DNA of 64,000 nt from Acorus gramineus (Eukaryota; Streptophyta; Magnoliopsida; Acorales; Acoraceae): assembly GCA_030737835.1 (NCBI GenBank), contig CM060857.1:15387496-15451495 (forward strand), read 5' to 3'. Made by a program: the position numbers and the translations under genes. Below, piece after piece: positions 1 through 64,000 of the stretch. Within the stretch, counting starts at the first letter, position 1. Every line of letters begins with the position of its first letter. The notes beneath the pieces were generated by a model. The model made no database searches. It saw nothing but the letters and a program-made list of their open reading frames with translations, and was not told the DNA's origin.

Positions 1-319
1 TTGATTTTCTTGTTTCAACTAATCTTCGACATGATTCAGAAATAATAGACATGTTCTTTAAATCTAGATGACGAGATACATCAAGCTCATAATGTTGTAG
101 TTGAATTATCAAAGTGTACCTTTCTTTCTTAGTGAAATCTCGAGAATAAAATTTTTCAGTCAGATTACAAATATCATTAATTTTAAATGCCCTATAACAT
201 CACTAGGATCTTTGGGCTTTAATCGCCGTGAAATCTTGAGCATAAATTGTGGGAAGAAGGAAAAGAGGTTTTTAGGTTTCAATTACAGTTTTTTTTTTAT
301 TTGGTATAATTAATGGTTT

Positions 320-807
320 TAGGGCTGCAACTCGACAGGTTGGGTGGGTTCAGATTGACCCCAACCTGAAGTTTAAGGTGTCCAATCATAACCCGAATTT
401 CAACCCAATGATTCTAATTCGAACCCAACCCGTGGTAACCCGAACCAACATGTGGAACCCGATTTTCAAGCTTAATTTTAACAAAAAAAAATATACATAT
501 TTCATAAATTTTAATTACCCACTAAAACAATCTAAGTTCACAAAAAATATTTATATCGTGATCTAAATGTAGAGATTTAGAGTAAATAATCAATTATCAA
601 TTGTCCATGGCCCATTCAGAATATCATATGGGTGTCTATTACAGATTCGAGTTGGGTCGGGTTGGGTTGTCGATGATGCAAGCCCGAACCCAATCCGAAT
701 TGATCAACCTGAATTGGAACCTAAACTCGATTTTTACAATCCAACTCATATAGAAATCGGGTTCAACCAGTTGGTTCATGTTGAACTTGACCCAGGTTAC
801 AGCCCTA
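320..807. mobile_element. hAT-type MITE with 8-bp target duplication
   Basis: The element opens with TAGGGCTGCAAC and closes with GTTACAGCCCTA, so the ends are imperfect inverted repeats of the TAGGG type typical of hAT transposons. It is flanked on both sides by the same 8 bp, AATGGTTT (312-319 and 808-815), the expected hAT target-site length. The interior is rich in GGGTTGGGT/AACCCAACC motifs and holds no coding sequence, so it is a 488 bp non-autonomous copy. The exact target duplication suggests a fairly young insertion. Confidence 0.85.
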
Positions 808-815
808 AATGGTTT

Positions 816-3030
816 GGTCTTTGAGCTGATTAATGGTTGGGTCTTTGGGCATAGGTTAGGCAGGCTGGGTTAGGCTTTTTAGTTGGTTCTAAGAGTGGGG
901 GCCTATTTATATACTTTTTTCAAAATTTTGGTGTTTTGTGGTGGTGGGGGGGCACTACAGCCTAGCCATTCTACGCTTGGTTCCACCTTCCGCCCCCAAG
1001 ATCTTCATGTATTTGTTTGAAATTTGTTGATTTTGGTTTTTGATGTTGAGTGGAAGTATTTCCATTATTTTTAATTTGTTAGTTCCCGTTGATTTTGAAA
1101 TTTTACAGTGAATGTTACTCAGGATTATTGTTGTTGCTCTGGAAAATGAACGGCGCATGATATGGAATATTGTGATTTTGTTTTAAAGTATGTAATTCAT
1201 CTATAAAATATAAAGTATGTATTTTCTTTAAAAATGAAATATATATTTAAATAAATAATGTTAGAAGTCATTCCTTTTTATGGAAAAAAAATTATATATT
1301 TTGTCTTTAAGAGAGTAGGTCGACCTTCGTATCTATATTTATGGAAACATTAAACATATATTTTAAAACATTATAAATAATTTTTATTATTTTATACACA
1401 CAAATAAATTAAAAAAACGCAGAAGCGTGTGTACTTCCTTAAACAGGTTTGCAACTTTGCATGTGGCTGGATATAAGGCTCGTGTGACAACGCCCCTTTT
1501 CTATCATAAACTATAGATACAACTTCTAAATTTTGAAATAAGTTACGAATGTATACAATTTCATAGCGAAGCAAAACTTTACATAAATAATGTTAATATT
1601 TTGAATGCATACTTTATATGATTTCAATCTAGCATATAATAATAATCTAACCTAATACATAATAGATCCGGAAGGATGTAGTAAAAGATAAAAATAAAAA
1701 ATACATGCATTCAATTCATTTAGATATACACCAGTCTTTCACCACGCACGATGTGCATGTAAAATTAAAAAAAATATTTTAAAAAGGATGCCCACAATCA
1801 ATACCCTAATTTTTTTTCAATTCATTATAATGAAAATTTTAATAATGATTAAATAAATCATTTGTAAAATTTATTATGAAAGTACACATAAATGAGATAT
1901 ATCATTACTGAAAATTAGTTTTTTGCATGTATATTCCTCAACCAACCCCATATATATTGTAAAAATACCTCATTTGAAACTCTGAAACTAAAAAAAAAAA
2001 AATTAAATTATTCTCTAAATTCTTTAAAAATTCATAACTTTTTAAATATAGCTCTGATTGGTGCAATCAATAGCTTGTTGGAAAGAGATTTTCAATATAT
2101 ACTTATGTTTATGAAATATATTTCTCTTAAAAATGACTATTTCATGATGAAAAGTGAGCTCAAACGTTGAAACTCATATTTGACATGAAATTTTTTATTT
2201 ATCAACATATGTTCCATGATTATCTATATCTAAATTTAATAAAAATAGTAATAATGATAAAATATGATTATGTGGCATGATCACTACTATTCATTCAATA
2301 TATCATATAGACAAATATTAAAAAGATAAATTTGATAAATATTTCATATCATTTATTAAAAAAATAAAAATATATTTCTCATTCTTACCCTTTAATATAA
2401 AATCAAATATCATAAATAGCTAAAGGTAAATTTAAAAAATGAAAATATTACACACACACAAAAGAACAAACATGATAACTTAAACACTTTTAGTTAGTAA
2501 TATAGATAGATATTTTATTTTTTAAAAGTACACGTGTATTTTATTAGATGTGATCATAACTCAATAATTGATAATAAAAGTTATAACCACACATTTGATT
2601 AAAATTTCACAGTTAATATACAAAAAAAAATGTTAAATTAATATATATATGCACACATTTTCAAAAAACTATTGTGTGATGAGAGTAATGTTTCAAATCT
2701 TACTAACCATAAAAAAAGAAAAAAGAAGAGGCCTTTCAAATCTCCCGTGTTTGTTCAACGTTGATAACGCGGCTCGTAAATCCGTGAGCGGGTCGGAAAG
2801 ATCACGTGTCAAAGGCGCCCTCCACACGTGCAAAGACCAAACCACAGCTTCTCCTTCTGTCCTCCAAAGAAAGACCCGAGACGTCGATCCTGGTCCGGGT
2901 CCCACCCTACCAAAGACTCTACTCCCCCATCAGAACCGCCCGTTTGGGATCCAACGGACACTTTTCGGAGGCGTCGAATCAACCCTACAATTCAAAGGCC
3001 CTCGTTCGTTATGGGTCGGTCACTTGGTCT
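816..3030. other. AT-rich spacer upstream of the AMBRA1-like gene
   Basis: Short open frames here are isolated, lack splice partners and resemble no family I know. The sequence turns sharply less AT-rich from about 2720 onward, marking the promoter and 5' leader of the next gene. No RNA gene or complete transposon was recognised. Confidence 0.5.
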
Positions 3031-3034
3031 ACAT

Positions 3035-3054
3035 TATTCGATTTAGGTTTTCCC

Positions 3055-3086
<32 letters not shown>

Positions 3087-5573
3087 GGAAGATCGAGGAC
3101 GGTCGTGGAGGCACGGACAGAGGTGAGCCTCTCTTGACATAGATCATCGGAGCCGAATCGTCGAGAACATCGGCGCGTGATCGGCTCCGTGTCGATCTAT
3201 ATATGGGGCTGAGAATTGATGAAAATTGAGGTTAATACTGCATTATGTCTTTGTATAGATCATTCGAGTGTTTGATTTGCTATTTATTGGTGATTTGAAA
3301 TCGTTCTTGATGGTTTTCGAATGATCAACTACGTCGAACGTTTTTTTCCCCCTAATCAGATATAAGATCCACAGCTTGAATTTCTATAAGATGTAAAATT
3401 TCAATCTGAACTTACAATTCTCTGAAACATGGTGAGTATTACGAGATTCGATTACGGAACTATGAGCTTCTATCAGAGAGCTTGGTGGGTATTTTTTTTT
3501 ATGAAAGTGCAAGCCTTTATGTGGCTGTGTCTTGATTGAAAAATGATAAAAAAATCCTGAATTAGAAAGATAGAGAGATTACATATCTCCAGTGATCATC
3601 TTGTGATCAGGTGTATTTTTAAGACGGGATGTTGGAGGCACTTGTGTTTTTTTGGTAGAAATGTCTTCATTTGAATCAGTTCAGTGGATGATTTCGAATG
3701 CACTATGCTAGAGCTTTCAGTTGAGGATAGGGGAGACAATTAAATGTAAAAATTGTTGCGTTGAGAAAATTATTGGAATATAGATTGGGTTGCTTAAGGG
3801 CTCGTGTTTAAATGCATATGGGCAAGAGTGTTGAGTTTTACCCCCTTTGGTGGCTGTCGTCACTGAATGAATTGAGGTGGGGGATGCTCATTTGTTATGA
3901 TGCAAGTGATGAACGCTGAATGTGGACGGGGTAAACATCTTCTCTCTTTCAATTTATATGGGTGTGTATCTATTTTAATAAATCTGGACGTCCCACCCAT
4001 TTATTTAGAAATTAAGTTGCCAATATTGTAGTCGGGTTTCGGGCTCTGTGGTTGTGGCGGGATATATTTTTGACACAGTTTGTGGCCGCATCTTGGTTCT
4101 ACCTTGTCTTCCTCTTGATTGTGCTGTTTCATTTTCTTATGGGGAAATTTGGTGTTCCTGAGGAACACATGCTTAAAAGATCACTCAGACTTTGCTAAGT
4201 GGAAACTTGGAGAAGCCCCCAAGCCATGTGGACATGATAGTGGAATCATTGGATACTCCATTTTGCCTAAAATGAAACTAAGCTGTGACTTTGCAACTCA
4301 ATTATGTTGCATTTTTAGAAATTATTTCCTTGTACGAGAAACTTATTTCAGCTATTACGTCACTACAACCACTTCTGTCCTTCACACCTCTATTTCTTTA
4401 TATTTCCATTCTTTTTCTTCTTTCCTTTCTTATCATGTGGTAATCTATTATGCACTTATTTCCTTCTTTTTGTAGGTACTGAGCTTGAGGAAGTTTTGCT
4501 TTCCTTCCCTGCTGCTATCAGATTTTAATGCCCTTGGAGTCAGGTACTCACTTCCTGTTTCTTGTAGATGGATTACTCTTATTTATAAGTCATATTTGCT
4601 GTCCTCGAGGATTGTTAACATTCAGAAATGCACTTCCAGCTTTCACATTCATTCTTAAAGCATTCCTGATCGCTACTAAAGTGGTGGTGTTGCATCAATC
4701 AACCAATCTTCATGCCTTTTTCTTTCTTTTTTCTTTTCCTTTCCCCCTTTTTTGAAGATATCACGTTCAAAGTTGTCGAGGTAGAAATACAGCATGTAGG
4801 TGATGGACACCTTGGGGGCCTATTTAAGTGTCCGAGGATCTTGAAAGTATTCTCTATGTTGTGATATTGGAAAAGGCATCTAGCTGCTAGCTGCTATCTA
4901 ATTTTTTCTAGGGAAGCTCTAATTTTATTTATAAGGAAAGGCTGGGTCTTACCACCTTAATTTTCTTGCATAAACATATGAAATCTCCTATGAGGAGGCA
5001 TGGGTATCTGACCTTCAAATTTAGAAATCAAAATAACATAACTTAATTACCAGGTATTCGATAATTTGGTATGTCATAACCATGAGGTTTCTTTTAGTGA
5101 GAATTATTCAATGCAAAGTCTGTCCAAATAAATCCTGTGGTTTTTAAAGGAATTTAACTTCTCCAAATGATATTATGAAAATATCTTCTGTTGTCTGAAA
5201 TGAAAAGGTAAGATCTTTCCATAGAAGGTGGTGTATTTTTTTTTTTTCGAAGTCCAAATTCTTAAGCCACTTCCTCTTTGTAGAATTCCTATTCTTTCCA
5301 TAGCCTCAGATAGTTTTACGGGTTTAATTCTTAACTCAAGATGTCAAGGGGATTATTTTCTGAATTTAATTTCTCAATCACCTCCAACTTGTTTCCTTCA
5401 CAGTTCACACACACACACACAAAAAAAACCTCCAACTTGTTCTTCCTATCTTTTCTAAAAACCACCTCCAACTTGTTGTACTTAACTTTGGTATTTTACA
5501 TGGTTTAGTTTATTATCGTTGTTCTTCCTTTCACATTCCTTTTGTTTCAGGAGCATGAGGTTTATAAATTGAA
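3035..5573 (+). other. 5' leader exons and introns of the AMBRA1-like gene
   Basis: A CT-rich stretch (3054-3086) followed by a good donor, ACAGAG|GTGAGCC at 3122/3123, looks like the end of a non-coding first exon. A possible second leader exon lies at 4477-4541, between an acceptor (TTTTTGTAG) and a donor (GTCAG|GTACTC). The third begins after TTGTTTCAG at 5551 and carries the ATG at 5574. The leader-exon structure is inferred from splice signals only. Confidence 0.5.
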
Positions 5574-8500
5574 ATGAATCAATTTCGGGCGGATGATACA
5601 AAGGCGCCAACAACGTCCACCTATTCTTCTGGCTATCAAAATGTACTTCCGCAGAAACTCCATTCTAGCTCAAAACAAGGGTGAGGATTGAGGACAATAG
5701 AGTCCATGCCATTTTTTCATTTCTTTATTCTGCTTTATTATTGTTAAATAATTATGAACAGTAATTATATGGTAATGTCAGGATCATTCAGATCTCAATA
5801 TGATATTTTGCTGTCATACAGATACTGAAAGAGTATAGTTTGATCCCTTTTTAAGTAGTAGAATTAGTGTGTGTGGTATGAACAGCTGTTTTCAGTTTCC
5901 AGTGATTTGAGACTTTTTCATTGAAAATTGATATTGTGATGAGCATGTGTGCATGATCTCCTATTTTTGATCTGCATTGTTTTTTCCCACCTGTTAGTTT
6001 AGATGTTATCTATTTCCATGTTTTTCTTTATATTCATTTTTTTGGTGTATCATCATTTTAAATGCTATTATTGTTTATGTTATGCTGTTCTTTGTTATGG
6101 TACAAAACAGGGATCCTGTGGTGGTATTTGGTTTCTCTGTGTTCTATCTGCTGTTTCTGTGGTATTTTGTTTCTCTGTGTTCTATCTGCTGTTTCTGTGT
6201 ATGTATTGAATGTTGGTGACCATAATTATTTTTGAACCTTGCTTTTTGTTATTGTTTTTATCAAACTTCTGACTCCATCAATGTTTGGCTTTCTTCATCC
6301 CTTCAAGTTTTACTGGAGCTTTTTTTTTAAATTTGTTTTGGCCATTCTTTCAGCCAGCCAAATTCAGTGATGGTTAATCATTATCGCTATATTTTAATGT
6401 TCCCTTCTGTGGGTAAGCTGCTTTGACTTGAGAAGTTCTCTTTTGTGTTCAGTAGCAGTGTCACCCGATTATTGGCATGGCGAGAGGTTTCTCCTCGAGC
6501 AAAGCATACATCAAAAAAACTATGGGGAGGAAATTCTAGATGGGGAGTTGATTGCCATGAACCAAGGTGTCAAGTAACTGATGCAAAACATGCTCTCATT
6601 TCATGGTATGCCCTCTTTTATTATGTTCACTTTTCCTCTGTAGAATTTGATATCGACCAGGTATCTGGAATGTTTTAGAACCGTATTTTAGAGTTTAGAT
6701 TGGCTGAAACATGTTCATATTTATCTGGGCCTGCATATCTTTGTGCCTAATTTCTGTGGTCAATATCCCAAAGGTTCTGAGTGTTAAAACTTTTTTCTTT
6801 CTTTTCCAGGGTGGAAGCAGAATCGTTGCGGCATCTGTCTGCCAAGTACTGTCCTCTTGTGCCTCCTCCTAGGTCAACGATTGCTGCAGCTTTCAGTGTT
6901 GATGGAAGAACCCTCGCTTCCACTCAGTTAGTTGATTTGTTTTACTTTTGCATTTATCTTTACATAGTTCTGATGCAAAAATTATATGTTTATTTTATGT
7001 GTATGATACTGGATATTCTTCTGTGCATGCAGCGGTGACCATACAGTTAAAATAATCAATTGTCAGACTGGAAGTTGTTTAAAGGTCCTGAGTGGTCATC
7101 GACGGACACCATGGGTGGTAAGCCTGCCTCATCTATTTTTTTTCCATTCTCCACTACTTGTTTATTTGTTCTACTAGACCAGAAACTATGCTTTTGACAA
7201 GTGTAAAAAAATCTTCATAAGGAGACTCCGCTTAATGTTTGAGCCAAAATTTGGATTGCACGAGTTTCCAACAATAATAGAAGGCTTAGCTGATAAAGGA
7301 AACTTAGTGTTTTCACATGTTTATTTCAGTTAACTTGGTAGAATTTTGGTTAGAGGAACTAGGGTGTATTTGAAATCCATGACACACAAACACGAATGTG
7401 TTTCCTTAAAAAAAGCTTGTGTGCCAAAATCTTGTAGTTTTTAGGATGCATCATACCTGCTGAACAAACCACATCATGCAACCGTGAAACAAGACATGAA
7501 TGTGTGACAAGGCCTGACGGTATGATGAGGTGTCGAATCACTGAACCGGACAAACCAGTTCACGCGGGCTTTTTATTTGATTGCTAGGTGCCTAACACAG
7601 AAAAATTAATGAAAGTGCAATTTGGGGTATAGTTCTGAAATTCAAAACAAAAGGAAAGGGTCCAGATCAGTAGATGAACAATTGGAAGCTACAGCAGAGC
7701 TACACAATAGAAAACATAAAAAAAAAACATGAGAGACAGATTGTACTATGAATTACACCGTGATTACAGATCCGCCCTGAACCAAACCTGCCGACTGAGC
7801 CCCAAGCTCCCAATATAATTAATTTCCCAGTCCTTGAAACTTGATTAGTTGACATGCTGCCAGGTCCATACAATTTGATAACATTTTATAATGTGCATGA
7901 AGGTTGCGTGATAAGAAGCATAATTCGAACTCCTAGTGCTTCATTTTTTCCCTACCTTTGCTATCTGGTCCATGGCTGACGGAAGTAGGGAATAAGGACT
8001 AAAGAAGGGCTGTAATGAAAAAGAACAAGGAGAAAAGGAAAAAAAAGAAAAGATGAAGAAACAACAGCCACATTTTTTTTTGGAAAACTGGTAGGAATTC
8101 TACCACCAAATTTTATCAAATTTTGGGTGCTAATTGAATTGAATCTTGAAGAAGAAATTGAAACTTGAGATATTGGTATTGGAGAGGATGGGATATGAGA
8201 GATGGGTTTTGGATTTTTGACGGATTTTTTTATGATGAAATGGTAGAACCATACCCAATTTCATTAAAAAATTAATAGGAGCCCAAAGCATACAAAGGCA
8301 CAAGGGAGTGAGATTAGTAGAACAGAGATCTACTAAGACTCACTCCCACCACAAAATTAGTTATCCATCAATACAAAGTGTACCTCTTATGAACATCACA
8401 TTCCTCACAATCGCACAAAAAAAGACCACTCTCTTTGGTGAAGCGCATCACCAACTCCCAAATGTTTTTGACATATAACTTCTCCCTTCTAAGTACAATG

Positions 8501-11500
8501 TAATTCTGAGTCGACCAAATAGCCCATATCACTACCGGGACAAGAGATTGTGATATCTTGGCTTTTGCACTACTGTCCCCCTTCTTCTTGGGCTTCCTAC
8601 CTGCCTCCCATATAACCTCTAAAAGAGGAGAAATTAGCATCCAATCCCGAAGACACTAATAAGGCGCCATATTTGCACGGCAATAGGACATTGAACCAAC
8701 AAGTGTAGGTGGTGTGGGTTTTCCAGAATTTGAGGTTGTTTTATTGTGAAAAGATTTTCTTCTTTCTCTGTTTCATGGATTTTGTCTTTCATTTCTTCTT
8801 TTTTCTCTGGTTATTATTCTAATGGGGATCTCTTTGTTCTGGCATTGGTCGTCATGCCAATGACTTTGAAAGATTGTTTTTAAAATAAGGGGCTGTGATT
8901 AAGATGGTTTGTAGCTGTATGGGGATGAGAAATGAAGAGGATAAACGGATGTTGGGAGGTTGAAGAAGAGGTGATTGTCAAATTTTGTTAGGGGCAAATT
9001 GGACATTACACACATACGTAATGATAAAAAGCAATGCTTTTATGAATTCCTTAACCTGAGCTAGACGAAAGTTGACTGTAGGGGCACCGATGCACTCACT
9101 CAAACATTTTGAGGGGTACAAATATGTTTTTAACAGGGGTAATTTGACAAAATTGAGTTTTTAGAAGGGCGTATATATGCAGAAATCCCAAAAATTAATA
9201 ATCTCTTATTGTTGATTTCTTCAGATGTCTTATCAACCATGAGTGGTTGAACCAATGATATTCATGTCATGATTCTCGATAATGAGTTCTGCAGGTTAGA
9301 TTCCATCCTTTATTTCCAGAAATACTTGCAAGTGGAAGTTTGGATCATGAAGTGCGCTTGTGGGATGCAAATACTGCGGATTGCATTGGATCACGTGATT
9401 TCTGTAATTTCGTTTGCTCATCCTTGTGCAAAAGTGCAATTTATTTGTCATTTCTAGCTTGTTATCTTTCTTTTTCTTTTTTCCTCTGGATCAATCCTCT
9501 CCATTTTTTTACTTTTTTGCAGATCGACCTATTGCCTCAATTGCCTTCCATGCCCAAGGGGAAATTCTTGCAGTAGCTTCAGGTCATAAGGTATTGGTTT
9601 CGTGGTTTGAGAGTTTCAACTTGGGTCATTCTAGTCCTTTCGCAATTAGGATATTCATGTCTGTAAAATCTATGCTTGAAACGTGATATTTATGTGATGG
9701 CTATTATTTGTTAGCTGTACATATGGAACTACAATAGGAGGGGGGAGACATCTTCACCAAATATCGTGTTAAAGACCCGGCGTTCTCTAAGGGCTGTGCA
9801 TTTTCACCCACATGGTGCACCCTTTCTGTTGACTGCTGAGGTACATAACTTGTTTGTTTTCTATCGAAACTGGTCTTTGCTTTTGTTTAAGGAAATAATT
9901 TTAGCTGGCAATTTTCAGGTTAATGATCTAGATTGTCCAGATACTCCGTTAACTCTAGCAACGTCTCCTGGATACTTGCACTATCCTCCTCCTGCTGTTA
10001 TCGTCACAAGCATCCACTCTGGTGTTCAGCAACATGGGGAAGGCAGAGTGTCTCTCATGCGTTCACCGGGCATGTTTTGGCCCGCGTCAGATGGAAGAGC
10101 ATCTCTTCAGCATCATATTACACCTAGTTCAGGCACTGGAATCCAGGGCCAAGATGTAACATATTCTGCACCAGCTGCAATGGCAACAAGCTCAAACCTG
10201 GTAAGCCAGAATGATGATCTAATAACTCCTATGGAGACATCTTCTGTTGTTCCAGAAGACAATTTGCCAGTTGAAATGGATATTGGTTTATCTGATTCAT
10301 CAGTGGAGCCTATAGAAACTGCTGTAGTGCAAGCTACAGACAGGCATCAAATCAGAAGCTTTGCCAGCACTGCTGAGAATCCTAATGATTCAATAAATAT
10401 GCCTTCAGCTATTTTTCAATCTAGTGGGGCTGCTCCGCCAATGCCTGTCCGGCGATCCGGTCTCGTTGTTGAGGCAGGCCCTTCTGGAAACACCAATCAC
10501 TCTTTAAGAAATGACTCTGGACAACTCCATCAGTTTTTGCCATTTGGTGATCCATCATGCTGGGATTTACCATTTCTGCAGGGGTGGCTAATGGGTCAGT
10601 CTCATGCTGGTTCACGCCCAGTGCTGCCTATCAGCAACACCTTTCAGGGAGATCTATCTGGAATCCGGCCGGGCGGTAGTGGTGTCTTCTCTTCTGATTC
10701 ACTTGCTATCCATGCTGTGTCAGCTTCTGCAGCAGTGCCAAGTAGTGGTAACCATCCACGAGGTACTGGTCGATCTGCTTCTAGGCGTCGTTCCTCTTCT
10801 CGTTTGATGGTTCCGAGTAGTTCTGGAGAAAATGCTGGATTTATATATGTTCCAAATGATAGCAATGACCCTCAACCTGGTGTTGGTAGGATTGATTCTG
10901 ATCTTGCTGCACTTGCAGCAGCAGCTGCTGCGGCTGCTGAATTACCTTGTACCGTGAAGCTTAGAATATGGCCTCATGACATACAAGATCCATGTGCAAC
11001 ACTTGAAGCTGAAAAGTGTCGTTTAACCATACCTCATGCTGTCCTTTGTAGGTATGTTTTTTTACGAGAATAAAGGAGTTCTCCTTGTGGTTATGTTTCA
11101 ATGTTTGCATGTTTACATAGCATCCCTGTCAGTGTTAGTTGCTATACATGCACCTTCATCATAAACAAACCCATCATTCTAGAAGTACATGATGCTTAAT
11201 AGTAATTATAGTATATTTTTTTGGGATTGTTATTATCATCTTGCTATCCTGATAAGACTAGAAACCATTGCAACCTATTTTTTTGTGGCAGTGAAATGGG
11301 AGCTCATTTTTCCCCATGTGGAAGATTCTTGGCAGCTTGTGTTGCATGTGTGCTTCCAAACATGGAAGTTGATTCTGGGTTACCATCACAAGCACACCTT
11401 GATGCCTCTGGGGTTTCAACATCCCCAACACGGCACCCTATTGCAGCTCACCAAATTATGTATGAGCTCCGCATCTATTCTCTCGAGGAGGCAACGTAAT

Positions 11501-14500
11501 TCTACATTCCTTATGCACCCCCACAATTCATTTCAGTTACAGATCTGAATGTATTTTGTAATACTTCATTAACATGAATTTCTTGATGGATCACAGTTTC
11601 GGATTGGTGCTTGCGTCGAGGGCAATCAGAGCGGCGCATTGCTTGACTTCCATTCAGGTTGGTCTCTGGTATTGCCTCAGGTTGCTATATTTTTGTGTAT
11701 CTACTTCTCTTCTTAAATTTTATGCTTCTTTGGCCGAATATTATTCAGAACTGTTCTCTTCCTCAGATGTTTATTATATATTTTTGCATTTATTGTGTTT
11801 GCTCAAGCTGTTTATTATGAGCGCTTGGCGCTCTCTTTTGCTGTGGAATGGCACAGTATTGAAATTTGAAACCATGTTTGAGATTAGCTTTTATTTCTAA
11901 TTCCAGTGGCATAACCTTTGGAAATTTAACATCTTTCTAGGTTACCAAAGTTTATCAATTGCCATTCCCTTGGGAGTCAGGGCTGCAAATATTGAATAAT
12001 ATAATTAAAAGTCATCTTCTTTTTTTTTTAATTTTTCCCATTTGTCAGAGTTTTTCCTTTCTTTTCTCTCTCTCTTTCTTCTTCTTCTTCTTCTTCCTTT
12101 TTTATTTGAAGGAAAGGCTGCAATTCAGCAATAGTTTTGTTTTTTGATGGCTTGAAAGAGAAGGGTAGAGCTCCGAGGAGATTCATGATGGCTATATGTG
12201 TTTTAGAGTGAAAAGAAGCTTTTTTTTGTTTGGGGGTGTGTAGAGTTCATGCTGCAGAAGGCTTTATTCACATCGACATAGCCTAGAGATATTTAAAATA
12301 GCTTTTGATTGTAAATGGATATGAAGTATGGATTATTGCTTGAAATTTAGAGTTTCAGTACTGAGCAATGAAATTCAAGCACATGATTGCAATCGAAATA
12401 GGAGTTTTGCCAAGTTATTTTGGTTAAGTAGATTTTTATGGATGTTTTTGGGAACTCCCTAGGTATACTTCTGAGTGATGTCACTTTTTTGAATGATAAG
12501 TGAAGCATCTGGGAAACCTCTAATTGTGACTTCTGCTTTGCAGGAGGAAGATTTCTATCTCAAGAATGAAAAGTTTTTTCTAGGTTGAAAAATCTTTGTT
12601 TGAAAATGGGATTGGAGCCTTTTTATTATTGGAAAAAATCTCAAACAACGTCACTAGGGGTCTCTGAAATTTAAAGAACAAAAGGACAAAAAAGGAAAAT
12701 CCAAGGACATTAAATACGACAGCAGCCCGTAAAAAGTAATTCAACATCTCTTCTTCCCCATGGTATTAGACGTCAATTCCGCCCCAAGAAGAACAATGAC
12801 CCATGCTCAAAGTAAAGCCACTATCACAGCCTAAGGATGAGAAAATCTTATTCTACTTTCGGCTGACCTATTTAGTTTCTCAGAAGGATTTTTTTCTCCC
12901 TATGTATACCACTTTTTACTATTTTATGTTATTTTTAGAATTTCAAAGGATATTTTTCTCTTTATATACCCTTTTTTTTTTAACTAAATTAACACCAGAT
13001 AATTGAAATCTAAAACATTTGTTTGAAAAATTATTGAAGAATATTACATGGTACTTGTATCATTACGCCAGATTCAGCCTACTGTCAATTATCTAACAGT
13101 CACCTCGAACTCCTTTTTGAAATTCTTTGTCAGGAATCAGGATAGTATTGGAATAGGTAGCTCAATTGACTTTGCCGGTTTGCCCATGGTTTCTGAGATT
13201 TTTATGATAAGCTATAGAGAACTGAATGAAGAGAAAATGCCAAATTCTTTTAAGGATTTGGTTCGGATTTTAAAGGACCCCTTAAATGAGCCTTTACACT
13301 GTTTTATTATCTAATTATTTGTCACTATTCCTTTCTCTGTTTTGTATGCTTCGGGCATTCCCAATTTTTTTGAATAAATCAAGGTCGGATGCCTACTTTT
13401 GTTACTTTCTCTGTTTTGTGCTTTGGGGATTCGTCAGATGCCTACCTTTTCTTAAACAAATGTTATTATTGTACATTTACGTTATTGTTTCTTATGAAGT
13501 TTTTGTATTTTTTTAGGAATTTATTGATATCTACTACAATTTTCTGTTGACAGTTCTCACCAACATCTGAACACATATTATTAGCATATGGTCGTCGCCA
13601 TGGTTCGCTTCTTAGGAGCATCATTGTTGATGGTGAGAGCGCTATACCTGTTTATACTATTTTGGAGGTAAGCATGTAACTTTTTCCCTTTTGTTTAGCA
13701 ATTCAATGGATATCAATTATATGTATTGAACTTGTTATTTTAAGAAGTTCTTTCAATAGTTATTGACATTTCTAGAGATCACACCTAAGGGCTTGTCAGT
13801 GTATCCAACTCTCATATATACGAAGGCCAAATAGTTATATATTTATTTGTTTTTCTTAATTGACAATTTCATGCTTTGTTGTTGATTTTGACCAAGCCAT
13901 CACCCAGAGCAATCCAGTATAGTTGCACATAGCACAGTGCTAGGAAGAGAGACTGAATATGGTCTCGACCTTTGGCATTTTCTTGTACAAAGTAACACTC
14001 TTTGGACAAACCCAAGACTTTGTCCTGGACTCTTGTTAGCTTGAATACCTATAGCCAATTAAAGCTCGGTTCAACCTTAAATGGAATGTTCTAGAGCCTG
14101 TAAAGGATTCTTTCTAATTCCTAGAAACGTTGGGTCCAGCCGCAGGTCATAAGCAGAACCTCACTCTAGAGGAAGAAGGCTTTTCAACTCAGGTTGATCC
14201 AGTGCCCTCTAAATTGGATCAGTCAATCTAAATTAATATTTCCTTTGGTGCTATTCTTTTGTTTTCTTTTTCTTAAAAATTATGTTAGTCTTTTGGTGGG
14301 TGTAGCCTGAACAAGCATCAGAGTTCTGGATAGTTGAAATCCTAGGACTGGTACTCAAAACTTTGATCTGATAGGCACTGATACTTTCAGTGGATACATC
14401 TTTTATGTTGATAAATTTGGTTCCATTTAAATAAAGTACATCATACCTAATCGTCCATCTCGTTCAATCAAGATCTGTTTTTTTCCCACTGAACCACCGG

Positions 14501-15617
14501 CTGAGACAAAGCGAAGAAAGAGCAGTGGGTCTTAAACTAGGATGCTAGCTGCCCGTGGTGGCATAGACCAGCCATACCATTTTTCAGTTCTTGTCTGGTC
14601 TGCTTATAGTTTTCTTATTTGACTTTTCCTGGCTGCTGAATATGTATTCCATTTAATCCTAAATGAATATATAGCCCATCAGGTTCAAAAAAAAAGAAGT
14701 TCAAAGGTACATGGGAGTATAATTCAACTGGATGTCTTAGGTTCATCACTTGTGTAATATTTTAATGAAACCAATGCTTTGGAATTATTGAAAGCTCTTT
14801 GATACTTATAATAATTTATTAAAAGACATTTGGGTGGACACTTGTTTAAATTCAGTTTTGTATTATGCAATATTCAGATATATAGAGTTTCAGATATGGA
14901 GCTTGTGAGAGTTCTTCCTAGCATAGAAGATGAGGTCAATGTTGCGTGCTTTCATCCGTCAATTGGAGGTGGAGTAGTTTATGGAACAAAGGTATTAAAG
15001 ATTCAAGTGGTATTTTTAATTGTTATTTTTTACCAAATTTATCAAATAGTAATTTTTCTTTCCCAAATACAGGAAGGGAAGCTTAGAATTCTTCAATACG
15101 ATGGTCCATGCTCTACGAATTGCGCGGGTTCAACTTTCTCATTTGAGGAAAATTTGCTTGAGGTAACAAGCTTATTTAAATTTCCTTTCAAATTCATTTT
15201 GTTTTGGTATGATTTTTTTTGTTTAATTTGGATATATTGTTGCTGGGTAAGTGGGTATTCTATGTATTGTTTCTTGGTCGATTTTATTTTTTTCACATCT
15301 TGTACGTTCTAATGGGTCCAACATTGTACCGCCACACAAAATTGGATATTCATGTTGTTTGAAAATTCTGACAAGATTTCTATCCCAAAAGTTTTTTATA
15401 CTACTGCTGAAATCCGTGAGCCCTAAAATATATTGTAACTGTTCACAGCTATTAAAGGGCCAATTTTGGGTTGAATGACAAGTGATTAAAACTCATTAAC
15501 AACTTACTGATAGTATCTAAGCGGGCAATTTTTTTTAGAACTTCACAATTTGCAGATTGACTTTGTATCGTTGTTCTCCTTGTCTTGTAGGTGCAACAAT
15601 ATGCATTGGAATGTTAA
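5574..15617 (+). CDS. AMBRA1-like WD40 protein (plant transducin/WD40 family)
   Basis: Coding exons: 5574-5680, 6453-6605, 6810-6926, 7033-7117, 9295-9403, 9523-9590, 9715-9840, 9919-11051, 11292-11495, 11597-11657, 13554-13667, 14878-14991, 15073-15162, 15591-15617. All phases agree and give 835 aa. Residues about 100-255 form an N-terminal WD40 block containing GHRRTPW and LASGSLDHEVRLWD, closely like the N-terminal propeller of animal AMBRA1. A long low-complexity middle (most of exon 8) is rich in Ser, Pro and Gly and has an Ala run near residue 585-595. Residues about 630-835 form a second WD-like block ending YALEC. Animal AMBRA1 is a CUL4-DDB1 substrate receptor and autophagy regulator; a similar role in plants is inference. 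The last coding exon is only 27 nt. The family call is firm, the function less so. Confidence 0.88.
8231..8718 (-). mobile_element. 5'-truncated L1-type LINE fragment in intron 4
   Basis: Read on the minus strand, about 8718-8368 encodes the end of a plant L1 ORF2: the zf-RVT signature HLHLLVQCPIAVQIW, a break, then the conserved VIWAIWSTQN. It is followed by a non-coding tail and an A-rich end (T-run near 8226-8231 on the plus strand). The piece lies antisense within intron 4 of the AMBRA1-like gene and has at least one in-frame stop, so it is a dead, 5'-truncated copy. The flanks share only a rough GGGTTTT similarity, so no target duplication is claimed. Confidence 0.72.
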
Positions 15618-17730
15618 GAACTCGTGCCTGTTGTCGATTTGCAAGATCATCGATCTTTCAGAATGGTACAACCATACCTCGATTTCTTTCCTCACTTGCT
15701 GTTCATGTTTATCCTTTGTTGTGAACTGTTCTCTCATCATGTCCATTGCTAAAGCCTAGACTTGTAAATCAAGTTTTTGGTTTTCTTGTGGTTCTATAAT
15801 CTGCATTATATTCCCCCAAATAAAAAAAAATTGGAAAAAGAAAAAAGAAAAAACAAGGCTTGGAAAGAGAGATTATGGGCAGAAGCTTAGGATTAAGGTT
15901 TTGTTCAACTTAAATTTCCACTAGGATTTCTATAATTTTTTTCTATCACATTTTGACAAACTGTTGTCGTGTCATGGATTTAACCATAGGTTTTAGGAAT
16001 TGTTTTGGAAGCTGAAGAACTTCCTGAACTGCATATTGCTGTGGGCCATGTAGCGCCAAATTAATTTTTTTAAGTTGTCTCATTTAAAATCTCAGCGAGG
16101 CATTCATTGAGGCTCAATAGAGTATACTTGTTAAATTTTCCTTGAAGAACGCCATATTGTGAGACAAATTATTCACACAATGCACAAATTATTCAATGGA
16201 ACAAGTTTTTTTTTTATGTTGTAGATATGTTTTTTTTTTTTTGGGACGATCATTTCAAGTCAAATATGTGCTTCGGCACTGCAGGCCGTATCTATTGTAA
16301 CCATTCGACTTGTTTCAACTGCAGAAGATGTTTATTTGTCCATTTAAGCATATATTATATATTATGCTAACTATATGAACTGAATCTGTATTAAATTCAG
16401 GGAATTGGTGCTGTATGTGACAGGCAATGCTTGCGGTGCCTTTTCGTAAAGACAAGGCCGTCTTGTACCGGTCTGTGTTTTGTCTAACTCTTTTTGTTTT
16501 CTTTTTTAAAATGAACTCGCTTCATCTTGTTTTCAACTTTTTAAAATTTTATGTTGTGTGATGAAAAAAAAATGTAAAAGCTTGTTTCCCTGTCAATATA
16601 ATTAATCTCTAATTGGGATATTCCCATCAACTGAAATCACCTATACATGATTAGAAACAGTTGCATGTCAAACTCATTTATAACTTTTTACTGAAGTACT
16701 GATTGCAGGATTGACAATATAACAAAAACATGCCATGTCTGGTATGTCACAATCACAATAATAAAAGTTAAAAGAGTGTTGATAAACTCTGTGCAATTTG
16801 TTTTGCAGTCCCATTGGCAGCTCGCGGTTCCTCAACTGTTTATACAATGTGTTATTGCAGTGTATACATTAGCATCATGGCTCATGATTATTTTTTTAAA
16901 GAAAAATACATAAGTATATCTAAGTGTGTTTTATTTTAAAAAAAATGGTGAGGCTGTTCCCGCATGGTTGGACAGTCATTTTCATTACAACTGACATCCA
17001 AACAAAAACATATTGCGTCAATACTGTTTTAGTATATACTTCAAATGATATATGTTACAAATAACATTCAAAAGGTTCTCATATGTGCACATCCGCCCCA
17101 TATTACAGGCTTAGATGCAGCTAAAACAATATATGGATATTAACAGTGTCTGAGGTTCTATACTATTATATATGACAATAATTTTTTTTTTCATTTTCAA
17201 AATAAATTTTTTTATTATGGTATTTCAATATATATTTTATTTTGTATGATTAAAAAAAAACAGAAAAAAGGTGTGAATGGCTATTTGGGGCTATACAAGG
17301 GACAGGATGCATCTATTTTCTTTAATAATAAATAAAATATATAATTTTATGAATTGATGTGTATATATATATATATATTTATTAATTTGGGAATAGAATG
17401 CATAAAGAGAGTGAAACATACGCTGTGTTGGATAATTTTAATTTAATTCTTGATTTGTTTTATTTTTCAATTAGATATCAACTCGTTTTTACTTTTACTT
17501 TTTTGTTCTTTGATGTTTATGATGACTATAAGTTTGATTACCGTCCTTAATTCTTATAAATTGGTTCTCGGACGCATGTTGTCCTCGTATGTGTATTCTT
17601 CAGACTTTTTTTTTTTTTTATTTCAGCTAACTGACACGCGTCAATCATTCGAACGTGGGTTATTTCAAACTCTTTCGATGCATGTGCACGTGCAGGTTAT
17701 GATAAGCACAATCATTCTCAGGGAAACATT
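15618..17730. other. 3' flank of the AMBRA1-like gene, AT-rich
   Basis: Holds the 3' UTR and spacer, with several A- and T-runs and a short (TA) tract near 17362-17378. No gene seen. Confidence 0.4.
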
Positions 17731-18655
17731 GGTATAGCTCCTAGAAATTTATAAAAATCGAGAATGGTCCCTGTAAAATAAATAAATTTCTTCGGATACT
17801 TATATTATTTAACAATATTTATTTTAGAGTCCATAGTAACCTAAACCAATTAGATATGTGATTAACCCTAAACTTACATGATAGATTTATGTAATACATT
17901 TTTAAAATTTACTTTATTTCTTTGAACAAATTGATATAACTCCTTCAAAATTTATGAAAATCAGAAAAAAAATGACTATAAAATCAGTAAATACTCTCAA
18001 GTTTTTATTTTGTTAGGCAAAATTTATTTCAATTCCTATTATAACCAGGACTAACTGCAGCCGCTAGTTTTTAATGTACATTGTTGAAAACAAACTATTT
18101 TGGGTACTCTACAAATGAACAATAATAAAAACAAACTGTTTTACGCATTATGTTGAGAACAAATGTTTTATCTGTCAAATTATACTAACCATGAGTGTTG
18201 TTCAACTTTTCAAATATGTTCGTAATTATTTTGTATGTTTTTATCCTTACAAATTTATTAAAATCCATTATTATCCTAAACAATTATTTCTTCTAATCTT
18301 ATATTAAGATTTAAATTGATAATATATTTTATAAATTTTATATAAATTAAGATTTTCTAACAAATTAATTAAAATTAATTAAAAAATACACAATTTTCTG
18401 ATAGTAAGAGGCTTCTCAGTGTTTAAAGGGCATTTCAGTCATGAAAATGATTGATTTAGATTTTATTAATTTTTCAGAGACTTATTCGAATTCTATTTTC
18501 AGAGATTCCGTTAACTAAATAGCATATTCCTAGAATATGCTCTTTCATTGACAGAATGTTGACTCAAGGAAGATAAAAGATAAGGAACTGAGAGGATTTA
18601 CTGATTTTACAGGGATCTTTTTCGATTTTCATAAGTTTCCAAGGAGTTATACATT
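17731..18655. mobile_element. Long-TIR non-autonomous DNA element, copy 1
   Basis: The left end (TATAGCTCCTAGAAATTTAT, then a GTCCCTGTAAAAT-like motif) is mirrored by the right end (ACTGATTTTACAGGGATC, then TTTCCAAGGAGTTAT). The terminal inverted repeats are roughly 60-80 bp and imperfect. The interior is AT-rich and non-coding. Related copies lie at about 36987-37850 and 54585-54890. The superfamily is not certain because no clean target duplication was found; the long TIRs suggest Mutator-like. Confidence 0.6.
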
Positions 18656-20204
18656 TATTTACCCTTATTTACACTCAATCAAATAGAGCACCTTCTCATA
18701 TATTAATTAAGGTAAGCAGAAGGAAATCCACAATGAGCTGTATATACTTCAAATAAGAGGTCAATAAATTACAAAGAAACCAAGCTAAAATAGTGAACAT
18801 GAGGATCCCATATTCCCAAGAACATAAAGATAGTTGTGACTTAAGGTACTAATCTAAGTAATGCAACCTAATAAGATATTCGGATGCTAATGACCTTGAG
18901 TTTCTAAACTTACCAGCCAAAATTTTTCCCTACAACAATTTAATTGACACAGTCTCCAGTTGTCATAACACAACAGTTCATGGTTTACATATAAAAAGGG
19001 TAAGTCTTAGTATTGAATCTTGTTGTTGACTTAACCTCTTTTGTGTTAGTAAAAATTGGAAAATTTCTGTGGGACCAAGAGACAGGCGAATGTAGTCTAC
19101 TCAGCTTAACCGAAATGCTAGCTATGAGATGCCCCTCCGATATAAAATAAAAATAAAATAAAATAAAATATATGAGACATTATCAAAGCATTCCAATCAA
19201 TCATTCAGTAGTTGCCACTTAACACGCTGACAACTTCCATAATCAAACGCTGAATAGTCTGAATGATTAACAACCAACCAAGCAGGGTAAAAAATATAGG
19301 ACTCTCTCAGAAGCTCATAAAAAAATCAATATCAATTTCAGGTGCATATCTTGAGTTATAATATGAATAGAAATTATTCCAAACAAATAATCAGTTCAAC
19401 CAGAAAACTCTAAAAGGCAGTCAACACAAAATCAGTCTCAATTTGGAACAAAATCTGAATCTGCAAATGACAACCCCATTCAAACTTCAAAGCACACAAA
19501 CACATGAGCGGACCAAAGGGAAACCCTAAAAAACATGAGAGCTTGAATAACTCTAAGTGAAGCTGTTCGATCAGAAACCCTAAATTGTAGAATTCTCTCC
19601 CAAACAAGGGCAACTAGTCAGGCTTACCAAAAAAAAAAACTTTGTATCAAATCAGTTCAGGTAACCCCATATCCCAACTGTGGCATATTCTTGTACTCGA
19701 TTTGATTCCCACCTCCCCAACAAACCCATATAAATGCATGTACAACCCTCCCCAACTCATCTGGAACATCTAACTTCAAAAAAGAAAAAAGAAAAAAACC
19801 CCTATAAACACATTTTAACATGGGAAGAATACCTGAACAAACCCACCATACAAAACATTAAAAAAATCAAATTAAAAAAAACCATATATATAATGTAACA
19901 TACATACATTCAAACCTCCACATGTCGACATATGAGTTATTGAAGATAAAACCTTCCCTCTCCCCAACAACCCCATCTCTCACTTCCATATCTGGTCAAA
20001 TGCGCATTCAAAGCCAATCTAATAGGGGCTTAAATTCGTGACATTAATATTTCATTTTGACTGGTTGGTTCTCCTTGACTCTCTCTCTCTCTCACACACA
20101 CACACCACCCACAAACACTAACCTTATAGTAAACAATACATTATAATATCCAATAATCAAACATTGAATACAAAACGATAGAGGAGTAGAGATTATGGTT
20201 TGGG
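18656..20204. other. Spacer and 3' flank of the cupin gene
   Basis: No supported gene. Contains a short AAAAT repeat near 19145-19169 and a CT/CA microsatellite at about 20082-20105. Part may be the 3' UTR of the cupin gene on the minus strand. Confidence 0.4.
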
Positions 20205-20692
20205 TTAGAAGGAGTCGAACTTGTAGTGCTTGTCGACGGCAACGGAGACGTCCCAGGTGCAACTGAGACCTTTTGGGATGACGACGAGATCGCCGGCTCC
20301 GAACTCCACGTAGTTGGTCGTTGATCCCTTCATGTAGGCCTTCACCTTCCCTCGCAACATATAGCACGTCTCCTGCGCATCGAACGTCATTGGAAATTTC
20401 CCAGGTGGGCATCCCCATCTGGTATAATACATCTTTCAGTAATGAAATCGCAATAGCAATATCTAAAGAATATTAACAATAAGTACAATTTACAAAACAT
20501 GGTGGTCTTCTTCTTCTTCTCTTTATCAACCCAAGAGTGTATCATTGAAAAGATGGGAAGGACTTACTTGGGCCATGACTTGATACCAAGTTCAAGCAGT
20601 CGTGACTCAGGTGGGTTCCTCTCTATGGTGATAGAGAGACTCGCATCTCCACCGTCCGTTTCCATTGCATCTGTGTTCGACGACCTCGCCAT
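20205..20692 (-). CDS. Small RmlC-like cupin protein
   Basis: Two exons (20692-20568 and 20418-20205) joined by a 149 bp GT-AG intron give 112 aa; the phase is correct across the junction. The protein starts MARSSNTDAMETDGG and continues into one compact cupin domain: WGCPPGKFPMTF, then the ETCYMLRGKVKAY strand pair, then GAGDLVVIPKG and the C-terminal TWDVSVAVDKHYKF. This matches the plant family of about 100-140 aa with a single cupin_3 domain, related to the ureidoglycine aminohydrolase cupin. The glutamate of ETCYML lies where many cupins have a metal ligand, but the usual His pair is absent, so catalysis is doubtful. No clear transit peptide. The biological role of these short cupins is largely unknown. 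Confidence 0.88.
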
Positions 20693-22604
20693 TGAAGATG
20701 GATAAACCTAACCCAGGTGTCCCCCCAAGAAAAATGGTATACAATAACAATGCTTTATAATGGGTTTAAGAGGGGAGGAGGAGATTATAAAAATAGGTTT
20801 TTTTGATGAAATGATCTCTATGTTTCATTCAAAAATAATCTCGCGAGATTTATTCATATATTTAATATATCATTGTGAAAATATTGTAAAAAAATCTATG
20901 CATATACAGTAGATAAAGATATATTTTAAAAAATTCAAATATGTTTAATATGTAAAAATGACTAGTTTCTTTTGAGTGAAACATTATATGAATACTTTTT
21001 TAGGGGTATTTTTACATAATACAAATATTTTAAATTGTACAAAATAGTCCTCAATAAATTATTTATGAATAATTTAAATTTTTTTAAAGAGTATTGACAA
21101 AAATAGTAATTAATCAGGAATATTTTGACTAAATGTGAGTTTTTTTTTAAGAGTATACATGTAAAGAATCTTTAAGACTGGTTTGGTAAGGTCGTAAGGG
21201 GATAAATGAGAGGAGGAAACAACTTATCTCTTTAATAAAACAAAATCAATAGTAATATTGTATCGATAGATTTTAAAATAAAAATGAGTATTTTTTACTC
21301 CACTCACTCTTTGTCTCCACATTGATAAATATAAATAATAATAAAATTGATAAAAATTTTATTCTCTGTTAACTAAAATAACTTATAACACTTGAAGAAC
21401 TAGCCCCAAGATTATAACATACGGGTTGAGATTTTGTGAATGAGATCTGTATAGATCCGTGGACCAGTCAACGGTAGCGGCTAATGTTATAATGATTAAA
21501 TCGACATTTTTAGCGGGAAAATCAGGCGAGATATCGGAGGTGCATCACGTTAAAATGGAAATCTGACGAGATTTGGAGATATCGCGTGAGAGAATTGGCT
21601 GTGCGTAGTTATGTGGTGACGTGGACCATGCAACAGTGGACCTGCCTCGGGATTCGTGTTTGACCGTTTGACCGAGGCCCGCCGTAGAAGATGCCGACAT
21701 GGATCGGCTGCTTTGGTCCCTATCGAACGACAAAAAATATCCAGTGCCGCACGTGGAGGGAGCTTGTCGCACGTGCATTATAAAAGGTGGGGTCTACTTC
21801 TGTTGGATGGATCTGGTTTACTGATCAAAGTTAAATAAGATACAAACAGTAAAATACAAACAGATGATTTAAACCCATCAAGGAGCGGTGCCAAGTTGAA
21901 CCCTTATCTAATCTGGTTGGGTTCAATCAGAACCCAAAAACTGAACAAACTCAAATCAAATTTGAATTTGGTTTGAACCATGGGGTCGAGTTATTTTTTT
22001 ATTTTAATTAAGATTTTAATATGTGAAATAAAAATTAAATTGTTTATACTTTTAATTCAATTCTTTTATCCTCTTTCAGTGGGTCATCCCTTGATATTTT
22101 GAAAATCAAATGTGAATCCAATTTGATGATCCAAATGAGATTCTTACAATCCTATGGTTGGAATTCCGCTTTCAAAAGCATTGTTTACGTGGATTTTATA
22201 ACGTGGGATTTATTTGGTAAAATAAATAAATAAATAAATGCAAAAATAGATCTAAACCCCAATACTGTTCGGCTCAATGTTTGAATTTTTATCATATTTT
22301 TCCACTGTTTTCGTTCAAATGCGAATTCAAAAGATAGTCTATCCAGTGGAAGGGGTTATGATGTAGATTAAAGTCCTATTTGAAAGTGATTTTGAGAAGT
22401 TTTTGTCCCATTTTCAAGCATAAAAAAAGAGCTGCAGCTTAATTTTTTTTTATACATTTTTATAAATAAGTATTTAAAATATACTTTTTTTTAACTTGTG
22501 GAGCGACAGCTTCCTGCAAACTCTATTTTTAACTCAGTTTTTGAAAAAAAAAAAACCTCTCGAGAACCTGTTCCAAAATGAAGCATAAGACAGATTTACA
22601 ACTA
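20693..22604. other. Upstream spacer of the cupin gene
   Basis: AT-rich, with a less AT-rich patch at 21420-21800 whose short open frames on both strands match no known family. An AATA/AAAT microsatellite lies at about 22218-22238. A GGGTTCAA-rich stretch at 21890-22000 resembles the interior of the hAT MITE at 320-807 and may be an old relative. Confidence 0.35.
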
Positions 22605-24438
22605 GGGAAATTTTCAAAACTAATCCCCTAAAAAAAACATTTTCACTTTTGGCTCCAGAATCAATTTATTTACAAAACTGGCCCTGGAGTCTTTTTTAAC
22701 CCGGTGACGACCAATTCAAAAAATGTCATGGTGGAGACGTGATTGTAAATTACATCTCCGTCGATCCCGACGCACAGCCTACAACATGCACAGACAATGC
22801 GCAGGGGCATGTCTCCAAAGGTTTGCATTTGTTTTTTGGATTTTTAGTTTTAAGTCCCTGTAAACATGCTTATTTAGGGATCGGTCCCTCACTTCTTCAT
22901 ATTTCTTTTTTAGTCCTCATATTCAACCGCCTATTTGGTTTTTAGTCCCTCCGTTAAACGTTTGTCCATACACCGTTAATTTGTGAAATGTGATTTTATT
23001 TTTAAGTCCTTATAAACTATGTTATTTAGTAATCAGTCCCTATAAATTATGTTATTTAGTGATTAGTCCATGTAAAATATGAAGAAGGAAGGGACTAATC
23101 AATAAATAACATAGTCTATACGAACTTAAAAATAAATCACATTTCACAAATTAACGGTGTATGGACAGACGTTTGACGGGGAGACTAAAAACCAAATAAA
23201 CGGTTGAATATGAGAGATAAAAAAGAAATATGAAGAAGTGAGGGACCGGTTGCTAAATAGACATATTTATAGAGACTTAAAAATAAAAATACTTTTTTTT
23301 TTTGCATGGGTTTTGGTTTACGTGCATGGGTTTTGTTTTGTTTTTTTTTTTTAAATGATGTTTGCATGGGTTTTGTTTGCATGAATGGTTTTTTTTATTA
23401 TTATTATTCTAAATTTGGATAATTAAAAACAAGTTTTTATTTGTTATCTATTTATATAGAGTCGTCATGTTTAAAAATAATTGTTAAATTGATTCTATTT
23501 CTGTAAAATGTAAAAGTATATTTTCACATGATCAGTTTCAAACGCGAGTTTTTATATTTTAGCTTTTTGTTTCAAATTTTATTTTTTATATAGTAAGATT
23601 AAAAAAAAATTCATTATGTAGAAAAACAAAGTTAAAAGAAAAGATTAATTTTTTTATAAATACATATATGCAATTTATATCTCATTTTCAGCCCCACAAT
23701 TCCAGTCTATATATGTTTTAAATTTTTTTAAAATAGCATACCTCATCTATTTAAGTACGTATTTTTATAAAAAATGAATCATATACTCCAATAATTGCAT
23801 ATATGTATTTATAAAAATATTAATCTTTTTTTTTAACATTTTTCTTCTACATGAGAAATTTTTTTATTATTAATCTTACTATATAAAAATTAAAATTTGA
23901 AACAAAAACTAAAATATAAAAACTCACGTTTAAAACTGTTTATGTAAAAATATGCTTTTACATAAATAAAATCAATTTAACAATTATTTTCAAATATAAC
24001 AAATAAAAACTTGTTTTTAATTATCCAAATTTGAAATAAAAAAGAAAAAAAAATGTTATTCATGAAAACAAAATCCATGCAAATATCAAGGAAAAAAAAA
24101 AATAATGCAAACCAAAACCTATGCACGTAACCAAAACCCATGCCAATAAAGAAAAAAAAAAATTCCAAACCTTTGGAGACGTGTTTAAGCATGAGTCTCC
24201 CAAGCAGACGTGATGCTTAATCATGTCTCCGAGGAGAGACGTTCCTGCGTGTGTTTTTTATGCACACGCATGCGAGGTCGATGGAGATGTCGTGGTATTT
24301 TTTTGATCGATCAACGCATCATATGGATGCGCTGATCAGGTCAAAACAGACTTTAGGGTTAGTTTTACAAACAAACTGACTCTAAGGTCAAAAGTGAAAA
24401 TTTTTTTTTTTTTCTGGGGTTATTTTTAAAAATTTACC
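22605..24438. mobile_element. Large fold-back element with very long inverted arms
   Basis: The left arm (about 22605-22840 plus 23290-23590) is the inverted complement of the right arm (about 23880-24438). Markers found in both orientations include TTTTCACTTTTG near the tips, GTCTCCAAAGGTTTG, GCATGGGTTTTGGTT and AAAACAAGTTTTTA...AATTATCC deeper in. The arms are about 540 bp each with about 290 bp between them. No transposase is present. The left arm is split by the element at 22841-23290. Long arms suggest a Mutator-like or fold-back origin; target duplications are not clear. A transcript across it would fold into a long hairpin. Confidence 0.75.
22841..23290. mobile_element. Palindromic MITE nested in the fold-back element
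   Basis: A near-perfect palindrome of about 450 bp. The left half runs TTTTAAGTCCCTGTAAACAT, then CCCTCACTTCTTCATATTTC, then CCATACACCGTTAATTTGTG. The right half repeats each block as its reverse complement in opposite order. It interrupts the left arm of the surrounding element, while the matching right arm is continuous, so it inserted later. It has no coding content. Confidence 0.75.
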
Positions 24439-26388
24439 TAACTATATGGTTTAGCCACGAGTGATGATGACAAGAGACGATGATATGAAAGGAGACAAAG
24501 TCACAAAGCGACGAGGATGGCGTTAGGGAAACACTGGACGCGAGTGGACGCCATCATTCACAGTCTGTTGAACCACTCAATGGATGAAATCAAAACGACA
24601 AAGCGATGCCTCTGCCACCGTCCTTTTAACCATTTCTCGACACGTGTTGGCATCTAGTGACACGTGAAGCTTCTTTGTTGGATATGCGTACGGGATTCCA
24701 CCGGAGGGGGTGACCATATCGATTGCTGCTGTGAACCATTCGACGGCCACATCAGAGTATGCGTCAGACCACGCCATTGGTGATAAATCCGAACGAATGT
24801 ACGTGGCATGATAATAGGAGGAAATTCTTCTACGTTCCTAACTCTCAGACGATTAGAGGTGCTCTAAAAAAAAAAAAACGTAATCTAGATTAATTTTTTT
24901 TGTTTCTTTAGTGTTAATAAATTGATATAATTATTTGAGGATTTAAAATAAAATTTGATTTTAATTATCTATTTAGAATTACAAACAATAAAAAAAAAAT
25001 ACAAAAGATAATCAAAATTGAGAAAGGATCAACAACAAACAGAAAACCATTATTATTCATGAATCAAACAAGAGCTTTGAGGAAATTTCTAAACCAAACA
25101 AGGCTTTAGGACCCTGATTTCAATGATTGATAAGATACAAATTAGGGGTTTTACTTTCCGTGAATCATCCATTACAATGTTATGTTTATTATAGCTTAAA
25201 TTCACAAATTACAGATTATAACTTATAAATTATAACTTTTCTGTTAAGTAATGGACATGTTTATTATAACTGTTTAAAAGTAAAAAATAAACAACAATGA
25301 ACGATAGTTTAATAAATTATGAAACAACGTTTTGGTGTACCCCTAAACTATAAATATGAATAATTGATTTACGTTTGATAAAATAAGTTAATATATACAT
25401 ATAAAATTGATTTTATAAATATTTAAAAGAAAAATCAAATTAACATAAACAATAGTTCAAATTCATTATAATATTTTTTAAATATTACATTCTAGAATAT
25501 TAATAAATTGAGTGACAAATGGAATTATATATAAAAAAATTGATAATATATTATTTGTAATAATAAAAAAAGTGAGAAGATGAAAACAAGTTTGGTGATT
25601 TTTGTATAATAGTAAAAAATATAAACACACATTATTAGTAAAAAATGATTAAGGGCATGGGTGTCCAAAATAAAAAAAAATAAAGCATTTTTTAAACTAT
25701 AATATCAAAAACACCTATTTTCCAGCTTACTGACTGTTTTTAGCTTAAATAAATTTCAATTAAAGAAATATACAACAACTACTTATTTTAAACTAAAAGT
25801 TATAATTTCCAGCTTATAAGTTTAAACAAACATGTATAATATATCTCAACATGTTAAATGTAAGGTTTTTATATTTAAATTGATCCTTGAAACAGAGTGA
25901 AAGGATTTAAGATTTTTAAGTATAAAATGGAAATTTATATAATATAGAATTCAAATATAATAATTTGAGTAAATAACAATAATTATTACTATTTGCAAAT
26001 GACCCTATTGGCCTATCAGAGAAAGGTTTACCTTAATCACACTATGATCATGACCTTGCCTGCATATGAAATGGTACCCCAAATACCTTACGGCAATGGA
26101 AACCCAGTAAAATCAATGCAACTGAACAAAGCAGTGATGCAATTCGCCTTTTCTTGGAGCTGCTTTTTCTCTTCTCCACGGTTCTGCTAGTAAAGCTGAA
26201 AGCAATCGACAAGAGGGCACTTCAGTAGAACAGTAAACCTCTAATATGCTAAATAACTAGACTTCAGTCTGGGTAACACATTTTCATTTATCCACTTCAT
26301 ACAGATAGTTAAATCTCAATACAAACTTTTACCAGAGAATTTAAACTTTCCTTCCCAGTAGCCACATTTTAAGTGTTCCGGTTCTGGA
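24439..26388. other. Spacer with an unassigned open frame and AT-rich repeats
   Basis: A 66-codon minus-strand frame (24777-24577, starting MAWSDAYSDVAVEWF) sits in sequence less AT-rich than its surroundings, but I recognise no family and no partner exon. About 25170-25840 has weak inverted similarity (ACATGTTTATTATAAC near 25255 and its partner near 25830) and may be an old MITE. The rest is very AT-rich. Confidence 0.3.
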
Positions 26389-28960
26389 TCAAGCTGGATT
26401 CCGTTCTGTTGTAGCGAGTTCAGACTTCAAAGTTCTTGGGATGTGGACATCTGCAAACAGAAATACAAGAGACATCACAAGCCAGAAGGGGACACAGAGA
26501 TTTTTGTTGATTAACAGCAAAATTGTGAGAGAGATCCAGCCAAATTCGTTGCAGAAAAGTTGGCCATTCCAGCAGTCTCGACAGTAACATTGACTGAGAT
26601 GGACAGGATGGACCAACAGGTTCTCATTTGTCAATTAGAAGTATGCGGTATTCACTTTCCTGTCTTTAGCAGGGCATCTCTGTTACATGATGTTGCAAGA
26701 GAACCCACATTAGAGGACTAGATATTGCTGGTGGTCCTAGGTCATCCATATTAAATTCCTGCCTAACATACCACGACTACATAATGATTACCTGGATAGA
26801 TGAATCAAATAAACTGACAAAAATTATGTCTAATATATAATTTTTGTAGCCATGGATGGACAATGAAATTATTTACCAAAGTTCGAAAGAACAAACAACA
26901 CTAGATTCATGCAACGGCTGTACAGGGAAGGCAGAGTGTTCATAATACTTTGCCAGGTTGAGTTCAATTTCTCATGCATGGTCACCATAGGTATGGATAT
27001 ACAAAACAGTTGTCATCCATTATGGAAGATACCTACAGTTATCCTATTGCATGATAGAGAGAATAAACCTTTTTTTTTTGGAATTTTAAAAAGGAAAAAC
27101 ATTTTGCTTACAAGAGACATCTTTGCCTATGCTCTTTGAAACAACTCAACCATACTGGTAGGCATCACTATTTTTTAAAAAGATTTATGTTCAAGATCAC
27201 GTACCCTGCAATTCTAACTATTAAGGATTTAGTTTTCAGAAGTAGATTATACATCCACATCAAAACTGATTTGTGGAATGCCATAAATAACCCAAAAGAA
27301 GGTAAAAATTGAACATCTAAAAAAGCCATCTTAAATGAGGTTTCCCACTTTCTTCTTTGATAGAAAACAATCACAACCATATGCATCCCAAAAGACGAGG
27401 ACATGCAAAAACACATATATATTTCCTTTCATGACAAGTTGACAACAATCATAAATCACTTAAAAGTACATTAATAAGATAATACCATGAAAAATCAGTA
27501 ATTATTGAGATGCTCTCACCTCATGGAAAATGGAAAACCATTAGTTAACCTTAGCTACCTTTTCTGCTCGATTTGGCCAGTTGATGGACACTGCATCTCT
27601 GTCCAACTAATGGGCACCATTGTTGCACCTAAGCAACTGTAAAACAGTAGACCTGTGCCATAGAAAGTTTTTTTTCCTTAAGTAGAGTAAACCATTCAAC
27701 ATCAGAATGATTGACAAAAAGTAATGCATATCTTGCTTAAACTCATTCAATGAACAAAAAAATGACCAAGGTTGTAACTTCCAAGACAAAATGCAAGAAC
27801 CATCCCCAAACACTTCTATACACACACTTTTCATGCATCCAGAAGGACATAATATTTAACAGTATATCTAATGATAGAATAAATCATGATCAAATTGTGA
27901 TATTGTAACTCCTCGGTGCCCATGAAAACAGACTTTTTTTTTTTTTTGAAAGTAGAATGTGGGCATATCTATTTCATCAAAACAGACAATGTCCAAGAAA
28001 ACAAGACTAATGTTGCCACTTTCGATGCTCCCAACATATATTACGGGGCGTTTATTATGCCAGACATTAACTCCACCCTATCACATTTTAAGAACATGGA
28101 AGACACATATGATATGAATGAGTTGAATGAGTTCACAAACAGTAATACTAGGTTGCAATGCAATTGAACAATATTGCTGTACAGGGTGTAAAAATTAACC
28201 AGGCACAGGAGCCGGGGGATTGCAAACCAGTGTTCCCGTGAAACAAGATTTCCAACATGGATGTATTGGTATTTATAAAAAAGTCCATAATATCACTCTG
28301 CAAATATAAAAATAGGATATTTCTAAATCACACAGGAATAACTTCTCGTTTCTCCATTCTACTTTCATCAGTTTTACAGAGTTCGATTTTCTGAAAAGCT
28401 ACAATAACCACATCAGTGTGCATGAAAAAGATACCATTATATAATGGAGGGAACCTATGACACCGAGAAATGTGCAACAAGGTATAGCTCGAGGTTGAGA
28501 GTGACTTGTATAAAATAGGGAAGGATGTGAGAAATTATAAACTCAAATAACGCATGATTCTAGCACAGTCTACTGATCCACATTTTTCCTCATGCTACCC
28601 AAAATTGTTGGTGAAAGCCTAAAAGGCTACTACATATTGACAAAAATGAAGATTTTGATGACCATGAAGATGAACAGGATATAAATATAACATTCTATAT
28701 ATGACCTTAACCACGTCTCATTATATTGGACCATTGAGGTCTCCAAATCACAGAAAACCTATACGAACATTTCCAAATCATTTCACAGATGATGGAAGAT
28801 AGCATTTGTTCTTTTTCATATACTTATTTTATGAAAGTAACCAGGGATGCAAGCATGCCAAGTTTTCACTGAACTACAAATGCCAAATAAAAATAAAAAA
28901 AGAACATAAAGACAGTCATGTGTCTGTACAATAAATGCCACGGTGGCACTAAGATTTACT
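26389..28960. other. Gene-like but unassigned region
   Basis: Base composition is less AT-rich than the spacers on either side, resembling intron or 3' sequence of the minus-strand loci to the right. Short frames with plausible splice borders occur, but none belongs to a family I can name. It could be the decayed 3' part of the CSL4 relic or a non-coding transcript. Confidence 0.25.
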
Positions 28961-28969
28961 TACTCAATA

Positions 28970-30413
28970 ATCCATAAGCTGATACAACACCCAGTTCATT
29001 CTTTTCTGTACAAAGATGATATGATGCCGTGCATCTCCAAGAGAGAGCTTTATACAGGAATCATGTTAAGATTCAACAGTACTTCCAAGTTCCAATGCAA
29101 TTCCAAAAGCAAATCCATCTGTAACTTCATAGTTATTCTTTGCTATAAGTAACCAAAGACTACATGCTAGATCTGGAAACCTTTGAAAGACAAGGAAACA
29201 ACCAGAAGACACCATTGATTAACAATGTGGACAACCAAGTTAATAGGAAAAAAAGCCCCTCCCACAAGGAGCATCATCTGAATTCTTACTTCCGGTGACA
29301 AGGACACCTCATATCTTCAACAACATACCTGAAAACATGTTAGGCCAGATCAAAATTGAGAAGATTAGCTACTTTTTTTAGCTAAATATTGTAGATGCAT
29401 GCCAAATTGTTGGACTTATTCAGCAGGAATGTTAGGTGACTTGTATTCTTGCTGCACATTGACACGCTAGTCCATTTCCTCATTTATATATTGTAAAATT
29501 CTCATATGTTATGACATATTTACAAGTTTTGTTGGTAAGTGTTTTTTTGTTATTTTTCCTAGTTAAATCTTCTCCTGTCAGTAGGAGTAAGTCTAGGAGG
29601 AAGGGCCCCTTGATGAAGAAAGGGTACTTCCACCAGGCTGCCAAAAGGTAATTTGGTTCATATTTCATTGTTAAAATCGTTGAATTCTGCATATAAGTGT
29701 ATGATTTCATGATCCAATATATATTTTTGTTGCTTTGGATGATGACTTGGCTATATATTGTAGTAAATGAGTAAGAACCATACAATTGTTCTTAACAATT
29801 GAAAGGCAGTGAATGTGATTGTGTTTGTTCGCAATTTTCAAAGCATGCCCTACACATGCTGCTAAAAGTTGGGAGTAACACAAACTTGATAGTGACATTC
29901 TCCTTCACGGATTTGGGTCGGACGCACATTATATCAGTTGATGCTATCTTGGTCGTCACTTTAATCACCTATGAACACATAATCACTTCCGGAGTTCAGT
30001 TTTTTTTTTTTTTTCATCTAACCCTATTATCAGAGACTTAGTTGCCAAATTGCCAAATTATGTTCACAATTGGGGGAATAGTGGAATAACCTCGCAATGA
30101 CCACCGAGCCACATCTCCACGACCCCCTGTGACCAACAAGTCTCAACATTTGATCTCTGAGAAGGGTCAGCAAATTAGGATTAGAGACTTCTTTATATGC
30201 GAAAGGAAACCAGAAACCCTAAGAAAACCCTAACCCTAGAAGGGAGAGAAGTGAAGAAAGGTAAGGCGGTGACCTGATCGGAGGAGCCCGAGAGGGATCA
30301 TAAACCATGCTGTCGTGATGCGCCACGTAGGCTCCTCTCCCAAGGATTAGATCGGATGAGCCGCCTAAAACCTCGCCGGGCGTCACAAGCGTTCTAATGA
30401 CAACGAAGAACAC
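28970..30413 (-). pseudogene. CSL4: Relic of an exosome CSL4 gene
   Basis: Two blocks match plant CSL4, the S1-domain cap subunit of the RNA exosome. At 30395-30300 the minus strand reads LVTPGEVLGGSSDL then GRGAYVAHHDSMVY, the N-terminal domain of the protein. At 29048-28977 it reads LSLGDAR, then after a one-base frame change TEKNELGVVSA, the conserved C-terminal part. No ATG precedes the first block in frame (an in-frame TAA lies upstream), the core S1 exons are not recognisable, and the usual PISWTEMQCP block is not clear. The blocks are about 1.25 kb apart, so this is an unprocessed copy with intron remains, not a retrocopy. A functional gene is presumably elsewhere. The identity of the two blocks is from memory of the family. 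Confidence 0.6.
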
Positions 30414-30745
30414 AACGGAATTTATCCTGGCTTAATGAAAGAAGATCACAAAGGAATTGCTAAACTGTTCTCGTGCGAAGAACACAAATGGGCTTCAGGA
30501 AAGCAGTGATTGAGATTTTCCATTACATTGAAAGAGCGATGCGTCAACAACCCTAGATTCAATCACACGCATTCAAAATCGAATTCTCAAACAATATTGA
30601 AAACGATCCGATATTCACAAACACGAAACACTGAATCAATTAATGAAAAGAAACAAAAAAAAGACCTAGAAACCCTGCACATTGAGGATTTCAGGAACCC
30701 TAACAAGAGCTACATGTGCACTCGTCCCTCACTCGCAGGAGGGAT

Positions 30746-30925
30746 TCAATTAATGTCGGCGTCGTCGAAGTCGTCCTCGAAGGAGTTGAAGAACTCGGCG
30801 TCGACGGGATGCCTGTCCATGAAGCTCTCCAGCACGTCCATCGCATCCGGATCGTCCACATCCATCCCAACGGACGGGGCTTGCTCGTCCATGTCGTACA
30901 GCGGCCCCAACGGCGATGTCCTCAT
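30746..30925 (-). CDS. SMAP1: SMAP1-like small acidic protein
   Basis: A single-exon frame of 59 codons plus stop. The C-terminus FFNSFEDDFDDADIN and the central MDVDDPDAMDV are the two conserved acidic blocks of plant SMALL ACIDIC PROTEIN 1. In Arabidopsis SMAP1 is about 62 aa and mediates the response to 2,4-D, acting with the COP9 signalosome and SCF machinery in the nucleus. I chose the ATG at 30925 (MRTSPLGPLYDMDEQ) because family members start MR and are this length. An in-frame ATG at 30973 would add 16 residues (MIRAFPIEQRRVREGE) not expected in the family. The gene is GC-richer than its flanks. The Tourist-type MITE at 31024 lies about 100 bp upstream, in the likely promoter or leader. 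Confidence 0.85.
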   Translation of the reverse strand: MRTSPLGPLYDMDEQAPSVGMDVDDPDAMDVLESFMDRHPVDAEFFNSFEDDFDDADIN

Positions 30926-31023
30926 CTCTCCCTCCCGGACGCGTCTCTGTTCGATCGGGAACGCACGAATCATGACTATTTGTATGGCACGGGAGGTCTA
31001 CTGTGTCGCAGGTACATATATTA

Positions 31024-31372
31024 GAACATCTCCAATATATATGTTAGCTAAACAAGTGTTAAAGTATCATGTCAGCACTTTATACCTCCACTACACACTC
31101 ATTTACTACATTTTTATATTTAATTGGTTGTTGTTGTTCTAATGGACTAGCTAAATAAATTAGACAAACTAATAGTGGGCCCCACCTCTCCACCCACTCA
31201 ACCTCTCAAATGTATTTTTTATTAATTTTTTAAAGAGAACTATTAGCATGAAAGATAACATCTGACACGTGGGGCCCACATTTAGCTCTCTCTTAACATC
31301 TCCATTGGAACAACATTTTTACATGCTATGTAAAATATAACATGTTAGTTAACATATCCATTGGAGATGCTC
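31024..31372. mobile_element. Tourist-type (PIF/Harbinger) MITE
   Basis: The 349 bp element starts GAACATCTCCAATATATATG and ends with the inverted match CATATCCATTGGAGATGCTC, so the TIRs run about 30 bp with a few changes. Both sides carry TTA (31021-31023 and 31373-31375), the three-base target duplication of PIF/Harbinger elements. No coding capacity. Confidence 0.82.
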
Positions 31373-31375
31373 TTA

Positions 31376-33060
31376 GTCAATAATCGCAAACTACTTCTTA
31401 TAGATCTGCTTGAACTTCATTATCTCAAGAACTCGATGCCATGTGATTGGAACAATTTTTTTTATTGAAAACTGTAGGTCGAATACATTCCTTGGAAGTC
31501 ATACTGCATTGCAAAAAAATACTCAATCATATATAAAAAATTAAAAGTTATATACCCAGTAGGATCATATACACACATATAAAAGAGTTATGCTTTTCAA
31601 ATTAACATCAATCATATATAAGAATAAAATGAGTTCTTGTTAGTTTATATTGCCAGCCTGATTTGAATATAAACAATAGAAAACTATATCAAACTCATAA
31701 TTAAAAAATAAATCAAAATCATTGATCAACTAGTATTTCAAAAGAAAAAAATATAACACAAACAAGGTCAACAACAAGAAAAAAGAAAAAAAGATGGAGG
31801 GAATATATTTACCTTACACTTCGATATCGGACAAAGGACAGTGACTGGTGGGTGGAACAATATTATATTGGAGCGGCAAAGAAAAGAGAGGAAAGGAGGG
31901 TGGAGCAAGGGACGATGACCGGTGGGCGTTGTGGCTGGCGATCGAAATGGCCCATAGGTGGAGATGGGTCGAGAAGAAAGAGACAGTTTTTTTAAATGGG
32001 TTGGGGTGGTTTTACACAATAGAATCTAAGAGGGGGTGGTTCTATAGGTTTCAAAAATATTGGTTGGGTGTCTTTTGGGGTGATTTTATATTAAATGGGG
32101 GTTTAAATAACCGTCGTGGCTACGCAACCGAGGGTTCTTCTTAGAGAGAAGAGCGCATCAATCATGCGGTCTCTGTACCATCAAAAACAATGCCGTCGCA
32201 TTACAGTGGGCCGTTTATTGTCAACATTACTATTTGTTTGAATTAATATATAGCTTTTATTTTTTTATTTTTTTTCTAATATACACTTATCTATTAAAAT
32301 GATCTATTAAAATGGATACAATTATAATCATATAGATTACCATTTTTCAAAAAAAATATAAAATTTAAATTTTCATAAACCGCACTATCACATTATACAC
32401 TCCAATAGCAAAGTATATAAATATTTAAGAGATCGTTTTTAGATTGTAAACAAAATTATAAACTTGCATAACAAAAATAATTCAGTCTTCTCTCACCCAC
32501 ATTTTTTAATTTTCCTAATTTCTCTCAATTATGGAATGAAATTAAATCTTGTTAGCATAGTGAGTGATCATGATGATCAGAATTTATAAGGATAGTCAAG
32601 CATCTGAATTTAAAGCTTTGGTATTCTCCACGTGTTTTTTTTTTTTTTTTTGGGAAAAGTATATAATATACTTGTTAAATGAGTTAGTTACTTTCATTAT
32701 ATAAATTTATGTATGCTCAAATAAATTTACTGTATATATTTATTTGAATTTTTTCTAACCCTGTGTACAATAGTTAGACCTAATGTATACAAAATCAGGG
32801 AAACTAAAAGTGATGACATTACCGTTAATGACAAAAAACAGAGATGGAAGGGTACTAAATCAGAGATTTACAAATTCAAACAATGCTCAGCAACAAATAC
32901 ACAACCAGAATAAAAGCAATGACAAAAGAAGATGTCAAAAAAAAAAAAAAATGTTCACTAAAACAGAAACAGCCCCTCTCATTCAACAAAACCATCCATT
33001 TCATCTGCTGAGATTCAGCTTCTTATCATTTGTTTTTCCCCTTCATCGGTGAATTCTTAA
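31376..33060. other. Spacer between SMAP1 and the first SKU5-similar gene
   Basis: AT-rich. The short frames at 31768-32144 on both strands overlap each other and match no family. T-runs lie at 32635-32650. The part from about 32930 rightward is the 3' flank of the SKU5-similar gene and still shows partial similarity to the flank of its twin near 43530-43565. Confidence 0.4.
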
Positions 33061-33130
33061 ACACAGACATATAAATACATAAAGAATGTGAATTGATCAT
33101 GATGAAGATACATTATAAAGGATTCTCTTA

Positions 33131-34910
33131 TCAAGTGTAAGGATCAGGCTTGGGGAGGTCAGCAACAAAGCCACAGAGGGGCTGGTTGTCCGGGATGTTG
33201 TACTCATCCCTCAGCGACCTCGCTGGAGACAACACACTGATGTATAGCTGCTGTCCCAGGTACTGCCTCTCCCAATTCTCCGACCGAATGTTCCACATCC
33301 CCGCGTTGTCGAAGGTGAGCAATATTGCGCTCCACGACTTCGGGTAGACCTGTATGGTGTGCCTGCTCACCGCGTCAAGCATGTTGTAGTTCTTCCTGCT
33401 CTCCGGCGTCCATTTCCCTGGTCCCATCCTGCGTGCATATATATTCATCATGCCCAATGTTAGTTAATTAAATAATTAGTTTATAAGCGCGCGCGCGCAC
33501 ACACACACATGTATATGTATAGTACTAGTTGATTGCTAGTTACTACACTGACCCGACGGGGAAGAAGGAGTAGCCGTCCAAGTGGTAGGACTGGATGCTC
33601 TTCTCGTGGTTCTCGAAGACCACCTCTATGAAATCACGGAAGGTGGCGTTGAGGACCACTGGACCTACTGTGATGTGTGCCCTCAAGACATTGCGTGCCG
33701 GCTCGTCCCCAATGGTGTCATACTTGAAGACCCTGTCGGCGACTCCGAAGTACTCTGCGAGCTTCAACGGGGTGTCAGGGTTGGAGTAGGACGCCCCGTT
33801 GAGTGCGTAGCGGAGCTTGCCATCGACGATCCTCCCGGAATTGGCGAGCTTGATCGTGCGTGTGATGTTGATCTGACCGTAGTGGTATGACCCCTGCGGA
33901 TTGGGCCTGGCCGCACTGGCCGTGAGGTTCCACCTGAACGAGCGGAACTGGTTGAACGACCACCCCCACCCGGCCGGCGCCTTGGGGAGGACGGACGAAG
34001 CCGGTTTGTCAGAGCCCGCGTATCGGATGATTCCGGTTGCGGAGAGGCTGTACCTGGTGAACCGGGTGGAGGCGATCATGACGTAGTCGCGCGGCTCCTG
34101 GTCGGCGGTGACGAGGACGGAGTAGCACTGGCCGACGTGGACGTCGAGGGAATCGTATATGTTCTGCACGGTGTGGGAGCCGTCCATCTCAACGAGCTTC
34201 AACGAGTGGCCCTGGATGCGGAAGTTGAGGGAGTTCTTCATGCCCACATTGCATATGCGGTAGTGGTAGGTCTTGCCGGCCTCCATCGTGAAAACAGGGG
34301 ATTTCGATTTCTCACCCAGTCCCGTCTTCCCATTGAGGAGGACGCCGTTGGGGCGGCCGAGGGATCGGCCGCTGTCGAGGACCCTCTTGAGGGACTTGTG
34401 ATCCTTGGCGTACCAGTCCCCGATGAGGACGGTGTAGTCGTCGGCCGGGTCGGGGTAGGGGACCGGGATGAGGAGACGGCTGTTGACGCGGAGCCCGCCG
34501 AAGCCACCGACGGCCTTGTGCATGGCGGTGGAGGGGAAGTAGAAGTAGCTGCCGATCTGGTCCTTGACCTGGAAGTGGTAGGTCCAGTTGGTGCCAGGGA
34601 GGATGGGGCAGTTGGTGCCGGGCATGCCGTCCTGCCAGGAGTTCTTGCGGTGCTGGATGCCGTTCCAGGAGAAGAGGAGGGGCTCGTCCAGGTTGTTGAA
34701 GACGTTGATGACTATGTTGTTGTTGGTGGTGGAGTTGATGTTGGGGCCCGGGAACTGGCCGTTGATTAGGATGCCCTGTTGGGGGATGCCCAGAGGGGAG
34801 ATCGTGCCGTACGTCACGTTCCACGTGAAGAAGAGGTACGGGTCCTCCGCCATCGCCAACCCCGCCGACAGGGCGAGGAGAGCGACCGCTACCGCCACTG
34901 CCTGCGACAT
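33131..34910 (-). CDS. SKU5-similar multicopper-oxidase-like protein, copy A
   Basis: Exons 34910-33553 and 33428-33131, split by a 124 bp GT-AG intron, give 551 aa. Residues 1-21 are a signal peptide (MSQAVAVAVALLALSAGLAMA). Three cupredoxin domains follow, with typical SKS blocks: GILINGQFPGP, SWNGIQHRKNSWQDG, GSYFYFPS, YHLDGYSFFPVG and NAGMWNIRSENWERQYLGQQ. The HWHG-type copper ligands of true oxidases are missing, so it is probably not a copper oxidase. Several N-glycosylation sites are visible (NVT, NST, NWT, NIT). The C-terminus ends PDPYT without a hydrophobic tail, so no GPI anchor is expected, unlike SKU5 itself. It resembles the pollen NTP303/Bp10 group; that expression is inference. 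The longer upstream reading frame to 35147 is leader sequence. The intron contains a (GC)n(AC)n microsatellite. Confidence 0.92.
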
Positions 34911-35053
34911 CTTCTTGCACCGATACGTGGTGAAGTCACAGAAAAGTTTGTGATCGACCTTTTGTGTTTGAATGAGACAAACGTCGCCTTCACCTTTTGA
35001 TGGAAGGTGAGGGAGAGACGGAAGGATTGTTTTATTAGCGGGAGGCCATTCTG

Positions 35054-35085
35054 TTTTTATATATAATGGAAGCTTATATATATAA
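35054..35085 (-). promoter_or_regulatory. Likely TATA region of SKU5-similar copy A
   Basis: On the minus strand two TATATATA-type boxes precede the ATG by about 145-175 bp. The whole block from the ATG back to about 35098 looks the same as in copy B (41489-41673), so the core promoter and leader are shared. The choice of box is inference. Confidence 0.5.
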
Positions 35086-35620
35086 AGACAGAGAGAGAGA
35101 TGGGTGGGGGTATGAAACTTTGATCCCTCTCTTTCTGGAGACCTCAAGAGATTCCCAATTTATAATGTAAGAGGTGGGGATGAGAGCAACCCAATCGATC
35201 TGTTGTACTGTTTGCAGTGGTTTCTATGGCTCAACCGTTGGTTTATGGTTTCTATTTTTCGGATTTCAAAAGCTACAGACGCGGGAAGATGGTCAACTAT
35301 GGGTCGCGCTGTTTTGGAACTGTTGTTTGCCTATTAAAGAACATGGGTGGGTCTGTTTGACTGAGTCAAAGTTGTCAACCGTCTTTTATGGGAATAACCG
35401 TCAAAGAGGCTTCTCTTTCTGGAAATAGGTATTCATGAACTGGATTTCTTCCTCCACCTTCTCTGTCTCCATGAAGGGCCTCCATTCATGATGCAGGGTT
35501 TGCATGCCTATTGTTGGAAGTGATCGTGGGTTTCTTTCACTTCATCGGATGTTCAGTCTTTTTGCAGGGTTTAACTATTGCCTTTACACGATGCAGAGTG
35601 TTATCTAGTCATGAGGGTCT

Positions 35621-36029
35621 TTAGAGCGGTGATCTTGCAGTCCATCGTTCCGGCGAGAGCGTGGACAATATGGAAAACACGAAATGCAATTGTCTTTAGA
35701 GGAGAGTGAGCGTACCAAGAAAATATGTGGGATACGTTCCAGGGATATATGAGGGATTGGGGACGCTACTTTGCGAAGACGGAGACCGTTGGCTTCCGCA
35801 ACGGACGCTTGTGCATCGTGGGGTGAGCGTCGACGCGCTGCCCTCACAACCTCAGTTTAGAAATCTCTTCTAACAAGGAACCAGAGGCCGGTCCTTTGGC
35901 AACACTAGCTTTTTTTTTGTTATTGTTTTATGTTTTTACTCTCTGTTTTCCTCTCATTCAGAGTTTGTAATTTGAATTCATTTATGAAATCGGGTAGCAA
36001 GCGTCTACCTTTTCTTAAAAAAAAAAAAA
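35621..36029 (+). mobile_element. 5'-truncated L1 LINE with poly-A and target duplication
   Basis: The plus strand encodes the tail of an L1 ORF2 (AWTIWKTRNAIVFRGE, later WDTFQGYMRDWGRYF), broken by a stop. It is followed by an untranslated tail and about 13 A residues ending at 36029. A 17-base duplication flanks it, TCTAGTCATGAGGGTCT at 35604-35620 and TCCAGTCACGAGGGTCT at 36030-36046, with two differences. This is a textbook target-primed insertion, truncated at its 5' end to about 410 bp. The two duplication differences suggest moderate age. Confidence 0.88.
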
Positions 36030-36339
36030 TCCAGTCACGAGGGTCTATTCTTCTCAGTCCCTAACACGTGTTTTACAGTTTTGTGATAATTCTGATCTTA
36101 TATTAGGGATCAAGTTCGGTCCGTAGGACAATTTGATTATCCATCGCGTGTTGGAGCATTAAATCTTATTAAGCACATTAGAATTGACACAACAAATTAT
36201 GTTATAATTGAGATATTATGTAATTAAATTTTAAATCAAAATTTAGCATTTAATTAAATTCTAATTTTTTCCTTTTTAGAACTTTTCGATTTCCTCTCCC
36301 TTCTCCTCCTCCCAAACGGGTTCAGATCCTCTGCTTGCC

Positions 36340-36592
36340 TCAAAATGTATTAGAATCTGCTTAACTTTTTATACAAGCATGTCACTTGTCTTTTTCAAAA
36401 TTTGACAGTCATAAATAAAAAAAATGTGGGTCCCATGATTTTTTTATTTTTTTCGTTGACACAGCCGGATCCCACAATTTTTTTAGGTTTTTTAGTTGAC
36501 CCACAGTTTTTTATTTTTGACAGTCAAATTTCAAAAAGGACACGTGGCTTGCTTGTACAAAAAGTCAAGCAGATCCTAATACATTTTGATTA
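36340..36592. mobile_element. Fold-back MITE inside the FAR1-bearing element
   Basis: The left arm from TGTATTAGAATCTGCTTAAC to GTGGGTCCC and the right arm from GACCCACAG to GCAGATCCTAATACATTTTG are inverted repeats of about 90 bp with scattered changes, leaving about 60 bp in the middle. It has no coding content and abuts the downstream end of the FAR1-like fragment. Confidence 0.75.
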
Positions 36593-36840
36593 ACACCTGC
36601 AGAAGGTGCAAAAGGTCTATTATATCCATTTGTTTTGTAAGTAATATCAAAACATAATGCATCACCAAAAAAATCATAATCTAGCCTTGATCTTGCATCA
36701 GCCCAAAAAATAACTGTGATCTTTTTCTCTTCATCAAGTTGCACAACATAGTAGAACAATAGGTTTTCTTCATTCCAACTCTGAAGATACTGTAATATAG
36801 CTCTTGCATCTCCTAACTTCATGTCATGCATTACTCTAAT
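36591..36840 (-). pseudogene. FAR1/FRS (MULE transposase-derived) fragment
   Basis: About 80 codons on the minus strand carry the entry to the MULE/FRS transposase domain: DARAILQYLQ, NEENLLFYYVVQLDEE, then FWADARSRLDYDFFGDALCF and TYKTNGYNRPFAP. This order is highly conserved in plant FAR1-RELATED SEQUENCE proteins, which are several hundred residues long. The DNA-binding, catalytic and SWIM parts are absent. The piece is open but isolated and lies between transposon ends, so it is a relic or captured fragment, not a working transcription factor. Confidence 0.8.
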
Positions 36841-36986
36841 AGAAGAATAAGAGTATGGGAGGAGAACGAGAAGAGGGAGGAAATTGAGAAGTTTCTAAAA
36901 AGTAAAATATTAGAATCTAATTAAATGCTAAATTTAATTCAATTTCACAATATCTCAACTACAATAGATTTTAATTTATAAATTTT

Positions 36987-37850
36987 AGGGGAAAATCGAT
37001 ATCTCCCTGGAAACTTATGAAAATCAGAAAAAGTTCATGTAAAATTGATAAATTCCCTCACGTCCCTATCTTATTAGATAATATTTATTTTAGTCCCTAT
37101 TACTAACCAGATGTATGGTTAACCCTAACCATGCATGGTAAATTACTGTTATGTCATTTTAAAATTTATTTTCTTTGTTGGAAAAAATCGATATAACTCC
37201 TTGAAAAATTATGAAAATTAAAAAAAGTCCATGTGAAATTTAAAAATCTTCTTAACTCCCTGAAATCTTCTTAAAATCACAAAAAATTCATATGATTATC
37301 TAAAAATATACTGATTTATTTAAATTTTATTAAACAAATTATAGTTTTATAATCAATGTATTATGCTTTTTATTATAGAATTTTGAGTTAAGAATGTATT
37401 ATAGAATTTTGATTGGGTTTTTAAATTGTTTTCTCTATTGATTTTGTAATAGAGTTGATGAAGATGTAATTTTTTTTGTTCAATCTCTGTGATGAGATTA
37501 AGAAGGTGAAAATGTTGAAAAATGACTCAATTTTATATATCAAATGAGGTTTGATGGATATTTTTTTTTACAGATGAGGAAGACATTTCAGGAGATGGGG
37601 ATGCTGAAAAATAACGAGGGTATTTCTGTCTTACAAAAGAAATAAATCTGATTTAATAAAGTTTGTAAGGACTGAATCCAATTTTAGAAAGTTTCTGAAA
37701 ATTTATTTCAATATACTCTTGACCGGAGGACTAAATTCGTTAACCATATACACTTTATGGAGACCTAGGATGATTTTCTGACTTTAGAGGGACTTTTTGT
37801 GAGTTCAAGAAGATTTCATAGAGTTAAGAAATTTTTTTCCTAAATTTTAA
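36987..37850. mobile_element. Long-TIR non-autonomous DNA element, copy 2
   Basis: Starts GGGGAAAATCGATATCTCCC with CTTATGAAAATCAG behind it, as in copy 1, and ends in a diverged inverted version near 37800-37850. It lies inside the right TIR of the FAR1-bearing element. Partial internal repeats of the end motif (around 37185 and 37250) suggest earlier rearrangement. No coding frame. Confidence 0.55.
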
Positions 37851-37910
37851 TATGATTAGATCTAATGGATCAACACACTTTAGATAATCAAATTGGACCT
37901 AATCCAGTCC

Positions 37911-40651
37911 CTTTGTTATTGGAAACGAATAGCAATGGATCACATGATAATATCCCCATCTCGTGGGGTTATTATGGACAACGGTGCCGTGTTTGACACA
38001 AAATTTGCTCATTTGAATTCAGAGGTGGAATTGATGTCGTTAAAGACACTGAATATGATGTCACGTTCTAGGAGTAGTCATGTATGCCATGTGACATCGG
38101 ATGCACAGATTTTATGATTTCTTCTGATTCAGAAAGAATTTTAATGTTTTCTTTGTTAGAAAATAATATTTTTCTTCGATAAATTTTTAGTGCAGATTTT
38201 GGGCTTTCGAGCGATTATATAGACCGTTCTAGTCACTGGAAGTTTGTGTTTCCTTTGTCAGTGTGATTTTGTAATTGATTTGTGTTGTAGCTTGAATGGT
38301 TCTTTAGGATAATTACATTAATATTATTGTGCCAACTTTTTGGTGATTTAGAATCCTGAATGGATTATGGGTCAATTACAATGTTGGTTCAAGAACAATT
38401 GATTCTGGAGATGAACATTTGTTTCATGATCTTTTAAATGTTAAATCCGAGTCTAGGTTCGGACTCACGCTCGAGTTAGATTCTGTGCGTCGCAGGTTGG
38501 GTTTAGACAGGCCTTTAACTTTGCCCAACCTGTTTAAATTGCATCCATAAACATTGGAGGATATTTTTAAGAGATATTTTTTTTAGAAATTCAATTTTTT
38601 TTAAAATAATACGGTGGAGTAATGTTATGAAATAAAAACAATAATTTTATTTAAAAGAAAAAATATAATATTGTATCTTGATAAAATTTTATTTTATATA
38701 ACAATGTGTATTTCAATGAAAAAATATATAATTTTAAAAAATAAAAAAGTACAGGCTTTGAATGAGCTGAACCCAGGATTGAACTCTATAGATTTCCTAT
38801 CGAGTCGGTGATGCATATGAGACTGGAATTGGGGTTGGAATAGAACTTTGTGTGGACCAGCACTCTTTCTAGAGATTCAAGGGTCCGTGGATGTGGACCA
38901 TTTGCCGTTGACTTTAGTCATCAAAAACAGAATCTTAACTTTAACCTGCCGTATGGCGTGGAACATAAGGCAAGAATAATGAAGAATTGATGAGAATAAC
39001 TAAAAAAAATTGTTTGTTTTGGTAGAATAAACTCCGATAGTTATGTCTGGATAAAGCTAGGATAAGGCCTGATAACTATTATAAGGAAATGGTGGAATTG
39101 CTTATTAAGGCTTATCTATATCAATGAATAAAAATATCCTTCTCTATCATTTTAAAAAATTTATCTCACCTAACAGATTCACACATATTCCAAAAACTAT
39201 CACATCTATCAAATCAATCATATATCTCTCACACTATTCACAGGGGGTATAATTGTCATTTAAAAAATCATAAACTTTTATTCATCCCTTATCAACCATT
39301 TATCATCACTTTATCCAAGGTGAACCAAAAAAAAAAAAAAAAAAATCAAAAGTCTTTAATTCTTTAAGTGTTCTCTGCTTTTTGGAATTTAGTTAACTCC
39401 ATCTGAAAAAATTGACAAGCACTGACCCAACAGAAACAATGTTTTATTTTTGAAAACGATACGACTCCATATTTACGTAAGACTGTGAAGAATGATGTGT
39501 GAGTCACATATTCAAGATATTGTTTTAGAATTTTTTTCTGTATCATGTACAATTCAATAAACATAAGAAGTAGGATTTAGGAATGGCTTCTGATTTTGGG
39601 AATCCCTATTTATTTCTACATTTTGAATTTGATATGTCCGCATCATAGCAGCTTCCTGAATTGGCGAACTGAAACATCGAATTGCGTGTGCCCGAACTAC
39701 AACAGCTTTTCTTTTTTTTTTTATCAAAAGTGAGACTGAAGCAACATCTTCTTATTTAACATTTCAAAAGATTTCTCATTCTTTTTTAATTAACATTTAA
39801 AATGAACAAAAACTAATATCATATCTACAAATTATCAATGTTCAAATATAAAATGAACAAAAACATCAAATGATCAAAAGCCAAATATGATTCAGATATT
39901 AAACCTTTAATAAAAATATTCAAATCCATAGATACATCCCGATAAATAAAAACTGTCCACAGCCCAACAATAGTAGATTAAAAATGAAAAAAAAAAAAAA
40001 AGACACAATTCATGAATTTGAACTATTTAATCCAATTAGAACAAAAAAAAAACATGAATCATGAAATCAGGTTGAACCCAATAATCCAAAATATAAAAGA
40101 ACTCACAAATTCCTTTTCCACCTCGCACTAGTTCTTTTAAATCATGCATGGCATTTCACCAAACAAAACCTACCGAGAGATTTTTTCAATTCGATTACTC
40201 TGTGTTAGGGAACGTTAGGGAATAGTAGAGAATCTTTTGGAGATAGTTCTACCATTCAATCTATTTCACTGGTATAAGAAAGATCCACATGTTAAATCAT
40301 ATTTTTACTTTTTTATAATTCTCTATCCACGTCTTATTCACAACTTATCTATTGTTGTCATACAATAAATATTTTATTATTATATTTTCTAATGAAAAAT
40401 AACTAAAAACACAATAACCAAATAGAAAATGGTTTATTCTTTATCTATTTAGAATAGTTATTATTTCTGTGATAGCTTATATCACTATCCAAATAAGATG
40501 CACGTTGTTAGACAATCTCTTTTAAAGTTTTGCACGTAGTTTCATTTGCCTTTAAGGTCGTCAAACAAAGTATATAACTCATGTACCTCAACATTTTTCA
40601 TAAGTTGATAGTACAATGCATTGGAAATATGTATTTTATTTTTTATAAAAA

Positions 40652-40689
<38 letters not shown>

Positions 40690-41404
40690 CAGACTATTTC
40701 TAAAAAATCAACCTATGCGACACTGCAGCCGGGGGGCTGTAAATGAAGTTGTGCCTAACATTTTCCATCCCTTAAATAAATATCTCAAGCACCATGTTCT
40801 CTTGTTCGAATTTAAAAAACTGAAGCATGCATTCATAATTAAGGAGAGTTAAGAGTTTCATGTAACCTGGCTAGTTAAAATACAAGGAAGGTTTCATGAT
40901 ATAAGTAAACAAACCCAAAACGATAAAAAAAAAAAAAAGGAACCGGTAACGTTCTTGTATTCAAAACTTGAAAAGGATACTCTTGTTCTTATTTTTATAT
41001 ATGCAATTATTAAAATTGTGATACTTCAGAATTCCCATTTTATGGATCGCCATTCAATAAGGTGGCGGAGGTGGCCATATGAAAGAATGTTTTGGTTTTT
41101 GTAGAATATTTTCGTTTCAATTGGATAAAAAGTTCGCCCTGGAAGAGAGGAATCCATATGAAATAAGAGTAAAATTGAGACCAGTTGTAGCAGCTCACGT
41201 TATATAATATTATATAATATATATATATACACATAACAGATGTAGCATCCATAAAAAGACAAATTAACAACATATTTCAAACACAGTCAAACAACCACCA
41301 CACCCAAAATATAGAAAACAGAGAGGATTAACCGTCGTAACCGAAACATGCGTGTACAAAACGTGCGACGGAGAGGCGCTTCAGGCAAACCAGAGATGCA
41401 TTAC
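37911..41404. other. Spacer between the two SKU5-similar genes, right part
   Basis: AT-rich with no supported gene. It contains GGTTGGGT-rich remnants at 38450-38540, a possible MITE at about 39010-39330 (GGATAAAG-containing ends in opposite orientation), a CT microsatellite at 40658-40686 and a TA tract at about 41204-41229. The homology of promoter B with promoter A starts, weakly, near 41405. Confidence 0.4.
40658..40686. repeat. (CT)n microsatellite
   Basis: Uninterrupted CT dinucleotides for about 29 bp, in spacer DNA. Confidence 0.9.
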
Positions 41405-41500
41405 ATCCATTATAAAATAAAATAAAAACTCCATTAACGGATGCCTCCCTAAAAGAGAGAGATTCATCACTGTTTCACATCTCTCCCTCTCTCTGTCTTT

Positions 41501-41530
41501 ATATATATAAGCTTCCATTATATATAAAAA
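41501..41530 (+). promoter_or_regulatory. Likely TATA region of SKU5-similar copy B
   Basis: Two TATA-type boxes (ATATATATAA at 41501-41510 and TTATATATAAAAA at 41518-41530) lie about 145-170 bp before the ATG. They are shared with copy A. Either could set transcription start around 41530-41560. Confidence 0.5.
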
Positions 41531-41673
41531 CAGAATGGCCTCCCGCTAATAAAACAATCCTTCCGTCTCTCCCTCACCTTCCATCAAAAGGTGAAGGCGA
41601 CGTTTGTCTCATTCAAACACAAAAGGTCGATCACAAACTTTTCTGTGACTTCACCACGTATCGGTGCAAGAAG

Positions 41674-43455
41674 ATGTCGCAGGCAGTGGCGGTAGCGGTC
41701 GCTCTCCTCGCCCTGTCGGCGGGGTTGGCGATGGCGGAGGACCCGTACCTCTTCTTCACGTGGAACGTGACGTACGGCACGATCTCCCCTCTGGGCATCC
41801 CCCAACAGGGCATCCTAATCAACGGCCAGTTCCCGGGCCCCAACATCAACTCCACCACCAACAACAACATAGTCATCAACGTCTTCAACAACCTGGACGA
41901 GCCCCTCCTCTTCTCCTGGAACGGCATCCAGCACCGCAAGAACTCCTGGCAGGACGGCATGCCCGGCACCAACTGCCCCATCCTCCCTGGCACCAACTGG
42001 ACCTACCACTTCCAGGTCAAGGACCAGATCGGCAGCTACTTCTACTTCCCCTCCACCGCCATGCACAAGGCCGTCGGTGGCTTCGGCGGGCTCCGCGTCA
42101 ACAGCCGTCTCCTCATCCCGGTCCCCTACCCCGACCCGGCCGACGACTACACCGTCCTCATCGGGGACTGGTACGCCAAGGATCACAAGTCCCTCAAGAG
42201 GGTCCTCGACAGCGGCCGATCCCTCGGCCGCCCCAACGGCGTCCTCCTCAATGGGAAGACGGGACTGGGTGAGAAATCGAAATCCCCTGTTTTCACGATG
42301 GAAGCCGGCAAGACCTACCACTACCGCATATGCAATGTGGGCATGAAGAACTCCCTCAACTTCCGCATCCAGGGCCACTCGTTGAAGCTCGTTGAGATGG
42401 ACGGCTCCCACACCGTGCAGAACATATACGATTCCCTCGACGTCCACGTCGGCCAGTGCTACTCCGTCCTCGTCACCGCCGACCAGGAGCCGCGCGACTA
42501 CGTCATGATCGCCTCCACCCGGTTCACCAGGTACAGCCTCTCCGCAACCGGAATCATCCGATACGCGGGCTCTGACAAACCGGCTTCGTCCGTCCTCCCC
42601 AAGGCGCCGGCCGGGTGGGGGTGGTCGTTCAACCAGTTCCGCTCGTTCAGGTGGAACCTCACGGCCAGTGCGGCCAGGCCCAATCCGCAGGGGTCATACC
42701 ATTACGGTCAGATCAGCATCACACGCACGATCAAGCTCGCCAATTCCGGGAGGATCGTCGATGGCAAGCTCCGCTACGCACTCAACGGGGCGTCCTACTC
42801 CAACCCTGACACCCCGTTGAAGCTCGCAGAGTACTTCGGAGTCGCCGACAGGGTCTTCAAGTATGACACCATTGGGGACGAGCCGGCACGCAATGTCTTG
42901 AGGGCACCCATCACAGTAGGTCCAGTGGTCCTCAACGCCACCTTCCGTGATTTCATAGAGGTGGTCTTCGAGAACCACGAGAAGAGCATCCAGTCCTACC
43001 ACTTGGACGGCTACTCCTTCTTCCCCGTCGGGTCAGTATAGTAACTAGCAATCAACTAGTACTATACATATACATGTGTGTGTGTGTGCGCGCGCGCGCT
43101 TATAAACTAATTAATTAATTAACTAACATTGGGCATGATGAATATATATGCACGCAGGATGGGACCACGAAAATGGACGCCGGAGAGCAGGAAGAACTAC
43201 AACATGCTTGACGCGGTGAGCAGGCACACCATACAGGTCTACCCGAAGTCGTGGAGCGCAATATTGCTCACCTTCGACAACGCAGGGATGTGGAACATTC
43301 GGTCGGAGAATTGGGAGAGGCAGTACCTGGGACAGCAGCTATACATCAGTGTGTTGTCCCCAGCGAGGTCGCTGAGGGATGAGTACAACATCCCGGACAA
43401 CCAGCCCCTCTGTGGCATTGTTGCTGACCTCCCCAAACCTGATCCTTACACTTGA
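41674..43455 (+). CDS. SKU5-similar multicopper-oxidase-like protein, copy B
   Basis: Exons 41674-43031 and 43158-43455 (126 bp intron) give 551 aa, the same length and architecture as copy A: signal peptide, three cupredoxin domains without the usual copper ligands, no GPI tail. By eye I find about eight base differences from copy A in 1,656, four of them changing the protein: N to S in GQI(N/S)ITRT, H to P in RA(H/P)ITVGP, G to R in MGP(G/R)KWTPE and F to I in LCG(F/I)VADL. The first removes an N-glycosylation site. The gene points away from copy A. It converges on the ALE2-like gene, with about 670 bp between their stop codons. Confidence 0.92.
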
Positions 43456-44122
43456 TAAGAGAAGCCTTTATAATGTATCTTCATCATGATCAATTCACAT
43501 TTTCTTTATGCATTTATGTGTGTGTTTGAGAGGGGGCTGTTTTCTCTTTTGTGAACATTTTCTTTTACTTGCTTTTGACACTAATGTTTAATCAGATCAA
43601 GTATTTGTTGTTGAGGAAAATACTTATAGTAACAGAAAAACAAGTCTAATGGTGTTCAAAGGGAAAAGCTGTTTGTGCCCATGTAATAATAAAACGCATT
43701 CTTTGTGTGCAATCCTAAGAAGAATCTTGTTTTTCTAATCCACATATTTATTTCATTAGATGGAAGTATGTGTTTTTAATTTTTTCTACATAAATTAACA
43801 GCCTTCCATTCATCAGAATTTATAATTTATATAATTAATTATAGAATTCATTGTTACAGATAAGACTGCATATAAAACTACATGTAACACTATTCCTTTT
43901 GTTTTTAAAGCAGTGAACTGCATGTTAGCATCCAGAGGATGTATCCTCCACCTATAAGATATAGAAATGAATTGGGATTCTCAAAAATTTGAAGCAAATG
44001 GCAACAATTGCCATAAATACAACATGCACAACAGAGATCTTTCCTGAAAACTATACATTTTGGAGTAAGAAATGTAAGGGAAAAAAATGCATGGGGTGAA
44101 ACTAAAAACAAATCCACCAATA

Positions 44123-47100
44123 TCAAACCCAATACCCATCCATGTCGAATCTCCTCGACAGGAGGCCGTGTTCGCTCATGCTTCCTCGTAGTCTATAAAA
44201 CAGTGATTGTGTCTTCTTAGTCCTTATAGGTCCGGATCTACTATGCTTGACTATGTTTGATGTGGAGTGCGACCTATCAATCTCTTGCATTGGACCAGAA
44301 CTGTATTCCATCGTTATAAGAGAAGAGGCATATCCCTGCGTCAACCGAGGTGTGCTCCCACGCCACCAGCTGCTGTCGGAGCAATGCTCCCCTCGATAAT
44401 CGTGATCAGGGGCAGAAGAATCCTCTCTTTGGCTGTTACAGTCCTCACAGGCCTTGTCCCCATCTTTGTATATCAGCTTCAGGGCCTGCACAACCTCACC
44501 CATGAAGGGCCTCTGCGTCACCTCGGGGTGCACGCACATCGAGGCAATGGATGCAACCCTCACAAGGTCATCGAAATCGTAGTTCCCTCCCAGTGAAGGA
44601 TCCACCAGCAGCTTGATTCCTTCTTGGCTGGTCAGTAAGGGGCGCGCCCACATCACGAGGTTTTCCTGTCCCTCAGGTTGGGACATGTCCACTGGCTGTC
44701 TTCCAGATAGGAGCTCCAACAGCACCACTCCATAACTGTAGACGTCGCTCTTGATGAGTAGATGGCCTGTCATAGCATATTCAGGGGCAACATACCTGCA
44801 AAATCATAATGTTGGCTTAATAGTGTTAGAAAATGATATGCCTGAAATCTGTGGTGAGTTAGCAAGGCTGCTTCTTGGATAACTGATTCTATGAACTTTT
44901 GTCTCCTGACACAAGCAAGAGTTCATGGAAACTGTACGGTTTCCATGGATAAATTTAGACACTTATTTTCCAAAATTAAATGTCCAGATATGTTAGGAAT
45001 ATCATGTCAATGATAATAAAATAACATGGTGCTTAGCGATAAGCATAATGACTTATACCGGACTATTATAGTAGTATTATGACTTACGACCATATTGTTA
45101 CTCCCATCTTGCATTTACCAAATAAAAGTTGCGGTGGAAAAGGAAAGGAGCCTACCCAAAAGTGCCCATGACTTGAGTGGATATATGCAGACCTTCTTCG
45201 GATGCTTCCCTGGCCAATCCAAAATCTGAAACTTTCGGAGTGAAATCATCTTCCAACAAAATATTACTAGCCTTAAAATCACGGTGTATGACATGAGGAT
45301 TTGAATCCTCGTGGAGATATGCCAATGCTCTTGCTGCCCCAAGAGCAATCTTCATCCTTGTATCCCAGTCAAGGGGACCCCTCCTCTGGTCAGAACCTGA
45401 AATTTCGAACCAAATTAACAAGAGATACAACATGGGAAGACATATAATGGTATAATGGTGTATATACCATGCAAGTGAGACTCCACGCTTCCATTACGCA
45501 CAAGTTCATACACCAAGCATCGCACTCGTTCTTCAATGCATATGCCAATTAGCTTGACAAGGTTGCGGTGATGCAACCGGCTGAGCGTTTCAACTTCTGC
45601 AATGAATTCTCGATCTCTATTCTGGTCCTCCCTCATGAGCAATTTTTTAACTGCAATTTCAATTCCATCTTCCATGATCCCGTGATAAACTTCTCCAAAG
45701 CCACCTCTGCCCAAAAATTTCTTAGAACTAAACTTGTCTGTAGCTTTCTCAAGCTCAGACAGTGGGAATGTCTTAATAGAGAGCATGCATGGAGCCATGG
45801 TGGAAACAAAAGATGGTGACATTGAACTCAGAAAACTACTTGACAGGAAAGACTCGATGCCTGCAAAATCATCAACGAGAATCACATTAGTTACTAGGTT
45901 GATGAGGATCGGAAAACATGGACAGGTTATGCTTCAAGCTCAATACTATGTCAAAACTGGAAAAAACAATAATCCAATAAAAGAATCTCGTGAATTAGCT
46001 CAAAAAATGAACCGAGTAACAGTAAGACACACAATCTTAATATATGTGAAACTAGTCCAAAACATTAAAAAAATTAAAATACAACAAATTATTTTCTTTT
46101 CTTTTTTTGGAAATAGAACAATATTAATTATAATGAGATATAATGCATGTCCTGTAAGCGTGCAAGTACAAACACTAGAAGCACCAGAATGACAATTATA
46201 TTTGAATTTGAAACTTATCATTCAAAAGGATATCCCTACCAGATCTTTTGGTAACTGATGACTTAAATGCAGGACGAACCATGGTTGATGGTCCTCTGCC
46301 TTTCATCCATTTTATAAGGACGCAAGATATAGCAAGGCATATTATGAAGAATGCAGATAAAGCTAGAACTACAATAGCTATAGTTCTCCTGTGAAGCTTC
46401 ACATGCACATTTGCATTCTTAGGTAACTGATGACTTCCACTAGGGCTACCCCCAGATATAAATGGAGGTGTAGCTGAAAGACCTGTTGATTGGCATTTGA
46501 AATCAGTTGATCAACTAGTAATACATATGGTAAATGATGGACACGATAACATGGGATGTTATTACCTGGATAACGAATAGAGATCACGTCATATTCACCA
46601 AAAAGTGTGGCATTCAGGGGTACCTTCCTCCACAAGAACCTCTCATAAATCAGCAGAGCAGTTGTATTGTCAAATTTCTCTCCTAGAGGCACCAAGAAAA
46701 TATTCACCATTGTTTTATCTTGATCCTGAGTATCAGCACTGGCTCCCATTATCCTTACTTGACTTTGTTTCAGATATGTGCCTTCGGCGACCTCAACTTC
46801 TAGCTCTGGAATAAGAGGGAAGATTACATACGGAGTGACCCCAAGATCAAGTTCGACTTGCATTGGTAGTATACAACCACAAGGTGAACCAATTGGCGTA
46901 GGAGTCAGAGAATCAGGGCAATTGACTTCCTCACAGTCTGCAAAGGTTACCCAAATCATTAGAATTGAATAATAGGCCGTGTTTTTCTATTGGATCATGT
47001 TCCAAGTGATCTTTTAATACTTGTTATTGGCTTTCCAGCCATATAAGTGAACATATATTTCCACCCACACCTCTCCAGTTCTCTGCCGATGGCTCACTCC

Positions 47101-49766
47101 CTGACCATCAATATGGATCACTCAGCAGTTTAAACATCCACACATGTAGAAATTGGATCCATGCAGTACCTAGATGGGATGAAAGGCTCTCATCACTAGT
47201 TGGGATGTTTACCTAAAAGGTTTGTTTTCAGAAATGTGTAGATCTCAATGGGATTATGACTCATTTCTTTGTAAGTTAATTTTTTTTTCTTGACAAGTAC
47301 CTCTTGCATTTTTACAGAAGCTACTGATGTGCATTTTGTCCAAAATAAAAGTTTCATAAAAAAATCTTAACCAGATGACAGACAGACAGTGATATAACTG
47401 ATAAGCATTTACAATGAATAGAATAGAAGTTATTATTAGTTAAGAACAATGAGTCAGAATCAAAACCTTGATTATGCCATGGGATAAATAAACTTGGAGA
47501 TGCTGCCTTGGGTATCCTCTTTTGGTGCCTCCTGCCTCTGGGACTAGTGGCATGGTCTAGAAAATATGAACAAATAATAAGAAAGATGCTAACAGAAATT
47601 TATATGATAAGTTATATAATGGAGGATAAAAATGAATGTATTACCATGATAGGTTGGAGAAGACGCAGGTGATGGTGCCAAAGAAGGTTTGACAGCCCAT
47701 GCTGCAGGTGACAATGATGGAGAAATAGCCAGATCAACTGGAATGGGCCTTGCTGAAAATAGTCAAATATCACTTCTTCATGTAAAATTTGAAGACCTCT
47801 AAAGGCAGACAGGTATGCTGACATGATGTACCAAACAAACATCCTGTTCTAGGAATAAAGATTTTGAAAAAGAAAAAAAAATGACTTGTGAGTGGAACTG
47901 CCTTACACATGTTGGTTTGCTGCTAGCATGCCCAACAACTCTAATTACACCAGATGATAAATCTACAATATACAGTTTTCACATATACCGGATGATAATT
48001 CTAATTTATATTTTATCACGTATCATCATAAAGGAGTTTCCATAAGGACCTCAGTGTAGTGATCAAAATGGAAAAAAAGAATGCCACTGTGACATCCGTC
48101 TTCGAGATGAGAACAAATTTGGTTGCAAACTTGCAATGCTGGGTCAACAGCTCCTCTGAACAAAAGCATCATCCTTATTATTATTTAGCTGTATTCAGTG
48201 ACAAAACATCAAAAACTAAGGAGAAACCATAGATCCGTTGTTGCAATGAGAACCTGAGGCAACAAAAAGATAAAGTGTCTCTATATGGCGGGGAAACTGA
48301 ATAGGATGAGTCAACATATACAATCAGTCAGACAACTCCCTTTTGTCTCCTCACACTTTAAAAAGGCAAGACTACATGTGGCATAAGCACACTGCTTTAG
48401 AACATCTTCCAAGTTGTAACCCGTTAACATTCCTCCAATATTCTAAAACCATTGCAGATACCAACGCTCAAAGATAAATAGATAGCAATTAAGATATAGT
48501 CTCGATACAAACACAGATCAAATTCTTCCCGATGATAAAAATGCAACAGCATGAGTCAGCATGAGTGATGACTTTTTTTACATGTAAGTTTACGGGTTCA
48601 GTATGGAGGGTCACATTTTCAAAATAAAGTAACAATATTTTAAAAACCAACCCGCTCATTAAACTAGAAAAATGACCGCAGTTCAACCGTTGGGTTAATA
48701 GGAATTAAAATGTCATATCATCATTACATGATAAACATATTAATTATTATCAATAATAGACAAATATACAAAAAAAAAATTCATAAATACGAAGTCTTAA
48801 GTTCTAATCTTCATGTATTATCACAATCATATATAGCATGGTTTTATTATTAAAATCTAAATTTTTATTAAATTCAACATAAATTATCATTAGTCAAAAG
48901 AGAACATATCCAGCCAAGGCGTCTCTTCACTTTTCAGGTTCTATAAAGGTGGAAATAAAATGCAAGATTGAAAACCCAAGGTCCCTTATGAGTTGACTTT
49001 TGACATTGATCTTTATATAGTTAAAAAACTAGTACATTCAATCAACTCGTAGCCAGTTCTCAAAACCCATCAAGTTGGTGGGTTGACTGGTTTTTACTTT
49101 TCAAGCCGTTTTTTTTTTTTTTTTTACATTTTTAGGTTTTGAGGGCTAACTGGACCGGAATTTAGAACGGTCAAAGGTTCAACCAATTCAAACAGCCGGG
49201 TTGAGTTTTCAAACAACGTATAGTAAAACAGGAAAAAGACTACGCGGCCAAGCCCATCTAACACCTGCTCCTGATGCTATGTGCCAACATAAATCAAATG
49301 CAATGAATGGACGGTCAGACATTCATAATCCCACAGGTGTTAGTCTAGAACAAAAACCATAGGAACAAAAGGGGATTTCTTCATAAGCACTATTATCATA
49401 TCCATCCAAATCAAGATAATTAAATAAAGCAGTATTTGGAATCAATTCCACCTTGAATGCGTGATCTACAGATGCAGCAACTCCATAATTCCCAAGAAAC
49501 CCACTTATTCCACCAAATACACCACACATTTCCTAACTAGATCATTATTTCCACTACATAGTGCCACTGCAAAATATACTATGATTAAAACACTGAATTA
49601 CCAAAACAAAAAAAAAGAATGCGCAACCAGTGAAGCAAAGCAAAAGCAAAACAATGCAAACATGGAAAACCAAAATAAACATAGAAACAAGTGTACCGTA
49701 AGCGAGAGAACCGAAATCGAGCAGGCAAAGCAACGACAGGAGCAGCAGAGGCTCGCAAACCCACAT
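44123..49766 (-). CDS. ALE2: ALE2-like receptor serine/threonine kinase
   Basis: Eight exons: 49766-49697, 47752-47645, 47556-47467, 46937-46566, 46482-46240, 45860-45468, 45396-45156, 44795-44123. Phases agree and give 729 aa, near the roughly 740 aa of Arabidopsis ALE2. Residues 1-24 are a signal peptide ([19 protein letters not shown]). A short Ser/Pro-rich region ([11 protein letters not shown]) follows, then a Cys-containing extracellular domain ([19 protein letters not shown]). The membrane span is near residues 248-271, then a kinase domain with [25 protein letters not shown] and APEYAM. All core catalytic residues are present (Lys, HRD Asp, DFG Asp). ALE2 acts in epidermal and cuticle formation with ACR4 in Arabidopsis; orthology is likely but inferred. 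Intron 1 is about 1.9 kb. The 5' leader contains a GA repeat. Confidence 0.9.
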
Positions 49767-50045
49767 CTTCTCCCCTCTCAACAGCCTCCGCAGCGATCCG
49801 ACAGGACCATCATCACAAACAAAGACCCAGCTCGAACCGCGAAGAACTGGAGGATGAGAGATCGCCACAGAAAACCCAATCGGTCCCTGCGTCCGCACGG
49901 AGACCTCAAACGGCGACGGCGGCCGCGGAGGAGGTCGTCATGAAACGAAACAAGTGGTGGAGGGCAAATGCAGATCCATGGAAGGTGATTGCAGGGGGAG
50001 TTTTGACAGGTTAGGGTTTCGGTCGGGAAAATTTTGGAACAGATG

Positions 50046-50066
50046 AAGAGAGAGAGAGAGAGAGCA
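50046..50066. repeat. (GA)n tract in the ALE2-like 5' leader or promoter
   Basis: A run of GA dinucleotides about 280 bp upstream of the ALE2-like ATG, followed by further GAGAG clusters to about 50122. On the transcribed strand this is a CT-rich leader, common in plant genes. Confidence 0.8.
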
Positions 50067-50219
50067 ACGACTGTTAACAGCTAAAACGAGAGAGGGGGAC
50101 AGGTGAGCGAGAGAGAGGGAGACGGCTTTCGATTTTTGAGGGTGATTGTCGTGATCATGGTATCCCCTCCGGTGAGGGTTTCATAACTTTCGTTGTCCAT
50201 TTGAATTGAGTGGAAACTC

Positions 50220-51790
50220 ATCACAATATACTTTTTTAAAACCAACACTCACAGGTTCTCATTTTCTAAAAATAAATATTAAATATTTTTTAATAAAGAT
50301 ATATATATTTTAATAAAAATATATATATCAATTTATTTTAAATTAAATAAATTCTATGCTACCTATAAAAGTACCAATCCTTGAAAAACATTCATTGGAC
50401 ATGTTTACCCTTACCAATTCATGAAAATCCATTCCTATCCCAAATGATATTTGATCCTACATATTTATCCTTTCAAATTATTCATATTTACCATTTAACA
50501 TTCCTCACAATCAATTACATGATATTATGTTTTTTTTAAATTTCAATTTCATTTAATTTAATTATATAATATATCTATATATATTATATTGTAACCATTA
50601 GAAAATCCTTATATACAATAGAAGCTCTATGTATTTAATTATAAAAAAAATTTAAATTCATCTAGAAGGGAGATAAAATTCAACCAAAAATTAATATATA
50701 CCCTTTCAATTATATGTCATATATGTATCGTGAAATATCCTAAATATAAATTTGTACATGAATTTTATGTTTTAATCATTAAATCTAAATTATTCTAAAA
50801 TCATAATATATATGATATTTATGTTTTCTTAATTAAATTTCAATTTCATTCAATTTCAATTACATGCACATGTTACCAAATTAACCTCTATATATATATT
50901 AGATTTCATTAATAAATTTATATTAAATATCAAATTTTTATATATATAGTATAGAGATTTAATATATAATGATGATCTATATTATGGAAAAGTAACACTA
51001 TATAAGCCTGTTACCATATTACACCATTTCAAATTATCCGTATTTATCATTTAACATTCTTCACAATCAATTACATGATATGATGTTTTTTTTTTAATTT
51101 CAATATCATTCAATTTCAATTACATGCACTTGTTACCAAATTAACCTATATATATATTAGATTTCATTAATAAATTTATATATTAAATATCAAATTTTTA
51201 TATATGTAGTACGTAAACAAAAAAAAAAACTTATTGTTAAATATGATTTGAAAATTATAGGATGATGATGTTTTAACTGCTCATAGACATTCATGATAAT
51301 CAATTTCATTTTTTATATTCAATTTTATGTTATTGTGGCACATAGATGACATGAGATATTTATATGTCATTCATCTATCATGATATAAATTACAAATTTC
51401 CAACAAATTATTATATTTTGTCCCACGGTCTTAATTCTTTATAAAATGTAAATGTAACACATTTCAGTTCATATTATAAAATAAAACTTTGTATCTATAT
51501 CAAAGAAATATTTTTTGGTTCTTAATTTAATAGTCATAACATATTAATAATAGTTGTTCAATCATTATATTTCAACAAATTAATTCATGTACAACGCACA
51601 TGTGCATCTTTTTAATAAGTGTAAGAAAAAAATTAGTGAAATATATATATGCTTAATTCATTGAATCTGTAATGAGATATATATGTACGTGTTTTATGGA
51701 CGGAAAAAAAACTAAGTGTAGCCGCACTTTAAACTTTTTAGGAAAAAAAAAGAAAAAATTCAATAATAATTAAGTTTTTAAAAAAACCCA
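50220..51790. repeat. Very AT-rich spacer with a duplicated segment
   Basis: About 50465-50560 and 51018-51105 share the order TTAACATTC(C/T)TCACAATC, AATTACATGATAT and ATG then T-run. A following block (ACATGCAC(A/T)TGTTACCAAA then AACCT and TATATATTAGATTTCATT) occurs at about 50862-50950 and 51120-51210. These are direct, diverged copies in an otherwise gene-free stretch. Confidence 0.65.
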
Positions 51791-52290
51791 TATAACCCAC
51801 TTATACACTGTCTGAGATCTAAATAATCCCTTGATTTTTTTAAAAGTTTATATAATCTCTTGAAAACACTTACATAAATTTAAATAGTCATTGAGTAAAA
51901 TTTTTGTTGTCATATGAAAAATATTTATGTGAATATTTTGTTTCATTAACCCTGATTAAAACACAATATACTAAGAACCCCTTAAATTATGTTAAAAAAT
52001 TTGAAAAGTATTTTGTAAATGACGATTTTATCCCACCGAATAGGGTTTTATAATATATTTAGATGAGTAAAATCATCATTTACATATCATTTTTCGTATT
52101 TTTAACACATTGTGAGGGGTTTTTAAAATATTGTGTTTTCAATTAGGGTTAACAAAACAAAAATATTCTTCATATGTCGACATAAATTTAAATCAAAGTT
52201 TTTTAAATTTACATAGGTATTTGCATGTTATTTAGATTTACATATGAATTTTAGACAGTTTATAACTATTATTTGGATTTTACCCAAAAA
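51790..52290. mobile_element. Palindromic MITE, copy a
   Basis: The left half has TTAACCCTGATTAAAACACA, then CCCCTTAAATTATG, then GTAAATGACGATTTTATCCC. The right half shows the reverse complements in reverse order: AAAATCATCATTTACATATC, then GAGGGGTTTTTAAAATATTG, then TTTTCAATTAGGGTTAAC. Outer arms extend the symmetry less perfectly. No coding sequence. A second copy lies at 53745-54175. Confidence 0.7.
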
Positions 52291-53272
52291 AAAATATGAT
52301 AAAAATTTAACTCAAACCAATGAAATTGACACGCATTTGAAAATGATAAAAAAATAAAACCATTTATTATTTTTTTTAAATGAGATTAGATAATAAAAAA
52401 AAGGTCACTTAAATCAACACTCCTGGATAAATATCAATATTTTTGAAAGCAGCGGGAGGAGTAGATCGGTTAAAACATAAGAGGAAGGTGAATATAAACG
52501 ATGGGGCCCGAGGACCCATTTAAGGAGTCGGCGCTTAACCACGCTTTTGGGCGGCAGATTGATGATTAGCTTAAAAACGAGGTAACGTTATCCTCGCCCC
52601 TTTTTGCTTTGGCTTTGGTTTTTGTTCTCTTCTTTTCTATTTCCACACATTCTGAACCACCAATTTAGCTTTGTTATTAAGTTATATATGGGACTGACTT
52701 TCTCTTAAAAAAAAAAAAAAAAATGTTCTCCTCTATTTGGATATTCCTCTGTTTGTTTGTGCGATTGTGTAGTATTTGTGATTGTAGGAAGCTGCGTCTG
52801 TAATCGTACAATTACGTTTTGCAATTGTGCAACCAAACAATGTCTTATGTCTTCTCCTTCCCACAACCACAGTGACTGGTTTCCATATAAATCTTACTTT
52901 ATCGATTTTTTTTATTATTGTTCATTTATTTTTTGAAAAAAATATAGATAAACTGAAACATATTTTTATTTAAAAAAAAATAATGGAATATAAGTATATG
53001 CAGACTCTACTAACTGGTGTGGACTGCAATTGAGGCTGCACAAGGGTTAGACGTATCATTTTTCATATATTATATGTCAATTAAAAATTTATATATGTAT
53101 TTTTTTACCAATATTAAATCTGAATTTACAGGTATTTACATATGATGCATAGGATTTGGAATTTAATTTTATCATATTCTAATATAATCCATGATGGAGG
53201 TTTATTGAGTCTTTATTTTTTAAAAGCAAAAATTATTTATGGTATGCCTACCATTAAAATTTAACGCATTTT
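52291..53272. other. AT-rich spacer
   Basis: No gene recognised. Contains an A-run at 52707-52723 and a less AT-rich patch at 52480-52870 without a convincing reading frame. Confidence 0.4.
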
Positions 53273-53334
53273 TTAAATTATGAAATTATCCTGGTCAAAC
53301 CAAAATTTAATGATAAATTTTTCATAAAAATTTT

Positions 53335-53700
53335 TTTTTTTGAAAAGATGATAGGGTTCCACACTCGTATTAATAAGAGGGAGAAAACCCAAAGTAATTA
53401 CAAACAAGACCCCACATAGGACGTCACACATATACATATTAAGTAGAGGAGGTCTCAAACTAAGATGTTATCCCCAACACTTCTAAGCAGAATTCATTAC
53501 AAAATTATCACCCAAAAAGTCGTAGGAGGCCGCCCTCACGCAACCTCTTACCCAATCCAGTAAATTCCCCATAAATTCCCTACTACTAAACAAATTTTCT
53601 TGATATGTACTAAGTGCTAACAAAACATTATCCACTTTAGACCTTATTGGACATGTACACCTTTTTTCAAACACTTTAAAAAACGCATAAAACAACAGAA
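53335..53700 (-). mobile_element. Possible LINE 3' fragment
   Basis: A minus-strand frame of about 70 codons (53695-53483) is followed by an untranslated stretch ending in a tail of the type TTTGGGTTTTCTCCC...TTAATA and an A-run (T-run at 53332-53340 on the plus strand). This layout resembles the 3' ends of plant L1 elements, but the protein itself lacks a diagnostic motif, so the call is tentative. Confidence 0.4.
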
Positions 53701-53744
53701 CAAAAATAAATAAATAATAAATATTGTATGAAACGTAAAAATGC

Positions 53745-54175
53745 CCCTAAAAACACATATATAAATCCAAATAATCTTCTTAATTAAATTTTTATTGAGA
53801 GATTATGATTATTATGCAAATATTTTGTCTGGTTAATCCTGATTAAAAATATAGTATATCAAAACCCCCTACAATGTTAAAAATGCAAAAAATCACATGT
53901 AAATGACAATTTTAACCCTCTAGATAGAGTTTTCTAATTTATTCGAATGGGTTAAATCATCATTTACATATGATTTTTCGTATTTTTAACAAATTGTATA
54001 GGTTTTTAGTATACTGTGTTTTCAGTCAGAGTTAACTAAATAAAATATTGACATAATACTCATCATCTGTTAACAAAATTTTAATACAGAGATTATTTAA
54101 ATTTACATAAATATTTTTAAGAAGTTATATAAATTTCAAACAGTTTATGAAGGGTTTATTTGGATATTTTCCTAT
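53745..54175. mobile_element. Palindromic MITE, copy b
   Basis: Shares with the copy at 51790 the blocks GGTTAATCCTGATTAAAA, ACCCCCTACAATG, GTAAATGACAATTTTAACCC and their inverted partners ATCATCATTTACATATG, TAGGTTTTTAGTATACTGTG and AGAGTTAACTAAA. The two copies are clearly diverged from each other, so neither is very recent. Confidence 0.7.
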
Positions 54176-54584
54176 ATAAAAATAAATATATAAAAGTAGG
54201 TCATATATATATCCACCAAGTTTTAAAATTACCGAATAACATTCAGAAGTATCCTTCATCATTGATAACTGTCACCCTCAGCCAACAGCGCTTCAAATTT
54301 GGAAGTATTTGTTTATAGATTTTGTTGGTATACCTAAAAGTGACACTAAAACTTTCCCTTCCTCCCCAATGTTTGTTTAATAAAATGAGAAACCGTCGGA
54401 GCTCTACCAATGCCACCATCACATCATCAAAAATGTGAGGGAAAAGTTGATACATCTCACTGCAAAGTTAGCTAAATTGTTTTAAATCCATATAAAAATT
54501 AAAAATCATCACAAATCCATATGTTTATTAAAAAAAATATCATTTTAGTTTCTATAGTCATCCTAACTAATCAGATACATTTTA

Positions 54585-54892
54585 TTTTTGAAAAATCAAT
54601 ATATTTTTTTAAAAACTTATGAAAATAAAAAAATGTTCTTATAAAATAGAGTCTCTATCTTATTTGAAAATATTTATTTTAATAACTACTGTACATTAAA
54701 CTAATCAGATTTATGGTTGACTCTAACCATACATGATAAATAACTATAATACCCTTTTAAAATTTATTAGATAAATTATTGTAATACACTAACCAGATTT
54801 GTAGTTGACTTTAAGAAGATTTACTGATTTTACATGGACCTTTTTCAATTTTCATAAGTTTCCAGGGAGTTATATCGATTCCCCCCCCCCTT
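54585..54892. mobile_element. Long-TIR non-autonomous DNA element, copy 3
   Basis: Left end AATCAATATATTTTTTTAAA with ACTTATGAAAATAAAAAAAT; right end ACTGATTTTACATGGACC, then TTTCAATTTTCATAAG and GGAGTTATATCGATTCCCCC. The same end motifs occur in copies 1 and 2. It is short and probably internally deleted. A run of 10 C lies at the right edge. Confidence 0.6.
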
Positions 54893-55072
54893 ATTGTTAA
54901 TAAGTATAGGATAGTAAAAGAATTTTTAAAAAAAGAAACAGGGACATTTTGTCATTAAAAAAACTAAATTTGATTTTTCATATTTTATAAAAACTTGTTT
55001 GAATGTCATTTATTAAACGAAATATTTTTAGAATATTCCCTGTAACTAACGGCAATTTAACTTAAGAACTAA

Positions 55073-55301
55073 GGGTCAGTTTGGATATGAGTTTAGGTAG
55101 ATTCTGTGTTTAAAAAGCTAAAAATTCTTAAACTCATATCCAAACACATTTTTAACTTTTAGCTTTTCAAATTACAATCTTCATTTTTATACAAAAAAAT
55201 CTTACAATTGAAAATCTATTAAAATATAGCTTTTCAAAAACTAAGTTTAAAACATAAGATTTAAAAAATCTATTATTTCAACCTCACATCCAAACGCATC
55301 C
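55073..55301. mobile_element. Tourist-type (PIF/Harbinger) MITE
   Basis: Begins GGGTCAGTTTGGATATGAG and ends with the inverted match CTCACATCCAAACGCATCC. Both sides carry the three-base duplication TAA (55070-55072 and 55302-55304). The element is 229 bp with no coding content. An internal inverted copy of the end (CTCATATCCAAACAC near 55134) hints at an earlier rearrangement. Confidence 0.82.
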
Positions 55302-55304
55302 TAA

Positions 55305-55710
55305 ATTCATTAACCATATATACTTTCTAAGGGACCTACAATGATTTTTCAATTTTATAAGAACTAAAACTAATTTAACTAACTTTCTAAAAAGTAACAT
55401 CGGAATTTCTCAAAACACTAAATATTAGAGTACATAGAAAAGTTACTATGCAAAAAGGAACTTCATATCTTAGTTTAGTGACTTAATACTTACTAGTTAA
55501 CTAAGTCCGCTAACCGGACATACTTCCTAAATCCTAAGGACCTACAGTGATTTTCCAATTTTATAAGAACTAAAACTAATTTAACTAACTTTCCAGTCAG
55601 TTACATCAAATTTTCTCAAAATATTAAAAACTGGAGTACAGAGAAAAATGTGCCTATGCAGAAAGGAACTTGAGATCTTAGTTCAGTGACTTTAACACCT
55701 ACAAGTTTTA
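55305..55710. repeat. Tandem duplication of a ~200 bp unit
   Basis: Unit 1 (about 55305-55500) and unit 2 (about 55501-55710) share, in the same order, GGACCTACA(A/G)TGATTTT, ATAAGAACTAAAACTAATTT, GAGTACA(T/G)AGAAAA, AAAGGAACTT and TTAGTGACTT-like blocks. Divergence by eye is about 15-20 percent, so the duplication is not recent. No coding function is apparent. Confidence 0.7.
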
Positions 55711-56415
55711 AATAAAACTTGGTCTGACATTATTTCTTAAACAAGTGATAAATGTAGGACGGTTGTAATGACATAGCATCATCACTTATTCAAAAACAAT
55801 CTACACAGAAAATGAGAATTACACCTGACAAGTGACAACCAAGCTTTAAAACTGGATGAAGCAGCACCTTCTAGACATTCATTCAATGTTCTAGTTTTAA
55901 TTTGATCCAATGATCTGAATTCAGGAGCTGTAACACATAATTTTAATCACTGTAAAACTAAAACCAATCATTTGCAAAATCATTTGATTGAGTAACTCGC
56001 AAACGCATCCCAGCATTCCACCTACAACCACCTTATAATGTTTTGGTCCTTAATACTACAGAACAGACTCGTGCAAGACTTATTAGAACTGGAACCACAA
56101 TTTAAGTCTGTTAAATAATCAAGTTAACCTTAGCTCAAAATTTTCCTGCAAATAACAAGAGCCAAGTGACAAACTAAACATTTTTGAGGGGGGCTTCACC
56201 CGTCCAAAGGAGGGCCAACCGCATGTTCATTGCCTCACCATCTGCCAACAGAAATAATTTAGTGAAACTCTATTCATAAGAAAAACCTGAATTAAGCAGA
56301 GGGAGGGGCGTGCTCCCCGGATAAGGTAGATGTCTGATGTGCCCAAAAGGAAGGAATTCTGCAATATTCAATACGGACGGAAATGCTGGTTTGGGTAGCC
56401 AATGTGGATTTGCTC

Positions 56416-59400
56416 TCATGGCTCTTCATATCTATCCTCCTTGCCTTCTGGCAGGCCCAAGATGCGAAGGTTGCGCTCCATCGAAGCTACTGCAAGGTAT
56501 TTTGCATCCGGACCAAATTTCACATCTGTGACTTTCCCTGAGCAGGTACCCAAAGGAACACATCCAGATATGAGAGCAAGAAATGATTGAGAGAGGGAGA
56601 GAGAGAGTTAGGGATATGAGAAACAAGAGAGGTACCTGTGCCTGATAAATCTGGGAATGTTATGATAGAATTCCACTCTGATTTTACATTGGCTGTTTGG
56701 TAGATCCTGCAATCACTTACAAATCAGTATCAGAGTGTTTTGCACCACCCTGCATCACTAAAGGTCACTCCATCTCTAATTAGACAGATAGGACACTTCC
56801 GCCCCAAATCAGTAAAAGTTAAAATATTCCTTTGGGTGGATGTTAATTTACTTTTTCATAAGATGACATAAGGTGGGGCATTTTGACTATTGTCATTATT
56901 GAGAATTTGTGATGTTTGATATTATCGAGACATTGAATAATGTTAAAAGGCGAAAATAAATAAATAAAGTGAAGCAATGGACTGAAAGTCTGAAACAGAA
57001 GTTCAATGTTGGGGATCTAAGGCTACTAAAACAACTGAATGAAAAACACAAACAGTTGTGACAGAAATGGCATCAGCGATAGCAAAAGATTTACCTTATG
57101 TCAGAGCCCGCAACAGCAAGGTAATTTCCACTGAAGTCAAACTCAACTACAACATAAAGCAAAGTTTTAAGGTGTTGTGGTGTAAGGAAAAAAAAAGATC
57201 CTGATATTTGTAAATAATAAAGAGAAGGTATAGAAGCAAATAATCAACAGAAAAAAATGGCATACCAGAATTTGTTGAGGTGTTTGAATCATAAGGAGTA
57301 AATGTTCTGAAATTCCTCAATTTTCGAAGATCCCAGAGTTTGACTCCATCATGTGCAGCAGTCTGAAAATTGAAGGCAAAATAAGAAAAATATTTAAAAA
57401 TATTTGACATAATAGTGTTTTCTAAAGAAAAAAAATACAAACCGCGAGGAAATATCCGTTCTCTGAGAAGGACATGGAGGTCACTGGCCCAACATGCCCA
57501 TCAAAATTTGCAACATTTGCCTGCAGATGCATTATATTCATCAGCCAAGAGCGACAGATGTATTATGTACACAAAAGAATACTCCATATGGTAGTACCTG
57601 AGTTTTGACATCCCAAATCCTGACTTGAGCTTGTGATGTACCAGTTCCAAGAATAAGACCATCAGGATGAAAAGCAGCGGCTGTGTAGCCCTCCTCTTCT
57701 GAAGCTTCACCAACCTGCATACACAATGTTTATCTCCATCCAAGGTGAGCATGCATGGGGAAGGAACTTTGGGTGAGTAAGAGTAGGTGGAAAAAACAAA
57801 CCTGAGTAAGGCACAGCCCAGAGGCCAGATCATAAAAGCACCATGTATTATCCAGTGAAGCAGTTACAAAGTAGTTATTGGTGGCATGAATAGAGACAGC
57901 TTGGACCTGGTCGTATAAAAAGGCATAAAATCAACTGATTAAATAGTAGAGAGGATACATTCTAATTCACAATAATAATAATAAAATATACATTCTCAAT
58001 TAGCATTTTAATTACTTGCTATGAGAAATGTTAAAGTCAAATATAGTAAGCCTAAACATAACATAAAACCTAAGCACTGGGGGGGGGGGGGGGGTGAGTT
58101 GGGATAAGAGAAACACCACCTGTCCTCAAATAACAAAGGAAGAGCATGGATGCAGATGGCAATTCCATTTAAATTAGGTTTTGACAGGATGTTATGCATG
58201 ATCGGGAGGGTTTAAAAATAGATGGTTCGATCAGCTCACAAATTCCATGATGCAAAATGCAAATATTTGAACTTCTCAAAATCCGTTTTATATTTCCTTT
58301 CAGCAGTAGAAGTTTTTTTTTTTTTTAATTTTTGGAAAAGACTCCATAAATAGAAGGTTGTCCACTCTCTTGAATTAAAAATGTAGCAAAAGTTCCACTT
58401 GAATTAAAGTCAACTGGAATTTTTGTTAGGTATTGCAACCAGAACCCTATAATAATTTTTACTAAAAGGCTCATTCTCGAGTGAAAATTTTGCAAATCAA
58501 CCCACCTGGGAGATGCTCATTTGCAAATCGTGTTCTTTCTTTATTCATAAAAAAAATAATACAAGGTCAAAAGCTCATTTGGGAGACTTCCACAAATTGG
58601 GCCACTTTATATGGCACGAACGCCTCCCAATTATGGGCCTATACCAGCTGTATACAGTCTGTATCATACTGCAGGATTTTCCAGAGCTATTCCAAATGAT
58701 CTGTGCTAAAGAAGCTCTGAAATCTAGTTATAAACAAAAGAAGAGAGCATGACTTTAAAAGTCTAAATTGCAATGTAAGTGGATTAAGCTTTGAAAAGAA
58801 AGCTTAAAAATGTACAGAAATGTTGAAAAGACATTGAGATGTTGACATCCATGTCTCAAACTTCAGGTTTAATAAGCGGAACTTTCATTGAATAAAGCGT
58901 ATAATCATAGGAAAAGCTAAAGAGGGTTGAGCATAGACGATTAGCATTGATTCCTTTACTATTAATAATTTATCACTTGCCAACCCTTATTAACTATTAA
59001 CATATACAATTTATTATTATATAGGCATAAAACTATTAACACTAAATTTGGCATAACTTGTAGGCCGAGTCGTGCATGTGCTTGTGTTCTTAAAATTGAT
59101 AAAGCCGCACTGAAAAACACCAGACAAATTATGCTTCATATTAGAATACCTCTGCGGTATGATCCTTCAAAATGTGCCGACAATTGTAATTCCCATTTTC
59201 AGTCTCTTGCCATATGCGGACTGTCTGCAGTAGAGGAAAGAAGAAGATCAAAAGATTTTCAAATACAGATTGCTAAATAAAGGTATTCAGATGCATTTGC
59301 ATATTTCTGGTGATGTAAAAAATAATATATTTTTTTTGGTGCGCGCGTGCACACACACACCCCCCTTTTAGAAATTACCAATCTTACGTGCAAGGTTCCA

Positions 59401-62400
59401 AAACTATCCAACAAAAGTATAAAATATGTGCACAGATTTGGTCAAGTATAAATATACAACAAATATTTTGTCATCAGTCATTAAGGGCGTGTGAAATGTT
59501 TCATTGACCTAAATAACCCAATTTTACACAAATACCTCTCTAAGAACCAACGCTCCATATATACCAAAAAATATCAAATTCTGCCCCACTGTGCCCCTAT
59601 GCTTCAGGGTCATCATTCATCTTCAACCTCTAGACGAACTATACTTTCATTCAACAATTCTAAATCCCAAAGATTTTTCTTTCAAACATTTTGAATGAGA
59701 TAAAACAAAACACTTGACACAATCAAATTGTTTTTGCACCAAAATCTGAGCACATCCTCCACGACCAACCCATCAGCAAGAACAGATTATCCCTAATTTT
59801 CATAAACATAACCGACCATACTTGCAAGATATATGAAATTATCTCATTCTCTTGAGAAGCTTTGATTCAAAATTGCCTATTTTTTAGTCAACCTCAAATT
59901 TGACTATCACAATTGTTAGTTGTGCTCAAAAAACAAACACTGCATATTCTGCCCACATTTCACATTTCAAATTTGCATCGTGCATTCTCTGAGAGCTCCT
60001 CCAGTCCTCCTAGATGATCTGCTCGATCTTCCACAATAGATTCAGTAATGTAATAAATTCAAGTTGATGCCTCAATACTGAATTCACAATGCTTTAACAT
60101 TGAAGCTTCGCAGTAAACAAGTGAGTAAATAAAAATAAGAGATGATTCAGGCAGTCCGGAAGCAGAACTTTCACAATGGTTTTGTTGTACGTAAAGTTAG
60201 AATTTGATAGAAGTGTATTGTAGTCTTTTGATCCTCATTGTAAAATGGTAACTTCTACCGGTCATGTTAAGTTTTACTATGCAGACATTTTAACTTTTTT
60301 TAATGTAGGTGTACGATGTTGAATGCAAGAGGTAAGGTAATATCACAAAATCACATCTCTCAGGGACATGTATGCAACAAAAATAAAAATAATGGGCTGC
60401 CTAAATTGGTCAAAAGGAGAGGGAGTGGAAAATGCACAAGATGTGGTTAAGCGAGTAACTATGCTGGTTAGGACTGCGTTATGGCATTTAATTGGAGGGG
60501 GTGGGGGTGCAAGATAATTGAACTTTTGAGGGTTATTCTTACAACCTCTAGTGCAAGAGAGATAATTTCACAAAAAGGCTTTTTTTCATAATTTCACAAA
60601 AAGGCATTTTTCAGGTATATATATGCAATAAAGACATTAAAACTGTGCATATAGAATGCATGAGAAAACTACTATCAATTATTATCTGGTGGACGATCTT
60701 AAAGTATGGCTGACATAAAGGAATTTCAATTTCAATGAATTCATATTCATTCTTTCAAATATTATGTTATCTTATGCCAAAGCTTACTGAAGTAAAGTGT
60801 TTCTATGTTATGTAAGAGGTGAGGCAATATTGATGAGTTCATACATGAACACAAAGATAGTGTATACTAGTCCTTCAAATCTATCCCATTTAAAAGACCT
60901 GGTAGTGACCTACTGACCTGCAAGCCAATGCCTAGTCACTTTATAACAATTGACTAAAAAATTTATTCCATTAACCAAATAGTTCATGAAAAAGAGTTTT
61001 GCCTTAACACACTATATGACGTAACATTCACATGCAATAATTAAGATAACAACTAAGTAAAAAGATAGTCATGACTAACCTTATCCACAGAACCCGTAAC
61101 AAACATCTCATCCCGAGATACAAATTTGACAGTGGTCACCTAAAGATGCAACAAAACCTTATTAGCATAGATCAGAATTCACAACCAGCTTCCACAAGAA
61201 ACAAGGAACAAGGGGGTTGTTTTAGGTTGTCTGCTAAACCTTCTTTGAATGGCCAGTGAGTGTGCATAAGATCTGCTCTGATGATCGATCAAAGATTACA
61301 GCATTAGCATCAACTCCTCCAGTTGCAATGACATCCTGTTTATCATTCAGATGCAAACTTCAAACAAAAGAAGTGAAGGATGATCTATTCAAGATTTCCA
61401 AAATAGAATACGTAGAAACTTAAATTTAAGGTTATTTTCAAAGTTAAATCTGGTTGTCAAAAGAGTTCAAAAGGAACTGCCGAACATGAACTATGAAACG
61501 AGAATCCTAGTGACTACAGCTAAATCATTATTTATTTACAACAAAGATAGTAAACGAAATCCATTTTTTGACAGTACAGAGTTCTGAGTGTGTGTGTATA
61601 TATATATATATATTGGTTATAGGCATCAACTGATAATTATAAGCAACTTTACCTTGTACCTCACTAAGTTCTACAAAGTTCAAGTTCGTCACCTTCCAAC
61701 AAAACACATTGCAGATGTTCAATGTTGTGCATACACCAATATATATATATATATATATATATAATAGTTACATGCATCAGATATGAACTCTTATAGATCA
61801 TACAGAATCACATGAATTATAAATTGTCTCAGTGCTTAGGCTATTTTAAATAATAATAATAAGATAGGATGACACCAGATTAAAGTACCATCATAAAAAC
61901 CCACTAAAATTCCTTGCCTTCGTGTTACAGTCTAGGTAAAAATATAGCCCTCTTTCAACACCAACATGATCCTCTTTTCCTCTTTCTTCCCATTTTACTT
62001 TCTTCAATTCTGTGTCATTTTTCATTCTATGTTTCTACTTTATTACATCTTTAATGTGGCCTTCATTCCCCAATTTTTTTTCAGATAGCGCTGATTTACA
62101 AATACATATCCAGACACTTCTAAACCGTGGTTACAGATGAATGAAGAAAAAATACAGGTCAGACAGCAGCCAATTACTTTGTTTTTTTATATACCTTTGA
62201 TGGGTGGATATCAACTGACAAAATCCCAGGTTTGCTGGTTTTGTGCAGCGGATGACTGGATAGTTGGGTGAACTTCTCCAAGGCAGCAGAAGGCATCAAG
62301 GTAGATGAGATCTAGGTATACACAAAACAAGCAATAAAAAAAAATCATATTTCATCCTAAAATGACAAGAAATATAGGTAAATCGCATAATTGCAGATAT

Positions 62401-63741
62401 TATGAACATAAATACCTGCCGCTTTTTCCGCTGTCCAGAAAGTGTAGCATTACAATCCGTGAGTTCTGCAATTATTTCAGAGGTGATGCCAGGACGGATT
62501 CTCTTTCCCCCTGGACCCAACTCCTCGTCCTCCAAAGCTGAAATAGCAAGAAAGACCAAACAAATTCTAAGATGAAATTCCAAGGGCATTAGAAAACAAC
62601 ATATATATACAAATAGAACCTCGTTTCCCATTGCTGAGAACAGCATTTGCATTAGCAGCAGTTGATGTGGGTATCTGTCTTTCCGCCTGAGCCAGTAGTG
62701 TCCTCGCCTCATCCTTTTCCTTTTTCAATCTTGCTATGACACGGCAGGCAGCATCATGCTGAACACAAGTGTCAGTAGACGTTATTATTCCAACTGAACC
62801 CAAGATATCACCAAAACCTAGCATTACAATAAAAGAATCTACCCTAACCAAGGAAAGGGCAGTCAGAGGCAAACATGAAGCAAATAACACAATAAGAAAC
62901 TAATAGCATTCCTACAACATTAAAATCAATTTACATTATCTTGAGCTAAGTGTTTACAAGATGCTCAATTGCTCATTATAAAATTCCATTGAATCCAGAA
63001 TTTAATGTCAGGCAGTAACAAACCATGCTCACAAAATAATAGAAATTCGCTGTTCCAAGAATTCTGGATCTTATGATGCATCACCTAGTGTTTTGTTGAA
63101 TACAGGGAGAATAACACCATAAAAAGTAATCTCTAAAACATAATTTCATGGGTTTGCAGGATGATATCAACAAAGAAAACCACCACACAGAGAATATGTT
63201 TAAGATGGAGGACAAATACTTGAACAAACAATGGAAGGACAGTGCTCACAAATGAAAGCAACTGCCACCACTTTTCAGACTAAACCAACTTTCTGAAATA
63301 TCCAACATTTTCCACCTGTTGCATCTAGTTGTGACCGATTGAGAAAGCCTATAACACTGCAGTTGTGACGCTTCATGGATGAAAACATGTACCACCAGAC
63401 TGCTTTAAAACTCATCTAATCAGATATAATATTAATAATATCAACATAGCATTTAAAGCAACAACAAAATAGCTTTGTGATGGTTGCAAAAGGCCGTATT
63501 CCTTGTACACATGTAGAACAGCTAAAAATAATGAGACGATACACAGATGCAAGAAAATTTTGTACATTGTACTTGCAGTAATTAGAAGACATGAGACCAA
63601 AAAATCTTCTTCCGAGACTAAAATCATAAAATGTAAATAAGTCAAGAAAGTGACCTGGTACAAAGCATGACTGAGTTCTTCCCTGGCTGCACGCAATTGC
63701 TGCTCCAACGCAAAAGTGGACAACATCAAAGTATCCCACTC
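56416..63741 (-). CDS. PRP19: PRP19/MAC3 pre-mRNA-processing factor, 5' part outside the window
   Basis: Fourteen exons are visible: 63741-63655, 62758-62620, 62537-62416, 62311-62195, 61335-61240, 61139-61080, 59224-59150, 57906-57802, 57714-57598, 57520-57443, 57362-57266, 57146-57095, 56706-56636, 56537-56416. Phases agree and give 445 residues. They cover the coiled-coil part ([20 protein letters not shown] and [19 protein letters not shown]), the linker ([15 protein letters not shown]) and the seven-bladed WD40 domain (for example [35 protein letters not shown]), ending [19 protein letters not shown]. Plant PRP19 is about 525 aa; the missing ~80 residues are the U-box E3 domain, encoded beyond 64000. 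The protein is the ubiquitin ligase core of the nineteen complex in the spliceosome, and in Arabidopsis (MAC3A/B) acts in splicing, immunity and miRNA processing. Confidence 0.94.
58080..58094. repeat. Poly-G tract in a PRP19 intron
   Basis: About 15 consecutive G on the plus strand, so poly-C in the PRP19 transcript, in the intron between exons 59224-59150 and 57906-57802. Confidence 0.9.
61739..61762. repeat. (TA)n microsatellite in a PRP19 intron
   Basis: TA dinucleotides for about 24 bp. A second, shorter GT/TA tract lies at 61587-61614 in the same intron. Confidence 0.85.
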
Positions 63742-64000
63742 CTGTGATCAAATAGAATAACAAACATCAGTGCAAAAAACACACTGTATACCACATAACA
63801 GCATAAAGCAAACATCAACTTTTAAAATAGTTCAGTATGATGACATGAATAAATTGGTAAATATTCTTAATCAACAGGTGAATCTCTAGTGAATAATGTA
63901 ATTCTTGATAGAGATGACACAGATACACAATGCATTTTTAAAGCAACTTTGAAATTTAGTAGCCATTCTACTTTATGTCACTTAGATCTGAAAATAATTA

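Follow-up and report, generated by a model that had tools for sequence, protein, structure and literature searches.

Mirror-image SKU5-similar genes of Acorus gramineus with diverged flanks, probably kept alike by repeated gene conversion

Results

A divergent pair of SKU5-similar genes

We analyzed a window of 64,000 nucleotides of the Acorus gramineus genome (contig CM060857.1, positions 15,387,496 to 15,451,495). The window holds two intact genes of the SKU5-similar (SKS) type, as we presume them to be from their sequence features, which lie as mirror images and diverge from each other, copy L on the minus strand and copy R on the plus strand (Table 1). Each encodes 551 amino acids and carries a single GT-AG intron; the two start codons are 6.8 kb apart. 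The first-pass annotation, made from the sequence by eye, had described an inverted, divergent SKU5-similar pair with near-identical bodies, and both the alignment reported below and the intactness of the genes bear this out. A tblastn search of the whole window (E 0.01) found no SKS copies besides these two. The ALE2-type kinase gene that adjoins copy R is present once within the window: its three pieces returned only self matches in tblastn (E 0.01), and a nucleotide self-comparison of the window placed none of its 54 rows in this gene.

The copy L protein contains three multicopper-oxidase (cupredoxin) domains, PF07732, PF00394, and PF07731 (E = 1.5e-39, 6.6e-44, and 4.2e-31, respectively), and ascorbate oxidase 1AOZ is the best among the 59 solved sequences that match it. 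When the two are aligned, the 1AOZ motifs HWHG, HGH, HLHGH, and HCH, which we take to be its copper ligand motifs, stand opposite SWNG, FPS, HLDGY, and RSE. Judged from this alignment, the copper-binding motifs of the protein are mostly replaced. SKS proteins are described in PMC10118275 as having largely lost their copper centers, and our pair resembles the family, as presented there and in PMC13026732, in combining multicopper-oxidase domains with largely lost copper centers. The translations of the pair have a hydrophobic N terminus, which may serve as a secretion signal. We found no relatives of the protein in viral contigs; in prokaryote genome contigs, eight pattern matches were obtained and none was confirmed.

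Table 1. Coordinates (window positions) of the two SKS-type genes, the near-identical tract, and its surroundings
Feature	Position	Strand	Partner or remark
Copy L exon 1	33553..34910	-	includes ATG at 34910
Copy L intron	33429..33552	-	124 bp, GT...AG
Copy L exon 2	33131..33428	-	includes stop codon
Copy R exon 1	41674..43031	+	includes ATG at 41674
Copy R intron	43032..43157	+	126 bp, GT...AG
Copy R exon 2	43158..43455	+	includes stop codon
L near-identical tract	33085..35094	-	from ~10 bp above TATA box (35084) to 46 bp past stop codon
R near-identical tract	41490..43501	+	TATA box at 41500
L 5' sub-tract	33883..35094	-	R 41490-42701; 1 substitution in 1,212 bp; read as latest homogenized
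L 3' sub-tract	33085..33882	-	R 42702-43501; 12 substitutions in 798 bp and a 2-bp indel
L residual old 5' flank homology	35095..35167	-	R 41408-41489; ~75% of ungapped columns, many gaps
R residual old 5' flank homology	41408..41489	+	
L residual old 3' flank homology	32886..33084	-	R 43502-43615; ~75 bp absent from R
R residual old 3' flank homology	43502..43615	+	
Intergenic spacer	35168..41407	.	AT-rich; has repeats that occur elsewhere in the window

Near-identity extends beyond the coding sequence

Self-BLAST matched positions 33055-35100 to 43531-41484 in inverted orientation, with 98.9% identity over 2,050 columns. A base-by-base alignment of 2,021 columns contains 16 substitutions and 6 indel columns, the latter comprising 4 columns at an uneven 5' end and 2 columns where the introns differ in a (TG)n repeat. 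The near-identical tract is ~2.0 kb long (L 35094-33085, R 41490-43501), and its edges lie close to those placed by eye at ~35098/41489 and ~33075/43495. Within it, 10 of the 1,656 coding bases are not the same in the two copies, two more than the approximately eight counted at first pass, although the near-identity claimed there stands. These differences amount to five synonymous codons, or 5 changes per ~378 synonymous sites, and four amino-acid changes: N348S, H412P, G457R (two substitutions), and F540I. As had also been noted, the introns are nearly identical (~98%; in 124/126 bp they show two substitutions besides the 2-bp indel), and the leader and core promoter look the same; the 184 bp above the ATG (~185 bp in the earlier estimate) show no differences. 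Because near-identity extends to the leader, intron, and synonymous sites, purifying selection on the protein alone is insufficient to explain it, and we reject this reading.

Flanking homology persists at much lower identity

At the tract edges, identity drops abruptly to ~75 to 83% of ungapped columns, in short stretches interrupted by many indels. On the 3' side the residual homology is clear from the alignments: the flanks are homologous in register, with a BLAST match of 70.7% over 99 columns (E = 5.6e-7). Shuffled sequences scored as well in 0, 0, and 1 of 500 trials for flanks of 150, 300, and 600 bp, and in 0, 0, and 7 of 500 when the comparison was made past the ~75-bp insertion in L. 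The best alignment with a long T-run shortened has 64 matches and 13 mismatches, a result equaled by none of 3,000 random window segments, and an anchored extension over the first 30 bp of the flank was equaled by 1 of 400. Beyond 220/150 bp, the 3' flanks are not clearly alike above chance (176 of 300 shuffles as good).

The 5' flanks are probably homologous as well, with less support than on the 3' side. Here the best anchored extension, from the best of nine anchors tried (scores, 8.9 to 13.2), spans 73 to 82 bp with 50 matches, 17 mismatches, and gaps; no window segment of 400 and no shuffle of 500 equaled it. The residual homology of ~75 bp is partly pyrimidine-rich, and when the extension was started further out, past the pyrimidine-rich part, 1/300 and 0/300 shuffles were as good. 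A plain local match was reached by 4 of 3,000 window segments, and for unanchored flanks of 150, 300, and 600 bp, 14, 2, and 13 of 500 shuffles did as well. Beyond 60 bp, the 5' flanks are not clearly above chance (18/300 shuffles as good), and the spacer ends have no clear mutual likeness past ~80 bp. The diverged homology outside the tract that the first-pass annotation had proposed thus holds on the 3' side; on the 5' side it holds only for ~73 to 82 bp and with modest support.

A single recent inverted duplication of the 2.0-kb gene alone, in which the tract edges are breakpoints and the flanks are unrelated, would produce such sharp edges, and it agrees with the modest support for 5' homology and with the finding of nothing clear in common past ~80 bp (5') or 200 bp (3'). 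Nevertheless, we consider it improbable: on the 3' side, homology runs on in register past the edge, on the 5' side it probably does so too, and divergence within the tract is uneven (see below). The outcome that the first-pass annotation had named as refuting its interpretation, flanks as identical as the intron after removal of transposon insertions, was not obtained (~75 to 83% versus ~98%).

By inspection of the sequence, we noticed no element boundary at either end of the tract. One peptide frame hinted at a retrotransposon remnant on the upstream side of L, but we dropped this candidate: of the four pieces tried, none scored above a curated Pfam cutoff, and one zinc-finger row was at chance level (E 1.8). 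The window yielded no Rfam matches at the gathering threshold and no tRNA genes (ARAGORN, bacterial settings).

Divergence is uneven inside the tract

Counted from the 5' end, columns 1 to 1,216 of the alignment contain a single substitution, versus 15 in the other 805. Not one permutation in 5,000 reached the best change-point value, and the longest stretch free of substitutions, which spans 817 columns, has a p value of 0.004. Three of the 15 later substitutions lie at most 5 bp from the 3' edge; when these are left aside, the counts become 1/1,212 bp versus 12/798 bp (Fisher p = 1e-4), and silent sites alone give 1/424 versus 7/302 (p = 0.011), figures to be read with the fact that the division into sub-tracts was picked from the data, a choice that the permutation test allows for and the Fisher tests do not. 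Divergence is ~0.1% in the 5' sub-tract and ~1.5% in the 3' sub-tract. These comparisons support the view that, besides the flanks, the tract itself records at least two ages of homogenization. The internal mosaic is a signal additional to those in the first-pass annotation.

Three in-register levels of divergence (~0.1%, ~1.5%, and ~17 to 25% of ungapped columns plus many indels) do not fit a single duplication. Alternatively, an older SKS paralogue may have been overwritten once by a recent ectopic copy of its neighbor, through break-induced or template-switch repair, with no recurrent conversion. Such an event explains the sharp edges and the old flanks equally well, but it does not by itself give 1/1,212 versus 12/798 unless the 3' part remains from an earlier event, and it amounts to a single round of conversion; we hold this version to be quite improbable. 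An assembly or polishing artifact, with the reads of one copy correcting the other or a duplicate arm misassembled, is very improbable: polishing could thin differences over part of the tract, but splice sites are intact in both copies, both carry changes and flanks of their own, and we reason that polishing could not erase the differences between sequences of 75% identity and then stop at a sharp edge.

Discussion

Repeated gene conversion as the best explanation

For inverted copies that lie close together, gene conversion is the established process behind such a pattern. We conclude that an old inverted duplication followed by repeated, tract-limited gene conversion between L and R best explains the pair and is probably what took place. 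From the alignment and the divergence levels, we infer both conversion as the mechanism and the number of events. The contrast between flanks and intron, together with the internal mosaic, upholds the proposal made at first pass that an older inverted duplication had its gene bodies homogenized later. The pair neatly illustrates a process already known, the concerted evolution of inverted paralogues, and is not a new kind of system.

In the conversion scenario, an old inverted duplication would have given rise to the two divergent SKS-type genes. Their unconstrained flanks would then decay through substitutions and indels, while the transcription unit would stay competent for pairing; the tract would correspond to the transcription unit because constraint leaves only that part alike enough to pair. 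Repeated nonreciprocal conversion between the arms, whether within a chromatid, between sisters, or between homologues, would rehomogenize the sequence from the core promoter to just beyond the stop codon. The older event may have covered the whole 2.0 kb, and a later event or a shorter repair tract may have covered the 5' 1.2 kb. Conversion would halt at the edges, where similarity is too low for heteroduplex, making the process self-limiting. As an outcome, the two proteins would stay nearly the same while the DNA upstream and downstream diverges. We predict, from sequence, that the copies have diverged in regulation, which may affect their expression. The pair would then offer a compact natural test of conversion splitting a homogenized transcription unit from freely diverging regulatory DNA.

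We took neutral rates of 2.6e-9 to 6.5e-9 substitutions per site and year. By simple arithmetic at these rates, the 5' tract would date to ~0.06 to 0.16 Myr and the 3' tract to ~1.2 to 3.0 Myr. The alignable 3' flank would be at least ~15 to 37 Myr old, a lower limit since the count was confined to the columns that align best. Ages of such duplicates taken from coding sequence can therefore be far too young.

More speculatively, conversion of the tract may be polar and driven from the promoter, with meiotic breaks near the transcription start converting the 5' 1.2 kb most often. We regard this as possible but doubtful. If it is true, identity and GC3 would both drop in the 5'-to-3' direction, and the border above the TATA box would free the upstream DNA, so that one protein is kept under two independently evolving promoters.

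Comparison with known paralogous pairs

In Caenorhabditis, divergent and convergent paralogous pairs are reported to be kept as inverted repeats, and active maintenance was inferred (PMC1803023). As described in that report, those pairs are like ours in consisting of close, opposite-facing paralogues with near-identical genes and a faster-evolving spacer. On the other hand, the Caenorhabditis study made a comparison between species, and its inverted repeats extend into intergenic DNA, whereas the tract of the L/R pair ends at the core promoter; the spacer is 126 bp in the main example given there and ~6.4 kb here (PMC1803023).

Concerted evolution is also described for mammalian pairs, among them the inverted BMP8A/B genes (PMC2720389). 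Like L and R, these show highly identical exons and introns with divergence elsewhere; unlike L and R, they are given as ~235 kb apart with seven exons (PMC2720389). The case for BMP8A/B draws on similarity that is greater within species than between species and on raised GC in the concerted introns (PMC2720389), whereas the case for L and R draws on comparing the two copies within one genome.

Tandem clusters of SKS genes are reported in soybean, where the genes have 2 to 8 introns according to the accounts in PMC10118275 and PMC13026732, versus one in L and R. The term "gene conversion" is absent from the main text of the soybean SKS paper, and our literature search found no paper containing both "SKU5 similar" and "gene conversion."

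Base composition

The GC content is 35% for the window and 60% for the SKS exons, a contrast suggestive of a monocot. Strong and weak bases at the differences between L and R number 6 versus 4, too few to read a direction of conversion or a GC bias from them. Along the SKS gene, GC3 falls from 0.90 (codons 1 to 342) through 0.82 to 0.76 (exon 2). Biased conversion would agree with this gradient, but gradients of this kind in GC-rich genes are also common among monocots. Neighboring sequence has a GC3 of 0.31 to 0.58, a rough estimate from four stop-to-stop frames that may include introns.

Extent of the duplication and neighboring repeats

An ALE2-type receptor-like kinase gene, recognized by Pfam matches to ALE2_N (E = 7.6e-53) and to pieces of a kinase domain, adjoins copy R, the plus-strand member of the SKU5-similar pair, on its outer side. 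No further copy of this kinase gene was found within the window, and since it is single there, the L/R duplication as now visible in the sequence does not include it.

The spacer between copies L and R contains an inverted repeat and one member of a dispersed family shared with two further sites in the window. Related segments of ∼350 to 450 bp, 73 to 74% alike and in both direct and inverted orientation, lie within 51817-54184. Two large imperfect palindromes within 22840-24154 look like a foldback or MITE-like element.

Kinase gene and repeats in the window
Feature	Position	Strand	Detail
ALE2-type receptor-like kinase gene	44123-46986	minus	ALE2_N, kinase-domain pieces
Dispersed repeat	36987-37226		L/R spacer
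Dispersed repeat	17720-17969		
Dispersed repeat	54613-54886		
Inverted repeat	36340-36589		83 nt; L/R spacer
Imperfect palindrome	23293-24154		76% match to own reverse complement
Imperfect palindrome	22840-23290		83% match to own reverse complement
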